64,000 nucleotides of DNA from Tateyamaria omphalii (GTDB taxonomy: Bacteria; Pseudomonadota; Alphaproteobacteria; Rhodobacterales; Rhodobacteraceae): NCBI RefSeq assembly GCF_019802125.1, contig NZ_JAHVHT010000001.1, forward strand, positions 930,001-994,000. Direction: 5' to 3'. Of the stretch, positions 1-64,000 are shown one piece after another. The notes beneath the pieces were generated by a model, which did no database searches, had not been told where the DNA came from, and was given only the letters and a program-made list of their open reading frames with translations. The position numbers and the translations under genes are program-made. Positions within the stretch are counted from its first letter, which is position 1, and each line of letters opens with the position of its first letter.

Positions 1-570
1 GAAGCCTGCAGTGGCAAGCATGTGCCGTGCCGCGTCCGGCTTGAAGGCTGCGTTGCCCCAGCGCCAGCGGACCAGCGCCGTGCACCAGTGCGGTCGTGAC
101 AGGGCGAGAACGAGTGTTCCGCCGGCTTTCAGCCGGTCGAAGAGCCAGGACAGCGATGCGTGTGGATCATCGAGATGCTCGATGACGTGGGCGCACAGAA
201 CAACGTCTTGCGGAGGAAGACCGTCCATGGCAGCGCCAAGTGGGGCCACGACTGTGGAGGCATCCGGCAACCGCGCCCGTGCTGTGTCGAGCATGGCGGG
301 CGAGATGTCGGTGAGCGTGAGTTCTGCCGGATCACCCTGCACATCCACCCATGCACGGGCAAAAGCACCTGTGCCGGTTCCGACATCCAACACGTGCGGG
401 TGCGACGCGGGTGGCGGTACGGCCTGCATCAGTTCGGCATAGGCGGCGAGGAAGCCGAGCTTTGAAATTCCGTCCTGCCAGCCGGTGGCGGCCGTATCGT
501 AGAGGGCCTGCAACGCCCCTGCGCGAGCAGGCGAGCGGGGGCGGTGGAACGGGATCAGGCGGGTCAACAT
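1..570 (-). CDS. SAM-dependent class I methyltransferase (3' part missing)
   Basis: The reading frame opens with ATG at 570-568 and runs off the left window edge, so 190 residues of the N-terminal part are visible. It carries methyltransferase motif I (VLDVGTGTGAF, around residues 65-75) and later motifs of a Methyltransf_11/25-type Rossmann fold, including VLCAHVIEHLDDP, where an acidic pair follows the post-IV strand. The substrate cannot be told from sequence; small-molecule, quinone or lipid targets are all possible. It lies 31 bp upstream of nothing obvious on its own strand, with the SDR gene transcribed towards it from the right, so the two may be cotranscribed. Fold is confident, substrate unknown. 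Confidence 0.8.
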   Translation of the reverse strand, partial: MLTRLIPFHRPRSPARAGALQALYDTAATGWQDGISKLGFLAAYAELMQAVPPPASHPHVLDVGTGTGAFARAWVDVQGDPAELTLTDISPAMLDTARARLPDASTVVAPLGAAMDGLPPQDVVLCAHVIEHLDDPHASLSWLFDRLKAGGTLVLALSRPHWCTALVRWRWGNAAFKPDAARHMLATAGF

Positions 571-601
571 CGCTCTATTGAGCCACGACCACCTGCACCG
601 A

Positions 602-1243
602 TCAACCGTTGAGTTCCGACATAATGCGCGCGGCTTCAACTGCGGGATCGCTCAGAGGGGCGCGATCCTCGCCCGGGTGAAAGCGGGCGCGGGTCGCTGT
701 GGGCATCGGGTTCGGGGTGGCGATGTGGACCTTTGGTCCGGTCTTGACCGTTTCGGCCTGCCAGCTGCGGGCCAAGGCGATCTGAGCGGCTTTTGTCGCA
801 CCATATGCGCCGTAAAACGGTTTCCCGGACACAGGATCATCCAGGAACAGGGCCTGACCGTCGGTTCCCAGAAGCGGCGCGATGTAGGTGATCAGCGTGG
901 CGGTGGCAGCGACATTCCCTGCAATGGACTTCGACATGTCCTTGTCACCAATCATGTTGGCCGGGGCCAGTGGGGCGGCGTGGATCGCACAGTGCACCCA
1001 CAAATCAAGGCTGCCCCAGCGGTCGAAAATGCCTCGGCACAGCGTTTGCATTGCGGCGTCGTTGGCAATGTCCATGGGCGCGAGCGTGGCGGCTCCGCCG
1101 GCGTCCTTGATCCGGTCGTCCAGGTCTTCGAGTGCGCCGGTGGTTTTGGCCACGGCAATGATGTGGTGCGTGGGGGCAAGGGCCAGCGCCATGGCGGCGC
1201 CGAGGCCGCGGGATGCGCCGGTGATCAGGGCAGTCTGTGTCAT
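602..1243 (-). CDS. SDR family NAD(P)-dependent oxidoreductase
   Basis: A 213-residue classical short-chain dehydrogenase/reductase. The N-terminal nucleotide-binding motif TGASRGLG sits at residues 8-15, an acidic DIA element follows beta-strand 4 region, and the catalytic YxxxK appears as YGATK near residue 148. The usual NNAG motif is replaced by a VHCA-like stretch, which is common in divergent roseobacter members. Substrate specificity is not predictable. It is slightly shorter than the 240-250 residue norm because the C-terminal substrate loop is brief. ATG start at 1243; the small gene at 1275-1547 lies 31 bp upstream on the same strand and may share a transcript. Confidence 0.85.
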   Translation of the reverse strand: MTQTALITGASRGLGAAMALALAPTHHIIAVAKTTGALEDLDDRIKDAGGAATLAPMDIANDAAMQTLCRGIFDRWGSLDLWVHCAIHAAPLAPANMIGDKDMSKSIAGNVAATATLITYIAPLLGTDGQALFLDDPVSGKPFYGAYGATKAAQIALARSWQAETVKTGPKVHIATPNPMPTATRARFHPGEDRAPLSDPAVEAARIMSELNG

Positions 1244-1274
1244 GGCCCGGTCTTGCCTTGCGCGGGCCGAGCCG

Positions 1275-1547
1275 TCAAGCGGCGCTCTTGTCCGGCATGG
1301 GCAGGGTAAGCGTGCGTTGGCCCATACCGCCGTTCAGCACGATGCGATCCTCGCCAATGGCGATGACCGTTCCCTGGCGCAGGCTGTCGCCCACCTGCAC
1401 CATGCGCGTCTGCCCACCAGCCGTGCGCAGCAGCGCGCGACGGTTGGTGTCGGATCCTGCCACGCCCAGCAATTGCAGATTGCGCAAGGGCAGTGCCCCG
1501 CGCTGGGTCGCCAGATCGGCGGTAAATTCGTTGGTCTCTTCGCTCAT
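1275..1547 (-). CDS. Small conserved protein with a GspC/PilP-like core
   Basis: A 90-residue protein without a signal peptide. Residues 22-75 read as a short all-beta unit (LQLLGVAGSDTNRRALLR, then VQVGDSL, GTVIAIGEDRIVL) that resembles the homology region of type II secretion protein GspC and pilus protein PilP, in which a periplasmic domain of this pattern binds a secretin. Here there is no membrane anchor and no secretion or pilus gene nearby, so the resemblance says fold rather than function. Start ATG at 1547. The 126 bp upstream, to the DUF1801 gene, hold no gene I can support. Confidence 0.6.
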   Translation of the reverse strand: MSEETNEFTADLATQRGALPLRNLQLLGVAGSDTNRRALLRTAGGQTRMVQVGDSLRQGTVIAIGEDRIVLNGGMGQRTLTLPMPDKSAA

Positions 1548-1673
1548 GCGTGGGTCCTGCGCTTTTGTCGAAGCGCGCCGCTAGCATGAGGTCAGGGCAC
1601 GGTGAACAGGGCCTTCGGACGATGCGCAAAGCCTTGCCCATTGACGTGTGGGCAAGCGGCAACGCGGTGCTGA

Positions 1674-2084
1674 TCAGCGCCCGCGTTTCGCCCTATGGTA
1701 GGTAAGTGTGAGTTGGGCGAGCTGCCATACTGCGTCTTCGTCCAGTGGCGTCTCAGTATCAAACCCAAGGGCACGCCGGCCATCATTGTGGAATTGACCG
1801 GGAAAACGCAGGTCCATCTGTGCCGCCAGGTCCGTCTTGCAATCCACAAAGGCCAGCAGCCGGTTCGGTGTTGAGGGCGACCAATCCACGCGCAGGGTCG
1901 ACCCGGTGCGCGCACGTGTCGGCCGCCATGCGGGTTGGCCCCATTTCAGGCTTTCGTCAAGCGGGCCGATATCTTCGGAGGTGGCGACTTCGTGCACCAG
2001 CGTACGTGTGCGCAGGAAATGCGTTTGTGCAGGTGTGGGCCAGGTTTCAACGCGGGCGAGGATATCGGTCGGTGTCATGTTCAT
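1674..2084 (-). CDS. DUF1801 (YdhG-like) domain protein
   Basis: A 136-residue cytosolic protein matching the DUF1801 pattern: an early helical part, then LKWGQPAW (around residues 45-53), the family hallmark, then beta-strands ending in LTLTYHRAKRGR. Members resemble the iron-chaperone frataxin-like fold, but their role is not settled. Two in-frame ATGs (2084 and 2078) are possible starts; the first is given. It sits 46 bp downstream of purF on the same strand, and no terminator is visible between them. Confidence 0.7.
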   Translation of the reverse strand: MNMTPTDILARVETWPTPAQTHFLRTRTLVHEVATSEDIGPLDESLKWGQPAWRPTRARTGSTLRVDWSPSTPNRLLAFVDCKTDLAAQMDLRFPGQFHNDGRRALGFDTETPLDEDAVWQLAQLTLTYHRAKRGR

Positions 2085-2130
2085 GGCGTCACCATGAGCG
2101 ACACCCCTGTCAGGTTTCGGCAGCAGGCAG

Positions 2131-3612
2131 CTATTCCGCGGCCTTCATCTCGAAACCCTTTTCGATCATGTCGGCGGGTTCCACGGGGTATTCGCCCGAG
2201 AAGCAGGCGTCGCAATACTGCGGGCTGGAGGCGTCGCGACCATTCGCTTCGCCCACGGCGCGATAGAGGCCGTCAAGCGAGATGAACTTGAGGCTGTCGA
2301 CACCGAGATGCTCGGTCATCTCTTCCTCGCTCATGGTCGCGGCCAGCAGCTTTTCGCGTTGCGGCGTGTCGACCCCGTAGAAGCAGGGCCAGGCTGTTGG
2401 CGGCGAGGCGATGCGGAAATGTACCTCTTTCGCGCCTGCATCAAGGATCATCTCCTTGATCTTGCGTGAGGTGGTGCCGCGCACCACGCTGTCATCGACC
2501 AGGATGACCCGCTTGCCGCGGATCAGGGCGCGGTTCACGTTCAGCTTCAGGCGCACACCCATGTTGCGGATCTGCTCCGTCGGTTCGATGAAGGTGCGGC
2601 CCATGTACTGGTTGCGGATGATGCCCATGGCATAGGGGATGCCCGACTCCAGCGAATAGCCGATGGCCGCCGGTGTGCCACTGTCGGGGACGGGGCAGAC
2701 GAGGTCGGCATCGACCGGGTTTTCCTTGGCCAGCTCGCGGCCGATGGCCTCGCGGGTTTCATAGACCGAGCGACCGCCGAGGATGCTGTCGGGGCGGCTG
2801 AAATAGACATGTTCGAAGATACAGAAGCGGGATTTCTGCGGGCGGAAGGGGAAGCGGCTCTCGATGCCGTGGTCGGTGATGACCACCATCTCGCCCGGTT
2901 CGATCTCGCGCACAAACTCTGCGCCGATGATGTCGAGTGCGCAGGTCTCGGAGCTGAGTACATAGCCGGTGTCGAGCTTGCCCAGCACCAGCGGACGGAC
3001 CCCAAGCGCGTCGCGGACACCGATCAGCTTGGTGCGGGTCATGGCGACGACGGAAAACGCGCCTTCGACCCGACGCAGCGCATCTTCCATCCGTTCGGGG
3101 ATGTTGCGTTGTAACGACCGCGCCATCAGGTGAATGATGCATTCGCTGTCGGAGGACGACTGAAAGATCGAGCCGCGCTCGATCAACTCGCGCCGCAGGG
3201 CGTCTGCATTGGTGATGTTGCCGTTATGGGCGATGGCCGCGCCGCCCATGGCGAACTCGCCAAAGAAGGGTTGCACGTCGCGGATCGCGGTTTGTCCCTT
3301 GGACCCGGCGGTCGAGTAGCGCACGTGTCCGATGGCGAGCGAGCCAGGCAGCGTTTCCATCACGTCCTGGCTGGTGAAGTTGTCGCGCACATAGCCAAAG
3401 CGCCGGGCGGAGTTGAAGCCGTGGTCGGGATGGTGGGCGACGATCCCGCCCGCCTCTTGCCCCCGGTGTTGCAGCGCATGCAGGCCAAGGGCCACGAAGT
3501 TTGCCGCATCCTTGGTCCCGAGGACCCCGAAAATCCCGCACTCTTCCTTGAGTTTGTCGTCGTCAAAGGGGTGTGCTGGCGGCATGAGCGCTTGCGCGGC
3601 GAGGTCGGACAA
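2131..3612 (-). CDS. purF: Amidophosphoribosyltransferase
   Basis: Catalyses the first committed step of purine synthesis, PRPP plus glutamine to 5-phosphoribosylamine. The 493-residue protein begins with a 24-residue leader ending before Cys25 of CGIFGVLG, the N-terminal nucleophile of the glutaminase domain that is exposed by propeptide removal. The glutaminase part includes GHVRYST and NGNITN; the C-terminal half is a type I phosphoribosyltransferase with the PRPP loop VILVDDSVVRGTTS. Length fits the family. The Hint gene ends 89 bp upstream on the same strand and DUF1801 follows downstream. Confidence 0.97.
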   Translation of the reverse strand: MSDLAAQALMPPAHPFDDDKLKEECGIFGVLGTKDAANFVALGLHALQHRGQEAGGIVAHHPDHGFNSARRFGYVRDNFTSQDVMETLPGSLAIGHVRYSTAGSKGQTAIRDVQPFFGEFAMGGAAIAHNGNITNADALRRELIERGSIFQSSSDSECIIHLMARSLQRNIPERMEDALRRVEGAFSVVAMTRTKLIGVRDALGVRPLVLGKLDTGYVLSSETCALDIIGAEFVREIEPGEMVVITDHGIESRFPFRPQKSRFCIFEHVYFSRPDSILGGRSVYETREAIGRELAKENPVDADLVCPVPDSGTPAAIGYSLESGIPYAMGIIRNQYMGRTFIEPTEQIRNMGVRLKLNVNRALIRGKRVILVDDSVVRGTTSRKIKEMILDAGAKEVHFRIASPPTAWPCFYGVDTPQREKLLAATMSEEEMTEHLGVDSLKFISLDGLYRAVGEANGRDASSPQYCDACFSGEYPVEPADMIEKGFEMKAAE

Positions 3613-3701
3613 GGGGCAGCTCCGAATCCGTGGATGGGATATGGGCGCGGTGTACCAAGCCCGGGTGCCCCTGTCACGAAAGGATCACAAACTGCGACCC
3701 T

Positions 3702-4262
3702 TTACGCAGCGACCGTGTCCGGTTGGCCAAATTTGCCTGCAGATGCGGCCAGCATGGCACGGGCATTGCCGTAGTCGAGGCGCGGAAAGAAGCTGTCGCC
3801 GGTGCTCGGGGCGGCATGGATCAGCAGGCCGGACTGGGCATAGACCATTTCCTCGTCCGCGAAATGCAGCTCTGCCAGGTCCGGACCATGAAACAGGGTG
3901 GGGCGGATACCGCGCCACCCGCTCAACGCCTTCACCGGGACCGAGACCACTGGCGCGTCCATCCAACCGGATGGTGTATGCAAGGCGACATGCGCGTCGG
4001 CAGGCAACGAGATGTCGGAGCAGGTGGACAGCACGCCGCCCGGAACATGCACCAAGGGTGATGTGCGACTAGGATTTTTGATCGCAGTGATCTCTGCAAA
4101 TCCCCCGTCGAGGGTCGCGACCGCGTCACCGACCTGCAACGCATCGACGGTGCGCCATCCAGTTTCGGTTTCCAGGACGGTGTGCGCAGTCAGTGTCGCG
4201 CAGATGCTTGGGGTGGAAACAGGTGTGATATCGGCAAAGGCTGTGTCGTGATTCAGAAACAT
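3702..4262 (-). CDS. Free-standing Hint-domain protein
   Basis: A 186-residue protein made mostly of one Hedgehog/intein (Hint) module: TLTAHTVLETETGWRTVD opens the fold, followed by LQVGDAVATLDGG, and a later block with DAHVALHTPSGW and VPVKAL. In roseobacters such modules usually sit at the C terminus of RTX-type surface proteins; here the module is alone and has no signal peptide. The start at 4262 is preferred over 4319 because a strong GGAGG ribosome site lies 7 bases upstream. The nucleophile position carries Cys in ICATLTAHTVL. A perfect TTAA-N7-TTAAC site lies at 4425-4440, suggesting CtrA control. Function unknown. Confidence 0.75.
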   Translation of the reverse strand: MFLNHDTAFADITPVSTPSICATLTAHTVLETETGWRTVDALQVGDAVATLDGGFAEITAIKNPSRTSPLVHVPGGVLSTCSDISLPADAHVALHTPSGWMDAPVVSVPVKALSGWRGIRPTLFHGPDLAELHFADEEMVYAQSGLLIHAAPSTGDSFFPRLDYGNARAMLAASAGKFGQPDTVAA

Positions 4263-4506
4263 AGGGGGACCTCCGGGTCGGGACTGTGTGTTTGTTCTGG
4301 GGACCAGAACACTCCACAAATCTGCCGCTTTTTGGTCACAACCACGGCCAAAGCCGGGCGCTGTTTCGCCACAGTCACCAGTGGGTGCACTGGGCCCGAT
4401 ACTCTCCGCATCTGCGCGACGCGATTAACCGGGGGTTAACCATGATCCGCGCCTATCTGCGCCACGGACGCCCTCGAAATGTCTGATTCTCAGATGTGTT
4501 GGTGAT
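4263..4506. other. Intergenic region between cvpA and the Hint gene
   Basis: This 244-bp gap follows the cvpA stop and precedes the Hint gene start, both on minus. It contains no credible gene. The only strong signal is the CtrA-type site at 4425-4440; the bases nearest the Hint gene hold its GGAGG ribosome site. Confidence 0.6.
4425..4440 (-). promoter_or_regulatory. CtrA-type binding site upstream of the Hint gene
   Basis: The sequence is TTAA, seven bases (CCGGGGG), TTAAC: a perfect match to the alphaproteobacterial CtrA consensus TTAA-N7-TTAAC. It is intergenic, 163 bp upstream of the Hint start codon. The cvpA gene ends before it on the same strand, so the Hint gene is the only gene it can front. 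Confidence 0.6.
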
Positions 4507-5061
4507 CTATTCGCCGCACACGCCCACGAGGCTCTCGTATTGTCGGGTGATCCAGCCAAGCGCTTCTTCAGGGTTCTGCTCTTCGATCTGCCCAGTGAAG
4601 CGGCCGAAGACAGCTGCCGAGCGGCTTTCGTCGACGATGGTGAACTCCTGGCCCGTGATCACGGTGTCATAGACAAAGAACGCGATCGCGACGAGCAGGA
4701 TGCCGCGCGCCACGCCAAACAGGAACCCAAGCCCCTGATCCAGACCACCCAGAGCTGAGCGTTGGATCAGTGAAGAAAAGAGCGGGGTAAAGAGCGACAC
4801 CACGATCAAGGCCACGGCAAAGACAAGGGCAAAGGCGCCGATGATGCTCAACTCGCAACTGTCGGCGATGAAGTCACCGACGACGGGGATCTCGCGGACC
4901 AGCGGTTCGACCCGCGGTGCAAAGAGAAAGGCAAGGATCGCGGCGGCAATCCAGCCGGCGATTGCCATGGCTTCGCGTACGAAGCCCCGTCCATAGGCCA
5001 GAAGCGCCGACAGGATGATGACGACGGCCACGACGCCGTCAATGATGGTGAACCCTTCCAT
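4507..5061 (-). CDS. cvpA: CvpA family inner membrane protein
   Basis: A 184-residue polytopic protein of the CvpA (colicin V production) family. Four hydrophobic segments are visible, around residues 5-25 (IDGVVAVVIILSALLAYGRG), 30-47, 65-90 and 103-125, with the family motif GRGFVREAM between the first two. E. coli CvpA affects colicin V export and envelope homeostasis. It lies 32 bp downstream of radA on the same strand, a neighbourhood (radA-cvpA-purF) common in this family of bacteria. ATG start at 5061. Confidence 0.88.
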   Translation of the reverse strand: MEGFTIIDGVVAVVIILSALLAYGRGFVREAMAIAGWIAAAILAFLFAPRVEPLVREIPVVGDFIADSCELSIIGAFALVFAVALIVVSLFTPLFSSLIQRSALGGLDQGLGFLFGVARGILLVAIAFFVYDTVITGQEFTIVDESRSAAVFGRFTGQIEEQNPEEALGWITRQYESLVGVCGE

Positions 5062-5093
5062 GGTCCTGCCCCTTTGTTCTGCCCCGTATGCGC

Positions 5094-6461
5094 TTACCCT
5101 GCGCCGAACACGTCACCTACAAATCCGGTCAGGTCGCTGAAGCGCTTCAGCGTCATACCGGGTGCGCCCTGGGCTTTGCCGCCCTTGGGTGCAATGGCGG
5201 ATGAAAAACCAAGTTTTTGGGCTTCTTTCAACCTGTTTTCGGTTTGGGGCGCAGGTCTTAGCGCGCCAGACAGGCTGATTTCGCCGAAAACCACTGTGTC
5301 GGCGGGCAATGCGCTGTCCTCACGCGCCGACAAAAGCGCTGCCGCCACCGCCAGATCTGCCGCCGGTTCGCTGATTTTCATGCCGCCCGCAACGTTCAGA
5401 TAGACATCGAGCCCCGCAAAGGGGATGCCGCAACGTGCTTCGAGCACGGCGAGGATCATGGCGAGCCGCCCGCCATCCCAGCCCACGACGGTGCGCCGCG
5501 CTTGGGAATGGGGCGAGGGGGCGACAAGCGCCTGCATCTCGCACAGGACGGGCCGTGTGCCTTCAATACCTGCAAAGACGACGGATCCGGGTGACGGCTC
5601 ACCCCGTTCCGACAGGAACAGGGCGGAGGGGTTCGTGACCTCGGCCAGCCCTTTGCCAGTCATCTCGAACACACCGATTTCATCGGCGGGGCCGAAGCGG
5701 TTCTTCACCGCGCGCAAGATGCGGAACTGGTGGCCGCGCTCGCCTTCGAAATAAAGGACGGTGTCGACCATGTGCTCGACCACACGGGGGCCAGCAATCT
5801 GACCCTCCTTCGTGACGTGGCCAACAAGGATAATGCTGATGCCCTTACGCTTGGCGAATGTCGTCAGTTCATGCGCTGCGGCCCGCACCTGGCTGACAGA
5901 GCCGGGGGCGCTGTCGACGGTATCGAGCCACATCGTCTGGATCGAATCGATGATGGCGAGGCCGGGGGCCTCGGCCTCAAGCGTGGTCAGGATGTTGCGC
6001 AGGTTTGTATCAGCCGCCAATTGCACGGGGGCATCGGACAGGCCGAGGCGCTGTGCGCGCATGCGGACCTGCGCGCTGGCTTCCTCCCCGCTGACGTAGA
6101 TGGTTTTCAGGCCCTTGCGTGCGAAACGCGCCGCTGCCTGCAAGAGCAGCGTGGATTTCCCGATGCCAGGATCGCCGCCCACAAGGATGGCCGAGGCAGG
6201 CACCAGGCCACCGCCCAGAACACGGTCCAGTTCTGCAACCTTGCTCTCGGTCCGTGGCGGCGGTGTCTCTTCGGTGCTGAGGTCGGTCAGCGCAACCGTC
6301 TTGCCACGCTGGGCACCGAGCCCCTTGCTCGACGGACCGGCAGACAGACCGGTGTCTTCCGAAATGGTGTTCCACTCCCCACAGCTGTCGCAGCGACCCG
6401 ACCATTTGGAGAAAGTCGCGCCGCAAGCCGAGCAGGAATAGGTGGTCGTGGATTTCGCCAT
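5094..6461 (-). CDS. radA: DNA repair protein RadA
   Basis: A RecA-related ATPase that promotes branch migration in recombination. The start at 6461 gives 455 residues and places the C4 zinc finger (CSACG then CDSCGEW) at residues 9-31, as in other RadA proteins; a longer frame starting at 6497 is not needed. Walker A is GGDPGIGKSTLL, the RadA signature KNRFG follows about 150 residues later, and the C-terminal third is the Lon-protease-like domain (GLDVYLNVAGG). Intact and full length. Located between cvpA and a coiled-coil membrane protein on the same strand. Confidence 0.96.
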   Translation of the reverse strand: MAKSTTTYSCSACGATFSKWSGRCDSCGEWNTISEDTGLSAGPSSKGLGAQRGKTVALTDLSTEETPPPRTESKVAELDRVLGGGLVPASAILVGGDPGIGKSTLLLQAAARFARKGLKTIYVSGEEASAQVRMRAQRLGLSDAPVQLAADTNLRNILTTLEAEAPGLAIIDSIQTMWLDTVDSAPGSVSQVRAAAHELTTFAKRKGISIILVGHVTKEGQIAGPRVVEHMVDTVLYFEGERGHQFRILRAVKNRFGPADEIGVFEMTGKGLAEVTNPSALFLSERGEPSPGSVVFAGIEGTRPVLCEMQALVAPSPHSQARRTVVGWDGGRLAMILAVLEARCGIPFAGLDVYLNVAGGMKISEPAADLAVAAALLSAREDSALPADTVVFGEISLSGALRPAPQTENRLKEAQKLGFSSAIAPKGGKAQGAPGMTLKRFSDLTGFVGDVFGAG

Positions 6462-6500
6462 GCGCGACGGTCTGCCAGCGAGGGCAGGGGGCGGCAAGCC

Positions 6501-7250
6501 CTATTCGACGCGCATGGGCAGTTGTGTGACCTTGGATGGCTTGGCGGGCTGGTTGAGTTCCGGCAGCAAACGCTCCATCTCGTCCAGAAGCCGTTCCAGA
6601 TGGGCGCGGGCCACGTTTTCCTCCAGATCAAGCCGATTGATCCAGGTCGAAAACTCGCCATGGATGGCCTTGGCCTGTTCGAGCCGCTCGTTGAACTGTG
6701 CAATCTCGAACTGACGCTGCTTGAGGAACGACCGCGCGCGCTCGACCTTTTCAGTAGAGTATGCCTCGGCCAGATCGCGGCTGATATGGGACATCTTGGC
6801 GGCCAGTTCCAACAGCTCCGGCTCCAGCATTCCCAGGTCCGGGTGATCCCGCAGATAGGCAAGCCTGTCCCTAGTGCTCTCGAACGCATCGCCGAGGTTG
6901 AACACCCCGTCTCGATCGCCGTGATGCGCGGCATGATAGGCCCGCGTGATGTCGTCCACACCAACGTTGAATTGCCTGTGTGAATTCTCAAGCTGCATGA
7001 TCCGCGCGTTGGTCGGCAGAAAGAAACACAGCGCGACAGCAAAGACGGTTAGCCCGATCTGTGTCAGCATCCCGGCATGCGCCACATGCACGCCGTCCCA
7101 CATGACGGGCAGATCAATCCAGGGCCACACCCCTGCAATTGCCAACCCCGTTGCCACTACAGAAAACAGCGCCAATCCAGCAAACAGGATCAGAGCCAAC
7201 CGCCGCATCATTTCCGCAAACACGCGCGCGGCAAAAATCAAATGGTTCAC
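6501..7250 (-). CDS. Membrane-anchored coiled-coil protein, function unknown
   Basis: A 249-residue protein with two transmembrane segments near the N terminus (about residues 16-37 and 60-78) and a long charged helical C-terminal domain (about 80-240) rich in Glu, Arg and Leu that should form coiled coil, ending in a short basic/Pro tail. I recognise no family with a defined function. The start is a GTG at 7250 preceded by a GGAAGG-like ribosome site; ATG codons at 7211 and 7208 would also keep both membrane segments. It lies 39 bp upstream of radA on the same strand. Confidence 0.65.
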   Translation of the reverse strand: MNHLIFAARVFAEMMRRLALILFAGLALFSVVATGLAIAGVWPWIDLPVMWDGVHVAHAGMLTQIGLTVFAVALCFFLPTNARIMQLENSHRQFNVGVDDITRAYHAAHHGDRDGVFNLGDAFESTRDRLAYLRDHPDLGMLEPELLELAAKMSHISRDLAEAYSTEKVERARSFLKQRQFEIAQFNERLEQAKAIHGEFSTWINRLDLEENVARAHLERLLDEMERLLPELNQPAKPSKVTQLPMRVE

Positions 7251-7413
7251 CAGCCTTCCCCCCAGAAGACAAATTATTCCATCACCATAGATTTAAGCGT
7301 CGGAAAATACAGCCAAAAAGTTGTGGGTCGCGCGTGCAATCCGACCCTACTGTTTCCAGATGCGCAGAAATACCGCGAGATGGCCTGTATTATCCGCAAG
7401 ACGTGCGGCGCGA

Positions 7414-8163
7414 TCAACGCACTGTTTCAATGGGCCCCTCAGCCCGCCCATTGATGAACTGATCCAGGTAGGGATCGTGCGCTGCATCAATGTCGGCCAC
7501 CGGCCCGGTCCACCGGATTTTCCCGCCATGCAGCATCGCCACATTGTCCGCGATGGTGCGGACCGAGGTCATGTCGTGCGTGATGGTCATGGTGGTAGCC
7601 CCCATCTCCGTCACGATCTCGCGGATCAGATCGTTGATCACCCCCGCCATGATCGGGTCGAGGCCGGTGGTCGGTTCGTCGAAAAAGATGATCTCGGGCT
7701 CTGCCGCAATAGCACGGGCGAGGCCCACGCGCTTTTGCATCCCGCCTGACAATTCGGCAGGCAACCTGTCAGCGACATCTGCTGTTAGCCCAACGCGGCG
7801 CAGCTTTTCGATGGCGATCTCGCGCGCCTCGTCCTTGGGTCGTTTCAGGCTGCCCCGCATCAGGCGAAAGGCGACGTTCTGCCAGACGGGCAGCGAGTCG
7901 AACAGGGCCGCGGCCTGAAACAGCATACCGAAGCGGGCGAGAAAGGCGTCGCGATCCCTTGTCTGCGTTACGTCCTGCCCGTCCACGGTGATCGTACCGC
8001 GCTCTGGCGTCACAAGACCCAGAACCGTCTTGATGCAGATGGACTTGCCTGTCCCCGACCCGCCGATGATGACCATCGACGTGCCACGTTCGACATGCAG
8101 ATCGACACCGCGCAGCACGTGGTTGTCGCCAAAGGATTTGTGGACATCAGACAGCGTGATCAT
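7414..8163 (-). CDS. ABC transporter ATP-binding protein, MlaF-like
   Basis: The 249-residue ATPase subunit of an MCE-type lipid ABC transporter. Walker A is GGSGTGKS (about residues 34-41), the signature motif LSGGMQKRVGLARA and Walker B IIFFDEPTTGLDP follow, with the GLDPIMAGVI spacing of the Mla/Ttg2 family. Its start overlaps the stop of the MlaE-like permease by 4 bases, so the two are translationally coupled. MlaF/MlaE move phospholipids between inner and outer membranes together with an MlaD substrate-binding protein, but no mlaD is present here. Confidence 0.88.
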   Translation of the reverse strand: MITLSDVHKSFGDNHVLRGVDLHVERGTSMVIIGGSGTGKSICIKTVLGLVTPERGTITVDGQDVTQTRDRDAFLARFGMLFQAAALFDSLPVWQNVAFRLMRGSLKRPKDEAREIAIEKLRRVGLTADVADRLPAELSGGMQKRVGLARAIAAEPEIIFFDEPTTGLDPIMAGVINDLIREIVTEMGATTMTITHDMTSVRTIADNVAMLHGGKIRWTGPVADIDAAHDPYLDQFINGRAEGPIETVR

Positions 8164-8933
8164 ACCGAAAAGAACACCCCCGTCAGAACGAAGTTCGCTG
8201 CAAGGATCAGGACGGCTGCGGCCTCCACAGACCCTTTCGTGGCCCGGCCCACGCCTTGCGCACCCCGGCCCGAGTTCATGCCGAAATAGCAGCCCATCAG
8301 CGCGGCCAAACAGCCGAACACAGCCCCTTTGACCAGCGAGGACACGACATCGCGAAGCTCAAGAAAATCAACCGTGTTCTGGATATAGGCCGCTGCATTG
8401 AAGCCCAGCGTGCCAGTCGCAACGGCGTAGCCACCAAAGATGCCGATCACATCGCCCACACCCACCAACAGCGGCACGGCGAGCGTTGCGGCCAGCACAC
8501 GCGGCACGGTCAGGTATTTCATTGGATGTGTCGACAGGGTGACCAGCGCATCAATCTGCTCCGTCACTTTCATCGTCGCAATCTCTGCCGCGATGGACGA
8601 TGTCACCCGCGCGGCAATCATCAGACCGACCAGCACAGGACCCAACTCACGCACCATACCGATGGCGACGATCTGCGGCACAACCGCCTCGGCATTGAAA
8701 CGCGCGCCGCCAGCATAGATCTGCAATGCCAACGCGCCGCCGGTGAAGATCGCCGTCAGGCCGACCACAGGCAGCGACAGCCATCCGATGTTCAAGAGGG
8801 CAAGCGCAAATTCGCGCGGATAGAACGGCGGCCGCACCAGATGCGTGAGTGTCGCGCCCAGGAACATCGCCACGCGCCCGATGGCCGCAAGCAGGCCGAG
8901 CGTGACAGCGCCGATCCCGGCCAGAAGCCTCAT
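8160..8933 (-). CDS. ABC transporter permease, MlaE-like
   Basis: A 257-residue MlaE/YrbE family permease with about five hydrophobic segments. The family motif [23 protein letters not shown], with conserved Glu and the small-residue run, is visible near residues 94-118, as is [10 protein letters not shown] just after it. Its stop overlaps the ATPase start by 4 bases and its start overlaps the alr stop by 4 bases, so alr, this permease and the ATPase form one coupled operon. Expected role: retrograde or anterograde lipid transport across the envelope. Confidence 0.9.
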
Positions 8934-9964
8934 TGGACAAGCGCCCTGTGATAGCGCAGGCCGAGCGACGTCAGGATTTCATATCCTATGGTGCCTGCCG
9001 CGTCCGCGATAGTGTCGACAGACTGGTGCTGACCCATCAGCTGCAGATCAACCGGATCATGGCCCGCATCGGTCACATCCGCCGTGATCAGGTCCATCGA
9101 CACGCGACCAACAACGGGGCAAGGCACATCCCCGGCATAAAGCGTGGCATTCGGTCCCATGGCGCGGATCAGACCATCGGCATAGCCACCGGACACGGTG
9201 GCGATGCGTGCATCGCGCGGCGCAATCCATGTGTTGCCATAGCCCACAGTCTCACCTTGCGCGACATCGCGCACCTGTATGACGGGCAGGTCGAGGGTCA
9301 CAACCGGCGTCGCATCAACAAAGGGCAGCCCGCCGTAAAGCCCGATCCCGGGCCGGGTCATGTCGAAATGATATTCACGGCCAAGTATTGTGCCACCGGT
9401 CGCAGCCAGCGAGCGCGGCACATCCAGCCCGTCCGTCATGGCGCGAAACTCCGCCAACTGGTGGGCATTCATCGGATGGCTTGGCTCATCCGCGCAGGCC
9501 AGGTGCGACATGATCAGGGTAGGGCCCTGCGCCACTGCAATGTCGCGCACTGCGGACCATTCGGCAGGCTCCATGCCCAGCCGGTTCATGCCGCTGTCCA
9601 GTTGGATGCCAAAGGGATGGCCCGGCAGCGCCTCCACGTGGCGCAGCATCTGATCGACGGAGTTCAGGAGCGGGGTGAGCGCTGCCTCGCGAATGGCCGT
9701 GGTGTCGCCCACCATGTGCCCGGAAAAGACATAGATGGCAGGGCCTTGCCCAATAGCACCGCGCAGCGTGTTGCCTTCATCCGCTGTCGCGACAAAGAAG
9801 CTGCGCACACCGGCTCGCAAGAGCGCACGGCCGACGACAGGGGCGCCAAGCCCGTAGCCGTTGGCCTTGACCACAGCGCCGGTCTCGCCTTCACTCATTG
9901 CGTCAAGGGCCTGCCAGTTGCGCACAAGTGCGCCAAGGTCGATAGAGAGGGTCGCGGACGTCAT
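8930..9964 (-). CDS. alr: Alanine racemase
   Basis: A PLP enzyme that makes D-alanine for peptidoglycan. The 344-residue protein has the PLP lysine in [10 protein letters not shown] (about residue 34), a TIM-barrel N-terminal domain, and the C-terminal beta domain with the catalytic tyrosine in VGYGNTW. Length is slightly below the 360-residue norm but no motif is missing. Coupled by a 4-base overlap to the MlaE-like permease. A biosynthetic Alr is the likelier reading, as no amino-acid transporter or catabolic dadA sits beside it. Confidence 0.94.
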
Positions 9965-10020
9965 GAGCGCCTGTTTGGCAGGACGGCGCGCATTGGTGAA
10001 GGGGGAAAAATGCGCGCAGC

Positions 10021-10815
10021 TTACGGCAGGGCAAAGATGTCGCGGTTCTGCTCCCAGATCTCTTCACCGATCAGACAATTGTAAGACGCGGCTGAGCGGA
10101 CCTGTGCCTGCCAGAGCGTCGCGGGTTGACCAGCGATCTCAAGTACCAACTTGCGGCGCACCGCGTCTTCAAATTCAGACCAGTCCGTGACCGGAACGAC
10201 AAAGGCGCCGGAGCCGCCAATGACACAAGCGGTATAGTAGACATCCAGATCGGGGATGTTCCAGCGGGCCATGATCCCTTCGTCCTGGGTCATCAGGGGC
10301 AAGCCGTTGATTGTGATCCCGCGCGCCAGCACCTCATCACGGGCGCGCGTGACCGGGACGCCCATATTGTTCGGCCCATCGCCGGAAACGTCGATCACAC
10401 GGCGCAAGCCTTCGAAAGTGTTGTTATCGATACTTTCGGCGGCATAGGTAAGGGCGCTCGAAATCGAAGTGCGGCGCATCCCCTGGTCAAAATGCGCCGT
10501 GATCCGTCCGGCGATACGCGCTGCATCTTCGGGTGTTGCCAAGACGGTCCAAGGCACGATGGTGCGTTGATGGTAAGCGCCCGCCCATTCGACATAGGTG
10601 ATCGCGATACGGCCCAGAAAGCCGCGGCCAATGGCGTCCTGTACCTCGGGCGATTGCAGAGCCGCCGCATAGCCACGCCGCTGTATTTCCAGCTCGTAAG
10701 GCTGCATGGACCGGCTGACATCGACTGCGAGGAACAGCTCAACATCAACCTCGACAAGGTTTTCGGCTCGAACAGAAGCAGCGAACCAGACCAGCAAAAA
10801 CACCAGGAAGCGCAT
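10021..10815 (-). CDS. DUF1194 exported protein (VWA-like)
   Basis: A 264-residue exported protein. The start at 10815 gives a clean signal peptide ([17 protein letters not shown]). The mature part begins with a von Willebrand A-like fold: [15 protein letters not shown] supplies the DxSxS MIDAS residues, and [11 protein letters not shown] supplies a second metal-site element. These features define DUF1194, common in Rhodobacteraceae and of unknown role, probably a metal-dependent periplasmic adhesion or scaffold protein. It ends 57 bp before alr begins on the same strand. No strong ribosome site is visible for this start, and in-frame ATGs at 10830 and 10851 exist. Confidence 0.8.
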
Positions 10816-10869
10816 GATACAACCGTGCATTGCAGGCCGCGCCCTGTCCAATCAAAATCCGGTCTTGCT

Positions 10870-10922
10870 CTTCTTCTGGCGGAAAATACTTCGGGGGAGC
10901 CGAAGGCGGGGGCAGAGCCCCC
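10870..10922 (+). repeat. Dispersed palindromic intergenic repeat, copy 1
   Basis: Read on plus: a TTCTTCTGGC head, an A/T-rich spacer with AATACTTC, then a G/C palindromic tail GGGGGCAGAGCCCC. It lies between the DUF1194 start and the dnaB stop. It shares head, spacer and palindrome with the copies at 13432, 22459, 40561, 55371 and 63459. Confidence 0.7.
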
Positions 10923-10954
10923 TCAAAAATGGTGTCGCGACAGCGTCCGTTGGA

Positions 10955-12448
10955 TCAGAACCCGGCCTCGCCACCACCGCCCTGCTGCCAGGGCTGCACC
11001 AGGTTGCCAAAGCGGGTGAACCGACCCTCAAAGCTCAGGTCGACTGTGCCGATGGGACCGTGACGCTGCTTGCCGATGATCACCTCGGCGCGGCCATGCA
11101 GACGCTCCATCTCTTCTTGCCACTTCGCCATGGCTTCCAGATCGTGATCGCCGGGTTTTTCGCGCTCCTTGTAGTATTCCTCGCGGAACACGAACATGAC
11201 GACGTCCGCGTCCTGCTCGATCGAGCCTGATTCCCGAAGGTCGCTCAACTGCGGCCGCTTGTCTTCTCGGCTTTCCACCTGACGCGACAGCTGCGACAGG
11301 GCGATGACCGGAATGTTCAATTCCTTGGCGATGGCCTTCAGACCCATGGAGATCTCGGCAATCTCCTGCACCCGGTTGTCGGCCCCGCCGCGCACCAGCT
11401 GCAGGTAGTCCACCATCAGCACGTCCAGCCCATGCGTCCGTTTCAGCCGCCGCGCGCGGGCTGCAAGCTGCGCAATCGGAATGGCCGGGGTGTCGTCGAT
11501 AAAGAGCGGGCAGGCTTCAAGCTGTTTGGCCGCATCCACGAAACGCCGGAATTCGGCCTCGGTCATGTCGCCGCGCCGGATGTTTTCCGACGGCACCTCT
11601 GCGGCTTCCGACAGGATACGGGCCGCCAACTGCTCCGCGCTCATCTCAAGCGAATAGAACCCCACAACGCCACCCTCGATGGCACCTTCGGACCCGTCGG
11701 GCTTCAGCCCTTTCTTGTAGGCCTTGGCAATGTTGAACGCGATGTTGGTGGCAAGCGACGTCTTACCCATCGACGGACGCCCCGCAAGGATCAGCAGGTC
11801 CGACGGGTGCAAGCCCCCCAGCTTCTTGTCCATGTCGATGAGCCCGGTGGAGATGCCCGCAAGCCCACCTTCGCGCTGATAGGCCGCATTCGCAACATTG
11901 ACCGCGTCGGTGACCGCCTTGAGAAAGCTTTGAAATCCGCCCTCGGATGTGCCCTGTTCCGCCAGCTTGTAAAGCGCCTGTTCCGCCTCGACGATCTGTT
12001 CCTTGGGCTCGGAGGCGACATCGACCTTCGCCGCCTTGGCGGAGATGTCGCGGCCCAGCTGGATCAGGTCACGACGCACGGCCAGATCATAGATCATCTG
12101 AGCATAGTCGCGCACGGCAAAGGCGCTGATGGCCGCACCGGCCAGGCGGGCGAGATAGGCTGGACCGCCCAATTCTTTCAGACCCTCGTCATCCTCCATG
12201 AATGCCTTGAGCGTCACCGGGCTGGCGAGGTTGTTCTTGGCAATCCGCGCAGCCGCAATCTCGAAGATGCGGGCATGCACCGGGTCGTAAAAATGGGTCG
12301 GATTGATGATCGCGGCCACGCGGTCATAGATATCGTTGTTGGTCAGGATCGCGCCCAGCAGTTGCTGCTCGGCCTCGATCGAGTGGGGCATGGTTTCTGC
12401 ATCCTGAACCGCCACTCCGGTTGGATTGATCGCCGCAATCTCGTTCAT
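10955..12448 (-). CDS. dnaB: Replicative DNA helicase
   Basis: The hexameric replication-fork helicase, 497 residues. The N-terminal helical domain (PHSIEAEQQLLGAIL, residues 21-35) is followed by a linker and the RecA-like motor with Walker A GRPSMGKTSLA, Walker B LDVLMVDYLQL and the arginine-rich region ending RHGPIGT. No intein. The alanine racemase and DUF1194 genes lie downstream on the same strand, an order seen in many alphaproteobacteria. The upstream 270-bp gap contains one consensus DnaA box (12536-12544). Confidence 0.97.
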   Translation of the reverse strand: MNEIAAINPTGVAVQDAETMPHSIEAEQQLLGAILTNNDIYDRVAAIINPTHFYDPVHARIFEIAAARIAKNNLASPVTLKAFMEDDEGLKELGGPAYLARLAGAAISAFAVRDYAQMIYDLAVRRDLIQLGRDISAKAAKVDVASEPKEQIVEAEQALYKLAEQGTSEGGFQSFLKAVTDAVNVANAAYQREGGLAGISTGLIDMDKKLGGLHPSDLLILAGRPSMGKTSLATNIAFNIAKAYKKGLKPDGSEGAIEGGVVGFYSLEMSAEQLAARILSEAAEVPSENIRRGDMTEAEFRRFVDAAKQLEACPLFIDDTPAIPIAQLAARARRLKRTHGLDVLMVDYLQLVRGGADNRVQEIAEISMGLKAIAKELNIPVIALSQLSRQVESREDKRPQLSDLRESGSIEQDADVVMFVFREEYYKEREKPGDHDLEAMAKWQEEMERLHGRAEVIIGKQRHGPIGTVDLSFEGRFTRFGNLVQPWQQGGGGEAGF

Positions 12449-12718
12449 CGCCCCACTCTCTGCCCGTTGTTGTTATGTCCCCGTGGCGGGGGTCTTGCCA
12501 CACGCGGTGCAGGCTTGGAAACCGGGGAGCAACTCTGTGGAAAACCCGGTGGATGCCGCAAAAACGTGGTTTACACGTCTCCGCATATGGTGGTCATGCC
12601 TGTGGACGCTACCACATCTGCGCAAGAATTGGCAAAGGAATCACGTTTGTGCACAGCCATCCACAGCCGCTATGGCGTCAGAAATTGACGCAACGGAACC
12701 GTATGGGAGGCCATTCGC
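12449..12718. other. Intergenic region upstream of dnaB
   Basis: A 270-bp gap between the pyrE stop and the dnaB start. No credible gene. It carries one consensus DnaA box, a one-mismatch box at 12647-12655 and two further TGTGGA/TCCACA cores. The dnaB promoter should lie here. Confidence 0.6.
12536..12544 (-). promoter_or_regulatory. DnaA-box-like site upstream of dnaB
   Basis: The minus strand reads TTTTCCACA, which fits the relaxed DnaA box TTWTNCACA exactly. A one-mismatch copy, TTGTGCACA, lies on plus at 12647-12655, and TGTGGA/TCCACA cores occur at 12601-12606 and 12660-12665. Function in dnaB control is inference. Confidence 0.4.
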
Positions 12719-13393
12719 CTATGTCCGGGCAGCTTGCCACCCGCGCGGGTCGTTCAGAAAGGCTTCCACTCCGCTCAAAGTTGCATCGTCGACGGACCCC
12801 GACGCCTTGGCCTCGGCCAGGACATCCCACCACGTGCACAGGTGGTGCAGCGTCACACCGTGATCGCCCAGCGTCTTTTCGGTGTTGGGGAAGATGTCGT
12901 AGTAGAAAATCACGGCGGTGTCGGCGCAGGTGGCCCCTGTCTCGCGGATGGCATCGACAAAGCTCAGCTTTGACCCACCGTCGGTGGTCAGATCCTCGAC
13001 CAGCAGTACCCTCTGGCCCTCGGTCATCACGCCCTCGATCCGGGCGTTCTTCCCGTATCCTTTGGGCTTTTTTCGCACATATGTCATTGGCAGACCCATG
13101 CGCTCCGCCACCAGCGCACCAAAGGGCATGCCCGCCGTCTCGCCACCAGCGATGTTGTCGAATGCTTCGAAGCCGGCATTGCGCATGACCGTTACGGTCA
13201 GGAAATCCATCAGCGTGGTGCGGATGCGCGGGAACGAAATCAGCTTGCGACAATCGATATAGGTGGGCGAGGGCAGGCCCGAAGACAGGGTGAAGGGCTC
13301 GGCCGCATTGAAATGCACCGCTTCGATCTCCAGCAACATGCGGGCGGTCAGGCGAGCCATCTCTTCTTGTGTGGGGTAGCTTGTCGGGATCAT
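12719..13393 (-). CDS. pyrE: Orotate phosphoribosyltransferase
   Basis: Converts orotate and PRPP to orotidine monophosphate in pyrimidine synthesis. The 224-residue protein shows the orotate-binding stretch [17 protein letters not shown] (about residues 35-51) and the PRPP loop [14 protein letters not shown]. It follows pyrC on the same strand with a 75-bp gap that holds one copy of the intergenic palindromic repeat, so the pair probably shares a transcript. ATG start at 13393. Confidence 0.96.
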
Positions 13394-13431
13394 TGTGCTT
13401 TTCTTTCTGGCGTTGGTGCGGACGGATAGGG

Positions 13432-13468
13432 CGGGAGCCTCCGGCGGGGATTTTTTGAACCAGAGAAG
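13432..13468 (-). repeat. Dispersed palindromic intergenic repeat, copy 2
   Basis: Read on minus, directly after the pyrC stop codon: CTTCTCTGGTTC, a run of A, then the palindromic CCGCCGGAGGCTCC tail. It lies between pyrC and pyrE, in the orientation of the transcript. Confidence 0.65.
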
Positions 13469-14500
13469 TTACTGGACGGACCACGTCAGGTCGAAACCGG
13501 GGTCAAAGACAGTGACGGCGCCATCCTCGGTGTCGATGTGACCGGGCAGGTCGGGTGCAGTCTTGGTCAGGGTGATGGTGTCCGCGTTCACCGGCAGGCC
13601 GTAAAAGGCGGGACCGTTTTTCGATGTAAAGGCTTCGAGCCGGTCGAGCGCGCCGTCCTCCTCGAACACCTGTGCCAGGATCGGCAGGGTGTTGGGGGCC
13701 GTGAAGCAACCCGCACAGCCGCAGGGCAACAGCTTGTTTGCATCCGTATGTGGCGCGCTGTCGGTGCCAAGGAAGAACCGCGCCTCGCCGCTGGTGGCCG
13801 CTGCACGCAGGGCCAGCCGGTGTTCCTCGCGTTTGGCCACAGGCAGGCAATAGTAGTGCGGCTTGATCCCGCCCGCGAGGATATGATTGCGGTTGATCAC
13901 CAGATGATGGGTCGTGATCGTCGCGCCAAGGCTGTCATCCTGCGCGCGGGCGTAATCAACGGCGTTGGATGTAGTGATATGCTCCATCACCACGCGCAGA
14001 CCCGGCGTCGCCTTGCGGATCGGGTCGAGTGTGCGATCAATGAACACCGCTTCCCGGTCAAAGATGTCGACATCATGGTCTGTCACCTCGCCATGGACGC
14101 AGAGTGGCAGGCCGATCTCTGCCATCCTGTCCAGCACCAGTCGGACGTTATCGAAATTCGTCACACCCGAGGCAGAATTGGTTGTTGCCCCGGCGGGGTA
14201 CAGTTTGACCGCTTTGACCAGACCGCTGGCATGGGCTGCGGCCACGTCGTCTGCATCGGTGTCCTCGGTCAGATAGAGGGTCATCAAGGGCTCAAATGCC
14301 GAGCCTTCGGGCAGGGCGGCGAGGATTCGGTCACGATAAGCACCGGCCTGAGCGCCCGTGACAATCGGTGGTACGAGGTTCGGCATGATGATGGCGCGTC
14401 CAAAGTCGCGGGCGGTCCAAGGCAGAACGGCCCGCATCATGGCGCCGTCGCGCAGATGCAGATGCCAGTCGTCGGGGCGAGCAAGGGTCAGAGTGGTCAT
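13469..14500 (-). CDS. pyrC: Dihydroorotase (type II, homodimeric class)
   Basis: Zinc amidohydrolase that closes carbamoyl-aspartate to dihydroorotate. At 343 residues and starting with [10 protein letters not shown], whose HxH pair binds zinc, it matches the short E. coli PyrC class rather than the longer PyrC/AllB class. The carboxylated-lysine region is [16 protein letters not shown], and later metal ligands lie in [13 protein letters not shown] and GTDSAPH. The gene starts 33 bp after the stop of the protein at 14534-15487, so it may belong to the 3' end of the glycosyltransferase/sulfotransferase operon. Confidence 0.96.
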
Positions 14501-14533
14501 GGCCCGGCGTTAGCACGGGCACGCGTTGGGTTT

Positions 14534-15487
14534 CTAGCCCTCGTCGGGTTGTTCTGCGGCGATGCGCAGTGCCTCTATCTCGGCCAAGCGGCGCTGGAAG
14601 CGAGGAGCCTTTTTCATGCGTGAGACGACGTTGCGCGCCATCATGTAGCTCAGGTCCGTCCGGTCGTTGCGATCAAGAGCAGCCAACACCCGTCGCAAAT
14701 AGCCCGGATAGGTGCGCCGCGCACGGTAGACCTTGGCAAACTGCAGGTCATTGAGCGTGCCCTCCGCGGCCATTTCCAGCAGATCAGGCAGCACATTCAT
14801 TTGCATCAGGTCGCTCTGGATCGTGTCGCCCATGTTGCGCAAGCGATATTGCGTCACGCCGGCGCGTGTGAACAGGGCCGCGTGCATCGCATCCAGCGTT
14901 TCGACCGGATCGTAGAGGACGTAGGCCTGCGCACAGGCGTCCAGCATGTCGGGCGCGTAACCGTAGCGCGAGGTGAAATCCGTGCGCCGCATTTCAACAA
15001 AACGGTCGTCCCATTCGGTCACGCGCGGATCGAGTGTAGCTTGCGGTTGGATCACCAGCACCTGCGCCCCGGGGGCCGCGACAGAGTAGGCGGCAGCGGC
15101 GTAACCGCAGGGACCAGCGCCATAAAAGAGGACCGTTTCATACTCATCGAAAAAGCCGTCATCGATCATCTGGTCGAACAGGCCAATCACATGGCGGTCG
15201 CGGAACCAGGTGTCGCCATCTGACGCAATACAAAGATGCGACCAGTCGTTGTCCCGCACCATCGACCAGCCCAGAGGTTCGGCGCGCTCGGTCAGCGCGC
15301 GCATGCCTTGTACCGATTCGAAGGTGACGACCAACGTATCGCCGCGCCGGATATGCGCCGCGAAGTGTTTGCGCCCGAGCGGTTGAAAAAACCCATGCTC
15401 ATCAGCGGTTTGGGCAAGCCGTGTCAGCCACTCAGCCTTTGGCAGATCGGCGAGGTCCGGCTCGAACGGGGGCACTTGGTCCTGCAT
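14534..15487 (-). CDS. Conserved roseobacter protein, function unknown (I think often labelled PAPS reductase)
   Basis: A 317-residue cytosolic protein. The start at 15487 has a GAGGA ribosome site; a longer frame overlapping the glycosyltransferase gene is not credible. The centre has an alpha/beta nucleophile-elbow-like stretch, LFYGAGPCGYAAAAYS (about residues 137-152), followed by VLVIQPQATLDPR. From memory, homologues in this family of bacteria are often named phosphoadenosine phosphosulfate reductase, but I see neither the SGGKDS-type PP-loop nor the C-terminal ECGLH-type cysteine of that enzyme. Its position behind the sulfotransferase/glycosyltransferase genes suggests a role with that operon. 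An alpha/beta-hydrolase-like fold is my best guess. Confidence 0.55.
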   Translation of the reverse strand: MQDQVPPFEPDLADLPKAEWLTRLAQTADEHGFFQPLGRKHFAAHIRRGDTLVVTFESVQGMRALTERAEPLGWSMVRDNDWSHLCIASDGDTWFRDRHVIGLFDQMIDDGFFDEYETVLFYGAGPCGYAAAAYSVAAPGAQVLVIQPQATLDPRVTEWDDRFVEMRRTDFTSRYGYAPDMLDACAQAYVLYDPVETLDAMHAALFTRAGVTQYRLRNMGDTIQSDLMQMNVLPDLLEMAAEGTLNDLQFAKVYRARRTYPGYLRRVLAALDRNDRTDLSYMMARNVVSRMKKAPRFQRRLAEIEALRIAAEQPDEG

Positions 15488-15575
15488 CACTCTATCCTCA
15501 CGTCCCGCGATTTGGATTGCGGGTTGCGGTCGGAATACCGCTGCAATGGGGCAGAAATGCGGAAAATTTGAGTGA

Positions 15576-16622
15576 CTATTGCCCCGATTGGCGTGCCAGA
15601 TTGGCATACCGGATCATGAACTGTGCTGCCTTCGGTGGCACGGGACGCGTGGGCGGGGTCATCAGGAGACGGCCAAACAGGGCGCGAAAGGGTTCTTGCT
15701 GCATCAGCGCATCGAAGCGTGCCTTGCGCCACGCGACCGCGTCGGCATGCAGTTTGGAAAGGGTGCCATCTGCTTTGAGCGCAGAGAGGTTGGCGTCGCG
15801 CGCATTCCTGTACCGTTCAATGCTGGTATCTTCATCGGTGCTGAAATTGCGTTCCACCCAGTAGTCGACGTCCAAGATGTCATCGGAGTGCACCGCTCGG
15901 CCACGGTCCGCCTTCAGAACATAGCTCTCCATGGTCCCGAGCGGGTAGTGGTTGAGCTGCGCCAGACCATAGTTCCGGCGCCCATAGTTGGAAAAGATGC
16001 GACGTGTTTTGAACTGATCGTCCAATGCACGGCCATGGCCGTCGAACCAGCGGGCTTGCTCCAATTTGGCCGCGTCGACGTCGCGAGGGCGGTGGACGCC
16101 CGGTTTGCGATAAGTGCCATCGTTCTTGTACAGCGTCTTGAACATTGATGCGCGCCAGGGCCAGTGGAGCACTTCGGGTGCAGCCTTGACGAATGTATCT
16201 GTCAGCGGCTGGTCCAGATACCGAACCTGGCCATTGTTGCCGAACAGACGCCAGGTCAGCGTGATGGCAGTGGCGTCGGGCAGGGCAGCATGCAGGTCGG
16301 TTAAGGTCCCATCGCCCACATGGATGTTCACGAATTCATCCACGTCCAGTGGCAGGATCCAGTCAGCTGACGTGACCTGTTCCATTTTCGCTGAGGCCTT
16401 GAGCGCCGTAAACTGGATGCCGCCCTTGTCATAGGGGCCGTCATTGCGAGCATGCGTCAGCCAACCCAACTCGGCCAGCCTGTCCAGCATCGTATCCGTG
16501 CCGTCATCGCAATCATTTGAGAAAACAAGAAAATCGTCAAAACCGACAGCCCGGTGATGGGCGAGCCATTCCAAAAGGAACGCCGCCTCGTTCCGGACGG
16601 TCAAAAGGGCAAGATGGGTCAC
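15576..16622 (-). CDS. GT2-type glycosyltransferase (Glyco_tranf_2_4)
   Basis: A 348-residue GT-A glycosyltransferase. The GTG start at 16622 overlaps the stop of the FkbM gene in a GTGA arrangement, so translation is coupled; upstream ATGs in the frame lie inside that gene. Motifs: TVRNEAAFLLEWLAHHRA (residues 8-25), the CDDGTD turn at 38-43, and DVDEF at 93-97 as the divalent-metal DxD. The C-terminal half contains LNHYPLGTMESYVLK. It is paralogous to the genes at 17322 and 20320. Sugar donor and acceptor unknown; probably a surface glycan. Confidence 0.83.
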   Translation of the reverse strand: MTHLALLTVRNEAAFLLEWLAHHRAVGFDDFLVFSNDCDDGTDTMLDRLAELGWLTHARNDGPYDKGGIQFTALKASAKMEQVTSADWILPLDVDEFVNIHVGDGTLTDLHAALPDATAITLTWRLFGNNGQVRYLDQPLTDTFVKAAPEVLHWPWRASMFKTLYKNDGTYRKPGVHRPRDVDAAKLEQARWFDGHGRALDDQFKTRRIFSNYGRRNYGLAQLNHYPLGTMESYVLKADRGRAVHSDDILDVDYWVERNFSTDEDTSIERYRNARDANLSALKADGTLSKLHADAVAWRKARFDALMQQEPFRALFGRLLMTPPTRPVPPKAAQFMIRYANLARQSGQ

Positions 16623-17320
16623 TTCAGCGGCCAGGCCCTGCGGAACGTGACAATCTTCTGCGTTGACAGTTTCGGATAATAGGCCAGCCCAGCACCCATC
16701 AATGCCCCAAAAACCGCGTTCACGCCTTCGGGCCCGATCCACTGTGGATGCAGCTCAACCACAGCGGCGCGCAGGCTGCTCAGGTCCATCTCGGGCAACA
16801 GCTCCGCCTCGCCCCCTTCAATGTCGCAGACCAGAACGGTGGGCTTGATTGCTTTGGTCTGCTGACCCGCATTGACCACATCCACCGTTTCGGTCCGCAG
16901 CACAGCATCGCCATGCGCCTCGTCGGTTGACGACGCGAGGATGTTGCCCCGCACATGAAAATCCTTGGTGCCCTTGCGCTTGCCCAACATTGCGTGATGC
17001 ACGGTCGCGTTTTCTACACCATTGGCGTCATGCACACGGGCGATGTATTCGGCCAGTGCGGCGTTTGCCTCGTACACATGGACATGCGCCGCTTCGGACC
17101 TCTTGGCGACAAGGGTCGAAATATAGCCAAGCCCGCCGCCCAGTTCGAGCACCACGTCGTTCGGTTGTACGATGCGCAGCACCGCGTCGCCTTCCTTGGT
17201 CTCGTAAATCCCGCGCCGCAAGCTGCCTGCAATGCGCGGCTTCAGCACCTCCATGTCGCGCGGAAACAGCAGGCCCCGCGGCGTTTTGATCATGGGTGTC
17301 TCCACCGGCGATCCGTCCAT
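16619..17320 (-). CDS. FkbM family methyltransferase
   Basis: A 233-residue SAM-dependent methyltransferase of the FkbM family. Motif I is VLELGGGLGYISTLVA; the following acidic VYEANAAL and the later VLVCDIEGGEAELL with its DIEG motif are family marks. ATG at 17320 begins one base after the stop of the 791-residue gene, and its 3' end overlaps the next glycosyltransferase by 4 bases. Members O-methylate polyketides or sugars; with glycosyltransferases on both sides a glycan target is likely. Confidence 0.85.
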   Translation of the reverse strand: MDGSPVETPMIKTPRGLLFPRDMEVLKPRIAGSLRRGIYETKEGDAVLRIVQPNDVVLELGGGLGYISTLVAKRSEAAHVHVYEANAALAEYIARVHDANGVENATVHHAMLGKRKGTKDFHVRGNILASSTDEAHGDAVLRTETVDVVNAGQQTKAIKPTVLVCDIEGGEAELLPEMDLSSLRAAVVELHPQWIGPEGVNAVFGALMGAGLAYYPKLSTQKIVTFRRAWPLK

Positions 17321-17321
17321 C

Positions 17322-19697
17322 TCAACTCTCCATGTCGAGAGCGAGGGCATAGGCCACCCGCTCGGTCTCGGTCAGTTTGACCTTGAGGGCCTGATCGAAC
17401 AGGTCTTGGAACTCCGGATTGGCGTGGAGCTCATCCGCCTTGGCCCGGTGCCATGCCAGACCTTTCTCATGCCACTTGCGCAGCTCTTTGTCCGCCATCA
17501 GGGCGTCGTATTCCGTGCGCATGCGCGGCAGATTGCGCTTGATTGTGATGTCGCGGAAATCGGACCAGTCCATACGGATCCAGTAGTTGATGCCAATGGA
17601 TCGATCCACGTGCAGCGCACGCCCACGCTGCCGCTTGATCAGAAACGATTCCGCAGACCGCAGGGCATAGTGATTCAGTTGAAGGAGATCATAGCCAATT
17701 GACTTTTTCGAACTTCTCCAGCCGTTCTCGGCCACTTCTTTAGTCATGTCCTTGCCGGATCCATTCACCCAGCGCACCTTCGACTTGAATTTCGGATCCA
17801 GCTTGTTCGGGCGGTGGCAACTGATCTTTTCATAGGCCCCGATATTCTTGAACATTGTCTTGAAGCCCCAGACGGTGTGGGGCTTGGGGCAGTATTTGGG
17901 CGCACAGTGATCGAATTGGTCGATGACAAAATCGTCCTTCAACTCGGTCACCCCGTTGTGGCCGAACAGCCGCCATGTCATTGCGACATTGGTTGCGTCG
18001 GGTACGGCGTCAAAGAAATCCTGCAACGTGCCGTTGCCGGTGCGCACATTCATGAACTCATCCACGTCAATGTGAATGATCCAGTCCGCATTCTTGATCA
18101 AAGGTTCCTTCAACGACTGGTTCAGGGCGTATTGCTGGGGCGAGTTTCCTTTCCAGTTGTCGTTGTTTCGATGTTGGATCACGCCCATCTCCTGGAGCCG
18201 ATCAAGAATCTCGCTTGTGCCGTCTTCGCACCCGTTGGTGTAGATCAGGAAATTGTCGACACCCATGGCACGGTGATAGGCAACCCATTCTACGATGTAA
18301 GGCGCCTCGTTCTTCATGCAGCCGACGATGACATTGCCGGTTGATCCCTTGGGAAGCTTGCGATTTCCGATTGGGGTGTAGGCTGCGGCCAGGTCTTCCT
18401 CGTTCACCGCGCCCAGTTTGTTGTGCGGCGCGAACGAGGATGTGCGCAGTTTCTCGAAATTCTGCACAGCCAGGGGCGGCATCAGCTTGCGGGCCGTGTC
18501 GGTCAGCCCGTCATCGGCTGATGTGACTGCGGCAGAAGCTGAGGCAGGGGGCGCAGTTCCATTCAGCCGTGCCAGATCGGCTGCCTTGGTCTTCCGCTCT
18601 TCCTGCGTTGCCTTGTCGATGCGCCACATGAAGCCCAACAGGTATTGCGAGGCGCGAAAACCCCGTGTCGGGTCGGCTTCCTCCCATGCTTTCTTCGCCC
18701 GTGGCGCTTTGAACAGCGTGGCCGGAAGATCATGCCGCTTGGCGATCTCCCGATTCTGGTCCGTGAATGTCTTCGAGACTGCCGCGAGCGATGCAGGATC
18801 GATCGGGTCGCCATCCACCTTGATTTCGGTGACGAAAGACCGCCAGAGCTGGCGCGGCAAGATACGTTTCTCGTTTGCAAGGACCTTTAGGATCAACTCG
18901 TTCAACTGACGTCCACGCGCCAGCCATGCTGCCGAAGGCTCCCTGAATGCGTCGACCTTCGTCGCCTTGCCCATGGTCGGCTTAATTCTGAATGCCGCCC
19001 GGATTTCGTCTGTGACCGTTTCTGCGGCAAATCCTTCGGCATCGTACGCGCGGAAGGTCAGCGCGCCATCCCCGAACACAGCATTCCAATGCCGTTCAAG
19101 GGCAGTGTAGTCCAACCAGCAAGGCGGCGCCTGATTCTCAATAAATACGCCCGCCTGCGGGTTGATCCGTGGGGCTGCGGCCAATGCGTCCGCCCACCAG
19201 GTTTTGCTTCCGGCTATTGCAAGTTCCTGCGCTAGCGAGCTACCGCGCCCTTCCATGATCTGCTCGCTGTAGTGGCGGGTCAGAAGCTTCGCAGGCTCGT
19301 CAATATGCGCCACAACACGGATATCGCTGGACAGTGGCGCAAGAAGAGCTTTCAGACGTTCCAATTCCGACTTGGACACCAGGCTCACGCCCAGTTGAGA
19401 AGCAGACAGGATCAAATGATCGGGTGAAAACTGCGCGACCTCTTTGGCGAGGTCGGACGCCACAGTGTCGTGCAAAACCTGCTGTTTGTCGCCTGTGATA
19501 TACCCTCGATTGTAGCGCAACGGGTCGATATGTGCAGGATCCGTCACCGCCATGTAGAGCCGGGTATGGTTCTTGTTGCCCAAGGCACGCGAGTACAGCA
19601 CGCCTTTGCTGGTCAACTGATCGCGTTTGGCTGCCATCACATTTTGCAGACGGTCCGCGCCCACCTGTTCCAGACCGATATGCAGGTGAATTTGCAT
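17322..19697 (-). CDS. Fusion: degenerate sulfotransferase-like domain plus GT2 glycosyltransferase
   Basis: A 791-residue two-domain protein. The ATG at 19697 overlaps the sulfotransferase stop by one base (TGATG). Residues 1 to about 375 start with HLHIGLEQVGADRLQ, which has the layout of the HIGxPKTGTTxLQ start of bacterial sulfotransferase-like proteins but lacks the Lys and Thr residues that bind PAPS. Residues 375-455 are an Ala/Ser linker. Residues 456-791 are a GT-A domain paralogous to the neighbours: GCMKNEAPYIVEWVAYHRAMG (459-479), CEDGT (490-494), DVDEF (544-548) and LNHYALRSAESFLIK. The first domain may now bind a substrate or act as a scaffold. Confidence 0.8.
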   Translation of the reverse strand: MQIHLHIGLEQVGADRLQNVMAAKRDQLTSKGVLYSRALGNKNHTRLYMAVTDPAHIDPLRYNRGYITGDKQQVLHDTVASDLAKEVAQFSPDHLILSASQLGVSLVSKSELERLKALLAPLSSDIRVVAHIDEPAKLLTRHYSEQIMEGRGSSLAQELAIAGSKTWWADALAAAPRINPQAGVFIENQAPPCWLDYTALERHWNAVFGDGALTFRAYDAEGFAAETVTDEIRAAFRIKPTMGKATKVDAFREPSAAWLARGRQLNELILKVLANEKRILPRQLWRSFVTEIKVDGDPIDPASLAAVSKTFTDQNREIAKRHDLPATLFKAPRAKKAWEEADPTRGFRASQYLLGFMWRIDKATQEERKTKAADLARLNGTAPPASASAAVTSADDGLTDTARKLMPPLAVQNFEKLRTSSFAPHNKLGAVNEEDLAAAYTPIGNRKLPKGSTGNVIVGCMKNEAPYIVEWVAYHRAMGVDNFLIYTNGCEDGTSEILDRLQEMGVIQHRNNDNWKGNSPQQYALNQSLKEPLIKNADWIIHIDVDEFMNVRTGNGTLQDFFDAVPDATNVAMTWRLFGHNGVTELKDDFVIDQFDHCAPKYCPKPHTVWGFKTMFKNIGAYEKISCHRPNKLDPKFKSKVRWVNGSGKDMTKEVAENGWRSSKKSIGYDLLQLNHYALRSAESFLIKRQRGRALHVDRSIGINYWIRMDWSDFRDITIKRNLPRMRTEYDALMADKELRKWHEKGLAWHRAKADELHANPEFQDLFDQALKVKLTETERVAYALALDMES

Positions 19698-20323
19698 CAC
19701 GCGACCTCGTTCAACTTGTTCACATTGGTCTTGCCCCACCAATGGATCGGGGTCTCAATGAAGCCTCCAATCAGATCCTTGGCATCCGGGTCGGCGACAT
19801 CATATTCCAGAAAATCCTCGTCATCTCGGAAGATGGCGCGCAAATGGGCATAGTGCGCCTCGATCCATTGCATCCGCTCTACGCTGGTCTCACCAAACCC
19901 CTCGGGCAGGCCGGGGATGTTGCCTGCTGGCAGGCGTGCGGTGCCCAGATCGGACCACGCCAACATGCTTTGAGATATGTGAAACGGGTCCCGGTTCGAA
20001 GCCAGAAACCGTACCCCCGGATTGTGTTTGCGGATCGCCATGATCAACCCGAAATCCATCTGCGGCCACAGGGACCGGCCCTCCCGAAGTACGCTCATTT
20101 CCGAAATGGCATCGAAACCGTCAAAATAAAAACCTGGATCACCTGTCTCGAAGTATCCGCGGTAGAGCAGATCAGCAACAAACGCCTCGTGCAGTTCCGT
20201 ATTCTCGGTCTGGCGTGGACGAATACGGTGGTCGGCCACATGCAGGCCTGCCCGCCGCAAGGCGCGCGCCAGCGTCGTGGTGCCCGTCTTGGGCAGTCCA
20301 AGGTTCACGACCTTCAGCGTCAT
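19697..20323 (-). CDS. Sulfotransferase family protein
   Basis: A 208-residue PAPS-dependent sulfotransferase. The 5'-phosphosulfate loop is LGLPKTGTTTL with Lys12 and Thr13/15/16, and the 3'-phosphate site is ASNRDPFHISQS with Arg111 and Ser117/119. The WW-containing C-terminal stretch (IHWWGKTNVN) fits the roseobacter sulfotransferase group. It overlaps the upstream glycosyltransferase by 4 bases and the downstream fusion by 1, so it is the centre of a coupled operon. Expected to sulfate a sugar or lipid made by its neighbours. Confidence 0.85.
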   Translation of the reverse strand: MTLKVVNLGLPKTGTTTLARALRRAGLHVADHRIRPRQTENTELHEAFVADLLYRGYFETGDPGFYFDGFDAISEMSVLREGRSLWPQMDFGLIMAIRKHNPGVRFLASNRDPFHISQSMLAWSDLGTARLPAGNIPGLPEGFGETSVERMQWIEAHYAHLRAIFRDDEDFLEYDVADPDAKDLIGGFIETPIHWWGKTNVNKLNEVA

Positions 20324-21348
20324 TCAGCAGGCTCCATCAGCCCCAGCTCGATCAGCATCGCCTCTTCCTGCGGTGGCAGGGTTGACGCAGCACGCAACTG
20401 CGTCTGCATCGCCTGATATTCCGGCTTGGCCAGTAACTCATCCCGCTTGGCGATATGCAGGCGCACGCATTCTTCGTGCAGCGCCTTGATTTCCTTGTCT
20501 TTCTTCAACTCCGTCAGCGCTTTCTTCAGATCCGGCAGATACCGCTGAATGCTCTTGTCCTCCCAAGCAGGATCGTTCCGCTCGCGCCAATAGGTATCAT
20601 CAAAAGCGCGATTTTCGCGGTTCACATCGCCCCGATCATTCTTGACCAGATAACTGTCGAGCGAGCGCAGGGCATAGTGATTGAGCGTTGCCATCTCCCG
20701 CGCTCCAGCTGCCGGAAAGCGCCTGATCCGGCGCGGGTTCGCGGCCACAAGAAACTTGTGCGGCACCTTGCGGCCCGACCCGTCTGTCCAGTCAGGCCGC
20801 GCCTTGCCCTTCTGAAACGGCCTATGCGCGCCATAATACTGCAGCGGAAAATCATGGCGGACGAGGGACTTCACCTCAATCGCTGCCTCCCCACACCATA
20901 GGTCCGGATTGTGTGACCGGTGAAACTGCTCGATCACTGGCTTGTCGACATACGCATCCACGCCATCACTGGCAAAGAACTGAAAAGACACGGAAATCGC
21001 CTGTGGATCATCGCACGCTGCGATCAATGCCGGGATCGTGTGATCGCCTACATGGATGTTCAGAAACTCATCGACATCGGCGATCCAGACCCAATCGGCC
21101 TCGGTCACGATGTCCTGACGGCGCGCATCCTTCAGGGCCTCCATCTGATAATTCCGGCCCTCGGCCGGGTTCGGCAGGTGCTGACACAGACCCCGATCCG
21201 CCAACGCATCCAGCAACGCATCGGTCCCGTCCGTGCAGTCATTTGAATAGAACAGGTGATCGGTCACCCCGATCAAACGGTTGAAGGCAACCCACTCCAA
21301 CAGGAACGGTCCCTCGTTTTTCACGCAAGTCACCGCAGTTACGCGCAT
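20320..21348 (-). CDS. GT2-type glycosyltransferase (Glyco_tranf_2_4), first gene of the operon
   Basis: A 342-residue GT-A enzyme starting at the ATG 21348 (MRVTAVTCVKNEG); an in-frame ATG at 21405 lies further upstream, but the domain starts here. Motifs parallel its two paralogues: CVKNEGPFLLEWVAFNR (8-24), CTDGTD (38-43), DVDEF (91-95), LNHYALRSLDSYLVK. It is the first gene of the sulfotransferase/glycosyltransferase operon and overlaps the next gene by 4 bases. The 196 bp upstream separate it from a divergent MoxR gene and must contain the promoter. Confidence 0.83.
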   Translation of the reverse strand: MRVTAVTCVKNEGPFLLEWVAFNRLIGVTDHLFYSNDCTDGTDALLDALADRGLCQHLPNPAEGRNYQMEALKDARRQDIVTEADWVWIADVDEFLNIHVGDHTIPALIAACDDPQAISVSFQFFASDGVDAYVDKPVIEQFHRSHNPDLWCGEAAIEVKSLVRHDFPLQYYGAHRPFQKGKARPDWTDGSGRKVPHKFLVAANPRRIRRFPAAGAREMATLNHYALRSLDSYLVKNDRGDVNRENRAFDDTYWRERNDPAWEDKSIQRYLPDLKKALTELKKDKEIKALHEECVRLHIAKRDELLAKPEYQAMQTQLRAASTLPPQEEAMLIELGLMEPAE

Positions 21349-21544
21349 GTCACGCCCGCCTTGTCTGAAGGGTCCATCACCCGCCGCCTCTGTCCTCGGG
21401 TCCACGTGCCATATGCCGCAAACCTCTTTTTCATTGCGTTAACATCATGCCATTTCAAGCGAATCGCGTCAACGCGCACGACTTTAGCAGCCCTTGACGA
21501 CGGCCCCAGACGATGCAGGTTGGACCCAAGGGAAGGACCACGCC

Positions 21545-22453
21545 ATGCACACACCCACCTCCATCGATGCCGTCCAGTCCATGCTGGCGGAGCAAGGGTA
21601 TGTCTGCGACCGCAGCCTCGGCACGGTGGTGTTTCTCAGCCTGTCGCTGGGCCGGCCGCTCTTCCTGGAAGGGGAGGCCGGCGTCGGCAAAACCGAAATC
21701 GCCAAGGCACTCGCCGCTTCCCTCGGCCGCCGCCTGATCCGCCTCCAATGCTATGAGGGGCTCGACGCCTCCTCGGCGGTCTACGAATGGAACTTCCCGG
21801 CACAGATGGTGGCGATCCGTACGGCCGAAGCCGCAGGCGGCGCCGACCGCAAGGCGCTGCAAACAGAGCTTTTCTCGGACGACTACCTGATCGAACGACC
21901 GCTCCTCGACGCCATGCGCCCTGACGAAAACGGCGCTCCGGTCCTGCTGATCGACGAGTTGGACCGCACCGACGAACCGTTCGAAGCGTTCCTGCTCGAA
22001 GCCCTCTCAGACTTCCAGGTCACAATCCCCGAGCTTGGCACGATCAAGGCCCCTGAACCGCCCATCGTTATCCTCACCTCCAACCGCACCCGCGAGGTGC
22101 ACGACGCGCTCAAACGCCGTTGCCTCTATCACTGGGTCGACTACCCGAATTTCGACCGCGAGATGGAAATCCTGAGCGCCCGCGCGCCCGAAGCGGCCGC
22201 AGAGCTCAGCCGCGAGGTGGTGGCCTTTGTCCAGCGCCTGCGAACAGAGGACCTGTTCAAGAAACCCGGCGTCGCCGAAACCATCGACTGGGCCAAATGC
22301 CTGCTCGCCCTCGATGTGCTCACCCTCAGTCCCGAAGTTATCGCGGATACGCTCGGCGCAATCCTCAAATACCAGGACGACATCCAAAAACTGCAAGGGT
22401 CCGAGGCCAAACGCCTGCTGGACGAGGCCAAGGCATCCTTGGAGCCAGCATGA
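21545..22453 (+). CDS. MoxR family AAA ATPase
   Basis: A 302-residue AAA+ ATPase of the MoxR/CoxD group. Walker A is GEAGVGKT (43-50), Walker B VLLIDELDR (about 132-140), with sensor 1 in VILTSNRTREV. The ATG at 21545 follows an AAGGA ribosome site. It pairs with the VWA protein 60 bp downstream. Such MoxR-VWA pairs load metal or activate enzymes; in carboxydotrophs the CoxD/CoxE pair matures the CO dehydrogenase copper-molybdenum site, but no coxMSL genes are present here. Confidence 0.87.
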   Translation: MHTPTSIDAVQSMLAEQGYVCDRSLGTVVFLSLSLGRPLFLEGEAGVGKTEIAKALAASLGRRLIRLQCYEGLDASSAVYEWNFPAQMVAIRTAEAAGGADRKALQTELFSDDYLIERPLLDAMRPDENGAPVLLIDELDRTDEPFEAFLLEALSDFQVTIPELGTIKAPEPPIVILTSNRTREVHDALKRRCLYHWVDYPNFDREMEILSARAPEAAAELSREVVAFVQRLRTEDLFKKPGVAETIDWAKCLLALDVLTLSPEVIADTLGAILKYQDDIQKLQGSEAKRLLDEAKASLEPA

Positions 22454-22458
22454 TCCAA

Positions 22459-22505
22459 CTTCATCTTGCCAGAAAAACTTCGGGGGTCCGGGGGCTGGCC
22501 CCCGG
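22459..22505 (+). repeat. Dispersed palindromic intergenic repeat, copy 3
   Basis: Begins 6 bases after the MoxR stop: CTTCATCTTGCCAG, then AAAAACTTC, then GGGGGCTGGCCCCC. It fills the gap between the MoxR and VWA genes, in the same orientation as transcription. Confidence 0.7.
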
Positions 22506-22513
22506 CATGGCAG

Positions 22514-23761
22514 ATGCCTGAATATGCCCCGCTCGAACTGCCCGAAAACCCAAAGCTCGCGGGAAACATCACCCACTTCGCCCGTGCCCTACGGCGCGCG
22601 GGTCTGCCCATCGGCACGGGCCGGGTGATGGATGCTATTACCGCAGTCACCAAGGCGGGTTTTACCGAGAAACGCGACTTTTACTGGACGCTGCACGCCT
22701 GCTTTGTCTCAAAGCCGGAACACCGGGCGGTCTTTGCCCAGATTTTCCGCCTCTACTGGCGCGACCCGCGCTATCTCGAACATATGATGGCTGCGATGCT
22801 GCCTGCTGTGCGCGGCGTGCAAGAGGATCGCGGCGCACAAGCCGCCGAAAAACGCGCGGCCGAAGCGCTGCTTGACGGCGCGGGCGACGACATCGACCTG
22901 CCCGAGATGGAAGAGGGCGGCACCGAGATCGAGATCGATGCCTCGCTTACCATGAGTGCCGAAGAACAGCTCAAGACCCTCGATTTCGAACAGATGAGCA
23001 CGGATGAGATGGCGCAGGCCAAGGCGATGCTGGCGCGCATGGCGCTGCCGGTCGATTCGATGCCCACGCGCCGCACGCAGGCCGCGGGCATGGGCCGTAT
23101 CGATCCTGCCCGCACCCTGCGCGCTGCGATGCGTCAGGGCGGCGAGATGCGGGATCTGAAATGGAAGACCCCAAGGGTCCGCTATCCAAACCTGGTGGCT
23201 CTTTGCGACATTTCGGGCTCGATGAGCCAATACTCACGCGTTGTGTTGCATTTCCTTCATGCGGTGGCGAACGCCAAGGGCGCCGGCTGGGCACGCGTCC
23301 ACGCCTTCACCTTCGGCACCCGGCTTACCAACATCACCCGGCACCTGCACCAGCGCGATGTGGATGCCGCCCTGAAATCCGCGGGCGCCGAGGCGCAGGA
23401 TTGGGAAGGCGGCACGCGCATCGGTTCATGCCTCGAGGCATTCAACAAACAGTGGTCCCGCCGCGTGTTGGGGCAGGGGGCAGTGGTCTTGCTCATCACC
23501 GATGGCCTTGATCGCGACGATCCGGACGCGCTGGCCAGACAGATGGAGCGGCTGCATCTCTCCGCTCAACGTCTCATCTGGATCAACCCCTTGTTAAGAT
23601 GGGAGGATTTTGCCCCTCGCGCGCGCGGCATCGCGGCCATGCTGCCCCATGTGGACAGTTTCCGCGCTGGTCACTCCATCGCGTCGATTGAAGAGCTTGC
23701 GCAGGTCATCTCCCGCCGTGATGACGTGGGCGACCGGGACCGCCTGCTCGGGATGTTGTGA
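22514..23761 (+). CDS. VWA domain protein, CoxE-like
   Basis: A 415-residue cytosolic protein of the CoxE group. The N-terminal half is helical and acidic (DIDLPEMEEGGTEIEID around residues 127-143); the C-terminal half is a von Willebrand A domain with MIDAS DISGSMS at 232-238 and a second metal-site TDG in LLITDGLDRDD. The ATG at 22514 is chosen because an earlier in-frame ATG (22466) would put the repeat element inside the protein. Works with the MoxR ATPase upstream, probably in maturing a metalloenzyme or complex encoded elsewhere. Confidence 0.85.
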   Translation: MPEYAPLELPENPKLAGNITHFARALRRAGLPIGTGRVMDAITAVTKAGFTEKRDFYWTLHACFVSKPEHRAVFAQIFRLYWRDPRYLEHMMAAMLPAVRGVQEDRGAQAAEKRAAEALLDGAGDDIDLPEMEEGGTEIEIDASLTMSAEEQLKTLDFEQMSTDEMAQAKAMLARMALPVDSMPTRRTQAAGMGRIDPARTLRAAMRQGGEMRDLKWKTPRVRYPNLVALCDISGSMSQYSRVVLHFLHAVANAKGAGWARVHAFTFGTRLTNITRHLHQRDVDAALKSAGAEAQDWEGGTRIGSCLEAFNKQWSRRVLGQGAVVLLITDGLDRDDPDALARQMERLHLSAQRLIWINPLLRWEDFAPRARGIAAMLPHVDSFRAGHSIASIEELAQVISRRDDVGDRDRLLGML

Positions 23762-23823
23762 AATTGCGCGCCTGACGGCGCATTACATTGTGATTGGGCG
23801 CTGCAGACTCACCATCCCAAAAA

Positions 23824-23976
23824 GCTGGAGCCGTCCTTGCCCGATCTGCCGCCTGACAGGGCATGGTCACCCGCTCAAGCAGAAATGCGGTTTCCACTTA
23901 CAGGGACCCTCCGCATTTCAGCTGGATCGTGCGCCCATCCCCTGTCCGTTGCCGTTCAAGCAAGGACGGCTCCAGC
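23824..23976. repeat. Long imperfect inverted-repeat (hairpin) element
   Basis: The outer 17 bases, GCTGGAGCCGTCCTTGC, recur as an exact reverse complement at 23960-23976. Inside, the arms pair again (GACAGGG with CCCTGTC, and GAAATGCGG with CCGCATTTC) with an offset of one base, around a loop near 23892-23910. The 153-bp unit can fold as one long interrupted hairpin. It lies between the convergent VWA gene and purL. It resembles a MITE or BIME-like element and has no open reading frame. Confidence 0.7.
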
Positions 23977-23985
23977 CCGAGGCGA

Positions 23986-26145
23986 TTAGGCGAAGGTGTT
24001 CGCGAAGGTAGTGCGATACATGTCGCGCAATTCGGCCAGCGGAGCGGACGAGTTGCCCATCCACACGGTATCGCCCGAGAATTTGCCCACAGACACGATG
24101 GGCACGCCCGCCTTGCCTGCTTCTATCATCAATGCTTCGGCCTTGTCGAACGAACAGGCCACCAGATAGCGCGCCTGATCCTCGCCAAAGAAGCTGCCCA
24201 TTTCGCTTGCATCAATCCATACGCCAACGTTTGCCGCTTCCGCCAGTTCGAAGGCTGCAAGGGCAAGTCCGCCATCGCTCAAATCGGTGCATGCATTGAT
24301 TAAATGTCTGTTTTCAAGAATAAAATTTCCGTTTCGTGTCTCGGCCTCAAGATCTACGTGCGGCGCGTCCCCGTCGGTACGCCCAAAGACCTCGGCCAGG
24401 AGCGCCGACTGCCCCAGATGTCCGCCGCATGTTCCCACCAGAAGGGCAACATGTCCTTCGCGCACGTCGCCGCCGATGATGTTGTCGGGGTGGTCAATCA
24501 GGCCGACGGCTCCGATCGTCGGGGTTGGCAGAATGCCGGCGCCGTCCGTCTCGTTGTAAAGCGACACGTTGCCGGAAACGATAGGCATATCGAGCGCTTC
24601 ACAAGCCTGTCCGATCCCGTCGAGTGCGCCGACGAACTGGCCCATGATCTCGGGTTTTTCGGGGTTGCCGAAGTTGAGGTTGTCGGTGGTTGCAAGCGGC
24701 CTGGCGCCGACTGCGGTCAGATTCCGGTAGGCTTCCGCGACGGCCTGTTTGCCGCCTTCGACCGGGTTGGCTTTGACATAGCGCGGGGTCACGTCCGAGG
24801 TGAAGGCCAGCGCCTTGTCCGTCCCATGCACCCGCATGATCCCTGCACCAAGTCCGGGGGTGCGCGCACTGTCGGCCATGACCATGGTGTCGTATTGTTC
24901 ATAAACCCATTGTTTCGCCGCGTAGTTGGGGCTCGCAAGCAGCGCCTTGAGCCCGTCGATGGGGTCGATGGCGGGGATGTCCCCGAGGGGACTGGCCTCT
25001 GGCGTCGGTTCCCACGGGCGGTCGTATTCGGGGGCTTCGGAGGCGAGTTTGGACAGGGGCAGGTCGGCTTTGACCGTGCCGTCATGTTCGATCAGGAAGC
25101 GGTCTTCGGCGATGGTTTCGCCCACGATGGCGAAGTCGAGGTCCCATTTGTCGAAGACGGCCTTGGCCTCAGCTTCAAGTTCTGGCTTCAGAACCATGAG
25201 CATGCGTTCCTGGCTCTCGGAAAGCATCATCTCGTAGGCGGTCATGTTCTCTTCGCGCACCGGTACGTCGTTGAGGTTCAGCTTGACGCCCAGCCCGCCC
25301 TTGTCGCCCATCTCGACCGCCGAACAGGTCAGGCCCGCGGCCCCCATGTCCTGGATCGAGATGACGGCGCCGGTTTGCATCAGCTCAAGCGTCGCCTCCA
25401 TCAGGCGCTTTTCAGTGAAGGGGTCGCCGACCTGCACGGTGGGGCGCTTTTCCTCGATGGTGTCGTCGAATTCGGCCGATGCCATGGTGGCGCCGCCGAC
25501 CCCATCGCGACCGGTCTTGGCCCCGAGGTATACGACCGGCATCCCGACGCCGGAGGCGGCGGAGTAGAAGATCTTGTCGGCATCTGCGATGCCTGCAGCA
25601 AAAGCGTTGACGAGGCAGTTGCCGTTGTAGGCCGGATCAAAGCGCACCTCGCCACCCGCGCAGGGCACGCCGAAGGCGTTGCCGTAGCCGCCGATGCCCT
25701 CGACCACACCGTGGACAAGCTGGCGGGTCTTTGGGTGGTCCGGTTCGCCAAAGGACAGGGCATTCATCGAGGCGATGGGACGGGCGCCCATGGTGAAGAC
25801 GTCTCGCAGGATGCCACCGACGCCGGTGGCGGCACCCTGGTAGGGTTCGATGTAGCTGGGGTGGTTGTGGCTTTCCATTTTGAACACCACGGCCTGACCG
25901 TCGCCGATGTCGACGACGCCTGCGTTCTCACCAGGGCCGCAGATCACCTGGGGACCGGTGGTGGGCAGCTTCTTGAGGTGGATCTTGGAGGATTTGTAGG
26001 AACAATGTTCGTTCCACATGGCCGAAAAGATGCCCAGCTCGGTGAACGTCGGCTCGCGTCCGATGATCTCGAGAATGCGGTCATACTCGTCGGGTTTCAG
26101 CCCGTGACTTGCGATCAGATCTTCGGTGATTTTCGGCTCTTGCAT
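23986..26145 (-). CDS. purL: Phosphoribosylformylglycinamidine synthase subunit PurL
   Basis: ATP-dependent amidation of FGAR to FGAM, with PurQ and PurS as partners encoded elsewhere. The start at 26145 gives 719 residues, the normal small-PurL length; an in-frame ATG at 26409 would add 88 residues from the upstream region. Conserved features: [11 protein letters not shown] (catalytic His47), the ATP-binding stretch [11 protein letters not shown] and a second AIRS-like half with the [10 protein letters not shown] motif. It lies downstream of a dyad-rich upstream region and converges on the hairpin element and the VWA gene. Confidence 0.96.
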
Positions 26146-26483
26146 ATGTCGTCCCCCGGCTTTGGACCGCTCTTTAGAGCAGGGACGGGCGGGGATAAAG
26201 GGTTTGTCCCCGCGGGGACAGCTTGTGCGGTACCTTTGCGCTATTTTAAGCGCTCTGTGAACGTGCCGCCAAACCAATGGCTTGCCATTGCGCACGGTGA
26301 TTTCATCGGAAATTAACCATAATTTTCCAGACTGACGCACGATCCGGTGCGGTCGTGCGCGTGGCCTGTGTTTCTGGCGGTGCGATATAGGTTGTCCTGG
26401 TCCATCCAACGGACGGCAAAACCGGCCAAAACCTGAGAACCGTCAGGCCTGGCCATCACCGTCATAAGGGCATGACAGCCGTC
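26146..26483. other. Dyad-rich region upstream of purL
   Basis: No credible gene. Between 26169 and 26359 there are five inverted repeats: GCTCT-TT-AGAGC (26169-26180), the perfect 16-base palindrome TGTCCCCGCGGGGACA (26205-26220), GCGCT-N6-AGCGC (26238-26253), CAATGGC-TT-GCCATTG (26275-26290), and CGCACGA-N10-TCGTGCG (26336-26359). The purL promoter should lie here. The remainder, up to the small exported protein gene, shows nothing clear. Confidence 0.6.
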
Positions 26484-26876
26484 TCAGGTCAAAAGGAGGA
26501 TGGTCAGTGCGCCGTCCTGATCAGAGGCTGGATTCTGCGCCTTGATCCGCAGACGCAGCGTGTCCGCATCCAGCACCAGATCATTGCCGCGACGGGAGAT
26601 GAGGTCGGTCTTGGTCGTGACGATCACGTCGCGGCCACGCAGACGAAAGATGGAGCCGGACCGGGGCAAAAGAAACAGCCGTACCCGTTCGCCACTGACG
26701 CGCAGTCCATTTGTTACGCCGACGAAGTCGCCGTCGGAGGAGTAAACGCGCACACCGCTCTTGCCATCAAATGCCGCAATGTCTTCGGCGCTGAGATCGG
26801 CCTGGCTGCCAGTTGCGGCCAGAGTAAATGCGGCGGCCATGGTGAATGCTTTCAAGGTGGTCTGAAGACGGGTCAT
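26484..26876 (-). CDS. Small exported protein, probably PRC-barrel-like (paralogue A)
   Basis: A 130-residue protein with a signal peptide ending in GSQA. The start at 26876 gives that clean signal; ATG at 26945 would add 23 residues before it. The mature part has VRVYSSDGDFVG, LRVSGERVRLFLL, a RLRGRDVIVTT stretch and ends in TILLL. These match the paralogues at 27976 and 28438 position by position. The xSSDGxxVG turn is typical of PRC-barrel domains. A ribosome site AAGGA precedes the start. Periplasmic, function unknown. Confidence 0.65.
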   Translation of the reverse strand: MTRLQTTLKAFTMAAAFTLAATGSQADLSAEDIAAFDGKSGVRVYSSDGDFVGVTNGLRVSGERVRLFLLPRSGSIFRLRGRDVIVTTKTDLISRRGNDLVLDADTLRLRIKAQNPASDQDGALTILLLT

Positions 26877-27312
26877 GGGGCAATCCTTTTGAAGTTGTTG
26901 CCCATCATGTGAGTGTGCGCGGCATACGGGAAAAGATGCGGTCACGGGTACGTGTCCGTGCGTTCGCTGTCGGTGAACGGGTGGTAGGGGCAGATGCGGT
27001 CGGCATGATCGAGGTCACCAAAAGGCATGTAAGACTGCCGTCCGCTGAACCGAAGATCCAGCCGGATGCACGGCGTGTTGGGAAGACCTGGAGAATGTGA
27101 GCGGGACAGCTTTCTACAGCCTAAATCTCTGGTCCAAGGGATTGGACGGCTGCCTTTTCGAGAATGGGAAAGTTGCGTGAGCCTGCAGGTCTCGGAGGCG
27201 CTGGCCCTGTGCGCTTGGAGCAAGCGAACTGCTCTTGCCAGAACGAAAAACCGCCCTGCGATTGGCAGGGCGGTAGTCTCAGATCAGCAACCCTATGGGC
27301 TGCGATACAGAG
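26877..27312. other. Intergenic region between two exported-protein genes
   Basis: This 436-bp gap has no gene I can support; short frames in it lack a ribosome site and plausible composition. It holds the terminator of the gene at 27313 (27246-27273) and must carry the promoter of paralogue A. Nothing else is clear. Confidence 0.5.
27246..27273 (-). terminator. Rho-independent terminator after the 27313 gene
   Basis: On minus: CCGCCCTGC, loop CAATC, GCAGGGCGG, then TTTTT. A 9-base-pair perfect stem plus a T run, 40 bases after the stop codon. Confidence 0.88.
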
Positions 27313-27729
27313 TTATTGGAAATCGATCTCAAGCGGACCGGCTGCATTGTTGCCGCCTGCGCCGATGGATGCGTACAGCTCATCATTGCTGGGGCTGATG
27401 GCGACGCCACCGTCAACAACTGTCACGTTGGACGGATCAATGGTCAGATCCATGGTGTCACCGTTGTAGCGCAGGCCTGCTTCGAGATCGATCATGATCT
27501 CGGCGCGGTCGCCTTCACCGATGTTGAAATCTTCGATCTGGCCCAGCAGGACGCCGTCGCTTGTCACCACGTTGCCGCCTTCGATGGCTGCGATGGTGGT
27601 CACGCGGTCGGTGTCACCGGCCAGAGTGTTGGCGGGGTCGAACTTCATGTTGGCGTAGTCGTCGGCCAGCAGGGGTGCGGCGGACAGGGCCAGTGCGGTC
27701 GAAGCGATCAGTGCAATCTTGCGTGTCAT
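27313..27729 (-). CDS. Small exported protein, PRC-barrel-like (divergent member)
   Basis: A 138-residue protein with a signal peptide (MTRKIALIASTALALSAAPLLA). The mature region has VVTSDGVLLGQIEDFNIGEGDRAEIMID, again the PRC-barrel turn, followed by Asp-rich strands. It is more distant from the paralogues on either side, but the SDG-LG core is shared. A GGAGA ribosome site and a candidate promoter at 27779-27808 lie upstream, and a strong terminator lies downstream, so it is probably its own transcription unit. Function unknown. Confidence 0.7.
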   Translation of the reverse strand: MTRKIALIASTALALSAAPLLADDYANMKFDPANTLAGDTDRVTTIAAIEGGNVVTSDGVLLGQIEDFNIGEGDRAEIMIDLEAGLRYNGDTMDLTIDPSNVTVVDGGVAISPSNDELYASIGAGGNNAAGPLEIDFQ

Positions 27730-27778
27730 TGTCAGTCTCCTTTGTATTTGTCTGACTTCGGGTACACAACGGCACCGC

Positions 27779-27808
27779 ATTGCAGATCGTTCCCAAAAAA
27801 GCTGTCAA
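27779..27808 (-). promoter_or_regulatory. Candidate sigma70 promoter for the 27313 gene
   Basis: On minus: TTGACA (27808-27803), an 18-base spacer, TGCAAT (27784-27779). The -35 box is perfect, the -10 box 4 of 6. About 50 bases upstream of the start codon. Confidence 0.45.
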
Positions 27809-27920
27809 AAAAGCCATAAAAATAAGGGAACCTGCGGAGTACTGGGGCGTTTGGTAGAGTCGTCCCGGACGTCCGGGAATGGGAGCGGTTTTCAAACCTT
27901 TTGATATGTGGGCCGCAACG

Positions 27921-27950
27921 AAAAACCCCGGCACATCGGGTGCCGGGGTT
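27921..27950 (-). terminator. Rho-independent terminator after the 27976 gene
   Basis: On minus: AACCCCGGCA, loop CCCGATG, TGCCGGGGTT followed by TTT. A strong GC stem 26 bases after the stop, separating this gene from the next one downstream. Confidence 0.85.
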
Positions 27951-27975
27951 TCGTGGATGTATGGCGAGAGAGCCG

Positions 27976-28368
27976 TCAGATGCGCGGCAGGTGCACCGTG
28001 ATCTGGTCGTCATCCTCTTTGAAGACTTTTGCCTTGGTGCGGACGCGCTGCGCGTTGGCGCTCAGGAAAAGCTGTGTGCCCTGGAGCGACAGTTCCGTGG
28101 TGTTGGTGCGGATGATGATGTCCTTGCCGCTGCGGCGCAGGATGTCGCCGCTGCCGGGTTTGAGGAACAGCGAAGCGCGGTCGCCGCTGATGGACGCGCC
28201 TTCCATCAGGCCGACGAGAGCGCCATCGGAGGAATAGACGGCTGTGCCGCGGAGCTTTTCAACCTGCGCGGCCTGGCTGGCTGTGAGATCGGCCTGCGCT
28301 GTTGTAGCGGCGAGGCCCAGTGCAAGCGTGGCAAGCGCGCGTTTTGTCAATTTGGCGAGATGTGTCAT
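27976..28368 (-). CDS. Small exported protein, probably PRC-barrel-like (paralogue B)
   Basis: A 130-residue protein with a signal peptide ending ATTAQA. The ATG at 28368 has an AAAGGA ribosome site; the frame extends upstream to 28404 without support. Core motifs AVYSSDGALVG, ASISGDRASLFL, RRSGKDIIIRT and RVRTKAKVF line up with paralogues A and C. The end is ITVHLPRI, where the others have TILLL. It follows paralogue C by 69 bp with no terminator between, so C and B are probably cotranscribed. Confidence 0.65.
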   Translation of the reverse strand: MTHLAKLTKRALATLALGLAATTAQADLTASQAAQVEKLRGTAVYSSDGALVGLMEGASISGDRASLFLKPGSGDILRRSGKDIIIRTNTTELSLQGTQLFLSANAQRVRTKAKVFKEDDDQITVHLPRI

Positions 28369-28437
28369 TTGAAATGTCCTTTTCAAGTTGTTCTGCCATG
28401 ACAACGCGCGAGGGGCGCGGTTTATTCGATGGGATTT

Positions 28438-28824
28438 CTACGGTCCGAGCAAAAGGATGGTAATGGGCGAGCTGTCATCGGTGAAGGACTTGTTCGCCTT
28501 GATCCGGACCCGTTGCGCGTCCGCATCCATCACGAGGTCATTTCCCTGCCGTGTCAGCTTGGCCGGGGTGGTAGTGACCACGATGTCCTTGCCGCCGGTC
28601 CGTCGGAAGATGTTGCCACCCCGCGTCAATACAAAGAGCTTGGCCCGGTCGCCGGATATGCTGACCCCGTCGATGGTGCCCAGCACGGCGCCGTCTGATG
28701 CCAGGACACGGCCCTTGGGGCCGTTCGACAGGGCAGTGACGTCGGCAGAGGACAGGTCTGCGTGACCCGTGCCCGGTATTGCGATGGCCAGCGCCAGTGG
28801 TGCGATGTATTTGGCAAGGTGCAT
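28438..28824 (-). CDS. Small exported protein, probably PRC-barrel-like (paralogue C)
   Basis: A 128-residue protein, signal peptide ending GTGHA. Core: RVLASDGAVLG, VSISGDRAKLFVL, RTGGKDIVVTT, RVRIKANK and a TILLL end. It is the closest to paralogue A in the C-terminal half and to B in the middle. A GGGAGA site precedes ATG 28824. It lies 94 bp downstream of the large mscS gene on the same strand, with no terminator, so a shared transcript with the channel is possible. Confidence 0.65.
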   Translation of the reverse strand: MHLAKYIAPLALAIAIPGTGHADLSSADVTALSNGPKGRVLASDGAVLGTIDGVSISGDRAKLFVLTRGGNIFRRTGGKDIVVTTTPAKLTRQGNDLVMDADAQRVRIKANKSFTDDSSPITILLLGP

Positions 28825-28918
28825 GGTCGTCTCCCGTGATCATCTCCAAGGGAGAAGGTGGCGCGCCCGCATCCAAAGGCAAAACGGGTCACGCCATCGT
28901 GTCAGGTCCGTGTGCGGG

Positions 28919-31225
28919 TCAGTCGCCCGGTTTGCCCGGTCCGGCCGGTGCCTCTGCCATCTCTTGTGCGGCTTCGGTTGCGGCGGCGGCGATGGTCGCC
29001 TTGTCCTCTTCCGTCAGCTTGTCGTGGTCGTCGAGCCCGGGGATCGCCACCCGCACCTCGCGTCGGGCAAAGTCGATGCCGGCCTCTTCGAACTTTTTGT
29101 TCACGCGGCTGAGCAGTTCCTTGCGGATGGTGAATTGGGTGCCGGGTTTGGCCATGAACTTGCCCCGCATCACGATGCCCACGTCGTCGAATTCCAACAC
29201 GCCCTGGGATTTGAAGGGTTGCAGGAAGTCGTCCTGGAACAGCGGGTCCTCCATCATTTCGGCGCCGATGGACTTGAAGATCTTTTTCACCTTGTTTGGG
29301 TCCGTGCCGAATGGGACGGTGAAGCGCAGTTTCATGATGACCCAATCACGGGAGTAGTTTGTGATCTTGGGGATCTCGCCATAGGGCAGGGTGTGCACGG
29401 GCCCACGGTGGTGGCGCAGCTGCATCGACCGGATCGAGATTTTCTCGACCGTGCCCATGGTGCCGTCGACCTCGACATATTCTCCGGTGCGGAAGGCGTC
29501 GTCGATCAGGAAGAAGATGCCGGAGACAACATCCGTCACCAGTTTCTGCGCGCCGAACCCGATGGCGAGGCCGACGATACCGGCACCGGCGAGGAGGGGC
29601 GTGGTGTCGACGCCCGCGTTGCTGAGCCCCAGAAGCAGGAACAGGACCACGATCGCCGCTTGGCTGACACCAAGGATGAGGGGCAGGACCGTGGAGAGCC
29701 GCGAGCCGCCCGCGCCGCCGCCATCCCCGCCGCCGATTTCTTCGGCATTGGGGTTATAGCCGGATGCCGTCATTTCGGCCGCCAGTTTGCGGTTGATGAT
29801 GAGCGAGACGACCTCGTAAATCAGATAGCCGATGGCGATGATCAGCAGGAACTCCATCAGGCTGGCGGCGAACCGTTCGCCGACGCCTGCGCTGGCCAGC
29901 CTTGTCGGCGACATGCCCCAGAACGAGGCGACCGCCACGAGAACAAGTCCGAACACCAGTACCCGGCCGATGCGCACATAGGAGCGCCGGGTGGAGACGT
30001 AAGCGCGTTCGGCCACGGGCCCTTCGCCGGTCATGGGAGGCGCGAGGTGGCGGACCAGGCCCCGGATGGCGGTGTCCATGGCGGGGGCGAAGGTCAGGAT
30101 GGCGAGGGTCTTGTACTGCGGCACGCCATCAAGCAGGCGGAAGTTGCCGTAGCTGACGACGACGTTCACGATCCACCAGGTGGCTATGGCCACGCCGATG
30201 CCGAAATAGGGGTAGATGCGGGCGATCCAGTCTTCGGCTGGACTGAGGTCATCGTAGCCACCGCGCATCATGTCGATGGCTTCATCCCAGTAGCGCCAGA
30301 ACAAGAGGGCCACATACAGGTGGACCGCAAAGTTCATCCAGGCCCCGATGCGGGTTTCGCCCACAGGGACACCGTTGGCTGCGTTGAAGGGCACGATCAC
30401 CTGGCCTATGCCGATCACCATGCCGAGCCAGAACATGTGAAACACCATGGCGCGCGCCGTCTCATCGCTGGCGGTCACGATGCGGTAGTCGGGTGCGTTG
30501 GGGGCCATGAAAAAGCGACCAACCGCCGCCGACATGCGCGGCAGACCAATGAGCCATGGGCCCACCAGCATAAAGAAAGGGTGGTAATAGCCCGGCACCG
30601 CATGGCGCGTGATCTGGGCGGCCGCAAACATGAAGATCGCGACCGAGACGATTTCACTGGTCAGCCGCTTGGCCAGCGGCACCACCGCCTGTCGGATACT
30701 TTGGGAATCCTCGCGTTTGGGTGGCAGGACCAGCCAGCTTCGGATCAGGCGCCGGAAGGCAAACTCGATCGCAAAGGCCCCAGCGAGAACCATCAGGAAG
30801 TACCCGGCGATTGCCAATAGCCCGTTTGCTCCGACAAAATTGCCGAAGGTCGAAAAGGCGCGTGCCTGCTCGGTAAAGAGGAGGGGCAGGCGTTGGATGG
30901 CTATAGCGGTCTGTTCAACGGCACCGAATGTGAGGTGGTAGATGAAGTCCTCGATCTCGGCGGCTTCCGCCTCGGCATCCGTAGTGGCTTGCGCGTTCAG
31001 TTGCTCCAGCAAGAGCGCGCGCACCTCGCTGTCACTGAGCCGTGAGAGCAGCGCATTTGCCGTCTCTTCGGTAAGCGGTTCTGGCAATTCCGCGACCGCG
31101 GCCTCGCTGTCGTCGGGTGATGTTGAGAGCAGCGATTGCGCCTGAACAGGTGCGGTCAGCATGCAGACCGCCAATGAAACAGTGAGCACGCAGCGCCAGA
31201 TGGCGCGCAAATCAGGCTTTGTCAT
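28919..31225 (-). CDS. Large mechanosensitive channel, MscS family
   Basis: A 768-residue membrane protein with a signal peptide (ending PVQA), an acidic coiled periplasmic N-terminal domain (to about residue 120) and roughly ten hydrophobic segments. The C-terminal part is the MscS core: the pore-lining helix with small residues (LLAGAGIVGLAIGFGAQKLV), then the beta domain with IDDAFRTGEYVEVDG and the R(S)MQLRHHRGP element, then the alpha/beta vestibule. Size and layout resemble YbiO-type channels rather than small MscS. It should protect against hypo-osmotic shock. Small exported proteins follow downstream. Confidence 0.9.
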   Translation of the reverse strand: MTKPDLRAIWRCVLTVSLAVCMLTAPVQAQSLLSTSPDDSEAAVAELPEPLTEETANALLSRLSDSEVRALLLEQLNAQATTDAEAEAAEIEDFIYHLTFGAVEQTAIAIQRLPLLFTEQARAFSTFGNFVGANGLLAIAGYFLMVLAGAFAIEFAFRRLIRSWLVLPPKREDSQSIRQAVVPLAKRLTSEIVSVAIFMFAAAQITRHAVPGYYHPFFMLVGPWLIGLPRMSAAVGRFFMAPNAPDYRIVTASDETARAMVFHMFWLGMVIGIGQVIVPFNAANGVPVGETRIGAWMNFAVHLYVALLFWRYWDEAIDMMRGGYDDLSPAEDWIARIYPYFGIGVAIATWWIVNVVVSYGNFRLLDGVPQYKTLAILTFAPAMDTAIRGLVRHLAPPMTGEGPVAERAYVSTRRSYVRIGRVLVFGLVLVAVASFWGMSPTRLASAGVGERFAASLMEFLLIIAIGYLIYEVVSLIINRKLAAEMTASGYNPNAEEIGGGDGGGAGGSRLSTVLPLILGVSQAAIVVLFLLLGLSNAGVDTTPLLAGAGIVGLAIGFGAQKLVTDVVSGIFFLIDDAFRTGEYVEVDGTMGTVEKISIRSMQLRHHRGPVHTLPYGEIPKITNYSRDWVIMKLRFTVPFGTDPNKVKKIFKSIGAEMMEDPLFQDDFLQPFKSQGVLEFDDVGIVMRGKFMAKPGTQFTIRKELLSRVNKKFEEAGIDFARREVRVAIPGLDDHDKLTEEDKATIAAAATEAAQEMAEAPAGPGKPGD

Positions 31226-31310
31226 ACATGTCCCCGGACGTATTTTATTGTTTTCTCACACACTGCGCGTGTGCAGGACACGTTGCAAGGAAAGCCGGTG
31301 GTCCGGGTGG

Positions 31311-31340
31311 ATAAAAAAAGGCCGAGCATGAAGCTCGGCC
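31311..31340 (-). terminator. Rho-independent terminator after the LysR gene
   Basis: On minus: GGCCGAGC, loop TTCAT, GCTCGGCC, then TTTTTTTAT. An 8-base-pair stem with a long T run, 137 bases after the LysR stop. The rest of the 251-bp gap (31226-31476) shows no gene. Confidence 0.88.
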
Positions 31341-31476
31341 AAGTCCAACAGGGAGGTATGAAGATGGCGCATCAGCGCCGTGTCTCTTCATTAGGCGAGG
31401 TAGGGGCGCATTTGCTGCCAATCAAGGCATTTTCCGCACGCGCGAAAGCATGGCAGGTATGCGCCAAATGCATGTC

Positions 31477-32382
31477 TTAGGGATTTTCCTTTTGCCTCAG
31501 TATCTTACGGTAGGCGATGATCTCTTCCTGGACGAAGTCCCGGAAGGCGGCGATCCGCTTGGATTGGCGAAGTTCCTCTGGATACGCCAAGAAAACAGGC
31601 ACATCTGCGGACTCGATCTCGGGCAGTACCCGGATGAGTCGCGGATCATCCAGCGAAACGTAGTCTGGCAGGATGCCAAGGCCGAGGTCCTGCAACACGC
31701 CTTGCAGCACACCGAAGTAGTTGTTCACCGTCAAAAGTGACCGGATTTCATATGTCAAAAGATGCTGGACGAGGCTGCTGCCCGCGCCGACCTGGGCCGA
31801 ACTGACATTTTGACAGATCAACCGATGCTGCGCGAGGTCGTCGAGTGTTTCGGGCGTGCCGTTCGCGTCCAGGTAGGCTTGCGTTGCAAAGACCTGCATC
31901 TTGACCGTCATCAGCCGCTTGCGGATCAGATCGGCCTGGCTGGGTTCTTTCATGCGGATGGCCACGTCGGCTTCGCGCATGGGCAGGTCGAGCACACGTT
32001 CTTCGAGCATCAGGTCCACGCGCAGGTCCGGGTATTGTTCGTAGAGTTTGACCAGACGCGGGGCGAGCCAGAGCGTGCCGAAGCCGATGGTGGTGGTCAC
32101 GCGCAGGTCGCCGAACACCTCTTCCTCGCTGTCACGGATGCGTGCGGAGGCGGTGTCGAGCCGTTTGTTCATCGCCGTCGTGGCGTCAAAGAGCAGCTCG
32201 CCCTGTTCGGTCAGGATCAAACCACGCGCGTGGCGGTGGAAGAGGGTGGCGTTCAGCGATTCCTCAAGCCCACGGATCTGCCTGGAGACTGCTGACTGGC
32301 TGAGGTTCAGCTTGTCTCCGGCATGCGTCAGGCTTCCCGCGTCTGCCACCGCGTGAAATATTCGTAACTTGTCCCAGTCCAT
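31477..32382 (-). CDS. LysR family transcriptional regulator
   Basis: A 301-residue regulator. The start is set at 32382 because MDWDKLRIFHAVADAGS begins the helix-turn-helix directly; the open frame reaches 32535 but would put the shared promoter region in the protein. The wHTH contains LNLSQSAVSRQIRGLEE (about residues 27-43) and the periplasmic-binding-like effector domain follows. It is transcribed away from iorAB, and the 170-bp gap holds a perfect 14-base palindrome, so it probably controls that gene and itself. Confidence 0.92.
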   Translation of the reverse strand: MDWDKLRIFHAVADAGSLTHAGDKLNLSQSAVSRQIRGLEESLNATLFHRHARGLILTEQGELLFDATTAMNKRLDTASARIRDSEEEVFGDLRVTTTIGFGTLWLAPRLVKLYEQYPDLRVDLMLEERVLDLPMREADVAIRMKEPSQADLIRKRLMTVKMQVFATQAYLDANGTPETLDDLAQHRLICQNVSSAQVGAGSSLVQHLLTYEIRSLLTVNNYFGVLQGVLQDLGLGILPDYVSLDDPRLIRVLPEIESADVPVFLAYPEELRQSKRIAAFRDFVQEEIIAYRKILRQKENP

Positions 32383-32465
32383 GCGCACCACTTTTATAAT
32401 GTTGCCGTCAACATAAGCGAAATCTTCGTATTTCATATGCTTGGCTTTGCCGGAACCGTCAGGTG

Positions 32466-32479
32466 ACAAAAATTTTTGT
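32466..32479. promoter_or_regulatory. Perfect 14-base palindrome between lysR and ior
   Basis: ACAAAAATTTTTGT is its own reverse complement. It sits in the middle of the divergent 170-bp gap, 87 bases before the ior start and 84 before the LysR start. A candidate operator. Confidence 0.45.
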
Positions 32480-32552
32480 GGCAAGGTCAGCATGTGTGAC
32501 CTATTATTGATTGAAAGATATGCAAGACTGATCACGGCAGGGGAGGCCAGCG

Positions 32553-35500
32553 ATGAGCACGCAAAAGATTTCCTTGAACGACCGCTATGATCTGGAAAAA
32601 AGCCCTGTTTTGCTGAACGGCACGCAGGCGCTGGTGCGGCTGATGCTGATGCAGAAAGCGCGCGATGTGGCGGCGGGGTTGAACACGGCAGGGTTGGTCA
32701 CGGGCTATCGCGGATCTCCGCTGGGGGCCGTGGATATGCAGATGACGCGGGCACTCAAGCAGCTTGCCGCGCATGATGTGACGTTTCAGCCCGGCTTGAA
32801 CGAGGACCTGGCGGCGACGGCGCTCTGGGGATCGCAGCAGGCCGAGTTGCGGGATGAGGGGCGCTTCGATGGCGTCTTTGGTCTTTGGTACGGCAAGGGA
32901 CCGGGCGTGGACCGGTCGGGCGATGCGTTCAAACATGCTAATATGGCCGGGTCTTCCAAGCACGGTGGTGTGCTGGTTGCCATGGGAGACGATCACACGG
33001 GCGAGAGTTCTACGGTTTTGCACCAGTCGGAATGGGCGCTGATCGACGCCTATATGCCGGTTGTGTCGCCTGCCGGTGTGCAGGAGATCATGGACTATGG
33101 CCTGTATGGCTGGGCGCTGAGCCGGTTTTCTGGGCTTTGGGTTGGTCTGAAGACCATGAAGGATACGGTGGAGGCCACGAGCGTGGTCGATGGCGATCCG
33201 CACCGCTTGTCCCTGACTGTGCCCGATTATGCGCTGCCCGAGGGTGGGCTGAACATCCGTCTGGTCGATACGCCGACGGAACAAGAAGCGCGGATGATCG
33301 ACCACAAGCGCTTTGCCGCGGAAGCCTTCAGTGCTGCCAACAAGATGGACCGGCGGATGTGGGGCAAGCCCGGGGCCAAGATCGGCTTTGTGGCGGCGGG
33401 CAAGAACTGGCTGGATCTGGTTCATGCGCTGAACTTGCTGAACATTGATGAGAACGAGGCGGAGCGGCTGGGTATCACGACCTATAAGATCGGGCAGACC
33501 TTCCCGCTGGACATGCAGGGGTTCCATGACTGGGCCGAGGGGCTCGACCTGATTGTCGTGGTCGAGGAAAAGCGCAAGCTGATCGAGGTGCAGATCAAGG
33601 AGGCGATCTTTGACGACCGTCGGGGGCGTCGGGTCTATGGCTGGTACAAAGGTGGTGCCGGTGGGATGCACCGTGAGGAGCTGTTCCCGACCCGTGGTGC
33701 CCTTGATCCGATCCTGATTGCCGAAAAGCTGGGTGGTGTTCTGGTCGAGGAAGGCCGCAACACCGATGGGATCAAGGCGGGGCTGGCCAAGCTGGACGAG
33801 GCGCGCCGGTCCGACAATGCCGAGGATATCGCCGCGCGGTTGCCGTACTTCTGTTCGGGCTGCCCGCACAATTCATCGACCAAAGTGCCTGAGGGGAGCC
33901 GTGCCTATGCGGGCATTGGCTGTCACTACATGGTGCAATGGATGGATCGCGAGACCATTGGCTACACCCATATGGGGGCTGAGGGGGCGAACTGGATCGG
34001 TGAAGCTCCGTTTTCGAAGCGGGATCATGTGTTTCAGAACCTGGGCGACGGGACGTATAACCACTCGGGCGTGCAGGCCATTCGGGCCGCTTTGGCCGCC
34101 GGGACGAACATCACCTACAAGATCCTCTACAACGATGCCGTCGCCATGACGGGCGGGCAGGGGAACGAGGGGGGGCTTGATCCCTACCGCATCGTCGATG
34201 AAGTACGGGCGATGGGCTGTGAGCATGTAGCCGTTGTCTATGACGACAAGGAAGATGTGGATGTGTCGCGCTTTCCGTCCGGTGTGCCGACCCATGAACG
34301 GGCCGAGTTGCAAGTGGTGCAGGAGCGCTTTGCCAAGACCGAAGGCGTTTCGGTCATAGTCTACGTTCAGACCTGTGCCGCAGAGAAGCGGCGGCGGCGG
34401 AAGCGTGGGACGTTTCCGGACATCGACAAGCGGGTGTTTATCAATACCGACGTCTGCGAAGGCTGCGGTGACTGCGGGGTGCAGTCGAATTGCGTGTCGA
34501 TCGTGCCCAAGGAGACAGAGTTGGGCCGCAAGCGGGCGATTGATCAGTCGTCCTGCAACAAGGACTTTTCGTGTCTCAAGGGGTTCTGCCCCAGTTTCGT
34601 GACGCTTGAAGGCGCGCAGGTGAAGAAGGCGGCGACGACCGAGTTGCATTTGCCGGACCTGCCGATGCCGGAGTTGCCGGCGATTGATGGGACCTGGAAC
34701 GTGGTCATCACGGGCGTGGGTGGTACGGGTGTCGTGACCATTGGTGCCGTGATGGCGCAGGCGGCCCATATCGACGGCAAGGGTGCAGGCATGATGGAGA
34801 TGGCGGGGCTGGCCCAGAAGGGTGGGGCCGTTCACATCCATTGCCGGATTGCCAATGATCCTGCCGATATCAGCGCCATTCGGGTTGCGACGGGTGAGTG
34901 TGATGCGCTGATTGGTGGTGATCTTGTTGTTTCTGCCGGGGCCAAGACGTTGGGCCTGACCAGTGCAGGCCGGACAGGCGCGGTTGTGAACAGCCATGAG
35001 ATCATCACGGGTGACTTCACGCGGAATACCGAGTTTGCGCTGCCATCCGAGCGGCTGTCCCTGGCGCTTGAGGCGCGGCTGCGAGACCGGGTGGACATGT
35101 TCGATGCGTCCGATCTGGCAAAGGCCACGATGGGCGACAGTATCTTTTCCAACATGATGATCTTTGGCGCGGCGTGGCAGGGGGGCCTTGTGCCGCTGAC
35201 GCTGGACGCCATCCATACCGCGATCGACCTGAACGGCGCGGCCGTCGAGCGGAACAAGCGCGCATTCGACATCGGGCGCTGGGCGGTGCTGCATGCCGAG
35301 GAAGCGGCGCGGATTGCGGAACCCAAGGTGATCCAACTGCCGAAGTCGCTGGAAGAGAAGATCGCGTTCCGCGCTGATCATCTGGTGAAGTATCAGTCCA
35401 AGCGGCTGGCGAAGCGGTATCGGAAGCTGGTGGACAGCATTGAGGACGCGGCAGTGAAAGAAGCTGTGGCGAAAGGCTATCACAAACTCTTGGCCTACAA

Positions 35501-35972
35501 GGACGAGTACGAGGTGGCCCGGCTGCATCTGGAGACGGAAGCCAAGGCGCGGGAGCAGTTCGAGGGGGATTTCCAAATGAAATTCCATCTCGCCCCACCC
35601 ATGCTGAGCAAGGACGGTCCGGATGGGCGGCCTGTGAAGAAGGAATACGGCCCCAGCATGATGCGCAACTTCCGCATCCTTGCGAAACTGAAGGGGCTGC
35701 GCGGGACGCCATTGGATCCCTTTGGCTATACGGCAGAGCGTAAGATGGAGCGGGCGCTGATCAAGCAGTACGAGGCCGATCTGAAAACCGTGCTGCCCAA
35801 GCTGAATGAAAGCACGCGGGATGCGATTGTGGCCTTTGCGGCGCTTCCGCTCGACATCCGTGGATTTGGCCCGGTGAAGCAGGCCAATGAAGCCAAGGCC
35901 GCGAAACGGCGCGAGGAATTGCTATCGGTCATCCGCACGGGCGGACCAGAGCAAGCCAAGGCCGCTGAGTGA
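32553..35972 (+). CDS. Indolepyruvate ferredoxin oxidoreductase, fused alpha/beta
   Basis: A 1139-residue single-chain enzyme that decarboxylates aryl pyruvates (from Trp, Phe, Tyr) to aryl-acetyl-CoA, reducing ferredoxin. Order: N-terminal pyrimidine-binding region (VTGYRGSPLGAVD, near residue 50), TPP-binding C-terminal part of the alpha chain with GMGCEH-like and DNxT-like elements (VYDDKEDVD), a 4Fe-4S cluster CEGCGDCGVQSNC with CNKDFSC later, then the gamma/beta-like domain from about residue 715 (VVITGVGGTGVVT). Such fused forms are usual in alphaproteobacteria. The LysR gene is divergent; the next gene is an acyltransferase. Confidence 0.95.
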   Translation: MSTQKISLNDRYDLEKSPVLLNGTQALVRLMLMQKARDVAAGLNTAGLVTGYRGSPLGAVDMQMTRALKQLAAHDVTFQPGLNEDLAATALWGSQQAELRDEGRFDGVFGLWYGKGPGVDRSGDAFKHANMAGSSKHGGVLVAMGDDHTGESSTVLHQSEWALIDAYMPVVSPAGVQEIMDYGLYGWALSRFSGLWVGLKTMKDTVEATSVVDGDPHRLSLTVPDYALPEGGLNIRLVDTPTEQEARMIDHKRFAAEAFSAANKMDRRMWGKPGAKIGFVAAGKNWLDLVHALNLLNIDENEAERLGITTYKIGQTFPLDMQGFHDWAEGLDLIVVVEEKRKLIEVQIKEAIFDDRRGRRVYGWYKGGAGGMHREELFPTRGALDPILIAEKLGGVLVEEGRNTDGIKAGLAKLDEARRSDNAEDIAARLPYFCSGCPHNSSTKVPEGSRAYAGIGCHYMVQWMDRETIGYTHMGAEGANWIGEAPFSKRDHVFQNLGDGTYNHSGVQAIRAALAAGTNITYKILYNDAVAMTGGQGNEGGLDPYRIVDEVRAMGCEHVAVVYDDKEDVDVSRFPSGVPTHERAELQVVQERFAKTEGVSVIVYVQTCAAEKRRRRKRGTFPDIDKRVFINTDVCEGCGDCGVQSNCVSIVPKETELGRKRAIDQSSCNKDFSCLKGFCPSFVTLEGAQVKKAATTELHLPDLPMPELPAIDGTWNVVITGVGGTGVVTIGAVMAQAAHIDGKGAGMMEMAGLAQKGGAVHIHCRIANDPADISAIRVATGECDALIGGDLVVSAGAKTLGLTSAGRTGAVVNSHEIITGDFTRNTEFALPSERLSLALEARLRDRVDMFDASDLAKATMGDSIFSNMMIFGAAWQGGLVPLTLDAIHTAIDLNGAAVERNKRAFDIGRWAVLHAEEAARIAEPKVIQLPKSLEEKIAFRADHLVKYQSKRLAKRYRKLVDSIEDAAVKEAVAKGYHKLLAYKDEYEVARLHLETEAKAREQFEGDFQMKFHLAPPMLSKDGPDGRPVKKEYGPSMMRNFRILAKLKGLRGTPLDPFGYTAERKMERALIKQYEADLKTVLPKLNESTRDAIVAFAALPLDIRGFGPVKQANEAKAAKRREELLSVIRTGGPEQAKAAE

Positions 35973-36014
35973 TCGCGTCACACCTGTGTCATATGGGCTA
36001 GGCAGGATTGCGCG

Positions 36015-36033
36015 CACCCCGTAAAACGGGGTG
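36015..36033 (+). terminator. Possible terminator after ior
   Basis: CACCCCG, loop TAAAA, CGGGGTG, 43 bases after the stop. The stem is strong but no T run follows, so the call is weak. Confidence 0.4.
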
Positions 36034-36057
36034 TGTACAGCAGTCAGGCAGCCCTCC

Positions 36058-36942
36058 ATGCCCAGTCGCCAACAACGCGAAATTACGCGCGAGATCAGCT
36101 ATTCCCACTCGGCCGAAACCAAGGGCGGGCGGGCTTTGATCCGTATACTCGAAAACACCACGGGACGCTTGCGTTTGATCAAGCGGGCCGAAGGGTACGA
36201 ACATGAGGTCGCGGCGGGCCGTGACTTCTGGGCCGTTATGGTCGAGCGATATGGGCTGTCTCTGAATGTGGTGGCCGGGAGCCTCGACAACATTCCACGT
36301 GACAAGCCGCTGATCCTGATTGCAAACCATCCCTATGGTATCCTTGACGGGTTGATGATGGGCCATATCCTGTCAACCGTTCGGGGTGACTTTCGGATCA
36401 TGGCAAACTCAGTCTTCAAGAAGGCCGAAGAACTGAACCGCGTTCTGCTGCCCATCAGCTTCGATGATACGCGCGAGGCGATGGCGCTGAATGTTGCGAC
36501 CCGCAAAGAGTCGCTGCGCTATCTGGGCGAGGGCGGAGCCATTGGCATCTTTCCCGGGGGCACCGTGAGCACAGCGGCCAAGCCGTTTTCCAGACCGATG
36601 GATCCGGGTTGGCGCAGTTTTACGGCGCGCATGGTTGCGAAGTCCGATGCGACTGTCGTGCCGCTTTACTTTGATGGATACACTAGCCGCCTGTTCCAGA
36701 TTGCCAGCCATCTGCACAACACGCTGCGCCTTGGGCTGCTGATCAAGGAGTTCAAGAAGCGGGTGGATACGCCCGTGGACGTCGTTGTTGGCGATCCCAT
36801 CGGCAGGGATGTGCTGAACCCCATGGCGCAGCACCCCAAACAGATGATGGAATTCCTGCGCAAAGCCACGTATGAGCTGAATCCAAACCCGATCAAGGTG
36901 TTTGATCTGGGTTATGAGTTCGAAGAGCGGCACCGTACCTGA
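36058..36942 (+). CDS. Lysophospholipid acyltransferase family protein
   Basis: A 294-residue PlsC-like acyltransferase. The block NHPYGILDG carries His91 and Asp97, one residue further apart than the canonical HX4D; the second block is FPGGTVS near residue 172. The helical C-terminal region has no obvious membrane span. ATG at 36058 is used; the frame opens at 36031. Expected to acylate lysophosphatidic acid or a related lipid; ornithine-lipid synthesis (OlsA) is a possible alternative but no olsB is nearby. The murI gene starts 18 bp downstream. Confidence 0.82.
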   Translation: MPSRQQREITREISYSHSAETKGGRALIRILENTTGRLRLIKRAEGYEHEVAAGRDFWAVMVERYGLSLNVVAGSLDNIPRDKPLILIANHPYGILDGLMMGHILSTVRGDFRIMANSVFKKAEELNRVLLPISFDDTREAMALNVATRKESLRYLGEGGAIGIFPGGTVSTAAKPFSRPMDPGWRSFTARMVAKSDATVVPLYFDGYTSRLFQIASHLHNTLRLGLLIKEFKKRVDTPVDVVVGDPIGRDVLNPMAQHPKQMMEFLRKATYELNPNPIKVFDLGYEFEERHRT

Positions 36943-36960
36943 AGCCGCAAGAGGCGCGCG

Positions 36961-37770
36961 ATGGCAGTTGGTATTTTCGATTCCGGTTTGGGCGGGCTGA
37001 CCGTGCTGGACGCCGCGCAGAAGCGGCTGCCGGATGTGGATTTCATCTATCTCGCCGACAGCGCCAATGCGCCTTATGGGGTGCGGACGGCGGACAACAT
37101 CTATGACCTGACGACGGCGGCGGTGCAGCGGCTGTTTGATGCGGGTTGTGATCTGGTGATTTTGGCCTGCAACACGGCCTCGGCTGCTGCGTTGCGGCGG
37201 ATGCAGGAAGGTTGGGTTCCCACCGACAAGCGGGTGCTGGGTGTCTTTGTGCCGATGATTGAGGCGCTGACGGAGCGGCAGTGGGGCGACAATTCTCCGC
37301 CCCGCGAGGTCGGAGTGCAACACGTGGCGTTGTTTGCCACGCCTGCGACGGTGGCCAGTCGCGCGTTCCAGCGCGAGTTGGCATTCCGGGCCATTGGTGT
37401 GGATGTGGAGGCGCAGGCCTGTGGCGGTGTGGTTGATGCTATCGAAGACGGTGACATGATCCTGGCCGATGCACTTGTGCGGTCCCATGTGGATGCGCTG
37501 AAGCGCAAGATGCCGGAGCCTCAGGCGGCCATTCTGGGCTGTACGCATTACCCGCTGATGCAGGACGAGTTTCAGGACGCGCTGGGCGCGGATGTGGCTG
37601 TGTACTCGCAGGCCGGGTTGGTTGGGGAGAGCTTGGCCGATTATCTGGACCGTCACCCCGACAAGATGGGCGGGGGCGCGCCTGGATTTCTGACGACGGG
37701 CGATCCCAAGACCGTCAGCCAGCGCGCCACGCAGTTCTTGCGACGACAGATCACGTTTGATGCCGCTTGA
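36961..37770 (+). CDS. murI: Glutamate racemase
   Basis: Provides D-glutamate for peptidoglycan. The 269-residue protein has the Asp of IFDSGLGGL, and the two catalytic cysteines in ACNTASA (about residue 64) and GCTHYP (about residue 194). Normal length, no insertion. It lies between an acyltransferase and argC on the same strand with short gaps, so these genes are probably cotranscribed. Confidence 0.95.
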
Positions 37771-37797
37771 TCTGACACCTTATCCAAGAAGACTGAC

Positions 37798-38826
37798 ATG
37801 ACCTATAACATCGCTATTCTGGGCGCTTCCGGCTATACGGGCGCTGAACTGATCCGGCTGATTGCCGGACACTCTTCTATTGAAATCAAGGCTTTGGGCG
37901 CATTCTCCAAAGCGGGGCAGACGGTTGCGCAGGTTTATCCGCATTTGCGCCATCTGGACCTGCCGCCGATGGTTGCCTTTGACCAGATCGACTGGGCGGG
38001 GATTGACTTGTGCTTTTGCGCGCTGCCGCACAAGACCAGCCAGGAGGTGATCTCTGGCCTGCCGCGGGATCTGCGGATTGTGGATCTGAGTGCGGATTTC
38101 CGGCTGCGTGATCCTGAGGCCTATCAAAAGTGGTACGGCAACCAGCACTCGGCAGTCGAGATGCAGGGCGAAGCGGTCTATGGCCTGACCGAGTTTTATC
38201 GGGACGAGATTGCTGGTGCGCGGTTGGTGGCGGGCACGGGCTGCAACGCGGCGACGGGGCAGTTTGCGCTGCGGCCTTTGATCGCGGCTGGGGTCATCGA
38301 CCTCGATGACATCATTCTGGATTTGAAGGCTGCTGTGTCCGGCGCGGGGCGGGCGTTGAAGGAGAACCTGCTGCACGCAGAGCTGTCCGAGGGGTACCAT
38401 GCCTACGCCACCGGCGGGTCGCACCGGCATCTGGGTGAGTTCGATCAGGAGTTTTCCAAGATCGCTGGGCGGGACGTACACATCCAGTTCCAGCCGCATC
38501 TTATCCCTGCAAACAGGGGGATTTTGGGCACTGCCTACGTCAAAGGCGATGCACAGGCGGTGTGGGATGTGCTGACGGCGGCCTATGAGGGCGAGCCGTT
38601 CATCGAAGTGCTGCCCATGGGCGAGGTGCCGTCGACCCGGCATGTGCGTGGATCGAACTTCTGTCACATCGGCGTGGCGGCGGATCGGTTGCCGGGGCGT
38701 ACCGTTGTGGTCGCGGCCCTCGACAATTTGACCAAGGGATCGTCCGGGCAGGCGTTGCAAAATGCCAATCTGATGTTAGGTATTAACGAGGTTGAGGGGC
38801 TGATGATGGCCCCGCTTTTTCCGTAG
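37798..38826 (+). CDS. argC: N-acetyl-gamma-glutamyl-phosphate reductase
   Basis: NADPH-dependent third step of arginine synthesis. The 342-residue protein has the nucleotide loop [14 protein letters not shown] and the catalytic cysteine in GTGCNAAT (around residue 150). Length fits the long class. It is followed 9 bp later by ccmE, an adjacency often seen in Rhodobacteraceae. Confidence 0.96.
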
Positions 38827-38835
38827 CATACGCCC

Positions 38836-39279
38836 ATGAAAAGCCTGAAGAAGCAGCGTCGGATCCAGATCATCGCCCTCGCGGCGGTGGCATTGACGGT
38901 TTCGACGGTGCTGATCGGCTATGCGATGCGCGATGGGATCAACTTCTTCCGCGCGCCAAGCCAGATCATGGCGGAGCCTCCGGGCCCGACCGAGGTGTTT
39001 CGCATTGGCGGTTTGGTGGCTGAAGGGTCGCTGGTTCGTGGCGAAGGCGCTTCGATTCGCTTTGAAGTGACCGATGGGGGCGCGACGGTGCCAGTCGTGT
39101 TTACCGGCGTGTTGCCTGATCTGTTCGAAGAAAATCAGGGCATGGTGGGCACAGGTAAGTATATTAACGGTGTCTTTGAAGCGTCTGAAATTCTTGCCAA
39201 ACATGACGAAACCTACATGCCCGCAGAGGTCGTCGATGCGCTGAAGGAGCAGGGCGTCTACAAAGACCCCGAGACCTAG
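38836..39279 (+). CDS. ccmE: Cytochrome c maturation haem chaperone
   Basis: A 147-residue membrane-anchored haem chaperone. One transmembrane segment (about residues 11-27) is followed by a beta-barrel OB fold; the haem-binding His lies in AKHDETYMP, the conserved HxxxY element. CcmE carries haem from CcmC to the CcmF/CcmH ligase. ccmF and ccmH follow 1.4 kb downstream, separated from it by two phage-like lysis genes. Confidence 0.95.
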   Translation: MKSLKKQRRIQIIALAAVALTVSTVLIGYAMRDGINFFRAPSQIMAEPPGPTEVFRIGGLVAEGSLVRGEGASIRFEVTDGGATVPVVFTGVLPDLFEENQGMVGTGKYINGVFEASEILAKHDETYMPAEVVDALKEQGVYKDPET

Positions 39280-39288
39280 CGTACGGTC

Positions 39289-39308
39289 GCGTTAGGACCC
39301 GTTAACGC
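39289..39308. promoter_or_regulatory. Inverted repeat upstream of the endolysin gene
   Basis: GCGTTA, eight bases, TAACGC, beginning 9 bases after the ccmE stop and ending 46 bases before the endolysin start. It is the only dyad in the 74-bp gap; a candidate operator for the lysis genes. Confidence 0.4.
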
Positions 39309-39353
39309 ACATCGCTGACGTTTTGCCCCATGGGACACCATGAGGGTGAAGAT

Positions 39354-39965
39354 ATGCAGGACGTACGTCAGATTGCCGAAGACATCGTGGGCCGCGAGGG
39401 CGGCTTTGTGAATGATCCGGATGATCCCGGCGGGGCCACGAATTTCGGCGTAACCATTCACACAATGCAGCGGTTGAGGCTCGACCTGGATCGGGACGGG
39501 GATGTGGATGTGGGCGATGTACGACGTCTGACGCGGGCGCAGGCGGTGGACATCTTTGTGCTGCACTACTTCGAACGGCCGCGGATTGCCGAGTTGCCGG
39601 AACCGCTGCACGCGACGGTGTTCGACATGTATGTCAACGCGGGCGGCAATGCGATCAAGATCCTGCAGCGGCTCCTCAACTCCATGGGGCAGAGCGTGAC
39701 TGTGGATGGTGCGCTGGGACCGCAGAGTATCGGGGCGGCGCGCGCCGCTCATACCGCTGCGCCTGATCATCTGGTGGATGCCTACGGGATTGCGCGGCGC
39801 AATTACTACTTCCGCATTGCCGACAACCGTCCGGCCAGCCGCAAGTACGCCCGCACGCGGGCAGGCGGTAAGGGTGGTTGGATCAAGCGGGCCGAGGAGT
39901 TCATCGCGCCGCGCTTTCATCTGACTGAAGCGCAGTTTCGGGAAAGGGTTGCGGCATGGGGATGA
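39354..39965 (+). CDS. GTA-type endolysin (GH108 N-acetylmuramidase)
   Basis: A 203-residue peptidoglycan hydrolase of glycoside hydrolase family 108 (secretion-activator/holin-associated N-acetylmuramidase). The catalytic Glu15 lies in REGGFVNDPDDPGG, followed by the NFGVT block, and the C-terminal part is a peptidoglycan-binding domain-3-like region with DGALGPQS. No signal peptide, so it needs a holin. ATG 39354 has a GAGGGTGAAG site; the frame opens earlier at 39330. The holin gene overlaps its last 10 bases. Homologues of this pair release gene transfer agents in Rhodobacter capsulatus. Confidence 0.88.
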   Translation: MQDVRQIAEDIVGREGGFVNDPDDPGGATNFGVTIHTMQRLRLDLDRDGDVDVGDVRRLTRAQAVDIFVLHYFERPRIAELPEPLHATVFDMYVNAGGNAIKILQRLLNSMGQSVTVDGALGPQSIGAARAAHTAAPDHLVDAYGIARRNYYFRIADNRPASRKYARTRAGGKGGWIKRAEEFIAPRFHLTEAQFRERVAAWG

Positions 39966-40528
39966 TCAACGGATTGCTGGGGCTGCTGTTTGGCGGCGAC
40001 CGGAATGTGGTGCGGGACACGGTTCAGGTGTTTCGCGAGAATGCAGAGGCCGGTTCGGCCCGTGCGCACGAGGTGCAGATGACGGCGATGCGCGAGTTTG
40101 GCGCTGAATTCGCCGTGCCGCGTCAGGGATGGTTCGATCGGTTTATGGACGGGATCAACCGGTTGCCGCGCCCTGCGCTGGCACTGGGCACGCTGGGGCT
40201 GTTCGTGTCGGCCATGGTATCGCCCTTGTGGTTTGCAGAGCGGATGCAGGGGATTGCACTGGTGCCGGAGCCGCTATGGTGGCTTTTGGGTGTGATCGTG
40301 TCGTTCTACTTTGGTGCGCGCCATCAGGTGAAGGCGCAGCAGTTTCAGCGCGAGATCGTGCAGACGATGGCGCATGTGCCGCAGGTGATGGAAAATGTCT
40401 CGGCGCTCAGGAAGTTGCGCCATGACGGGATCGGTGTTGCGAGCACGGAAGGTGATGCGGTTTTGACTGTTGCATCGCTCAAGCCATCGGGAAATGCGGC
40501 GCTGGACGAGTGGCGCGCCGCTGCGTAA
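39956..40528 (+). CDS. GTA-type holin (3TM holin family)
   Basis: A 190-residue protein of the three-transmembrane GTA holin family. Clear hydrophobic segments are at about 73-93 (ALALGTLGLFVSAMVSPLWF) and 107-121 (PLWWLLGVIVSFYFG); the third is weak, in the N-terminal GLLGLLFGG. The rest is amphipathic. It overlaps the endolysin gene by 10 bases, so the two form a lysis cassette. It would form membrane lesions that let the endolysin reach the wall. Confidence 0.85.
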   Translation: MGMINGLLGLLFGGDRNVVRDTVQVFRENAEAGSARAHEVQMTAMREFGAEFAVPRQGWFDRFMDGINRLPRPALALGTLGLFVSAMVSPLWFAERMQGIALVPEPLWWLLGVIVSFYFGARHQVKAQQFQREIVQTMAHVPQVMENVSALRKLRHDGIGVASTEGDAVLTVASLKPSGNAALDEWRAAA

Positions 40529-40560
40529 TCCGACGGCCGCTGCGCGACGACATGCTTTGT

Positions 40561-40604
40561 TGGGGCTCTGCCCCAAACCCCGAAGTATTTCTAGCCAGAA
40601 GAAA
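40561..40604 (-). repeat. Dispersed palindromic intergenic repeat, copy 4
   Basis: Read on minus: CTTCTGGCTAG, AAATACTTC, then GGGGTTTGGGGCAGAGCCCC. It lies 33 bp after the holin stop and before ccmF. Confidence 0.7.
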
Positions 40605-40683
40605 GGGTATTCTGGCGCTTTAGTGATGCGACATAAACGGCAGGGGCATTGGCTGGACGTCCTGCGCGTCATATACATTCATT

Positions 40684-42651
40684 ATGATTACAGAGCTCGG
40701 TCACTTCGCCCTCGTCCTCGCCTTTCTGATCGCCATCGTGCAGACGGTGGTCCCGTTGGTCGGGGCATGGCGACGCGACCAGAGGTGGATGGCCGTGGCC
40801 GAGCCGGCGGCGTCGCTGCAATTCATCCTGATCGCCTTTTCCTTTGCGGCGCTCATGTGGGCATTTATCGTATCCGATTTCTCGTTGCGGCTGGTCGTGC
40901 TGAACAGCCATTCGGCGAAACCGATGATCTACAAGATTTCGGGCACGTGGGGGAACCACGAGGGATCCATGCTGCTGTGGGTGCTGATCGTCGCCCTGTT
41001 CGGGGCCATGGCCGCATGGTTCGGGAACAACCTGCCGCCGACGCTACGCGCCCGTGTTTTGGCCGTGCAGGGGGCAATTGGCGTGGCGTTCCTCGCCTTT
41101 ATCCTCTTCACCTCGAATCCGTTTCTGCGTCTGGCTGTTCCGCCCTTTGACGGTCAGGATCTGAATCCCCTGCTGCAGGACCCCGGCTTGGCGTTTCATC
41201 CGCCGTTTCTGTATCTCGGCTACGTCGGGCTGAGCATGGCGTTTTCCTTTGCCGTTGCCGCCCTGATCGAGGGGCGGGTCGATGCGGCCTGGGGGCGCTG
41301 GGTGCGGCCCTGGACGCTGGCGGCTTGGGTGTTTTTGACCATCGGGATCGCGCTGGGGTCGTGGTGGGCCTACTACGAGCTTGGCTGGGGCGGTTTCTGG
41401 TTCTGGGACCCGGTCGAGAATGCGTCGTTCATGCCGTGGCTGCTCGCTGCCGCGCTGTTGCATTCGGCCATCGTGGTCGAGAAGCGCGAGAGCCTGAAAT
41501 CCTGGACCATTTTGCTCGCCATCCTTGCCTTTGGGTTTTCGCTGATCGGCACGTTCATCGTGCGCTCGGGTCTGCTGACCTCGGTCCACGCTTTTGCCAA
41601 TGATCCCGAACGGGGTGTTTTCATCCTGATGATCATGGGCTTTTTCATGGGCGGTGCGCTGATCCTCTTCGCCTTGCGCGCTGGCGTGATGGAGGCGCGG
41701 GGCGTGTTCAGCATGGTCAGCCGCGAAAGTGCGTTGATTGCGAACAACGTGTTGCTGGCTGTGAGCTGTTTCGTGGTCTTCGTGGGTACGATGTGGCCGC
41801 TGGTGGCCGAGATGTTCTTTGACCGGACGCTGAGTGTCGGGCCGCCCTTCTTCAACATGGCGTTTACGCCGTTCATGGTGATCCTTGGATTGATCCTTCC
41901 CATCGGGGCCATGATCCCCTGGAAGCGCGGACAGGTGGCGCGTGCGATGCGACCCCTGCGCTATGTATTTGTGCTGGCGCTGGCCTTTGGTGGCCTCGCC
42001 TGGGCGATGAACACGGGCAAGCCGCTGACCGGGCCGCTTGGCGCGTTCCTGGGTGCCTGGCTTGTGATGGGGGCGATGGTGGACCTGGCCTCTCGCACCG
42101 GGCAGAAGTTTGACTTTGGTCGGCTGTGGCGTCTGCCGCGCGCGGACTGGGGCAAGACGGTGGCCCATGCGGGGCTGGGTGTGACCATGATCGGTGTGGG
42201 CGGGCTGACCGCCTGGCAGACCGAAGATATTCGCGTGGCCCAGATCGGCGAGCAGTTCAATGTCGGCGGCTATGACCTGACATTGGATGCGGTCGAGAAT
42301 GTGGAAGGCCCAAATTACCTGTCGACCATGGCGTTCATCACGTTGTCGCAAGACGGCGATGAGATTGCGCAGTTGCGACCCGAGAAGCGGATTTACCCTG
42401 TTGCGCAAATGCCCACGACCGAGGCGGGGATCGACTACGATCTGGCGCGCGACGTGTATGTCGTGATCGGGGATGAGCAGGTGAACGGCGGCTGGGCCGT
42501 GCGCACCTATATCAAGCCGCTGACGAACTGGATCTGGATTGGCTGTGCGCTGATGTCCTTGGGCGGGCTCTTGTCCCTGAGTGACCGGCGGTTCCGTGTG
42601 GCCGTGGGTGCCCGCAAGACGTCGGGCGAAGCGGCGGTGCCGGCGGAATGA
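40684..42651 (+). CDS. ccmF: Cytochrome c maturation haem lyase subunit
   Basis: A 655-residue polytopic protein with about 13-15 membrane segments. It carries the haem-handling tryptophan-rich motif WGGFWFWDPVEN (about residues 236-247) and conserved periplasmic histidines. With CcmH and CcmI it attaches haem to apocytochromes c. Its stop overlaps the ccmH start by 4 bases (ATGA). Length normal. Confidence 0.96.
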   Translation: MITELGHFALVLAFLIAIVQTVVPLVGAWRRDQRWMAVAEPAASLQFILIAFSFAALMWAFIVSDFSLRLVVLNSHSAKPMIYKISGTWGNHEGSMLLWVLIVALFGAMAAWFGNNLPPTLRARVLAVQGAIGVAFLAFILFTSNPFLRLAVPPFDGQDLNPLLQDPGLAFHPPFLYLGYVGLSMAFSFAVAALIEGRVDAAWGRWVRPWTLAAWVFLTIGIALGSWWAYYELGWGGFWFWDPVENASFMPWLLAAALLHSAIVVEKRESLKSWTILLAILAFGFSLIGTFIVRSGLLTSVHAFANDPERGVFILMIMGFFMGGALILFALRAGVMEARGVFSMVSRESALIANNVLLAVSCFVVFVGTMWPLVAEMFFDRTLSVGPPFFNMAFTPFMVILGLILPIGAMIPWKRGQVARAMRPLRYVFVLALAFGGLAWAMNTGKPLTGPLGAFLGAWLVMGAMVDLASRTGQKFDFGRLWRLPRADWGKTVAHAGLGVTMIGVGGLTAWQTEDIRVAQIGEQFNVGGYDLTLDAVENVEGPNYLSTMAFITLSQDGDEIAQLRPEKRIYPVAQMPTTEAGIDYDLARDVYVVIGDEQVNGGWAVRTYIKPLTNWIWIGCALMSLGGLLSLSDRRFRVAVGARKTSGEAAVPAE

Positions 42652-43103
42652 AACGGTTGGCGATCCTCTTCTCGCTGATCCTCAGCACCGCGGCGTTTGC
42701 CCTCGACCCCTCCGAAATGCTGGATGATCCCGCGCTTGAGGCGAAGGCACGAGAGCTGGATCATGCATTGCGCTGCGTGGTGTGCCAATCGGAGGCAGTG
42801 GCGTCGTCGAATGCGCAATGGGCCGTGGATGCGCGCCGTGTGATCCGGGAACAGATTGCTGCCGGACAAACGCAGGAACAGGTCGTCGATTTCTTTGTCG
42901 AGCGGTATGGCGAGTTTGTTCTGATGACCCCGCGTGTGTCTGGATCCAACTGGATGCTGTGGGCGGCTGGGCCGCTCATGTTCCTGCTCGCCATCGGGAT
43001 CGGCATTGGCTACTTGCGTGGCCGGAGCCGCGCACCTGTCACGACCGATGCCGGTCTGAGCGAGGCAGAGACGCGGCGTCTGCGCGAGATTATGGACGAG
43101 TGA
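42648..43103 (+). CDS. ccmH: Cytochrome c maturation thiol-redox protein
   Basis: A 151-residue membrane-anchored protein of the CcmH/CycL family. A signal peptide (ending AFA) precedes the redox motif LRCVVCQ (about residues 37-43), and one transmembrane segment lies near residues 101-120. It reduces the apocytochrome CXXCH cysteines before haem ligation. Coupled to ccmF by a 4-base overlap. No ccmI follows, so that gene must be elsewhere. Confidence 0.95.
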   Translation: MKRLAILFSLILSTAAFALDPSEMLDDPALEAKARELDHALRCVVCQSEAVASSNAQWAVDARRVIREQIAAGQTQEQVVDFFVERYGEFVLMTPRVSGSNWMLWAAGPLMFLLAIGIGIGYLRGRSRAPVTTDAGLSEAETRRLREIMDE

Positions 43104-43172
43104 CGGTCCTCGGGGCTTTTCTAAACTGATCGGTTTGGTATTGAGGGGCAGACCCGGAAAAGGACACTGGCC

Positions 43173-43949
43173 ATGAAATACGACACCCTCACCTACGAGA
43201 TGGATGATGGCGCAGCGATCATCACGCTGAACCGGCCGGACAAGATGAATGCGCTGACCACGCAGATGCGGGCAGAGATCGACGTGGCTGTCACCCATGC
43301 CGGACGCAATGCCCGCGTGGTTGTGCTGACGGGTGCGGGCCGTGCGTTCTGCTCGGGTCAGGACCTGGGCGATCGCGCCAATGCGTCGAACCTGGACCTC
43401 GAGCGGACACTGCGGGACGAATATGCTCCCATGCTGACTGCCATCGTGGAGTGTCCGGTGCCAACGGTCGCCGTCGTCAACGGCGCAGCAGCGGGCGCGG
43501 GTGCAAACCTGGCGCTGGCCTGTGACGTGGTGATCGCGTCGGAGAGTGCGTATTTCCTGCAGGCGTTTACGCGGATTGGCCTGATCCCGGATGCTGGGGG
43601 CACCTATGTGTTGCCGCGCACGATGGGCATGGCCAAGGCGATGGGGGCGGCTCTGTTTGCCGAGAAGATCACTGCACGGCAGGCCGATGCCTGGGGCATG
43701 ATCTGGGAAGCGGTCGCTGACGAGAATTTCGAAGCCCATTGGAAAGCGCGTGTCGCCCATCTGTCGCATGGCCCGACCCAAGCCTTTGCTGCGGCCAAGC
43801 GGGTGATCCGGGCCAGCTGGAGCAATGACCTAGAGAACCAACTGGCGTCCGAGGCGGCAGAGCAGGGGGCCTGCGGCAAAAGCCGCGACTTCCGCGAGGG
43901 CGTTCTGGCTTTCGTGGAAAAGCGCAAACCCAGCTTCGAAGGTCGCTAG
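43173..43949 (+). CDS. Enoyl-CoA hydratase/isomerase, PaaG-like
   Basis: A 258-residue crotonase-fold enzyme. The oxyanion-hole stretch is AFCSGQDLGD and the second block is GAAAGAGANLAL. The single catalytic acidic residue lies in LIPDAGGTYVLPR, the PaaG pattern (Asp where hydratases have Gly), so isomerisation of the phenylacetyl-CoA epoxide, or a related ring-substrate isomerisation, is more likely than plain enoyl hydration. No other paa genes are in the window. It lies 69 bp after ccmH on the same strand. Confidence 0.82.
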   Translation: MKYDTLTYEMDDGAAIITLNRPDKMNALTTQMRAEIDVAVTHAGRNARVVVLTGAGRAFCSGQDLGDRANASNLDLERTLRDEYAPMLTAIVECPVPTVAVVNGAAAGAGANLALACDVVIASESAYFLQAFTRIGLIPDAGGTYVLPRTMGMAKAMGAALFAEKITARQADAWGMIWEAVADENFEAHWKARVAHLSHGPTQAFAAAKRVIRASWSNDLENQLASEAAEQGACGKSRDFREGVLAFVEKRKPSFEGR

Positions 43950-43950
43950 G

Positions 43951-43987
43951 TCCAAAAAGAAAACAGGCCGCGAGTGTCGCGGCCTGC
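43951..43987 (-). terminator. Terminator of the 44006 RTX gene
   Basis: On minus: CAGGCCGCG, loop ACACT, CGCGGCCTG, then TTTTCTTTTT. A 9-base-pair stem; the plus side has only a weaker CTTTAA after it, but it may also stop the convergent PaaG-like gene. Confidence 0.8.
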
Positions 43988-44005
43988 CTTTAACACTTCC
44001 ACCTT

Positions 44006-45760
44006 TTACAAATTGGCGTCGAAGAGTTCTGTTGCCAATGCACTGGTCACGGTGACGTCGGCAGCGGTGAGGGTGCTGGCCGCACCAACCACGACAGCCA
44101 CCTCTGTGCCATTCAGGAATACCCGCGCCTCATCGCCATCTGCCTCGACGGTGATTTCAGGTGTCTCACTGCCATCCGTGTCGACAATGATGATCTGATC
44201 CTCGCCATCGGTGTAGTCGAGGATCGTGGCCGCACCGACCTGGTCCTTCGCACCCAGAATGGCAAAGGTGTCGTCTCCGGCGCCACCGGTTGCGCTGTCG
44301 CTCGTGCCTGCCACCAATAGGTCGGATCCGTTCCCTCCATCCAACGTGTCGGCCTGGTTGTCATCCAGGATGTCCAGCGTCTCACCAATCTCGACACCCG
44401 TCAGTGCGTCATTCAATGTTGCGCCGCCCTGAATGGCTTCGAGCGCGGTTGTGCTGAGAGGATCGGACAGAAGCTCGCCGCCAACCACGACGTCGTTGCC
44501 CTCACCGCCGCTCAACAGGTCAGCCCCGTTGCCGCCGATCACCGTATCGCCCTGCAGGCCTCCGTTGACCTTGTCGTCGCCGTCGTTGCCATCGACCCAG
44601 TCAAAGCCCCTGTTGCCGGACAGGGTGTCATCGCCACCACGTCCTTGCAGAAGATCATCATCTGCGTTTCCGGTGATCACGTCAAAACCTGCCTGGCCCT
44701 GCACGATGTCCGAACCGTCACCGCCTGCAATTGTATCGTTGCCTGCGCCGCCTTCGATCTGGTCGTTCGCGCCGAGACCGTTGATGATTTCATCTGCGGC
44801 AGTACCAGCGAGTGTATCAGCATTCTCTGTGCCGTCGATCACCGGCGTGGTGGACGGATCTTCGGGTTGCAGGATTTCGATGTCGGCTGCGGATAGTGTG
44901 CCCGCTGCACCCGTCACGCGTGCCAGTACTTCGCCGTCATAGCCGACAAGTGCGTCGTCGCCGTCGTCGGTGACGGTGATGGCATCCTCGTTCACCGTCT
45001 CATCTGCGCGGAAATAGAGGGCGAGGCTTTCGCCGTCCGGGCTGTTGAAATCGCTGATCGTGGCCGGACCGAGCTCGCTGTCCGCCGCGTCGGCGATCAC
45101 GGCAAAGGCGTCGACCTCACTGCCGCCGGCAGCAACATCGCCGGAACCCAGGATCATGAAATCTGAGCCACGGCCACCAAAGATCTGGTCGGCCGCGCCA
45201 TCGTCACGCAGCTCGGCAAAGGGCGGCGTTTCCTCGGTGAAGATGTCGTTGATCGTGCCGCCATCGCGCAAGATGCCCAATTCGTCGGTCGTCAGTGGAT
45301 CGGCGTTGAATTCGCCGCCGACGATCACGTCGTCTCCGCTGCGCCCATCGACGGTGTCTTCGCCCTTGCCGCCGATGACGACATCCGACCCGCCGCCGCC
45401 ACGCACGAGGTCATCGCCGTCATTGCCATCGACCCAGTCATCGCCGGAGAAACCCTGAACCGTATCGTTGTCGCCACGGCCCTGCATGGCGTCGTTGCCT
45501 TCGCCACCGATCAGCAGGTCGTCTCCGTTCAGGCCCTGGATGACATCGTTGCCGCCGGGCCCGCCATCAAGCGTGTCGTTGCCCAACAGTCCGATGATGT
45601 CATCATCACCTTCACCGCCGGTGATGGCGTCGTCGCCAATCGTTCCGATCAGCAGTTTGCCGTCTTCGTCTTCTGCAAATGATGTCTGCTCATCGACGTC
45701 GTCGTCGGTGACCAATCCACTGGTTAAAAGGGCTGGAAACAAAGAAAGAAGAAAGAGCAT
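44006..45760 (-). CDS. RTX-repeat calcium-binding protein with duplicated module
   Basis: A 584-residue, very acidic protein. A short hydrophobic N terminus (MLFLLSLFPALLTSGLV) is followed by two copies of one module: residues 35-298 and 308-570. Each has a run of nonapeptides of the GGxGxDxxx type (such as GGAGNDTIAGGDGSDIV), a VVGGE-L-DPL-T spacer, a GGxGSD block, and a beta-rich end with VGAA(S)TLxAAD. The start at 45760 has a GGGGGA ribosome site. Ca2+ should fold the repeats into beta-rolls. A perfect CtrA-type site lies 32 bp upstream. No type I secretion genes are nearby. Confidence 0.8.
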   Translation of the reverse strand: MLFLLSLFPALLTSGLVTDDDVDEQTSFAEDEDGKLLIGTIGDDAITGGEGDDDIIGLLGNDTLDGGPGGNDVIQGLNGDDLLIGGEGNDAMQGRGDNDTVQGFSGDDWVDGNDGDDLVRGGGGSDVVIGGKGEDTVDGRSGDDVIVGGEFNADPLTTDELGILRDGGTINDIFTEETPPFAELRDDGAADQIFGGRGSDFMILGSGDVAAGGSEVDAFAVIADAADSELGPATISDFNSPDGESLALYFRADETVNEDAITVTDDGDDALVGYDGEVLARVTGAAGTLSAADIEILQPEDPSTTPVIDGTENADTLAGTAADEIINGLGANDQIEGGAGNDTIAGGDGSDIVQGQAGFDVITGNADDDLLQGRGGDDTLSGNRGFDWVDGNDGDDKVNGGLQGDTVIGGNGADLLSGGEGNDVVVGGELLSDPLSTTALEAIQGGATLNDALTGVEIGETLDILDDNQADTLDGGNGSDLLVAGTSDSATGGAGDDTFAILGAKDQVGAATILDYTDGEDQIIIVDTDGSETPEITVEADGDEARVFLNGTEVAVVVGAASTLTAADVTVTSALATELFDANL

Positions 45761-45791
45761 GGCGGATCCCCCAGGACACGAGCGCAATTTG

Positions 45792-45806
45792 TTAAAGATT
45801 GATTAA
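45792..45806 (-). promoter_or_regulatory. CtrA-type binding site upstream of the RTX gene
   Basis: On minus: TTAA, seven bases (TCAATCT), TTAA, followed by C, a perfect match to TTAA-N7-TTAAC. It begins 32 bases before the start codon. Confidence 0.6.
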
Positions 45807-45958
45807 GAGTGTCCAAGCGGGCCGGTTTCGAGTCAATCCGCGGCCGCTAAATGCAACTAAAGCAAGAAAAAAAGGGGCTCGGGCCGGCTGACTGTCAACC
45901 TTGCCGGGACAATGCTGCGCGTTGCGGTAGAACTGACCACAACGCGCAACAGATGCTC

Positions 45959-46969
45959 TTACGGGCGGGGATCAAGCAAGCCCACAACGATTCCCGTACC
46001 GCCGCCGATATCGGCCGATTCGATTTGGCCGGCGGCTCCGACGAGAACCGAAATCGGGGTTCCGTTCACGGTAATGATCGCGTCCCCATTTTCATCCACG
46101 ACGTCCACGACGGGATCTACGGTCTGGTTGGGATCCACCAAGATCACCAAGGCGTCTTCTTCGCTGTTGAAATCGGTGATTGTGCTTGGACCGGCGTCCG
46201 AGTCCGCCGTTTCAGCCAGCAGCGCAAAGCCGTCTTCGCCTTCACCACCGGTGCCAATGTCGCCTGCACCCAGCACCAGTGCATCGTCGCCATCGCCGCC
46301 GTTCAACACGTCAGCAGCGTCATCATCCAGCAGCGGAATGGCAGTTTCAGCGTCCAGGTTCAGGATCGTTGTCAAAGCTGTGGTTCCATCACGCAGCGCT
46401 TCAAGATCTTCCGTTGCAAATGGGGTTCCCGACAGTTCTCCACTGATGAGAATGTCGTTACCTCCTTCGCCGTTCAACGTGTCCGCTCCGTCACCGCCAA
46501 GGATCGTGTCATTGCCAAATCCGCCGGATGCGCTGTCGTTGCCGTCATTGCCTTCGAGCCAGTCGATTCCAAGGCTGCCGTTCAGCGTATCGTCACCGCC
46601 GCGACCCTGCACAAAGTCATTGCCGGACCCCGCGGCTGCCACATCATTGCCACCGCCAGCGACGATGACGTCGTCGTCCGCCTGGCCCAGCAGCCGGTCA
46701 TTGCCGCCGTTGCCTTCCAGCAAGTCATCTCCGGTGCCGCCTTCCAGCGTGTCGGAGGAGGCACCGCCGCTCAGCGTGTCATCCTCTGCACCGCCTGACA
46801 GCAGGTCCGTACCGTCCGTACCATCGATCGTGTCGGCATCGTCCGTCCCGTTGCGTACAACACCTTCCGGTTCTGATGCGGCCGCCGTTTCGTTGTCGTC
46901 ATCATCGTCGAAAATGCTGACAATCAGGCCAATGCCCAATAGCGACAGCAATGCAATTCCAATACCCAT
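45959..46969 (-). CDS. RTX-repeat calcium-binding protein, single module
   Basis: A 336-residue paralogue of the gene at 44006. The N terminus MGIGIALLSLLGIGLIVSIF is a membrane anchor or signal, then Asp-rich (FDDDDDNE). One module follows: nonapeptide repeats (GGAEDDTLSGGASSDTLEGG and so on), the SGELSGTPFATEDLEALRDG spacer, GGDGDDALVLGAGD and a VLVGAAGQIESADI end. Start 46969; a second ATG at 46999 is less likely. An inverted repeat CGTCAA-GT-TTGACG lies 53 bp upstream. The 199-bp gap to the next RTX gene holds the CtrA-type site but nothing else clear. Confidence 0.8.
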   Translation of the reverse strand: MGIGIALLSLLGIGLIVSIFDDDDDNETAAASEPEGVVRNGTDDADTIDGTDGTDLLSGGAEDDTLSGGASSDTLEGGTGDDLLEGNGGNDRLLGQADDDVIVAGGGNDVAAAGSGNDFVQGRGGDDTLNGSLGIDWLEGNDGNDSASGGFGNDTILGGDGADTLNGEGGNDILISGELSGTPFATEDLEALRDGTTALTTILNLDAETAIPLLDDDAADVLNGGDGDDALVLGAGDIGTGGEGEDGFALLAETADSDAGPSTITDFNSEEDALVILVDPNQTVDPVVDVVDENGDAIITVNGTPISVLVGAAGQIESADIGGGTGIVVGLLDPRP

Positions 46970-47021
46970 GTCCAATTCTCCGCTTGGCTTTTGAACCACC
47001 GTCTATCGCGACGCGGAATGG

Positions 47022-47035
47022 CGTCAAGTTTGACG
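47022..47035. promoter_or_regulatory. Inverted repeat upstream of the single-module RTX gene
   Basis: CGTCAA, GT, TTGACG: perfect 6-base arms, 53 bases before the ATG. It may be an operator, or part of it may act as a -35 box. Confidence 0.35.
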
Positions 47036-47090
47036 TTGCGATTGTAGACAGCGGGGAAACGGTCGCTGGTATCTGTCACCATTGACACGA

Positions 47091-47115
47091 AAAACCCCCG
47101 CGTCGTGCGGGGGTT
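47091..47115 (-). terminator. Terminator of gltA
   Basis: On minus: AAACCCCCGC, loop ACGAC, GCGGGGGTTT then TT. A 10-base-pair stem 9 bases after the gltA stop. Confidence 0.85.
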
Positions 47116-47123
47116 TATCTGAT

Positions 47124-48419
47124 TTAGCGTTTTTCGATATCGACGTAATCGCGGGATGTCTCGCCCAGGTACAATTGCCGCGGGCGGCCGATCTTGTTCT
47201 GTGGATCGGCGATCATTTCTTTCCACTGGCTGATCCAGCCAACGGTCCGCGACAGCGCGAAGATCGGCGTGAACATCGAGGTGGGGAAGCCCATCGCCTC
47301 GAGGATGATACCGGAATAGAAGTCCACGTTCGGGAACAGCTTTTTCTCCGCGAAATACGGATCTTCCAGCGCCTGCTTTTCCAGCTCCTTGGCGACTTGC
47401 AGAACCGGGTTGTTTTCGACACCCAGAAGCTCCAACACCTCGTCGGCGGACTGTTTCATGACCGTCGCGCGGGGATCGAAGTTTTTATAGACGCGGTGGC
47501 CGAAGCCCATCAGGCGGAACGGGTCGTCCTTGTCCTTGGCGCGTGCGATAAACTCGGGGATGCGATCGACGCTGCCGATTTCCTTGAGCATCTCGAGGCA
47601 GGCCTGGTTTGCGCCGCCGTGTGCCGGACCCCAAAGGCATGCAATCCCAGCGGCGATACAGGCAAACGGGTTCGCACCCGAGGACGACGCCAGCCGCACG
47701 GTCGAGGTCGATGCGTTCTGCTCGTGGTCCGCGTGCAGGGTAAAGATGCGGTCCATCGCACGGCTCAGGATCGGGTTGACCTCATAATCTTCGGCCGGCA
47801 CGGCAAAGCACATGCGCAGGAAATTCGACGCATAGTCCAGATCGTTGCGCGGATACACGAAGGGTTGTCCGATGGAGTACTTGTAGGCCCAGGCCGCGAT
47901 CGTCGGCATTTTGGCGATCAGCCGGTGCGAGGCGATCTCGCGCTGGTGTTCGTCGGAGATGTCGGTGCTGTCGTGATAGAAGGCCGACATGGCACCGACC
48001 ACGCCGACCATGATGGCCATCGGGTGCGCGTCGCGGCGGAAACCACGGAAGAAATTCTGCATCTGCTCGTGCAGCATCGTGTGCAGCGTGATCGTCGTTT
48101 CGAACTCTTCCAGCTGCGCAGCCGTCGGCAGAACGCCGTAGAGCAGCAGATAGCACACTTCGAGATAGTGGGACTTCTCCGCCAATTGGTCGATCGGATA
48201 GCCGCGGTGCAAGAGCACGCCCTGGCCACCGTCGATATAGGTGATCGTGCTGTCGCAGCTTGCGGTCGAGGTAAAGCCTGGATCGTAGGTGAACACGCCT
48301 GCCTGGCCATAGAGCTTGCGGATGTCGAGCACATCAGGGCCTGCGGTGGGCGAGTAGATGGGCAGGTCGTAGCTGTCGTCACCAATTGTCAGGGTTGCGG
48401 ATTTTTGGGTATCGGCCAT
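47124..48419 (-). CDS. gltA: Citrate synthase (type II)
   Basis: Condenses acetyl-CoA and oxaloacetate in the TCA cycle. With the start at 48419 it is 431 residues; a longer frame to 48467 is not needed. Active-site elements: [11 protein letters not shown] with the general-acid His, and [14 protein letters not shown] with the second His and the CoA-binding arginine region. The N-terminal Zn/NADH-type domain (residues 1-50) marks the hexameric Gram-negative class. Ends at a strong terminator; gltX lies 104 bp upstream on the same strand. Confidence 0.97.
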
Positions 48420-48523
48420 CAGGGTCGTTCCTTTCGTCGCGTGGCGGGCGCACCCGCCTGGGCACACGGAAGGCCCGCGTGCCCATCGTTAGACTGCGCA
48501 CCGTGAACGATTTATGAACCGCG

Positions 48524-49924
48524 TCAGGTGGCAGCATCCTCAAGCCTGGCAAGGGTTTCGTCACGCCCCAGCACCAGCATCATGTCAAAGACCGAAGGCG
48601 TGACTGCCCGACCCGCGAGGGCGGCCCGCAGCGGGCCTGCCAGCTTGCCGAATTTCGTGTCCTGTGCGGCAGCAAAGTCGTTCAGGACGGCCTCCAAACT
48701 GTCCCGCGACCAAGTAACGGTTTGCAGCTGCGGCGTCAATTGCGTCAGTATACCACGGGATACCGTATCAAGAGCTTTTGAGGCCTTTTCATCTGGCGTG
48801 ATAGGGCGGTCTGTCAGAACAAATCTTGCTTTTTCAAGGAGTTCTGGAAGTGTCTTTGCGCGCTCTTTTACAAATGGCAGCGCCGCGAACAGCCCATCTT
48901 TCTGTGATTGCGTCAAAGGTTTTTCACCCGCGGCAGCCAAATAGGTCTCGATTTCCTGCTGCAACGCAGCGTCATCTGCTTGGGCAATATGCTGTCCGCT
49001 CAGGTTTTCGAGCTTTTTGACGTCAAACCGCGCAGGGCTTTTGCCGATGCCGTTCAGGTCAAACCACTCGCGCGCCTGCGCGTCGGTAAAGAATTCGTCG
49101 TCCCCGTGGCTCCACCCCAGTCGGGCCAGATAGTTTCGCATCCCCGCCGCCGGATAGCCCATCACCTGGTATTCCTGCGCCCCAAGCGCGCCGTGACGTT
49201 TCGACAGCTTCTTGCCGTCGGGCCCGTGGATCAGCGGGATATGCGCCCAGACGGGTACGTCCCACCCCATGGCGTCATAGATCATCATCTGCCGCGCGGC
49301 ATTGTTCAGGTGGTCGTCGCCCCGGATTACATGAGTGACGCCCATGTCATGGTCATCGACCACCACGGCCAGCATGTACACCGGCGTGCCATCGGCGCGC
49401 AGCAGGACCATGTCGTCGAGTTGGTCGTTGCGGATGGTCACGTCGCCCTGCACTTCGTCCTTGATCACGGTCGCGCCGTCCTGCGGTGCCTTGATCCGCA
49501 CGACGAAGCGCGCGTCGGGGTAGGTCGATGGGTCCGCATCACGCCATGGCGAGCGGAACAGTGTGGACTTGCCTTCGGACCGCGCGGCCTCACGGAATGC
49601 CGCGATCTCATCCTGTGTGGAAAAGCACTTGTATGCCTTGCCTTCGGCCAGCAGCTGATGCGCCACTTCGGCGTGCCGATCAGCGCGCTCAAACTGGCTG
49701 AACACCTCTCCATCATGGTCGAGGCCGAGCCACGCCATGCCGTCCAGAATGGCCTGCGTCGCTTCGGGGGTGGAGCGGGCGCGGTCTGTGTCCTCGATCC
49801 TGAGCAGGAATGTGCCGCCGCGGCCACGGGCATAAAGCCAGTTGAACAGCGCCGTGCGCGCGCCACCGATATGCAGAAAGCCGGTGGGCGAGGGGGCGAA
49901 ACGGGTGACGACGGCTTTGGACAT
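48524..49924 (-). CDS. gltX: Glutamyl-tRNA synthetase
   Basis: A 466-residue class I synthetase. The HIGH signature is in [17 protein letters not shown] (residues 12-28) and the KMSKS-type loop is KLSKRHGA. The C-terminal anticodon-binding domain is alpha-helical, as in bacterial GluRS. A second GltX/GluQ paralogue may exist elsewhere. Transcribed away from comEC; 80 bp separate the two starts. Confidence 0.97.
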
Positions 49925-50004
49925 GGGACGGATTTACCTTTGCTTAACCACGACGGGTCTACGGTTTCGGCTCCTGATACTCACCGCGAGCGAGAGGGGC
50001 AAGC

Positions 50005-52074
50005 ATGGGGCTGGGGCACGCGATGCTGATCCAGCGCGGGCACCTGTTTGGCTGGTGTCCGGTGGGTATGGCATGCGGGATCGCCCTGTTCTTCGGGCTG
50101 AAGTTCGAACCCTCCGTCACCCTGATCGTTAGCATCGGCGCCCTCGGCGTGCTCATGGCCATCGTGGCCCGACGGATGAGCGAGCTGACCTCGCCCATAT
50201 TCGTCTTGGCCGCCATGATCGCGCTCGGCTTCGTTCTGGCCGGTTGGCGCGCGCATTCGGTTGCGGGGCCCGTGCTGGACTGGCGGTACTACGGCCCGGT
50301 CGAGGGGCGGATCGTGGGCATGGATCGCAGCGCATCGGACGCGGTGCGGCTGACCCTTGATCATGTCAAACTGGACCATGTGGCGCCTGCCGACACGCCC
50401 ACGCGGGTACGCATTTCCCTGCACGGCGACAGTGCCTTGGGCGTCGCGCCCGAGCCGGGACTGCGCGTGATGACGACCGCCCATCTGGGCCCGCCCGGCG
50501 GACCGGTCGAGCCCGGTGGCTTCGATTTCCAGCGCCATGCCTGGTTCGCCGAGCTTGGGTCGGTAGGCTATACCCGTGTGCCACTGGTCGCCATCAGCGT
50601 GGCCGAGTTTGACCTGCGCCAGACGATCTTTCGCATCCGCATGGGTGTATCCGCCCATGTGCAGGACGCTTTGCCAGGCGATGTCGGTGGTTTTGCTGCG
50701 GCCGTAACCACGGGCGATCGCAGCGGGATCAGCCAAGACGCGCTGGAGGACTTGCGCGCCTCCAACACAGCGCACCTGCTGGCTATTTCCGGGCTGCATA
50801 TGGGGCTGCTTTCGGGCTTCGTCTTCGGCCTCCTGCGGCTGCTCTTTGCGTTGATCTCGCACGTCGCCCTGCATTGGCCTGCGCGCAAACTGGCAGCCCT
50901 TGGTGCGTTGATTGCTGCGGCGGTCTACCTTGCCTTGTCAGGCGGAAATGTCGCCACCGAACGCGCCTTTGTCATGGTGGCCGTCGCGCTTTGCGCAATC
51001 CTCGTCAACAGGCGGGCCATCAGCCTGCGCGCGGTCGCAATGGCGGCCATCATCGTCCTGACGCTCCGGCCCGAGGCGTTGATGGGGCCGGGCTTCCAGA
51101 TGTCCTTTGCCGCCACCACGGCGCTTGTGGCTGTGTTCGGCTGGATCAGGAATATGGAGTGGACGCTGGGCCCCAAATGGCTGCAACCCGTGGTCGGTGT
51201 GGTCATCTCGTCCGCTGTGGCCGGGTTGGCGACAGCGCCCATCGGGGCCGCACATTTCAACACGATGGCGCATTACGGGCTGATCGCGAACCTCGCGAGC
51301 GTGCCGCTGATGGGGGTTCTTGTGATCCCGGCAGCTGTGCTGGCTCTGGTACTTGCGCCGGTTGGCCTCGACATCATCGGGTTGTGGTTGATGGGCGCGG
51401 GTTTGCGTTGGATCCTCTGGGTGGCCGATACGGTATCTGGGCTTGACGGGGCGCAAGGCTACGTGGCCGGACCGAGCGCGGTCGTTCTGCCCCTGATCGC
51501 CATGGGCATGCTCTTTGTCATTCTATGGCAGGGGCGCGCGCGTTTTGCCGGTGTGGTGCCAGTGATCCTGGGCCTTGCACTGTGGCAGGCGGGGTCGCGT
51601 CCGCATGTCTTGATTGCGGACACGGGCGGCCTCGTGGGGCTGATGACCGAGGACGGGCGCGCACTCAGCCGACCGAAAGGGGCGGGGTTTGTCGCGCGCA
51701 ACTGGCTTGAGAATGATGGGGAAGGGATCGATCAGGCCACGGCGGCCAAGCGCTGGGACAGCGCGCATCTGGTGCAGATCATTCACCTCAGTGGCAAGCG
51801 CGCGGCTGCGGGTTTCACCGGATGTACCAAGGGAGAGATCGTTGTCAGCAATACTGATCTTACAGACGCGGATGACATGCCGTGTCTTGTTTTGACACCC
51901 ACCTTGTTGCGGCGCACCGGCGCCATTGCGATTGTAGGTGATGCAGACAAGCTGCGCATTCGCACGGCCAGGGATATTGCGGGCGACCGGATGTGGTCGG
52001 GCTGGACAAAGTCATCGGCCCCGGAGATCGGCTTTGGCAGCCTGCAATTGCAGCAACTGGTGAAGAAAAAGTAA
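50005..52074 (+). CDS. comEC: ComEC/Rec2 family DNA uptake channel
   Basis: A 689-residue membrane protein. The N-terminal half has a soluble DUF4131/OB-like domain between the first membrane segments, and the competence domain starts with the conserved DLRASNTAHLLAISGLHMGLLSGF block (about residues 249-272). The C-terminal metallo-beta-lactamase-like nuclease domain of longer ComEC proteins appears shortened to about 150 residues and its HxHxDH motif is not visible. It moves single-stranded DNA into the cytoplasm. Its last codons overlap the lexA terminator on the other strand. Confidence 0.88.
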   Translation: MGLGHAMLIQRGHLFGWCPVGMACGIALFFGLKFEPSVTLIVSIGALGVLMAIVARRMSELTSPIFVLAAMIALGFVLAGWRAHSVAGPVLDWRYYGPVEGRIVGMDRSASDAVRLTLDHVKLDHVAPADTPTRVRISLHGDSALGVAPEPGLRVMTTAHLGPPGGPVEPGGFDFQRHAWFAELGSVGYTRVPLVAISVAEFDLRQTIFRIRMGVSAHVQDALPGDVGGFAAAVTTGDRSGISQDALEDLRASNTAHLLAISGLHMGLLSGFVFGLLRLLFALISHVALHWPARKLAALGALIAAAVYLALSGGNVATERAFVMVAVALCAILVNRRAISLRAVAMAAIIVLTLRPEALMGPGFQMSFAATTALVAVFGWIRNMEWTLGPKWLQPVVGVVISSAVAGLATAPIGAAHFNTMAHYGLIANLASVPLMGVLVIPAAVLALVLAPVGLDIIGLWLMGAGLRWILWVADTVSGLDGAQGYVAGPSAVVLPLIAMGMLFVILWQGRARFAGVVPVILGLALWQAGSRPHVLIADTGGLVGLMTEDGRALSRPKGAGFVARNWLENDGEGIDQATAAKRWDSAHLVQIIHLSGKRAAAGFTGCTKGEIVVSNTDLTDADDMPCLVLTPTLLRRTGAIAIVGDADKLRIRTARDIAGDRMWSGWTKSSAPEIGFGSLQLQQLVKKK

Positions 52075-52093
52075 GGCGGACCTGTGGTCCGCC
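52066..52093 (-). terminator. lexA terminator, overlapping the comEC 3' end
   Basis: On minus: GGCGGACC, loop ACA, GGTCCGCC, then TTACTTTTTC. The T run is the complement of the last Lys codons and stop of comEC. The stem ends 28 bases after the lexA stop. Confidence 0.8.
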
Positions 52094-52120
52094 CAAGTCT
52101 TCGTAGAATGTGCCGCGCGA

Positions 52121-52819
52121 TCAGTAGGTTCGGATCAACCCGACCAGACGACCTTGCACCTTGACCTGACCCACCGGGAACACCCGCGTTTCGTAAGCCG
52201 GGTTCGCCGCCTCCAGAGCTATGGTATCGCCCTTGCGCATGTAACGTTTGAGGGTCGCTTCGTGATCCTCGACCAGCGCCACCACGATGTCGCCATTGTC
52301 GGCCGAGGATGTTTCGCGGATCACCACGACGTCGCCGTCGTTGATGCCTGCGTCGATCATCGAGTCGCCCTTGACCTCAAGCGCGTAGTGGTCGCCCTGG
52401 CCCGACAGCATCTGGCCTGGCACAGCCACCGAATGAGAGACCTCGGAAATGGCAGAGATCGGTACACCAGCCGCAATCCGGCCCATCACGGGCAATTCGA
52501 CGGCGTGGGTCGCTTCGACCGGACGGGCAGAGGCAGGGGGCGGCATGTCCGGCTTGTCACCGTCGATCACCTTGGGTTGGAAGCCGCTGGGCGCGCCGCC
52601 AAGGCTCTCGGGCAGGCGCACCACTTCGATGGCGCGTGCCCGATGGGCGAGACGACGGATGAAACCACGTTCTTCCAGCGCCGTGATCAGCCGGTGGATG
52701 CCTGATTTGGAGCGCAGGTCGAGCGCTTCCTTCATCTCGTCAAAGCTGGGCGGCACGCCGTCCCGTTGAACCCGTTTGTGAATGAATTCCAGCAGATCGA
52801 GCTGCTTCTTGGTCAGCAC
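52121..52819 (-). CDS. lexA: SOS repressor LexA
   Basis: A 232-residue repressor-protease. The N-terminal winged HTH (residues 1-65, [22 protein letters not shown]) precedes a linker and the S24 peptidase domain: the scissile Ala117-Gly118 in RIAAGVP, Ser153 in GDSMIDAG and Lys191 in ATLKRY. Longer than E. coli LexA because of the linker, as usual in the class. One perfect LexA box lies 34 bp upstream, so it represses itself. Confidence 0.97.
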
Positions 52820-52852
52820 TGTTCGTCCTCCAAACCCTGTTGGTTTGGGTTT

Positions 52853-52867
52853 GTTCTATGGACGTTC
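52853..52867 (-). promoter_or_regulatory. LexA (SOS) box in the lexA promoter
   Basis: Plus strand: GTTC, seven bases (TATGGAC), GTTC, the exact alphaproteobacterial direct-repeat SOS box. It lies in the 66-bp gap between moeA and lexA, 34 bases before the lexA start. Confidence 0.85.
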
Positions 52868-52885
52868 CCGTTTTGTGTCAACTCT

Positions 52886-54061
52886 TTAGGTCAGGGGGAC
52901 CACATCCACTACGTCACCTGTTGCACGTGCCGGGTCGCTTGGGGGGCGCACGATCAGTGCGTTGGCGTTGGCAAGCACGCTCAAAAGCGAGCTGTCCTGA
53001 AGCCCTGCATCGGCCACCGCACCGTCTTTTGTCATGGCGCGCATGTAGTGCTCGCGCGGGCCATTGGAGGCGAGCGGTGCCGACAGTGGCATCTGAATGC
53101 GCGGCGCGGCTTCCCGTCCCAACCCCTGCATCGCGCGGATCATGGGCGTCAGGAACACAGTGCCACAGACCATGGCCGACACGGGGTTGCCGGGCAGACC
53201 GACAAGGGGCACGCCATTCAGCCGCCCCGCCATCAGCGGTTTGCCGGGGCGCATCGCGACCTTGTAGAAACTGCGGTCCATTCCCAATTCGCCCGCGACA
53301 TGCCCCACCAGATCGTGGTCGCCTACGGACGCACCGCCAATGGTGACAATCAGGTCGGCACCTTCGGTAAGGCCAAACACAGTTGTCAGAGATACCGCGC
53401 TGTCGCGCGCGATTGGCAACAGGCGGGGTTCCGCGCAGATGCGACGCAACATGGCGGCAAGGCCGAAGCTGTTCGATGCAATGATCTGGTCCGGGCCCGG
53501 GTTTTCACCCGGCATGACCAGCTCATCCCCCGTTGCAATCAGCGCAACCACCGGTTTGCGCCGGACGGGAACAGTTGCCACGTTCATGGAGGCGAGCAGG
53601 GCAATGTCGGCAGGCCCCAGAACGCGCGGCGCGTCCAGCGTGTCGCCAGTTTCAAAGTCGATGCCAGCGGCACGGATGTTGTCCTTCGCACCCGGCTCGT
53701 CCGTGATGGTGATCAGGTCGCCGGTCCGCGTCACATCTTCTTGAATGACAACCTTGTCGGCGCCCTCGGGTACGGGTGCCCCGGTGAAAATACGCACGGC
53801 CTGTCCGGCGCCAACCGTGCCGGACCAACCATGACCTGCCGCTGCTTCGCCCATCACCTTGAACTGCGCGTGCAGGTCCGCTTCGACGCCTTTGAGCGCG
53901 TAACCGTCCATCGAGGAGGCGGCGAAGGGAGGTTGCGTTCTGCGGGCGGCCACCGGTTCGGCCAGAATGCGGCCATCTGCCTCGAGCAGTGGCACATGTT
54001 CGACCGGCATCTCGTCTGCGAGGGCAAAGAGATGGCTCAGCGCCTCGGCAACCGTGATCAT
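52886..54061 (-). CDS. moeA: Molybdopterin molybdotransferase
   Basis: Inserts molybdate into adenylated molybdopterin. The 391-residue protein has the MPT-binding start [13 protein letters not shown] (residues 44-56), the gephyrin-like domain III with [14 protein letters not shown] and the C-terminal domain IV. Length normal. Its start overlaps the moaC stop by 4 bases, so the two Moco genes are coupled to each other and, through moaC, to trpC. Confidence 0.95.
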
Positions 54062-54531
54062 GTCGCCTCGTAACGCCCTGATTTTCCGCCGTCCTTGAGC
54101 ACGACGCGCAAACCGCCGATCTCGATGCCCTTGTCCACGGCCTTGACCATGTCATGCACTGTCAGCGCGGCGGTCGAGGCGGCGGTCAGCGCCTCCATCT
54201 CCACCCCGGTCTGGCCTGTGGTCTTGACGGTCGCGGTGATACGCAGGCCGGGAAGGTCGTCATCAGGCTCCAGATCGACGGACACCTTCGTGATGGGCAG
54301 CGGGTGACAGAGCGGGATAAGGTCGGCGGTGCGCTTGGCGCCCATGATGCCCGCGAGGCGGGCGACACCGATCACATCCCCTTTCTTGGCACGACCTTCG
54401 GTAATGATCTCAAAGGTTTCGCGTTTCATCTTCACGTAAGCCTCGGCCACGGCAATGCGGTCGGTGACGTCCTTGTCGGACACATCAACCATATGGGCCG
54501 CACCCTGATCGTCGAAATGCGTGAGCCCCAT
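54058..54531 (-). CDS. moaC: Cyclic pyranopterin monophosphate synthase
   Basis: Second enzyme of molybdenum cofactor synthesis, acting after MoaA. The 157-residue protein has the hallmark [17 protein letters not shown] (about residues 49-65) and [20 protein letters not shown]. It starts one base after the trpC stop and overlaps moeA by 4 bases, so trpC, moaC and moeA form one coupled unit. Confidence 0.96.
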
Positions 54532-55347
54532 CTACATGCCTCCCCCGGAGGTAAGCGGATTGGCCAGCAGCGCCCGTGTGGCGGCGGCCACATCATCCTG
54601 CCGCACCAGGCTTTCACCGATCAGAAAGGTGCGCGCGCCATACATCGCCAGATCCGCCAGATCTTCGGGCGTGTTGAGCCCGCTTTCGGCAACGATGGTG
54701 CGATCCGCGGGCACCTGTTTTGACAGGGTGCGGGTCGTGTCCAGCGTCACCTCGAACGTTTTCAGGTTCCTGTTGTTGATCCCCATCAGCGGGCTTTTGA
54801 GCGCCGTGGCGCGGGTCAGCTCTTCTGCGTCGTGGACTTCCAGCAGCACATCCATGCCCCATTCGAATGCGGCTTCCTCAAGCTCATGCGCCTGCGCATC
54901 GCTGACCGACGCCATGATGATCAGGATGCAATCGGCCCCCAGCGCGCGGGCCTCGGCAACCTGGTAGGTGTCGTACATGAAATCCTTGCGCAGGGCGGGC
55001 AGGGCGCAGGCGTCCCGGGCCTGGGTCAAGAATTCCTTGGCCCCCTGAAAGCTGGGCGTATCGGTCAGCACCGACAGGCAGGTCGCACCGCCGTCTTCAT
55101 AGGCTTTGGCGAGCGTAGCGGGATCAAAGTCCTCGCGGATCAGTCCCTTGGACGGGCTGGCTTTCTTGATCTCGGCTATTAGGCCATATGCCTCGCGGTT
55201 CGCCATCTGCAGGGCTTGGGCAAAGGGGCGCACCGGTGAAGCTTCACGCGCTTCCGCCTCCACCGCTTCAAGCGGTTTGGCAGCCTTGTCGGCGGCAACC
55301 TCTTCGAGCTTGTAGGCTTTGATCTTGTCGAGGATCGTATCTGTCAT
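54532..55347 (-). CDS. trpC: Indole-3-glycerol phosphate synthase
   Basis: A 271-residue TIM-barrel enzyme of tryptophan synthesis. The signature [20 protein letters not shown] (about residues 57-76) contains the catalytic lysine; the later [12 protein letters not shown] and [11 protein letters not shown] are also diagnostic. No fused TrpF domain. It stands between trpD, 75 bp upstream, and moaC. A copy of the intergenic repeat occupies that gap. Confidence 0.96.
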
Positions 55348-55370
55348 CTATCGCGCTGTGTTTAGCGGCG

Positions 55371-55420
55371 GAACCGGGGGCCAGCCCCCGGACCCCCGGG
55401 ATTTTGGGAACCAGAGAAGG
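55371..55420 (-). repeat. Dispersed palindromic intergenic repeat, copy 5
   Basis: Read on minus, 3 bases after the trpD stop: CCTTCTCTGGTTCCC, AAAATC, then a GC-rich palindromic tail GGGGGCTGGCCCCC. Between trpD and trpC, same orientation as the transcript. Confidence 0.68.
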
Positions 55421-55422
55421 GA

Positions 55423-56442
55423 CTAGGCCGCGCCCTGGGTGATGTCTGCTACCGCCTTGATCTTAGCCTTTGCGGCGCCGCTGTCGATGCTTTCCGCAGC
55501 AAGGGCGACCCCGTCCTTGAGCGTGTCGGCACGGCCTGCGATTTTCAGGGCTGCGGCGGAGTTCAGCAACACCGCGTCGCGATAGGCGCCGGGTGCGCCA
55601 TCCAGCAATGCAGCAAAGGCTTGGGCGTTCTCTTCGGGTGTGCCGCCGACAATCGCCTGGAACGGGTGGGGCGGCAGGCCTGCTTCTTCCGGGTGCACTT
55701 CGAAATCGGTGACGGCCCCGTTTTCAAGGGCTGAGACCCAGGACACCCCGGTGATCGTCAACTCGTCGGTGCCGTCCGATCCATGTACCAGCCAAGCGGT
55801 GTCGGAGCCGAGCTGCGCCAGCGTCTCTGCCATCGGGCGGATCAGATCGCGGGAAAAGGCGCCGGTGAGCTGGCGTTTGACCCCGGCCGGATTGGTGAGC
55901 GGCCCGAGAATGTTGAAGATCGTGCGGGTACCCAGCTCGGCCCGCGTGGGCATCACATGCGCAATCGCGGGGTGATGCATGGGCGCCATCATGAAGCCGA
56001 TACCAGCCCCGTCCAACGCCTGTTCCACCACGTCCGCGCCGACCATGACATTGATGCCCATCTGGGTCAGCGCGTCCGCTGCGCCCGACTTTGAACTGAG
56101 GTTGCGGTTGCCGTGCTTGGCGACCGTCACACCGGCCCCAGCTACGACGAAAGCGGTCGCGGTCGAGATGTTCAGCGTGCCCTTGCCATCACCACCGGTG
56201 CCCACGATGTCCATCGCCCCCTCGGGCGCCTTGACCTTGTAGCACTTGGCGCGCATGACGGCTGCGGCTGCCGCGTATTCGTCGACTGTTTCGCCCCGCG
56301 TGCGCAGCGCCATCAGCAGACCGCCGATCTGGCTCGGCGTCGCTTCGCCGTCAAACAGGATCTGAAATGCCGCCTCCGCCTGGTCCCGGCTCAGCGGGCC
56401 GTTGGCTGCGGCGTCGATCAATGGCTTCAGCGCGTCGCTCAT
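55423..56442 (-). CDS. trpD: Anthranilate phosphoribosyltransferase
   Basis: A 339-residue type III phosphoribosyltransferase. The PRPP-binding motif [14 protein letters not shown] (about residues 80-93) and [17 protein letters not shown] are diagnostic. Its start overlaps the trpG stop by 4 bases. Length normal for the family. Confidence 0.96.
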
Positions 56443-57020
56443 GCGGGCACCGGCATCAGATCAAGGAAGTTTTTCAGCATCGCGTGCCCGTGTTCGGAGC
56501 GGATGGATTCGGGGTGGAACTGCACGCCGTGAATGGGCAATTCCTTGTGCGCGAGGCCCATGATCGTGCCATCCTCAAGCGCGCCGGTGATTTCCAGCTC
56601 ATCCGGTAAACCCTCACGCTCCACGATCAGTGAGTGATAGCGGGTGGCCTCAAACGGCGAAGGCAGACCCTTGAACACCGATGCGCCGTCGTGGTGCATC
56701 GTACCCATCTTGCCGTGAACAATCTCGCCCGCGCGCACCACTTTGCCCCCGAACGCTTGTCCGATGGTCTGATGCCCAAGGCAGACACCCATCAGCGGCG
56801 TGCGTGTTTCTGCTGCTGCTTCTGTCAACGCGAGGCAAATACCGGCCTGATCGGGGGTGCCGGGGCCGGGTGACAGGAGGATACCATCGGGCTTGAGGGC
56901 CATCGCCTCCTGCACGTCCAAGGCGTCGTTGCGGTAGACATGCACATCCGCGCCCAGCTCGCCCAGATAGTGCACCAGGTTGTAGGTAAAACTGTCGTAA
57001 TTGTCGATCAGCAGCAGCAT
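56439..57020 (-). CDS. trpG: Anthranilate synthase component II (glutaminase)
   Basis: A 193-residue class I glutamine amidotransferase. The catalytic cysteine is Cys80 in GVCLGHQ, and the His-Glu pair lies in HGVQFHPES. It delivers ammonia to TrpE and may also serve PabA-type synthesis of aminodeoxychorismate. It is separated from trpE by 1.8 kb holding a plus-strand deacetylase-like gene. The promoter for trpGDC-moaC-moeA should lie between 57021 and 57186. Confidence 0.95.
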
Positions 57021-57186
57021 GGTCGTATTCGATGTTCCAAGGGCGCGCGATGGCCGGTATAGTTGCGCCTACATGTTCAGGCTTGCCCGCCAGCGTCAAG
57101 GGGCGGGCAGGGCCGGAACAACGGGAAGAGCAGGCGGCGGCACATCGCAAAGCGGGGCTGCGGCGGGACAGGCAAAGAGGTCAGAT

Positions 57187-58677
57187 ATGGCACGGGGTTT
57201 TCTGAGCGGCATTTTGTGGGGCGGCGTCGTCAGTGTTGCGGGTGCAGCGGCGCTGTCCATCGCCAGCGACAGCCCGACAGGGCCCGATGCTGTGGTGCTC
57301 GCACCGGAAGGATCGGATGCGCCGCAGACCGGCACCGGTGCGACGCCGCAAACCACAGGCGACGCGGACCTTGTGCGCGATGGGGATGTGCCTCCGGTCG
57401 GCAGCCCCGAACCCGACGATGTAACAGCCGCCGAAGCCGCGGGCGCGGATACCCCGACCGTTCCACAAACAGGCGGTGCAGAGGGTCTGGGAACGCCCGC
57501 CGATGCGGGTGAGGGCGCGCGTATTGCCGTGGACAGCAACGCCCCGACCCAACCAAACGTTCAGGGCGACGCACCCACAGCGCCTACGGGCGAGACCGAG
57601 CTTTCCATTTCCACCGATCCTGCGCAACCGCCCGCACCCGATGTCCCGGATGCGCCCGGCGCCTTTTCCGAAGAGGCGTCCGTGGTGCCTGAGGGCACGG
57701 ACACGCCGGGTGCCGAAGCGCCAGCGCCTTCCGCACCGGGGACTACACCTGCGCCGCAGGCACCCGAAGTGGCCGACAGCCCGGTCGAGGTTGAACCCGT
57801 CCCGGCCCCCGAACAGACACAGGACCGCGCGGCCGGTCTGCCCTCCGCGCTTGATCCGACAACCGATGCACGACGCCCAAGCATCGGGCGGCCCGCAACG
57901 TCGCTCATCGACCGCGACGACGCGCCGGACGCCACGACCGAAGCTGCGCCGACAGAGACGGTCGAGGTCACACCGGTCGGACCGCCGATGGAGGCTTTTG
58001 CAGCGCCCTTCGAAAACCCCGAAGACAAGCCGCTCATGTCCATTGTCCTGATCGACAATGGTGCGGACCTGACGGGCGGCAGCGTGGGCCTCGCCGCCTT
58101 GCAAAGCTTTCCCTATCCGCTCTCTTTCGCCGTCAACGCATCCCTCCCAGACGCCGCCGCGCGCGCCGCAGAGTACCGGGGGCAGGGGTTCGAGGTGGCC
58201 GTTCTGCTCGACATGCCCACTGGCGCCACCGCCTCCGATGCAGAGATAACGCTATCCGCAGCCATCGACGCGGTGCCACAGGCGGTCGCGGTGATGGAGG
58301 GCACGGGCATCGGCCTGCAGGAAAGCCGCGACGTGTCGGACCAGGTGGCGGCGGCAGTCCTCGCTTCCGGCCACGGGTTGGTGCTTCAATCCAAAGGGCT
58401 GAACACAGCGCAGAAACTCGCCGCCCGCGAGGGTGTGCCTGCGGGCCTGATCTTCCGCGACTTCGACAGTGCCGGGCAAACACCCACGGTGATCCGGCGC
58501 TTTCTGGATCAAGCCGCCTTCCGTGCCGGGCAGGAAGGGGCCGTGATAATGGTTGGACGGGTCCAGCCCGACACAATCTCGGCCCTGCTGCTCTGGGGTT
58601 TGCAGGACCGGGCCGAACGCGTCGCGCTGTCGCCCGTGTCAGCCGCGCTGAAAACGCTGGCCGAACAGCCGGAATAG
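57187..58677 (+). CDS. Divergent polysaccharide deacetylase family protein
   Basis: A 496-residue protein. The start at 57187 follows an AGAGGT site and gives an N-terminal membrane anchor (GFLSGILWGGVVSVAGAAAL, residues 4-23). Residues 25-285 are a low-complexity Pro/Ala/Thr/Glu linker. Residues 285-496 have the NodB-like fold of the divergent deacetylase (DUF610/YibQ) group, with IVLIDNGAD where active enzymes carry a DD pair, so only part of the metal site is present. Likely periplasmic or wall-associated. It is on plus between trpE and trpG. Confidence 0.75.
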   Translation: MARGFLSGILWGGVVSVAGAAALSIASDSPTGPDAVVLAPEGSDAPQTGTGATPQTTGDADLVRDGDVPPVGSPEPDDVTAAEAAGADTPTVPQTGGAEGLGTPADAGEGARIAVDSNAPTQPNVQGDAPTAPTGETELSISTDPAQPPAPDVPDAPGAFSEEASVVPEGTDTPGAEAPAPSAPGTTPAPQAPEVADSPVEVEPVPAPEQTQDRAAGLPSALDPTTDARRPSIGRPATSLIDRDDAPDATTEAAPTETVEVTPVGPPMEAFAAPFENPEDKPLMSIVLIDNGADLTGGSVGLAALQSFPYPLSFAVNASLPDAAARAAEYRGQGFEVAVLLDMPTGATASDAEITLSAAIDAVPQAVAVMEGTGIGLQESRDVSDQVAAAVLASGHGLVLQSKGLNTAQKLAAREGVPAGLIFRDFDSAGQTPTVIRRFLDQAAFRAGQEGAVIMVGRVQPDTISALLLWGLQDRAERVALSPVSAALKTLAEQPE

Positions 58678-58770
58678 ATGATGCGGCCGGTCCTGGGCTC
58701 CGCCCATTCGGACCTCAAAAGCCATCCCACGTCGTGTGTGACTATGCGGACCGGTCCGAATTCCCTGTTT

Positions 58771-58810
58771 TAAAAAATCCTCCCCGAAGGGCCGGGTTGC
58801 CACAACCCGG
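58771..58810 (-). terminator. Terminator-like structure after trpE
   Basis: On minus: CCGGGTTG, loop TGG, CAACCCGG, then CCCTTCGGGGAGG and TTTTTT. It lies 20 bases after the trpE stop and may also serve the convergent deacetylase gene. The A/T plus CCTCCCC part resembles a decayed copy of the intergenic repeat. Confidence 0.6.
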
Positions 58811-58829
58811 ACCCTAGACAGAGAGAGCA

Positions 58830-60338
58830 CTACCGGTTGCCACCACCAAACCGCGCCGCATCCGCAGCTGCCCGCCTAATGGCACCGGACTTATGCACGG
58901 TTTCCATGAACTCGGCCTCCGGATCGCTGTCATAGACAACGCCACCACCGGCTTGGATATAGAGCTTCTGATCCTGCACCACGGCCGTGCGCAGCGCGAT
59001 ACACATGTCCATGTCGCCACCTGCGCTGAAATATCCAACGCCGCCGCCATAGACGCCGCGCTTTTCAGGCTCCAACTCGTCGATGATCTCCATCGCCCGC
59101 ACCTTGGGCGCGCCTGACACGGTGCCCGCGGGCATCCCGGCAAAAAACGCATCAAGCGCATCCTTGCCCTCGGCCAGCTCGCCCACGACGTTCGACACGA
59201 TGTGCATGACGTGGCTATAGCGTTCGACGATGAATTCCTCGGTCGGGCGCACGGTGCCGATCTTGGCCACACGGCCCACATCGTTGCGGCCCAGATCCAG
59301 CAGCATCAGGTGCTCCGCCAGTTCCTTCTTGTCGGCCAGCAGATCGGCCTCCAGCGCGCGGTCGGCCTCGGGCGTGTCCCCGCGGGGACGGGTGCCTGCA
59401 ATGGGGCGGATGGTCACTTCGCTTCCAAAGACACGGACCAGGATCTCGGGGCTGGCGCCCACGACCTGAAAGCCGCCGAAGTTGAAATAGAACATGAAGG
59501 GCGACGGGTTCGTCCGGCGCAGGCTGCGATAAAGCGCAAAGGGCGGCTCGCGAAACTCCTGCGTCCAACGTTGGGCAGGCACGACCTGAAAGATGTCGCC
59601 TGCCTTGATGTACTCGCGGGCCTTCTCGACAGCAGCCTTGTAGCCATCCTTGGTGAAGTTCGACACAGGCTCAGCCACCTCTGACGCATCACCCAGATCG
59701 CGTGTTTCGACGGGCATCGCGCGTTCCAGATCGCGCACCGCATCCATCACCCGTTCGGCCGCTTGAGCATAGGCCGCGCGGGCAGACTGACCTTCGCTCA
59801 CCCAAGCGGGCGACACCACAGTCACTTCACCCTTCACACCGTCCAGCACGGCCACAACGGAGGGGCGCAGCATCAGCGCATCGGGCAGGCCCAGAGGGTC
59901 CGGGTTCACATCCGGCAAACGCTCCACCAGCCGGATCATGTCATAGCCCAGATAACCAAAGAGCCCCGCGGCGGCTTGCGGCAGATCGTCAGGCAGCGCG
60001 ATGCGGCTTTCGTCGATCAGCGCGCGCAGCGCATCGAGCGGATTGCCCGCCACCGGCTCGAACGCATCGGCGTCGTAGCGCGCCATCCGGTTGATCGACG
60101 ATGCTTCGGCATCGCAGCGCCAGATCAGGTCCGGCTTCATCCCGATGATGGAATAGCGCCCGCGCACCTCTCCGCCCGTGACGGACTCAAGCACAAAGGC
60201 GTCCTTCTGCGCGCCCGTCAGCTTCAGCATCAGCGACACGGGCGTGTCCAGATCAGCCGCCAGACGGGTATAAACCACCTGGTTCTCGCCTGCCGCATAG
60301 GCAGCGGCAAAGCTGTCATAGTCCGGAACGAGGGCCAT
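58830..60338 (-). CDS. trpE: Anthranilate synthase component I
   Basis: A 502-residue chorismate-using enzyme. The N-terminal part has the tryptophan-binding LMLKLTG element for feedback inhibition; the C-terminal catalytic part has PIAGTRPRGDTPEAD and LDLGRNDVGRVA, followed by YSHVMHIVSNV and SGAPKVRAMEIID. It overlaps the ppiD-like stop by one base (TGATG), so it is translated after that gene, not from a leader. No attenuator-like leader is visible. Confidence 0.96.
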   Translation of the reverse strand: MALVPDYDSFAAAYAAGENQVVYTRLAADLDTPVSLMLKLTGAQKDAFVLESVTGGEVRGRYSIIGMKPDLIWRCDAEASSINRMARYDADAFEPVAGNPLDALRALIDESRIALPDDLPQAAAGLFGYLGYDMIRLVERLPDVNPDPLGLPDALMLRPSVVAVLDGVKGEVTVVSPAWVSEGQSARAAYAQAAERVMDAVRDLERAMPVETRDLGDASEVAEPVSNFTKDGYKAAVEKAREYIKAGDIFQVVPAQRWTQEFREPPFALYRSLRRTNPSPFMFYFNFGGFQVVGASPEILVRVFGSEVTIRPIAGTRPRGDTPEADRALEADLLADKKELAEHLMLLDLGRNDVGRVAKIGTVRPTEEFIVERYSHVMHIVSNVVGELAEGKDALDAFFAGMPAGTVSGAPKVRAMEIIDELEPEKRGVYGGGVGYFSAGGDMDMCIALRTAVVQDQKLYIQAGGGVVYDSDPEAEFMETVHKSGAIRRAAADAARFGGGNR

Positions 60339-62185
60339 CAGGGAAAGTTCACATGCACGGCGTCCAGCGCCTGCTGATTGATCTGGGTGCCTGCGCGCAG
60401 AACCACATCCTCACCGAAGATGTTGAAAATCTCACCGGCCACGATCTGGCCCATCTCGGCACTCAGCGCTTCGGTTTCGGCCTGCGCTTCGGGGCTGTCT
60501 TCGATCGGGTTGATCCCGTCGAGCCGCACGATCAGCACGGCACCGTAGCCTGGAATGACACGCACATCGCCCGGCTCCATCTCGAAGACGGACGTCATGA
60601 ACTCCGGCGGCGTGCCCTGGACAAAGGCGCTGCGGTCCAGCTCGGTTTCGACGATGGAATCCAGCGACTGGCTGGCAAAGCTTTCACCCGCTTCAAGCGC
60701 AGGCAACAGCGCCTCAGCCCGCTCCGTCAGACGCGCTTCGGTCTGCTCGGCCTCCCAATTGCCCTGCACATTCAGCTTGGCCTCTTCAAAGGGGGCAGGG
60801 CGCGGGGGCAGCAGTTCTTCCATCCGCATGGCAAAGATGCCGCCTTCGTCCAGTTGCACGATTTCGGGGAAATCATCTTGCGTCAGCTCAGCCGCTGCAT
60901 CGCGGAAGCCATCATAGGCGGCCAAGCCTTCGCCGAGCGCCGGGTACCAGTCGATGGTGCCAAGCCGCATGTCGGTTTCCGCGTCCAGCTCTTCCAGCGT
61001 GGCGCCACCGGCCAGCATATTGTCGAATTCTTCGGCCAGAACCTCGACCTGACGGCGTGCGGCGGCCATCGACAGCTCCTGCTGCAACTCGGGTTTGGCA
61101 TCCTCAAAGCTGATTGTCTGCGCGGGCAGCACGGCATTCACACGAAACAGCGCCGGACCCAGAGACGAGGGCAGCGGACCCACCACATCACCCACATCGG
61201 CGGCAAAGACGGCCTCGCCCGCCGCATCCAGTTGCAGCCGCGTAACATCGCCCATGTCGATGTCGCCCAGGTCCAGACCACGCTCGGCCACCAGGGCCTC
61301 AAACGTCGTGCCATCGACCTCAAGCTGCGCCGCGGCACGGTCTGCGGCCTCGGCATCCAAATAGACCAACCGCTCGACCAAGCGGCGCTCGGGCTGATTG
61401 TACTGATCCGCGCGCGCCTCGTACTCCGCCCGCAGCGTGTCCTCCTCGACCTCCATGGAGCCGACGATCATGTCCGGCAGCAGCACCGCGTAGGTGATGC
61501 GCTTGGTCTCGGGCAGTTCATAGTCGTCGAGGTTTTCCTCGTAATAGGCGCGCAGCACGTCATCGGAGGGGGCGGGCAGGTCGGTTTCAAGATCCGCCTG
61601 GCCCAGGCGGACCCATGTGAAATCGCGCGTTTCACCAAGGAAAGACACCAACGTGCGGGCATAGGTGTCTGGCATCTGCATACCCGAAACGATGGCGCCC
61701 TGCAGGATCGAGCGGGACACTTCCTCGCGCAGCGTGGTTTCGAAATCGGCTTCGCTGGTGCCCTGTTGGTCCAGCGCGAAGCGATACGCGTCGCGGTCAA
61801 AGGATCCGTCGAGGCCTCGGAAGGCCGGGATGTTCAGGATTTCGTCCCGGATCACCTCGTCACCCACGCTCAGCCCCATTTCACCCGCCTCGTAATCCAG
61901 CGCGCGGGCGCGCACCAGCTGGGCCAGCACAGCTTGATCCAGACCGATGGCCTGCGCGCGGGCGAATGTCAGCGGTTGGCCTGTCTGCTGGCCCACGGCC
62001 TGCATCTCGCGTTGCAGCGTGTTGGCATAGGTTTGCACGTCGATATGCTTGTCGCCGACCTTGCCCACGGTGCGGATCGTGCCGCCCAAGCCATCGAGGC
62101 CAAAGCCAAGGCTCAGGCCCACAAACAGCAGGCCCAAAAGGATCCAGACAGCGATTTTCGAGATGGAAGTCTTGCCCTGAGCCAT
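60338..62185 (-). CDS. PpiD/SurA-like periplasmic folding factor
   Basis: A 615-residue membrane-anchored protein. One transmembrane segment (about residues 9-29) precedes a SurA-N-type helical domain (SIAGxx-type block VQTYANTLQREMQA, 50-63), a parvulin-like region around residues 260-370 (with weak conservation of the active site), and a second chaperone domain. PpiD assists outer membrane protein folding. Overlaps the trpE start by one base. The start ATG 62185 follows a 77-bp gap with nothing clear in it. Confidence 0.85.
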   Translation of the reverse strand: MAQGKTSISKIAVWILLGLLFVGLSLGFGLDGLGGTIRTVGKVGDKHIDVQTYANTLQREMQAVGQQTGQPLTFARAQAIGLDQAVLAQLVRARALDYEAGEMGLSVGDEVIRDEILNIPAFRGLDGSFDRDAYRFALDQQGTSEADFETTLREEVSRSILQGAIVSGMQMPDTYARTLVSFLGETRDFTWVRLGQADLETDLPAPSDDVLRAYYEENLDDYELPETKRITYAVLLPDMIVGSMEVEEDTLRAEYEARADQYNQPERRLVERLVYLDAEAADRAAAQLEVDGTTFEALVAERGLDLGDIDMGDVTRLQLDAAGEAVFAADVGDVVGPLPSSLGPALFRVNAVLPAQTISFEDAKPELQQELSMAAARRQVEVLAEEFDNMLAGGATLEELDAETDMRLGTIDWYPALGEGLAAYDGFRDAAAELTQDDFPEIVQLDEGGIFAMRMEELLPPRPAPFEEAKLNVQGNWEAEQTEARLTERAEALLPALEAGESFASQSLDSIVETELDRSAFVQGTPPEFMTSVFEMEPGDVRVIPGYGAVLIVRLDGINPIEDSPEAQAETEALSAEMGQIVAGEIFNIFGEDVVLRAGTQINQQALDAVHVNFP

Positions 62186-62262
62186 GTGCGCCTTCTTGCG
62201 GGTTTTGTTGCGTTCCGGGGATGTCTAACGGCCCCGCCAGACACGGGCAAGGCCGGTTGAGG

Positions 62263-63438
62263 TCAGAGCGTGAGCGCTGACAGCCTTGTGTAGAGTTCCG
62301 CTATGCCTGCCGCGTCGAGATTGGCAAAGGCGATGCGCAGTTGTGTCCGGCCTTCGGTCGTGCCCTCGGGCCAGAACATGTTGCCCGGCAGGCACAGGAT
62401 ACCCGCCTCCTCGACAAGGCGCGGCGCGAGGTCGGCAGAGGACATGTCGAACGGATGCCGCATGTAGGCGAAGTAAGCGCCCAGCCCCATCAGTTCCCAT
62501 CCCTTGTCGGCCAGCATCGGGAAGCCATCGGTGATCGCCTGTCTGCGCGCAAGAATCTCATCCCGCTCACCGGCAACCCACTGGCCGAGGTGCTCCAACC
62601 CCCAAAGCGCTGCATATTGGCCAATCTGCCCGGGACAGATCGCGACAGTGTCCAGAAACTTCTCTGCCTCTGCCAAGCGATCCGGCGACGCCACCAACGC
62701 CCCAACGCGGTGGCCGGTCAGCCGATAGGCCTTGGAAAAAGAGTAAAGGTGGATGAACGTCTCGTCCCACCCGTCCTGCTGGAACAGCGCATGAGGAGCG
62801 CCGCTCCGGCTGTCGAAATCGCGATAAGTCTCGTCGACAATCAGCGCGATGCCATGTGCCTTCGCCAATTCATAGAACCCCAGAACCAGCGCGTCCGGAT
62901 ATTCGACCCCGGCGGGGTTGTTGGGCGTCACAAGCGCAATGGCCCGCGTCCTGTCCGTGATCAGGGCCTTGGCGGCTGCCACATCCGGCAGCATCCCATC
63001 GCTCACCGGCAACGGAACCGAGGCCACACCCGCCATGTCCAGCCACATCTTGTGATTGAAGTACCACGGCGTCGGCAGGATCACCTCGTCCCCTTCATCG
63101 CACAGGGTCGCGATAGCGGCGGCAAAGGCCTGGTTACAGCCCGAGGTGATGGCCACGTTTTCGGCGGTGGTCGTCGCGCCATAGTGCCGGTTGATCTGAT
63201 CCGATAGGCCAGCGCGCAGCGCGGGCATCCCGAGAACCGGGCCGTAGAGGTGCGCGTCATCGCGCATCAGGGCCGCATCGGCCATCGCCTGGCGCAGCGC
63301 ATCGGGCGGCGGGTCGACAGGTGCGGCCTGGCTGACATTGATCAGCGGACGGTCGGGCGGAAAGGAGACCCCGTCAATCCAGCGCCGCGCCTCCATCACC
63401 GGCGGGGCAAAGGTTGATGCGGTGCGCGTCATTTTCAT
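62263..63438 (-). CDS. Pyridoxal-phosphate aminotransferase (class I/II)
   Basis: A 391-residue fold-type I aminotransferase. The PLP lysine is in YSFSKAYRLTGHRVGALV (about residue 231), with LVTPNNPAG and IVDETYRDF upstream of it. Substrate class cannot be fixed from sequence; it is closer to aspartate/aromatic-type aminotransferases than to HisC. Its start is 65 bp downstream of the gpt stop, with an intergenic repeat between, on the same strand. Confidence 0.87.
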   Translation of the reverse strand: MKMTRTASTFAPPVMEARRWIDGVSFPPDRPLINVSQAAPVDPPPDALRQAMADAALMRDDAHLYGPVLGMPALRAGLSDQINRHYGATTTAENVAITSGCNQAFAAAIATLCDEGDEVILPTPWYFNHKMWLDMAGVASVPLPVSDGMLPDVAAAKALITDRTRAIALVTPNNPAGVEYPDALVLGFYELAKAHGIALIVDETYRDFDSRSGAPHALFQQDGWDETFIHLYSFSKAYRLTGHRVGALVASPDRLAEAEKFLDTVAICPGQIGQYAALWGLEHLGQWVAGERDEILARRQAITDGFPMLADKGWELMGLGAYFAYMRHPFDMSSADLAPRLVEEAGILCLPGNMFWPEGTTEGRTQLRIAFANLDAAGIAELYTRLSALTL

Positions 63439-63458
63439 CGGGTTGCTCGGTTTGAAAG

Positions 63459-63500
63459 CGCCGGAGCCTCCGGCGGGAGTTTATCTGGCAAGATGAAGGA
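63459..63500 (-). repeat. Dispersed palindromic intergenic repeat, copy 6
   Basis: Read on minus, 2 bases after the gpt stop: TCCTTCATCTTGCCAGATAA, ACTCCC, then the GCCGGAGGCTCCGGCGC palindrome. Between gpt and the aminotransferase gene, same orientation as the transcript. Confidence 0.72.
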
Positions 63501-63502
63501 GC

Positions 63503-64000
63503 TTAGTCCTTGCCGCGATAGGGCTCCACATATTGCAGGGCCATGTCCCAGGGGAAGAAGATCCAGGTGTCCTGGCTGACACCGGTGATGAACGTGTCGA
63601 CCATCGGCTCGCCCTTGGGCTTGGCATAGACGGTGGCGAAATGCGCCTTGGGATAAAGGTCGCGGACCACTTCCAGCGTGCGGCCCGAATCCACCAGATC
63701 GTCGATGATCAATATGCCCTTGCCATCGCCCATCAGGTCGGCATCCGGTGCCTTCAGCACCTCGACCTCGCCCTGGCTCTGGTGGTGGTAGGACTTGACG
63801 CTGATCGTATCGACAGTGCGGATGTCCAACTCGCGGCTGACGATCATCGCGGGCGCCATTCCACCCCGGGTAATGGCCACCACGGCCCGCCACGCACCAT
63901 CATCCGGGCCATGCCCATCCAGCCGCCACGCCAGTGCCCGGCTGTCGCGATGGATCTGGTCCCAACTGATATGGAACCCTTTTTCGTGGGGGAGGCGGTC
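63503..64000 (-). CDS. gpt: Xanthine phosphoribosyltransferase (5' end missing)
   Basis: The gene enters from the right edge; 165 residues and the stop are visible. They align with E. coli Gpt throughout: [17 protein letters not shown] near the start, [11 protein letters not shown], the PRPP loop [13 protein letters not shown] and the end [14 protein letters not shown]. It salvages xanthine and guanine into nucleotides. Only a few N-terminal residues should be missing. The aminotransferase follows downstream. Confidence 0.93.

Follow-up and report, generated by a model that had tools for sequence, protein, structure and literature searches.

What does a row of glycosyltransferase, sulfotransferase and methyltransferase genes make when it stands beside pyrC and pyrE in Tateyamaria omphalii? 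This was the question raised by a locus within a window (the whole stretch of DNA analyzed) of 64,000 nucleotides. The answer favored here, with little more than even confidence, is that the operon builds one short cytoplasmic glycan, two pseudoenzymes binding it or holding the enzymes together. The features are listed in Table 1.

Table 1. Genes and domains of the operon and its flanks (positions in the window).
Feature	Position	Strand	Description
GT_A	20320..21348	-	GT2_4 glycosyltransferase, 342 aa; PF13704 67.7 bits; DxDE kept in aligned relatives
ST	19697..20323	-	sulfotransferase, 208 aa; PF17784 29.3 bits; PAPS-binding residues present
B N-terminal domain, residues 1-455	18333..19697	-	apparent pseudo-sulfotransferase domain
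B C-terminal domain, residues 456-791	17322..18332	-	GT2_4 glycosyltransferase; PF13704 86.8 bits; DxDE 71/71 rows
FkbM-family methyltransferase	16619..17320 (start 17320 or 17350)	-	TIGR01444 44.3 bits
GT_C	15576..16622	-	GT2_4 glycosyltransferase, GTG start, 348 aa; PF13704 86.5 bits; DxDE 69/69 rows
G6	14534..15487	-	317 aa, apparent pseudo-hydrolase; alpha/beta-hydrolase-like relatives; putative fold
pyrC	13469..14500	-	conserved neighbor downstream; PF01979
pyrE	12719..13393	-	conserved neighbor downstream; PF00156
divergent upstream gene	21494..22453	+	conserved flank by synteny; outside the system

The first-pass annotation had described five genes overlapping or adjoining in one chain, a sixth 88 bp on and pyrC-pyrE thereafter, and the sequence bore this out. 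GT_A and ST overlapped by four bases (ATGA), ST and B by one (TGATG), and the FkbM gene and GT_C by four (GTGA), GT_C starting at GTG 16622. B and the FkbM gene were one base apart with ATG 17320 and overlapped by 29 bases with ATG 17350. Gaps of 88 and 33 bases separated GT_C from G6 and G6 from pyrC, respectively, and neither contained a terminator-like site. Such sites numbered 12 against 8.2 expected and promoter hits 4 against 2.8, both close to chance. Repeats in the operon DNA were just short matches between glycosyltransferase genes and chance-like pairs, and comparison with PHROGs gave nothing useful. Typing of the six genes and pyrC-pyrE against Pfam and NCBIfam uncovered none for nucleotide sugars, a flippase, a polymerase or export, which counts against the main explanation. 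The divergent gene upstream is presumably MoxR. The earlier reading had overlooked that the central gene, B, encodes 791 aa in two domains, the glycosyltransferase portion being confined to roughly residues 456-791.

All three glycosyltransferases matched PF13704 above its cut-off of 27.5 bits (E 1.3e-18, 1.5e-24 and 1.8e-24 for GT_A, B and GT_C, respectively) and likewise exceeded the GT92 model's own cut-off. Of the motif layout first attributed to all three, CxDGT, DVDEF and LNHY were indeed common; the initial CxKNE was not, because GT_C reads TVRNE (CVKNE/CTDGT/DVDEF/LNHY in GT_A, CMKNE/CEDGT/DVDEF/LNHY in B, TVRNE/CDDGT/DVDEF/LNHY in GT_C). The metal-binding DxD motif, as DxDE, was present in 71 of 71 GT_A rows (one of them, L131, whose contig ends inside the operon, being a cross-hit), 71 of 71 B rows and 69 of 69 GT_C rows; four genomes occur in both locus sets, and 71 rows represent 67 distinct ones. 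In another alignment the cross-hit rows were one for GT_A and two for GT_C (L139 and L140). Pairwise identities of 33-39% over 318-339 residues (E 3e-57 to 3e-80) upheld the suggested origin by duplication, while five other GT2_4 genes from the same genome matched the operon enzymes over at most 125 residues. Each of the three formed its own clade across genera, so the duplications are old, and their glycosyltransferase core was about as conserved as pyrC. GT_A, B and GT_C are predicted to be DxD-type, GT-A-fold glycosyltransferases of common origin. In a PDB search with the GT_A profile the top two rows (E 0.023) were alpha-amylase, taken as chance. One genome (L133) had B broken into two frames.

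The proposed sulfotransferase gene appeared intact. Sulfotransfer_4 (PF17784) was exceeded in ST (cut-off 22.8 bits) over residues 4-77 only, and the P-loop Lys-Gly-Thr-Thr and an Arg were found in 61 of 61 rows and a Ser in 60; we take the Lys to belong to the 5'-phosphosulfate loop and the Arg and Ser to the 3'-phosphate site. PDB sequences gave no confident match to the ST profile. APS kinase was dropped as an operon correlate, being near universal (188 of 199 genomes). The methyltransferase exceeded the TIGR01444 FkbM cut-off of 37.7 bits, stayed below that of the Pfam FkbM model PF05050 (17.9 bits, cut-off 22.7) and was just above that of PF05175 MTS (23.2 bits, cut-off 23).

The N-terminal domain of B was assigned to the sulfotransferase fold. 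The PAPS-binding Lys and Arg were each found in none of 71 rows (the L131 GT_A cross-hit row left out of this alignment), while both were retained in six of six relatives, which makes the domain a relative of PAPS sulfotransferases rather than an active member. It looks like a non-catalytic enzyme relative, a putative pseudo-sulfotransferase. Other positions were newly conserved, for example Arg in 63 and 54 of the 71 rows. At profile level the domain did not match the operon's own ST (0.6%); its relatives matched ST weakly (13.5%) and Pfam sulfotransferases below cut-off (three of six, E 0.04-0.07). These weak matches count against the main explanation. A PDB sequence search with the B profile gave no confident match. 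Plasmid copies of whole B were also considered and discarded: 169 plasmid records matched B partly, none covering 80% of it at a single site, and a 757-aa Phaeobacter protein among them aligned in the glycosyltransferase half only.

G6 had no family in Pfam or NCBIfam. Its profile matched relatives bearing a Ser-Asp-His triad at 100%. Ser and His were retained in six of six relatives; among 96 copies of G6, Ser was found in four, Asp in 95 and His in five, while a second His was kept in all 96. The window's own copy lacked both Ser and His. By its residues G6 also looks like a non-catalytic enzyme relative, here a pseudo-hydrolase. Its profile gave nothing confident against PDB sequences. The link to hydrolases comes from motifs and one Esterase match (PF00756, 2.3e-4, in one of six relatives) and was listed against the main explanation. 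In L086 a Ser-bearing copy (~8600) lay just upstream of pyrC; a second (~6570), in the same orientation, was situated roughly another 2.5 kb upstream.

In the conservation check proposed with the first-pass annotation, the operon order recurred in 54 other genomes, representing 54 genera, and the arrangement is therefore more than chance. pyrC lay inside the fetched stretch at 43 of these 54 loci, and the position next to it was kept across genera. B was absent from 144 of 199 genomes of the family, which counts against the main explanation. ST and FkbM were gained and lost between lineages; the laboratory strain Tateyamaria omphalii KCTC 12333 (L015) is among those with all six genes. The 54 whole-genome loci were picked for the B N-domain and give no estimate of how often other genes occur alone; for near relatives that estimate comes from a set of pyrC loci (the best 80 of 586), where 16 of 64 named loci carried G6 without any glycosyltransferase and 11 of 64 carried GT_C without B. 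G6 and GT_C thus seem to serve something wider, likewise a point against the main explanation. The genes do not stand or fall as one unit; ST and FkbM are optional, and GT_C and G6 are also found without the others.

Direct observation covers the genes and their order, the domains they encode, the missing catalytic residues and the optional decorations. In the proposed pathway GT_A, B and GT_C would add sugars successively, in the cytoplasm, onto a carrier made elsewhere. PAPS-dependent ST would add sulfate and the FkbM-type enzyme a methyl group, each in lineages keeping the gene. Because the residues needed for catalysis are gone from the B N-domain and from G6 while the remainder is preserved, the two would most likely serve to bind the glycan as it grows, possibly in sulfated form, or to keep the enzymes together. 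We infer the glycan product, step order, carrier, location and pseudoenzyme role. A more specific version is offered tentatively: catalysis and acceptor handling may be split between the active glycosyltransferases, sulfotransferase and methyltransferase and two dedicated pseudoenzymes. The pseudo-sulfotransferase might read the sulfated acceptor or product, measuring or gating chain growth, and the pseudo-hydrolase might keep the acceptor in place or act as a scaffold for the complex, with a backbone fixed across genera and sulfation and methylation switched by gene gain and loss.

That the operon is part of an ordinary polymerized capsule or O-antigen pathway, its remaining genes lying elsewhere, is rather doubtful. 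Precedents exist for sulfated capsules whose clusters carry both GT2 and sulfotransferase genes, as the one described in PMC11641403 illustrates. Wza-type polysaccharide-export genes were present in 55 of 55 operon-bearing genomes; genomes lacking the operon had them just as often (38 of 40, hand-chosen among those without a strong B match), which makes these genes uninformative, and they were dropped as a correlate. Wzy_C/ligase was absent at E 1e-3 from 15 of the 55, the window's genome included. The locus beside pyrC is moreover conserved across genera, whereas typical capsule loci change fast. It is unlikely that G6 is merely a neighbor of pyrC unconnected to the glycosyltransferases, as the 16 loci without one might suggest: among its relatives are fusions with GT2_4 or sulfotransferase domains and plasmid-borne genes next to GT2_4 genes. 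Glycosylation of a protein, e.g. flagellin, appears improbable. Protein glycosylation usually relies on small sets of glycosyltransferases with no polymerase or export gene, which speaks for it, and flagellin was present in 48 of the 55 genomes; the other seven had no Flagellin_N match at E 1e-3, among them one assembled as a single contig and rated 100% complete (G050). This rules out flagellin as obligate target and does not bear on other proteins. Equally improbable is that the B N-domain and G6 have stayed enzymatically active by means of other residues, donors or cofactors, as the retained Asp and second His and the new Arg positions would allow, given the joint loss of Lys with Arg and Ser with His, pairs that their relatives keep.

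Many marine Roseobacter-group bacteria share this gene set, which probably builds a short sugar chain open to sulfation and methylation. The operon keeps a constant housekeeping position in many genera of these abundant bacteria. As each of the two apparent pseudoenzymes has active relatives to compare it with, the operon is a clean test case for what such proteins do in glycan assembly. Whether optional sulfation or methylation of a fixed glycan alters encounters with algae, phages or surfaces may also be tested.

The first-pass annotation did not recognize a described system, and nothing was found in open-licence PMC papers either (subscription papers and preprints lying outside this scope). 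The sulfated capsular polysaccharide of Vibrio sp. KMM 8419 is assigned to an 80-gene cluster with nucleotide-sugar, ABC-export and PAPS genes (PMC11641403). Both combine GT2-type glycosyltransferases and sulfotransferases for a marine bacterial glycan; unlike that cluster as there described, the present one has six genes, none for nucleotide sugars, ABC export or PAPS, a fixed housekeeping position and two apparent pseudoenzymes. In contrast to sulfotransferase 3rnl and the heparan-sulfate N- and 3-O-sulfotransferases, the B N-domain lacks the PAPS Lys and Arg and is fused to a glycosyltransferase. All three operon glycosyltransferases belong with the Glyco_tranf_2_4 (PF13704)/GT92 enzymes, and we know of no characterized member with such partner genes. 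In streptococcal GtfA-GtfB and Asp1-3, a catalytically inactive enzyme relative aids an active glycosyltransferase. The present operon may resemble these; the streptococcal inactive partner is a glycosyltransferase, whereas here the candidates are a pseudo-sulfotransferase and a pseudo-hydrolase.

The window, part of contig 1 of a genome of 4.49 Mb, displayed the minus-strand order GT_A, ST, B, FkbM, GT_C, G6, pyrC and pyrE. ST is a sulfotransferase (Sulfotransfer_4 match), FkbM a methyltransferase (TIGR01444 match), and GT_A, B and GT_C all matched glycosyltransferase family PF13704 (GT2_4) above cut-off. In B, the glycosyltransferase part follows an N-terminal pseudo-sulfotransferase domain (N-domain). 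The first-pass annotation had proposed a tightly coupled chain, and the five genes from GT_A to GT_C were indeed joined by overlaps of 1-4 bases or a 1-base gap; G6 begins 88 bases after GT_C, and pyrC 33 bases after G6. Origin of the glycosyltransferases by duplication was likewise upheld: pairwise identities were 33-39 % over 318-339 residues, and in an 80-row tree each formed its own cross-genus clade with support 100/100 (17 GT_A, 17 B and 26 GT_C sequences). Five other GT2_4 genes of the same genome, included in this tree, sat on long branches. Judged by their sequences, the operon glycosyltransferases are old paralogues.

Conservation of gene order, named beforehand as one check to be made, was supported in relatives of the family. 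A B N-domain profile matched 102 of 199 family genomes (one per genus) at E 1e-3. Strong matches (E 6e-60 or better) were restricted to 55, including the own genome; the remainder were other proteins with shorter or weaker alignments. All 54 other strong-match loci were retrieved, and their order never differed. B was present in 54/54, GT_A in 53 (the contig of the 54th stops before its position), GT_C in 52, G6 in 48 and pyrC in 43, while ST was found in 44/53 and FkbM in 31 of the 52 loci with GT_C. Where ST was missing, GT_A directly adjoined B; where FkbM was missing, 2-83 bases separated the B and GT_C matches. A class-wide draw of 241 genomes gave two N-domain matches at E 1e-25, both from the same family as the window.

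The best 80 of 586 pyrC relatives were also taken, with flanking sequence of up to 10 kb in both directions; the nearest were Tateyamaria records, at up to 90 % identity. For 64 of these loci, the sequence upstream of pyrC extended over 8 kb or more; in 16 of the 64, GT_A, ST, B (its two parts) and GT_C occurred in that order, and FkbM was present in 12 of the 16. These 16 included Tateyamaria, Arenibacterium, Tropicibacter, Sedimentitalea, Roseivivax, Pseudooceanicola and Pseudoprimorskyibacter, as well as MAGs named Phaeobacter, Sulfitobacter and Pelagimonas. GT_C occurred without B in 11/64 and G6 alone in 16/64; B, GT_C and G6 were all missing from 21, and G6 was found in 40. In the close relative Tateyamaria sp. 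Alg231-49, GT_C and G6 precede pyrC without GT_A, ST or B.

On a 66-row tree built from GT_A and the B glycosyltransferase part, ST required at least 7 changes (8.6 with shuffled labels) and FkbM at least 17 (20.7 with shuffled labels), so both genes are scattered on the tree. Median identities to the window were 80.0 % for the B glycosyltransferase part, 77.6 % for pyrC, 75.5 % for GT_A, 65.5 % for GT_C, 56.2 % for G6, 51.9 % for ST, 48.7 % for FkbM and 47.0 % for the B N-domain.

G6 came close to no cut-off in Pfam or NCBIfam, and a PDB sequence search found no match. Six G6-like domains were encountered on plasmids: fused to GT2_4 (two proteins in L151, one in L152), fused to Sulfotransfer_3 (L153), after three GT2_4 genes (L155), and stand-alone beside a formylglycine-generating enzyme, with a sulfatase-like gene nearby (L154). 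Their profile matched G6 at 100 % over 276 columns with 36 % identity. All six displayed invariant S115, D184 and H212, the serine within G-x-S-M-x, which we take to be an alpha/beta-hydrolase type motif; one matched PF00756 (Esterase) at 2.3e-4. Among 96 G6 copies, the serine column held Gly in 90, Ser in four and other residues in two; Asp was kept in 95 and His in five, including all four Ser-bearing copies (L056 and L058, opposite strand; two in L086, one just upstream of pyrC). In a tree of the 96 copies and six plasmid relatives, built without the Ser and His columns, one branch with support 100 split the 92 copies lacking the pair from the 10 sequences bearing it (four copies, six plasmid relatives). 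By sequence, G6 thus looks like a pseudo-hydrolase. The L086 arrangement is possibly the ancestral, active one.

Coordinates of G6 and of related loci
Locus	Source	Coordinates	Observation
G6	window	14534..15487 (-)	317 aa
GT2_4 pair	own genome (G000)	C1:912195-913394	~17 kb before window; 35 % mutual identity; far from GT_A, B and GT_C
L086	Litoreibacter MAG	6570-9330	tandem pair of G6 copies with Ser and His, before pyrC; one copy follows a B-like glycosyltransferase
L150	Phaeobacter inhibens plasmid pP66_a	7867-10140	757-aa GT2_4 protein; GT half ~50 % identical to that of B; N-terminal part (nearly 390 residues) differs; 57 Phaeobacter plasmid records gave a match
L154	Thioclava sp. GXIMD4216 plasmid p2	1-6918	Ser-Asp-His relative of G6; annotated phosphoadenosine phosphosulfate reductase, a name that looks wrong
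L155	Paracoccus sp. SCSIO 75233 plasmid p3	3029-8527	cluster resembling a distant operon version; first GT2_4 gene 765 aa, N-terminal part unrelated

Most likely, GT_A, B and GT_C would act sequentially to form a short glycan on a carrier produced elsewhere; as to the carrier, the sugars and the cell location, we infer rather than observe. The glycan would be sulfated by ST and methylated by FkbM in lineages retaining these genes, and the two apparent pseudoenzymes (B N-domain, G6) may have a binding or scaffold role. APS kinase was present in 188/199 family genomes, including the own genome, making PAPS supply plausible. Flagellin was ruled out as an obligatory target by its absence from 7 of the 55 operon-bearing genomes, and a Wzy/ligase-type polymer as an obligatory product by 15/55, including the own genome, that gave no Wzy_C match. 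A Wza-type export gene did not discriminate (55/55 with the operon versus 38/40 without).

Searches of open-licence papers found no description of the GT_A-ST-B-FkbM-GT_C-G6 operon. Its parts are individually of known kinds; what appears new, within these searches, is their conserved combination, including a putative pseudo-hydrolase and a glycosyltransferase that carries a fused pseudo-sulfotransferase domain.
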